Notes under the pieces: generated by a model
Told to the model about the DNA's origin: nothing
Database searches by the model: none
What the model saw: the letters and a program-made list of their open reading frames with translations, nothing else
Origin: Deltaproteobacteria bacterium
GTDB lineage: Bacteria > Desulfobacterota > Desulfobacteria > C00003060
Direction of reading: 5' to 3'
NCBI GenBank assembly: GCA_030667105.1
Contig: DAOUWN010000022.1
Span: forward strand, 1 to 12,920
Length of the DNA: 12,920 nt
Program-made: the position numbers and the translations under genes
Part shown: piece by piece, positions 1 to 12,920 of the stretch
Position numbering within the stretch: position 1 is the first letter of the stretch
Layout of the letters: the number at the start of each line of letters is the position of its first letter

Positions 1-181
1 GCAAAAGTCTTTTAACCTCTTGAAATAGCTTGCAAAACTAGCTCGTCAAAAAAAAGATCAGAAGCAAAGTAGAATCACCAGGGCCGTCAAGAAATTGGCA
101 CTTCATCGTCATTAATTCCCAGAACGTTATTGATCTGGCATGGGACCTGGAGTAATGGAGTAGTGAAGTAATAGGAAAAGC
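1..181. other. Non-coding stretch with no recognised gene
   Basis: No open reading frame with a plausible start and ribosome binding site is seen here on either strand. The stretch 150-176 contains a degenerate direct repeat built from GGAGTAATGGAGTAGTGAAG-like units. Short repeats also occur at several gene junctions elsewhere in this window. The segment probably separates the riboswitch-controlled transcript from whatever gene lies further left, outside the window. Confidence 0.4.
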
Positions 182-209
182 TAAAGTTTTTATCCCTTCA
201 TACCGATAA
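182..209 (+). promoter_or_regulatory. FliA (sigma-28)-like promoter upstream of the c-di-GMP riboswitch
   Basis: TAAAGTTT at 182-189 matches the enterobacterial sigma-28 -35 consensus at 8 of 8 positions. ACCGATAA at 202-209 matches the -10 consensus GCCGATAA at 7 of 8. The spacer is 12 nt, one longer than the classical 11, which is the main weakness. Transcription would start near 216, only about 15-20 nt before the aptamer, so the leader would consist of little more than the riboswitch. This placement supports the call. If correct, the downstream gene belongs to a flagellar class-3-like regulon. The identification is by eye and no transcription start data are available. Confidence 0.6.
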
Positions 210-231
210 GAGACACAGAAAAAAACAGTGG

Positions 232-304
232 AACAAAGGCAAACCTCTCGAAAGAGTGGGACGCAAAGCCTCCGGTCCGCCCAGGCGGATAGCGGGGTTG
301 CCCT
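232..304 (+). ncRNA. Cyclic-di-GMP-I (GEMM-I) riboswitch aptamer
   Basis: The segment follows the Vibrio cholerae Vc2 c-di-GMP-I aptamer almost base for base in its conserved core. It has GGCAAACC (238-245), a GAAA tetraloop at 250-253 closing the P2 helix, GGGACGCAAAGCCTCCGG (258-275) with the ligand-stacking A, a GC-rich P3 hairpin closed around 276-289, and TAGCGGGGTTGCC (290-302). By alignment, the ligand-contacting Vc2 G20 is G238 and C92 is C301. G at position 20 fits c-di-GMP selectivity; the Geobacter-type cGAMP variants carry A there. A terminator and a gene follow at once, so this is a complete expression platform. GCCCT at 300-304 can alternatively pair with AGGGC at 326-330, which touches the terminator base. 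Whether the ligand turns expression on or off cannot be settled by eye. Confidence 0.95.
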
Positions 305-328
305 ACTGACAAGAATTTCGACATCAGG

Positions 329-366
329 GCCCATTCTTTCGTGAAAGAGAATGGGCTTTTTCTTTT
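329..366 (+). terminator. Intrinsic terminator of the c-di-GMP riboswitch
   Basis: GCCCATTC (329-336) pairs perfectly with GAATGGGC (349-356) around a loop that can pair partly further. A T-rich run, TTTTTCTTTT (357-366), follows. The hairpin sits between the aptamer and the Shine-Dalgarno sequence of the next gene, so it acts as a conditional attenuator rather than the end of a gene. Its first two stem bases, 329-330, overlap a competing helix formed with the 3' strand of the aptamer (300-304 with 326-330), a possible route for ligand control. Confidence 0.85.
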
Positions 367-377
367 GGAGGGATCCT

Positions 378-728
378 ATGAACATAACCGATACCTCCGA
401 TCATGTTCGGCAGCAGCAGGCTGGGCAATTCAGGAGACCAGGTGACGGTCAGGAACCGTTTATTTATGTGAACGACCAGAGACTGGAAAGCGCGAAGGAT
501 CAGAAAACGCGTTCTGTTTTTGTGAACAACGAAAGCGTTGTCAGCTTTGAAAGAGGGATTCTGGAATCTGATTTCCCAAAGATATTTGATTCTGATGCCG
601 GGATGAAATTCAACGCTGAGGAAATTCGTGAGACCGAGAAAGAGGAAAAACGCCAGGAAGAATATGACAAAGACGGAAAGCCGCAAACCGTGACGAGTCA
701 AAAGAACATCGTTGATCAATGGGCCTAA
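378..728 (+). CDS. Riboswitch-controlled small protein of unknown family
   Basis: This encodes 116 residues that I do not recognise. The ATG at 378 is preceded by GGAGG (367-371) with 6 nt spacing. An in-frame ATG at 351 lies inside the 3' arm of the terminator hairpin and is not a credible start. The product is hydrophilic and charged, with no signal peptide or membrane segment. Its N-terminus is rich in Gln and Arg, and a highly charged, probably helical Glu/Lys/Arg stretch covers roughly residues 75-98. No cysteine is present. It is the only gene between the FliA-like promoter, the c-di-GMP aptamer and a convergent gene that ends 31 nt away, so it appears monocistronic. Its control suggests a role in the motile-to-sessile switch or in flagellar or pilus function, but that is inference from regulation alone. 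Confidence 0.8.
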   Translation: MNITDTSDHVRQQQAGQFRRPGDGQEPFIYVNDQRLESAKDQKTRSVFVNNESVVSFERGILESDFPKIFDSDAGMKFNAEEIRETEKEEKRQEEYDKDGKPQTVTSQKNIVDQWA

Positions 729-759
729 GCCGGTCCTTCCACACTGCCCTCGTCCCGTC

Positions 760-1500
760 TCAATGGCGTAACACTTCCTCTATTTTGCCTATTAAAACAT
801 CCGACTCAACAGGCTTTTCAATAAAACCTGCGATTTCATGGAACTGTAAACTCTGGTCATCCTTCATGCCATGATAGGCCGAGCAGACAATAATAGGAAG
901 ATCTTCGTACTTTTCTCTGATCCTTGCGACTAACTCTATTCCATGCACTTCTGGCATCTTCATGTCTGTGACCACCAGGTTTATTGATTCCTCGTCTAAT
1001 ATTTCCAATGCCTTTTCTGCGCTTGGAGCGGTAAGAACCCGCCACGGACTCTTCCGCAAGATCCTTGTATACGCACTCAAGACATTCGGCTCATCATCTA
1101 CAAACAGAATGCTCTTTGCGGGTCCTTCTTTTCTTCTCATTATATCTTCTACTATGTCCCCCAACCTTTCTTTTAAAACCAGGACATCGCCGGCAAGATA
1201 CACAGGCGCTTCTCCGGGCAGTGGCTGAAAATCATTTTCCACGGAAATGTCACGTGAGTAAAGAATAACGGGCAGATCAGGATAGTCACGTGTAAATCCG
1301 ATGAACAGATCAAGCCACGTCCATTGGGACATGCTTGGTTCCAGCAGCAATATGTCCAACTCGTTTTCGCTGAGTCGCAAAGCGTCCGTATCAGCGACAA
1401 ATATGGCATCATAGTCCGCGCTTCGCAATGTATGTTCAATCAGTCCGCCTTCATACCCGCTTTCAACAAACATGTGAAAAACAATCCTTGGCTTTTCCAT
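760..1500 (-). CDS. Response regulator: degenerate receiver followed by an intact receiver
   Basis: The protein has 246 residues. Residues 130-246 form a complete CheY-like receiver: acidic pair D135/D136, phospho-acceptor D179 in the TDMKMPE motif, S207 in the switch position and K229-P230. Residues 1-120 look like a second receiver fold that has lost its active site. The strand expected to end in the phospho-Asp reads LDILLLEPSM, with Glu (E54) in that position, and there is no acidic pair near the N-terminus. No output domain follows, so it should work by protein contact, as in CheY- or FrzZ-like proteins. The ATG at 1500 is preceded by GAGGTAA at good spacing. It is the last gene of the minus-strand series, 91 nt after the ATPase gene, and ends 31 nt from the convergent small gene. 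Confidence 0.88.
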   Translation of the reverse strand: MEKPRIVFHMFVESGYEGGLIEHTLRSADYDAIFVADTDALRLSENELDILLLEPSMSQWTWLDLFIGFTRDYPDLPVILYSRDISVENDFQPLPGEAPVYLAGDVLVLKERLGDIVEDIMRRKEGPAKSILFVDDEPNVLSAYTRILRKSPWRVLTAPSAEKALEILDEESINLVVTDMKMPEVHGIELVARIREKYEDLPIIVCSAYHGMKDDQSLQFHEIAGFIEKPVESDVLIGKIEEVLRH

Positions 1501-1591
1501 ACGTTACCTCACAATATCGCATTGATAGAATTTGGTTTTGAGGCTTGCCAGCCCAAGACCTGTCTGTTTGCCAAATGGAGAGAACCAATGA
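1501..1591. other. Intergenic gap with ATTGGTCATTAGTCATTGG repeat
   Basis: This is the longest gap in the minus-strand series. Its right edge, overlapping the ATPase stop codon (about 1583-1610), carries a short direct repeat. Read on the minus strand it is TTGGTCATTAGTCATTGG. The TAG stop of the ATPase gene lies within the repeat, so the repeat supplies the last residues. I see no convincing terminator. A separate promoter for the downstream receiver gene cannot be excluded, but none is evident. Confidence 0.4.
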
Positions 1592-4003
1592 CTAATGACC
1601 AATGGCCACTTTCTCCCCACAGTAAGGACAAGCATTCCAGTTTGACGTCAGGAACTTGCCGCAACCCCCACAGCGTGGGACAATTGTGCCTCCGCAAAAG
1701 GGACAGAATTGAAAGCGTTCTCTTAAGGATACACCACATTGCGGACATGGAATTCTCACGGTGGATTGCGGCCCCAGAACCCTCACGACCTCCTCGCAGG
1801 ATGTGCTGCCTGCTCTGATTTTGTCCAGGGCATCCTCTAGAAGAGTCCTCATCCCTGCCAACCGGGCCGCTTGAACCAACTCTGCTTCGGTGGCATCTCT
1901 GTGGATCATCTTTTTGAGTTCCCCATCAATTTGGAACACTTCGAAGACCCCTGTGCGCCCCTTGTACCCGGTCTGACCGCACCGGTCACATCCGGCTCCT
2001 TTTTGAGGTGTGAAGTCCAGGCTTCCAGGTTCCAGCCCAAGGGCCTGCAAAAGCTCGTCAGGTGGATTGTCGTCCATCCTACACTCCGGACAGATGGTAC
2101 GCACCAGCCGTTGGGCCAGGATGCCGATTAGTGCTTCGCTAATTACGTAAGGTTTCACCCCCATGTCCCTCAGGCGAACAATGGAAGCCGCGGCGCTGTT
2201 CGTATGCAAGGTACTCAAAACCAGGTGCCCTGTCATGGCTGCGTGAAAGGTTACCTCAGCGGTTTCAAGATCTCTGATTTCGCCAAGCATGATCACATTC
2301 GGATCTTGCCGCAAAAGAGCTCTTAAAACCACAGGGAAACTGAGACCGATCTTTTCCCGGATGTGTACCTGCCCAGCCATGCTCATGTAATACTCAACCG
2401 GATCTTCAATCGTTGTATAGTTCTTTGTAGTGGTAGCGTCTTTGCGCAACAGGGAGTAGAGTGTTGTGGTTTTGCCACTCCCGGTAGGCCCCGTGCTCAG
2501 CAGAATCCCCTGAGGTTGGGCTGTCAATTGAGAAATTCTTGAAAGGTCTTCATCCGAAAGACCCAGTGCTGAGACATCCTTAATGGACGAGTTTCGGTCG
2601 AGTATTCTCAGCACCACCTTCTCTCCGTTGATTGTGGGAAGGGTGGAAATGCGCATGTCTACCATTCTCGATGACGTCTTTACGGTAACACGGCCGTCCT
2701 GGGGTCTTCGCCTTTCAGCAATATCCAACTCACTCATCACTTTAATTCGGGAGACAATGGAGGTCGCCATCATAAGAGGTATGTGAATCTTGTCATGGAG
2801 GATATCGTCTATGCGGTAACGGACCATTACGTATTTCGTCTTTGGCTCAATGTGCACATCGGAAGCCCCATGGCGCAAGGCATCGGAGATAATAGCATTG
2901 ACCATCCGGATGGCGGGCGGCTGATCCTTAGCCCTGAGCAGCTCTTCAAGATCTGTTTCTTCATCCTCTTCGTCCAAGAGAATCTCTATAGTCTCGGTGG
3001 GATCAGACAAGTCGAATTCGGAGAGGGCATCTCCAACCGCGTCGTCACCGTAGACTTCTTGTAGTTTGTCGATGATTTCCTTTTGCGACGACAAAACAGC
3101 TTGGACTGGCAGCCCCGCAAGAAACCTCAAATCATCCACCTTCGTGAAATCGGTGGGATCGGCCATGGCTACGATGAGTCGCCCATTGTCTTGTTTGAGG
3201 GGTATGAGCAGATTCTTCTCACAGATGTCCTTGGGGATGAGGGATGCCAATGCATTCGGGACTGCAAACTCGTTCGGATAAACCCGATTGATTCCGAGTT
3301 CTGACTGAATCGTCTTCATAAGTGTTGCTTCCTTCACTAGCCCCATCTCTATTAGTATGATGGGAAAAATCTTGTTGCTTTTGGCCTGCAAGGCTAAGGC
3401 CTTATCGAGATCCTCCTTCTCGATCAGGTTTCTGCGCAACAAGAGACGGCCCACCTGGCTCCGGTTCACATTAACAAAGCGGCTCAGTTGTTTAATCTTC
3501 TGAGCTTGTGCCTTTTTCTGCTTTTTTAGAGCCTTATTTTCCTGGATCAGATCATATTGCTCCAGCGCAAGGCTCACCGTAAGACGCAGGTCTTCGTCGT
3601 TCCACGGCTTGGTAATGAATTTGTAGACAGCCCCTTCGTTGACGGCTCCCATGATGGCGTTAACATCGGCATGTCCGGTCAACATGATCCTGATAGTCTG
3701 GGGATACAGTGCCTTGATCTTCCGCAACAGATCTGCCCCGGTCATCCCAGGCATCTGATGGTCTGATATCACAACATGAACCGGCTCCTTTTGGAGGAGT
3801 TCCAGCGCCTCTACCCCTGAATTTGCAGTCAATAACGTATAGTTTTCCCGCCTGAAAATGCGGCACATGGCCTTCAACACATTTTCTTCGTCATCGACAA
3901 ACAGGATCTTATATGTGGTTTTGTGCCCTTCAGCCCCTTTTGAATCGGCTTCTTGTTCTGGTCTCTCTTCTTTTCCAACGAAGAGTGAAGCTAATCCGGA
4001 CAT
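1592..4003 (-). CDS. Receiver-MshEN-GspE/PilB-family ATPase with C-terminal double zinc ribbon
   Basis: The protein has 803 residues. Residues 31-150 are a receiver (D37/D38, D81, T109, K132), followed by a Lys/Gln-rich coiled coil to about 178. Residues 183-320 are a GspE N-domain/MshEN-like module. Residues 355-735 are the secretion/pilus motor ATPase: Walker A GPTGSGKTT (505-513), Asp box around D534, Walker B VIMLGEIRD (570-578), His box TGHLVLSTLH (591-600), and the C638/C641 plus C672/C675 metal site typical of GspE/PilB. Residues 753-795 add four more CxxC pairs (753/756, 767/770, 778/781, 792/795), a double zinc ribbon that GspE/PilB proteins normally lack. Such ATPases power type IV pilus or type II secretion assembly at the inner membrane. 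Here phosphorylation would gate the motor or its localisation. The start has AAAGGAG at good spacing and overlaps the preceding kinase gene by 13 nt. No pilin or secretin gene is in view. Confidence 0.92.
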   Translation of the reverse strand: MSGLASLFVGKEERPEQEADSKGAEGHKTTYKILFVDDEENVLKAMCRIFRRENYTLLTANSGVEALELLQKEPVHVVISDHQMPGMTGADLLRKIKALYPQTIRIMLTGHADVNAIMGAVNEGAVYKFITKPWNDEDLRLTVSLALEQYDLIQENKALKKQKKAQAQKIKQLSRFVNVNRSQVGRLLLRRNLIEKEDLDKALALQAKSNKIFPIILIEMGLVKEATLMKTIQSELGINRVYPNEFAVPNALASLIPKDICEKNLLIPLKQDNGRLIVAMADPTDFTKVDDLRFLAGLPVQAVLSSQKEIIDKLQEVYGDDAVGDALSEFDLSDPTETIEILLDEEDEETDLEELLRAKDQPPAIRMVNAIISDALRHGASDVHIEPKTKYVMVRYRIDDILHDKIHIPLMMATSIVSRIKVMSELDIAERRRPQDGRVTVKTSSRMVDMRISTLPTINGEKVVLRILDRNSSIKDVSALGLSDEDLSRISQLTAQPQGILLSTGPTGSGKTTTLYSLLRKDATTTKNYTTIEDPVEYYMSMAGQVHIREKIGLSFPVVLRALLRQDPNVIMLGEIRDLETAEVTFHAAMTGHLVLSTLHTNSAAASIVRLRDMGVKPYVISEALIGILAQRLVRTICPECRMDDNPPDELLQALGLEPGSLDFTPQKGAGCDRCGQTGYKGRTGVFEVFQIDGELKKMIHRDATEAELVQAARLAGMRTLLEDALDKIRAGSTSCEEVVRVLGPQSTVRIPCPQCGVSLRERFQFCPFCGGTIVPRCGGCGKFLTSNWNACPYCGEKVAIGH

Positions 4004-5493
4004 GGCACTCCTTTGTTCTTGAATGGTATTCGTATTGTAAATGTGGTCCCAACACCCACCGTGCTCTCTACATCAACGGAGCCATGGTGCTTTTCAATGA
4101 TGTTATAAACAACGTTGAGGCCAAGGCCCGTTCCTTGCCCTACCTCCTTAGTAGTAAAAAACGGATCAAAGATGCTTGAAACGTCTTCTTCGGGAATTCC
4201 CAGTCCAGTATCACTGATTGCAATCTCCACGTAGCCGTCAACCGCCCTTGTCGCAATCCTGATCTCACCTTGTTTTTCAATAGCTTGGGCAGCATTGACC
4301 AGAAGGTTCATGAAGACCTGATTGAGCTGCTGCGGATAGCACTCCACTTCAGGAAGCTCGCCGTAATCCTTCGTAACTTCGGCCTTGTACTTGAGTTCGT
4401 TCCACACAACATTCAGGGTCGAATCAAGACCTTGATTGATATCCGCATATTTCAGCTCCTGCTCGCCAGGATGGGCAAAATCCTTTAAGTCTATTACGAT
4501 CTTCTTGATACGTTCAGCCCCTTCCTGGGACTCTCTAATCAAATTCGGTGTGTCCTCTGTGATAAAATCGATATCTGCCTCCTCTTCAAGCGCCCTTATA
4601 CGGTCTAATCTCTCTGAGACGCCACCCCTGACTTCTCTCGTGATCGGAGCCTCCTTTAGCCATGAAACGAGGGCTCTATATTGTTCAATCAATGGCAGCA
4701 TATGAGCTACATACTCATCTACGGCAGTTAAATTACTACTGATGAATCCCATTGGATTGTTGATCTCGTGGGCCACACCAGCAGCCAAATGTCCTATGGA
4801 AGCCATCTTTTCCTGCTGCATGAGCCGGGCCTCTGACTCTTTTATCTCCCGGGTCTTCTTCTTCACCTCGATTTCAAGACTTTCGGCCAGGAGCCGGTAC
4901 TTCTCTTCTGATTTTTCCAATAGAGCGGCCTTTTCCTTGAGCTGGGCATATGATTCCTCAACCACCTGCCCGTGAAGCCCTGAGGTCAAAAGATTCCTGT
5001 ACCTATAGATTATAAGATGGCTCAAGACCTTCCCCAGGAGACGTCCCAACAGCTCCGGGAAAGACGTTGACCCATCCCCTTCTTTCTCATATCCAAGGAC
5101 TAGATAGCCTATGATCTCAAGTTCGTGCGTGATGGGAAAGATCGTTATCCTGCCCCGTGGCGACCTGAAGGTCTTAGGGGAGTCAATCCTTTCTCGGTGC
5201 AAGAGTCTGCTGATAGAGGCCGCCTCATCAGGGGCCAGGGGTCCTTTGGTATAGTACGGAGTGCCGTCCGGAAAGAGCACCAAGACAGAACCTGGGCCAG
5301 CCGCTTGTATCTCTGTGATCAAATCTTCAAGCACAGAGGTTTCGAGGAGGTCTCCGATCCCGTATTCTCGGTCAAAATCATCAAACTCAATTCCCATAGC
5401 TTGTGAAGCACCATTTGTACTATTTTGCCCGCGTTTTCTGTTACTTGTCATTTGTGATTCACCCATAAGTAATGCCAGGTGACCAGTGACCAC
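3991..5493 (-). CDS. Soluble sensor histidine kinase with N-terminal sensory domain
   Basis: This encodes up to 500 residues with no membrane segment. Residues 45-165 are a globular alpha/beta domain of unidentified type. The stretch around 55-84, with a hydrophobic strand then [11 protein letters not shown], resembles Roadblock/LC7 or GAF-like folds, but only weakly. A coiled coil covers about 175-230. The kinase core follows: H-box GVAHEINNP with H242, a long dimerisation insert to about 330, N-box around N396-N400, G1 DTGLGIP (428-434), F-box FDPFFTTK (442-449) and G2 GTGLGL (454-459). There is no receiver. Residues 230-490 align without gaps to 140-400 of the kinase at 6170-7378, about 77% identical over the last 100. 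The start is uncertain: GTG at 5493, ATG at 5466 or ATG at 5451 are all in frame and none has a strong Shine-Dalgarno. Confidence 0.9.
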
Positions 5494-5518
5494 CTTATCC
5501 GGGATCCCTTATCCGGGA
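5493..5518. repeat. 12-bp direct repeat at the GTPase/kinase junction
   Basis: CCTTATCCGGGA occurs at 5493-5504 and again at 5507-5518, a 14-nt period. On the minus strand the first-read copy contains the TAA stop of the GTPase gene. The second lies just before the possible GTG start of the kinase and places AAGG close to it. It looks like a small tandem duplication at the gene boundary, which may explain the unclear kinase start. Confidence 0.7.
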
Positions 5519-6153
5519 ATCATGCCCAGAAAATCCTCCTGACTAACTAAATACAGTTTCTTCAATCCATGGACACTATCCAGACTTTGATAGGTTTGCT
5601 CCAATATTGCCTCAAAGGTTTCTTTGACGCCCTCACCATATATGGCTGAGGCGAAGGTAATCGGAAGCCCTGTCGGCTGCCATCGCTCCAACACCTCTTC
5701 TTCGCTGATGATATCTTTTAGATCTCGTTTGTTGAACTGTATTACCAACGGAAGATTCTCAAAATCAAGTCCCACGCGAGCGATATTTTTTTCCAGGTTG
5801 TCAAAGCTTTCAAAATTGCTCATTGATTGGCTTATCTGAGAATCGGCCACAAATACTACCGCATCTGCCCTGGACAAAACTGCCTTGCGTGTAGCATCGT
5901 GGGCTACCTGGCCAGGAACGGTGAAGAGTTTTATCTTGATTCTGAAGTCGCTTTCCGATTTCACCATCAACGGTAGAAGATCAAAAAAGAGGGTCCTGTC
6001 TCCCTTGGTCTCAAAGGTCATCAGTTCGCCACACTTGGACGGATTCAGGATGTCATGAAGTTGCATAAGATTGGTTGTCTTCCCGCTCAATGCGGGCCCG
6101 TAGTAGACGACCTTGGCGACTATTTTTTTTTGTCTCTCATCAAGTTCAGCCAT
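5509..6153 (-). CDS. MglA-like small Ras-superfamily GTPase
   Basis: The protein has 214 residues. MglA-type GTPases mark the leading pole and switch polarity of gliding and twitching machinery in Myxococcus. The P-loop GPALSGKT is at 19-26. The D52-R53-T54 segment, the TVPGQ motif (78-82, with Thr in place of the usual Asp of DxxG) and the NKRD base-specificity motif (141-144) fall at the numbers I recall for Myxococcus MglA, including the Arg finger R53, T78 and Q82. SA at 169-170 fits the G5 loop. A C-terminal tail of about 20 residues extends past the usual 195. No MglB (Roadblock) gene is in the window. The gene lies between two sister kinases, 15-16 nt from each. AGAGGTAAG precedes the ATG. 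GTP-bound output could recruit the ATPase encoded two genes downstream, but that is inference. Confidence 0.92.
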   Translation of the reverse strand: MAELDERQKKIVAKVVYYGPALSGKTTNLMQLHDILNPSKCGELMTFETKGDRTLFFDLLPLMVKSESDFRIKIKLFTVPGQVAHDATRKAVLSRADAVVFVADSQISQSMSNFESFDNLEKNIARVGLDFENLPLVIQFNKRDLKDIISEEEVLERWQPTGLPITFASAIYGEGVKETFEAILEQTYQSLDSVHGLKKLYLVSQEDFLGMIPG

Positions 6154-6169
6154 CTTGGCTTACCTCTAA

Positions 6170-7378
6170 CTAACCGGTCGGTATTCTGATCGTAAACGTA
6201 GTCCCCTTGCCCACAGTGCTCTCCACATCGATCGTTCCTTTGTGCTTCTCAATGATGTTATAGGCGACATTTAATCCCAAACCCGTTCCCTTGCCTACAT
6301 CTTTGGTCGTAAAAAATGGGTCAAATAGTCTGGGGATGTTCTCTTCTGGGATTCCCATTCCCGTATCGCTTATTTTGACCTCCACCGACCCATCATAGCC
6401 CCTTGTTGAAACCTTGATCTCGCCCTGATCTTCCATGGCTTGTGCGGCATTGACCAGCAAATTCATGAAGACCTGGTTGAGCTGCTGGGGATAACATCTC
6501 ACGATAGGCAAATCTCCGTATTCTTTTGTCACCTTGGCCTTGTACTTAAGCTCGTTCCAGACGACATTCAGGGTTGATTCAATGCCTTTGTTGACATCGG
6601 TTTCTTGCACCTTGTCTTCTCCGGGCTGAGCAAAGTCCTTGAGGTCGATAACTATCTTCTTGATCCGCTCGGTTCCTTCTTTGCACTCGTCAATGAGATC
6701 CCCAATATCATTGAGGATGAAATCGACATCAACCTCCGCTTCAAGGCCCACAATACCCTCCACCTGCTCCGCTATGGAAGGAGGCAAGTCATCCTTGCTA
6801 ATCGTATCTTTCAGTTCCCTGATCAGCTTTCTGTACTCTTTTAGGAGTCCGCTTATGTCATCCTGATAATCAGAAAGTGTTTTCAGATTGCTGCTCACAA
6901 ACCCCGTTGGGTTGTTGATTTCGTGCGCCACACCAGCGGCAAGCTGGCCAACGGAGGCCATCTTTTCAGATTGAATGAGCTGCGCCTGTGCCCTCTTGTA
7001 TTCATCTTCTAACTCGATGATGCGTTCACCAGCGCGTATCCTGGCCTTTAACTCGTCAGGGTTAAAGGGTTTTACAATATAGTCGTCTACCCCCGCCTCA
7101 AACCCAGCGATAGCATCTTCCTTCCGATCTTTGGAAGTAAGTAGAATCATGAATACATAATGAGGCAGTTTTGCCTCTCGCACTTTCTGGCATAGCTCCA
7201 GCCCATCCATCTCCGGCATGGCCCAGTCCGTTATCACCATTCTCACTTTGCCTTGCTGGATTACTTCCAACGCGTTCAGGCCGTCTGCAGCAAGAACGCA
7301 TTCATGGCCCAGACTCTTAAGCAGTTTTTCCAGAAACCCCCTGGCCACAAAATCATCTTCTGCAACTAGAATTTCCAT
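6170..7378 (-). CDS. Receiver-histidine kinase (N-terminal receiver, reverse hybrid)
   Basis: The protein has 402 residues and is soluble. Residues 1-120 are an intact receiver: E7/D8/D9, D51 in [12 protein letters not shown]81 and K103-P104. A short helix leads to a kinase core with H152 (GVAHEINNP), N-box N306-N310, G1 DTGMGIP (338-344), F-box FDPFFTTK (352-359) and G2 GTGLGL (364-369). The receiver precedes the kinase, so it probably receives phosphate from an upstream donor and then tunes kinase activity. The HPt domain of the hybrid kinase encoded immediately upstream is the obvious candidate. The kinase half is a close paralogue of the kinase at 3991-5493, including the same roughly 80-residue insert between H-box and N-box. 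The ATG at 7378 is preceded by AGAGG, 27 nt after the hybrid kinase gene. Confidence 0.93.
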
Positions 7379-7405
7379 AGTTTGCCTCTTTTCTTGGTTG
7401 AGTGG

Positions 7406-10987
<3,582 letters not shown>

Positions 10988-11008
10988 TTTTGCACTCCCT
11001 ATTTCTGG

Positions 11009-11233
11009 TCAGAACTGTATCTGTATTGACTTTCGGCCATTGTCTTCATCCCTTACAGAAAGGCAAATCTTCTTCATCCTTTCACACCAGGCCCGCACAT
11101 CCTTTTCAAAGGTCAAACAATCCCCTATTACCTCAAGGATATCCCCCTCGACCATGTCGGGTGATTTCACCGCGATTTTCAAAACGGGCTGTGGGCACTT
11201 AAGCCCTGTGGCATCTAATTGCTGTACGGCCAT
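11009..11233 (-). CDS. TusA/SirA-like CPxP protein
   Basis: The protein has 74 residues. The ATG at 11233 was chosen because AAGGAGG lies 6 nt before it; a longer frame would need a TTG at 11281. The N-terminus has the family signature LDATGLKCPQPVL with the active cysteine C13 in CPQP. The length suits a stand-alone TusA/SirA/YedF-type domain. TusA proteins carry persulfide sulfur on this cysteine for tRNA thiolation, molybdenum cofactor or sulfur metabolism. Three more cysteines (C34, C45, C53) are unusual for TusA proper. No other sulfur-transfer gene is nearby. It sits between a receiver-PAS gene (55 nt) and the hybrid kinase (21 nt), so a role in redox or sulfide sensing for the cluster is possible but speculative. 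Confidence 0.88.
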   Translation of the reverse strand: MAVQQLDATGLKCPQPVLKIAVKSPDMVEGDILEVIGDCLTFEKDVRAWCERMKKICLSVRDEDNGRKSIQIQF

Positions 11234-11261
11234 GACATGCCTCCTTGGTGATTTGTTATTT

Positions 11262-11282
11262 GTTGAGTTGTTACGACTCAAC
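11262..11282. repeat. 7-bp inverted repeat between the TusA-like and receiver-PAS genes
   Basis: GTTGAGT (11262-11268) and ACTCAAC (11276-11282) are perfect complements separated by 7 nt, in the 55-nt gap between genes. The arm sequence is shared with the larger inverted repeat at 7397-7426. No T-run follows on the minus strand, so it is not a standard terminator. Confidence 0.6.
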
Positions 11283-11288
11283 CAGTGA

Positions 11289-12122
11289 CTAACTCCCCGG
11301 TCTCAATGTCAGGATCACGCTTTTTCCTCGAAAACGTCCCGAAAGGGGAGTGATATCAATATCGTATGCCCCGTCCGGCAACCCGCTTCCCTTTAGTGTC
11401 TGTGTTTTGTCGGTTTCCAGCGTACTGATCACCCTCTCTTGAATATCAGTTGAGAAATAATCGGAAAGTTCCCCGCCTATCTCAATGCGTTGGCCATTGT
11501 ATGACAATGTTTGCGCCTTTTCATTGGTTATTGCAATCATACCTTCAGCGCCCACACCGATGATCGGTATAGGGAGATCTTCAAGCATGGCACGCGAGAG
11601 TTCCAGGGCCTGGTTCTGAATTTCAAGGTCCTCGGTTCTCTGTTTAACCAGCGTTTCCAGATTCTCATTTATTCTTTTCAACTCCTCATTCTGTTCCATA
11701 ACCTTTTCGTCAAGCTTTTTGTTCGCCTGTATAAGGTCGTATTGATCCAGGGCCTGTTTGATCTCCAGCCTCAAACTCTGATCGTTCCATGGTTTAAGAA
11801 AGAACTTATAGACATGTCCCTTGTTGATCGAGTCTGTAATTGCGTCCACATCCGTGTAACCGCTGAGGATGACACGAATGACGTGAGGATACTCTTCTTT
11901 AACCCTGGCCAGGAAATCAGTGCCACTCATTCCCGGCATCCTCTGATCGCACATCACCAACTGAACATCATTGTGCTTAAGGATTTCAAGGCCCTCTGCT
12001 CCGCTTGAAGCCATCAGGAGGTTGTAGTCCTCCTTTCGAAGCAATCGCTTCAAGGCGCTCAAGATATTCTCCTCGTCATCTACACACAAAACGGTATGTT
12101 TCGGATCTTTTGAATCGTCCAT
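11289..12122 (-). CDS. Response regulator: receiver, coiled coil, PAS-like domain
   Basis: The protein has 277 residues from the ATG at 12122, which has GGAG 8 nt upstream; a GTG at 12131 in the same frame overlaps the previous stop and has poor spacing. The receiver at residues 8-125 has D15/D16, D59 in CDQRMPGMSG, S87 and K110 in the FFLKPWND motif. A long heptad-rich coiled coil (about 130-178) leads to a PAS-like domain (about 178-275). There is no catalytic or DNA-binding output, so it may be a scaffold, or it may feed its state to a kinase by dimer contact. Its receiver closely resembles that of the ATPase (VYKF then KPWND, followed by a QYDLIQ helix), suggesting a shared phosphodonor. 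It starts 5 nt after the HDOD gene. Confidence 0.88.
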   Translation of the reverse strand: MDDSKDPKHTVLCVDDEENILSALKRLLRKEDYNLLMASSGAEGLEILKHNDVQLVMCDQRMPGMSGTDFLARVKEEYPHVIRVILSGYTDVDAITDSINKGHVYKFFLKPWNDQSLRLEIKQALDQYDLIQANKKLDEKVMEQNEELKRINENLETLVKQRTEDLEIQNQALELSRAMLEDLPIPIIGVGAEGMIAITNEKAQTLSYNGQRIEIGGELSDYFSTDIQERVISTLETDKTQTLKGSGLPDGAYDIDITPLSGRFRGKSVILTLRPGS

Positions 12123-12127
12123 TGTTC

Positions 12128-12920
12128 TCACTCCGTTTCTTCGATAAAAAAGTCACAGGCTTCTTCGATTTCAGTGGCCACTGCCGGGAACCACTCCGGC
12201 AAGGCTTTCAGTTCGGCTGCCATTATCCTGGCGGCCTCAGGGGAAAGCCCTGATAACTCGAGGCCTTCATTTGAACCAGTCTTGTAGTTATTCACGATAT
12301 GATCCGATGCATGAACCAGGACTAGCAAGTTGAAATTAGTGGCGCTCTTCTTAACCGCATGGTGATACGTAATGGCCTCGACCAGACTGGCAGGAAGCTG
12401 CCATTTCTTGGCCAGACGTCCTCCGACTTGCGCATGGTCGGCCGGCAACAGCTTCTTCTCAGCCTCATAAAATGACAGGCCGTCGTCCTGTATGGATGTC
12501 CAGACTTGTCCGAAAAGCTCTTTGAAATATTGAGCCAGAACCAGCTTTCCCACGTCATGAAGGATTCCCGCAACAAAGGCCTCATCCGGGGTGCTCAGAC
12601 GGGTCTTCTCGGCAATGTGTCTGCCCGTCACGGCTACTGCAACAGAATGCTTCCAGAATTCAGTAATGTCAAAGCCCTCAAAAGCGTCCTTCCCGGAAAA
12701 GGCGTCAACAACCGCAATCGAGACAATGGCATTGCGCACCGTGTTAAAGCCCAATATGGTAATGGCGTGAGAAATGGTGTTGATCCTGGATCGAAACCCG
12801 TAGAAGGCAGAGTTGACGAGCTTCAAGATCTTGGAAACCATGGCCTGGTCTTTTTCTATGGCTTCGCTCAACTTCCTGATGGAGACATCAATATCCTGAA
12901 GCATCTTATTCACCCTAAAA
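12128..12920 (-). CDS. HDOD-domain protein (5' end cut by window edge)
   Basis: The HDOD domain is an HD-related fold found in signalling proteins, usually without catalysis. At least 261 residues are visible. Key features, counted from the GTG at 12913, are the NSAFYG motif (34-39), a long helical core and HDVGK (119-123). The only visible starts are this GTG and an ATG at 12904, neither with a ribosome binding site. The reading frame is open to the window edge, and the residues normally preceding the NKML segment in HDOD proteins (an LPxLP-type stretch) are missing. The true start therefore lies beyond 12920. In Xanthomonas and relatives HDOD proteins such as GsmR link to motility and c-di-GMP. 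It is the first visible gene of the operon-like series and ends 5 nt before the receiver-PAS start. Confidence 0.9.
   Translation of the reverse strand, partial: FRVNKMLQDIDVSIRKLSEAIEKDQAMVSKILKLVNSAFYGFRSRINTISHAITILGFNTVRNAIVSIAVVDAFSGKDAFEGFDITEFWKHSVAVAVTGRHIAEKTRLSTPDEAFVAGILHDVGKLVLAQYFKELFGQVWTSIQDDGLSFYEAEKKLLPADHAQVGGRLAKKWQLPASLVEAITYHHAVKKSATNFNLLVLVHASDHIVNNYKTGSNEGLELSGLSPEAARIMAAELKALPEWFPAVATEIEEACDFFIEETE

Follow-up and report, generated by a model that had tools for sequence, protein, structure and literature searches.

Our analysis points to a two-input transcription gate controlling a 116-aa protein gene of an unnamed family, a gene whose expression would require active FliA together with low c-di-GMP. 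We consider this reading reasonably probable, together with the reuse of the same module in a clade of relatives and a probable role of the protein as an exported component or as part of the FlgM circuit. The gene lies in a 12,920-bp stretch of DNA, called here the window, whose relevant features are as follows.

182-209, + strand: sigma-28 (FliA)-type promoter, TAAAGTTT at 182-189 and CCGATAA at 203-209
226-308, + strand: GEMM-I c-di-GMP aptamer including P1 (226-231 with 303-308, from the predicted fold)
250-260, + strand: P2 3' strand GAAAGAGUGGG, proposed antiterminator partner of the terminator 5' arm (from truncated-transcript folds)
326-365, + strand: intrinsic terminator, hairpin 326-359 followed by the U-rich tract TTCTTTT
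330-340, + strand: terminator 5' arm CCCAUUCUUUC
367-372, + strand: ribosome binding site GGAGGG, read from the sequence
378-728, + strand: gene of the 116-aa protein, unnamed family (ATG 378-380, stop ending at 728)

According to the proposed mechanism, FliA-RNA polymerase would start at 182-209, so that leader synthesis depends on free FliA, and the nascent leader would fold into the GEMM-I aptamer. With c-di-GMP bound, the aptamer would hold P2 and P3 and leave the terminator 5' arm free; the 326-365 terminator would then form and transcription would stop. Without c-di-GMP, the arm at 330-340 would invade the P2 3' strand at 250-260, termination would be delayed or avoided and the 116-aa protein gene would be expressed. 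The same module recurs before many genes in the clade of relatives.

The promoter-leader-gene unit in the window and at homologous loci

The first-pass annotation had read a sigma-28-like promoter directly before the aptamer and a terminator after it, and both are present. The promoter, written as TAAAGTTT-N12-ACCGATAA (182-209, +), scores 11/11 on the TAAA-N16/17-CCGATAA scale and is the only place scoring at least 10 on either strand of the window. This match suggests dependence on FliA, with transcription expected to start near 216. Promoter scans used a sigma-28 and a sigma-70 scale, sigma-28 matches being looked for up to 75 nt upstream of GEMM-I leaders. As a positive control, 220-nt windows at flagellin genes were scanned: among the best 5 of 12 places, three scored at least 10 and two scored 8, the chance rate for 200-nt windows being 2.5% at a score of at least 10.

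Homologous loci were compared in nine genomes picked because they hold the family (G001-G005, G060, G454, G538 and G637). Scanning the contigs of genomes with the single 116-aa sequence found nothing, and scanning with the family alignment found 5 loci. The family is rare: of 395 genomes sampled from the phylum to which G005 belongs 2 have it, as do 4/194 and 8/291 genomes of two overlapping order-level draws and 1/5 genomes of one family. As the first-pass annotation had proposed, the protein was searched by profile and its homologues were inspected for a shared leader: aptamer and promoter stay with the gene in all nine genomes, the GEMM-I aptamer on the same strand before the gene and the sigma-28-like promoter scoring 9-11. 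Scripted scanning recovered a terminator at 8/9 loci; the ninth, in G060, shows by eye a hairpin and a short T-run that fall below the threshold. Between leader and family gene, G002, G003 and G004 have a second ORF of 98 aa. Of the relatives seen, G538 is the closest (95.4% identity with the window across 181-1485). Each of the nine genomes encodes a FliA that passes the NCBIfam cut-off.

Terminator geometry and the sign of the switch

The terminator hairpin (326-359, -18.1 kcal/mol) starts 19 nt past the aptamer model and makes no use of the aptamer 3' strand. A consensus terminator scan was weak by itself, returning 2 sites in the window against a shuffle mean of 1.9. Because of the 19-nt gap, the bound aptamer and the terminator can coexist. 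In the predicted fold of RNA 216-362 the aptamer helices and the terminator form together, which counts against the proposed mechanism in that control would have to be kinetic. In the accessible text of PMC9262584, aptamer and terminator coexist in the C. difficile OFF switch Cd1 and are mutually exclusive in the Geobacter ON switch pilM. By this analogy the window leader would be of the OFF type. Like the window leader, Cd1 has a GEMM-I aptamer before motility genes (the flagellar operon) that can coexist, when bound, with its terminator, c-di-GMP being its OFF signal; it differs in that its antiterminator takes the ligand-pairing C87, whereas the proposed strand in the window is mainly P2, and in that the window leader follows a FliA-type promoter immediately and belongs to a type found before many genes (PMC9262584, as far as its accessible text describes Cd1).

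Truncated transcripts were folded to follow the terminator 5' arm. For window transcripts ending at 341, 345 and 350, in which this arm is made and the 3' arm is absent or incomplete, the minimum-energy fold pairs 330-340 with 250-260 and P2 is broken. Transcripts ending at 356 and 362 regain both aptamer and terminator; at 375 the terminator is kept and the P2 segment pairs with downstream bases. Among 39 leaders treated in this way, the main partner of the arm lies within the first 42 nt of the aptamer in 28 and further along it in 9 (mean pairing at least 0.4 in both cases), and P2 keeps less than half of its pairing in 26 of 36 scorable leaders, a count that has no control set. Regarding duplex energy, 1% of the window arm's own shuffles pair equally well with the window aptamer, as do 12% of 50 other terminator arms, a few of which resemble leader terminators read on the other strand. 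Over the 39 leaders the arm-aptamer duplex averages -12.95 kcal/mol compared to -11.64 kcal/mol for controls, none of the 39 beats 95% of the control arms, and permuting the arms among leaders gave 64/5000 for the P2 half and 1724/5000 for the 3' part. An antiterminator is thus plausible from these models, at a level only modestly above controls.

To place the window among related leaders, 58 leaders (the window included, among the matches listed) were sorted by the base at the equivalent of Vc2 position 46, which a text pattern identified in all but 3 of the 58, and by the place of the terminator. Where a terminator was found, it lies apart from the aptamer in 36 of 37 C46 leaders, whereas 7 of 10 other leaders build it from the aptamer 3' strand (among the matches listed; Fisher p 1.4e-5, overstated since the leaders are related). 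The promoter follows the same division: sigma-28 scores of at least 9 occur before 38 of 44 C46 leaders and 1 of 11 G46 leaders (among the matches listed; p 2.6e-6, overstated since relatedness is ignored). Likewise, the terminator is separate in 32/34 sigma-28 leaders and in 7/13 others (among the matches listed; p 0.003, again ignoring relatedness and overstated). The two overlapping exceptions with a sigma-28 match are G002:C73, which has a weak, odd hairpin, and G001:C70:16631, before a cytochrome gene. By the Cd1/pilM rule most G46 leaders would be of the ON type. Separate terminators are not specific to this clade, because a wider sample outside it had 19 separate and 17 overlapping among 36 leaders with a terminator.

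The same parts could also work with the opposite sign, c-di-GMP being an ON signal that prevents termination as at Geobacter pilM. Geobacter has known GEMM-I ON switches (PMC9262584, accessible text), and the genomes studied here themselves contain leaders that build the terminator from the aptamer 3' strand. We nevertheless find this unlikely for the window, whose terminator lies beyond the aptamer model and leaves that strand unused, and whose sigma-28 class counts 32 separate terminators against 2 overlapping ones among the matches listed.

The ligand of the aptamer

The covariance-model search proposed by the first-pass annotation places the aptamer at 229-306 (+), where RF03167 (c-di-GMP-I-GGC, clan CL00126) matches with 65.1 bits (E 8.3e-14) against a gathering threshold of 59. 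What had been called a consensus GEMM-I aptamer is therefore a real aptamer, its best Rfam model being c-di-GMP-I-GGC and not plain GEMM-I. RNA 216-362 also folds better than its shuffles (z -2.67, 1 of 200 equally good), and the window aptamer has a G239-C264 pair. We take G238, A265 and C301 to be the counterparts of Vc2 G20, A47 and C92, a numbering partly checked against residue lists; on this alignment they would be the ligand-contacting bases of the plain c-di-GMP class. A MIR529 match at 7985-8073 fell below its own cut-off and was discarded.

The ligand is likelier to be c-di-GMP than cGAMP, because the base that aligns with the specificity position is G238, compared to A14 listed for the Geobacter cGAMP aptamer (PMC6274999, PMC7288161, accessible text). 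That 3',3'-cGAMP is nonetheless the natural ligand has some appeal: Geobacter GEMM-I aptamers sense it (PMC6456294, accessible text), and the GGC variant appears in the accessible literature as a model name or template, with no ligand description found there. We judge it quite improbable, since the base placed at the specificity position is G and not A, on a partly provisional alignment of positions, and since 42 of the 58 leaders (window included, among the matches listed) read GGC with C46. The Geobacter GEMM-Ib cGAMP riboswitches of pilM and pgcA resemble the window leader in aptamer clan, in occurring in related bacteria, in being attenuators and in having cytochrome targets (PMC9262584, PMC6456294, accessible text). 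Unlike the window leader, that of pilM turns expression ON, includes an aptamer strand in its terminator and has A at the specificity base; in geometry the GEMM-Ib switches resemble the second leader type of the genomes studied here, not the window leader (same sources, with the same restriction).

Reuse of the promoter-aptamer module

The first-pass annotation had described a motility sigma factor stacked with c-di-GMP attenuation on one small gene. The stacking is not special to this gene: the nine genomes have at least 57 GEMM-I matches, and 39 of 57 leaders (among the matches listed) have a sigma-28 score of at least 9, compared to 356 of 18,819 control windows (1.9%; 75 nt each, from the same genomes' DNA). 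Scores of at least 10 were reached by 27/57 leaders and 43/18,819 controls, and the full score of 11 by 10/57 leaders and by none of the 18,819 controls (leaders among the matches listed); on these controls a chance match of the window promoter was rejected. When the nine family loci are left out, 30 of 48 leaders (among the matches listed) still score at least 9. By contrast, sigma-70 scores of at least 9 were seen for 5/57 leaders (among the matches listed) versus 8.2% of controls. The module is not general across the phylum, since only 6 of 67 leaders from 53 other genomes score at least 9, with controls at 2.2%.

An exact composite pattern was found at 17 places in 14 of 395 genomes, versus 1 place in 1 of 395 with a scrambled -10. 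This pattern is partly noise, because GEMM-I was present at only 5 of the 13 loci scanned outside G005. Three loci from genomes other than the nine, L114, L115 and L116 (G049, G262 and G359), have a small gene preceded by a GEMM-I aptamer and an exact match of the sigma-28-like type; the small gene in L142, the same place as L114, looks Flp-type pilin-like by eye.

Genes behind the leaders were identified by Pfam for 30 chosen ORFs. Score-11 leaders precede FliA genes in G003 (L080, G003:C117) and G004 (L101, G004:C221), a FliL gene, and a response regulator with TPR repeats whose ORF starts 492 nt away. Genes of rod-type FlgE/F/G proteins follow four leaders of score 9 and one of score 8, FliD genes follow one of score 9 and, for the G005 copy, one of score 8, an M23 peptidase gene follows one of score 9, and propeller protein genes follow leaders of scores 10 and 11. 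A fliA gene behind a promoter of its own type and a GEMM-I leader would possibly form a c-di-GMP-gated positive loop. The motility link drawn by the first-pass annotation is likely on this evidence: the sigma-28-like promoter and aptamer remain with the 116-aa gene at 9/9 loci, and the same pair stands before recognised flagellar genes. The protein might be an effector of the motile/sessile decision, as that annotation proposed.

Seven multihaem cytochrome genes were found, five of them behind leaders with scores of at least 9 and OFF geometry (L082, two in L094, L096 and L100), an arrangement that a plain motility regulon does not predict; the other two (L095, L108) follow leaders of ON geometry, one scoring 9 and one scoring 6. 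Several further ORFs among the 30 are orphans. Small orphan proteins occur behind the same kind of leader in L065, L073 and L088, in L068, L070 and L078, in L089 and in L099; some are alike by eye (MIEGIG..., MVNSINN...), and the L089 orphan is weakly FlgM-like (16.2 bits, below cut-off). Tandem GEMM-I aptamers before one gene were observed in L072 (G002:C320) and L090 (G538:C209).

A precedent for a FliA regulon reaching beyond flagella together with a GEMM-containing RNA is the attack phase of Bdellovibrio, whose FliA promoters read TTAAG-N16-CCGATA and whose merRNA is a massively expressed GEMM-containing RNA (PMC3627812, accessible text). By analogy, the leader RNA itself could be the product, acting as a c-di-GMP sponge, and the protein would matter little. 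This is very unlikely here, since merRNA has no conserved ORF downstream and no FliA-promoter mark in Table 2 (PMC3627812, as far as its accessible text goes), whereas the present gene is kept behind its leader in 9/9 genomes. Least probable of all is a fortuitous promoter match with another sigma factor driving the 116-aa gene, for although 2 of 5 flagellin genes (best 5 of 12) are without a good sigma-28 match, the enrichment at the leaders of the nine genomes (among the matches listed), the near absence elsewhere in the phylum and the lack of any sigma-70 enrichment all speak against it.

The 116-aa protein shares its N-terminus with a FlgM-like protein

The single 116-residue gene had been described as of unrecognised family, and it remains so, with no match in Pfam or NCBIfam, including the PF04316 FlgM domain. 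A single-sequence protein search yielded 9 homologues among 13 candidates, and a profile of ten sequences yielded 60 homologous clusters among 803 candidates. These clusters range from 88 to 207 aa, 45 of the 60 lying at 115-117 aa; the homologues with a named organism come from Deltaproteobacteria, Desulfobacterales, Thermodesulfobacteriota and 'Proteobacteria' MAGs. Q12, G16, F18, P27, F70 and D71 are invariant in the 55-row family alignment. The 207-aa proteins P0056 and P0059 consist of the family plus a second segment with a DRVEIS motif, and may represent two genes merged into a single reading frame. A PDB search with the family profile gave 3 matches (best E 0.21), none accepted as a relative. 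The AlphaFold model has a mean pLDDT of 52, which would suit a disordered protein without proving it; this single model was too poor for a structure search, and function from structure was set aside.

A link to FlgM comes from a second operon of G004. It opens with a sigma-28-like promoter scoring 10 and a GEMM-I aptamer, which are followed by a terminator, the gene of a 162-aa orphan and the gene of a 103-aa protein. In the 103-aa protein, residues 46-88 form a FlgM domain (39.8 bits, cut-off 25; 40.1 on the NCBIfam FlgM model, just below the cut-off of 40.75), and its residues 1-42 match the 116-aa family at 43.1 bits. Six clusters of this FlgM-like chimera were found. Compared as profiles, the 116-aa family and the chimera match with E 4.5e-19 and 99% probability over residues 1-42 only, versus 2.4% probability for the family and the canonical FlgM of these genomes (six aligned). 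The 116-aa protein has in common with FlgM (PF04316) its first 42 residues, as found in the divergent FlgM of a relative, its small size and its low-confidence structure, but the FlgM domain is missing from it and the clade's canonical FlgM does not match it. Canonical flgM was not seen under GEMM-I control: 0/10 flgM loci have the aptamer within the roughly 1.5 kb scanned on each side, or as much of it as the contig provides.

FlgM leaves the cell through the flagellar apparatus. The shared residues 1-42 may be an export signal, perhaps with an even chance. Because a divergent FlgM begins with the same segment, the 116-aa protein is probably a small, largely disordered protein that is exported by the flagellum or acts in the FlgM circuit.

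Genes facing the unit

The 116-aa gene had been described as facing a cluster of polarity and pilus-type motor proteins. As a whole this arrangement is not conserved: in the closest relative, G538:C56 (L013, L084) jumps from window position 1485 to 6168, so that this place lacks the ATPase, the MglA-like GTPase and one of the kinases, which rules out a conserved link to the entire cluster. What recurs is the convergent response-regulator gene, which follows the 116-aa gene in the window, G538, L002 and L003. In L002 and L003 a receiver-domain gene at 8362-8730 (-) is convergent to the homologue; the L002 response regulator is 36% identical to that of the window over 70 residues, part of the receiver domain only. 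L001, from a Desulfobacterales MAG, instead has a GGDEF-domain gene at 8464-9042 (-; 139.5 bits) convergent to the homologue. No intact convergent response-regulator or GGDEF neighbour was seen by eye in the ORF lists of L004, L005, G060, G454 and G637.

Within the window, the gene at 1592-4003 (-) encodes a fusion of a response regulator, an MshEN domain and a zinc-ribbon type II/IV secretion ATPase. Since MshEN is described as a c-di-GMP receptor (PMC5013675, accessible text), c-di-GMP may also be sensed by the facing cluster. The two window kinases (3991-5493 and 6170-7378) are matched by the same G538 stretch, at 71% and 93%, and look like paralogues.

A possible FliA regulon wired to c-di-GMP

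Both GEMM-I riboswitches and FliA promoters are familiar elements; their combination, its reuse in a group of relatives and the split into FliA-coupled OFF and uncoupled ON leaders look like a novel variation on them. Full-text searches of the accessible literature showed no FliA-GEMM regulon among the papers listed; subscription papers lay outside their reach, and this is no proof of novelty.

We propose, tentatively, that a Desulfobacterales-like clade couples its FliA regulon to c-di-GMP through RNA. OFF-type G21-C46 attenuators behind FliA promoters would control this regulon, in some members including fliA and a flgM-like gene, and an ON-geometry C21-G46 subtype without a FliA promoter would serve other genes, the 116-aa protein possibly being an exported, FlgM-derived part of the circuit. 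With leaders of opposed geometry in one genome, the way in which aptamer subtype and expression platform determine the sign of the response becomes directly testable.

If the proposed gate is correct, genes would be controlled by FliA activity and c-di-GMP on the same transcript, with a sigma factor gene (in 2 genomes) and an anti-sigma-like gene (in 1 genome) under the same gate, and the orphan 116-aa family would gain a testable role. If the wider proposal also holds, one messenger would switch one gene set off and another on via two aptamer subtypes and, with five of the seven annotated cytochromes on the FliA/OFF side, the regulon would join swimming to electron transfer.
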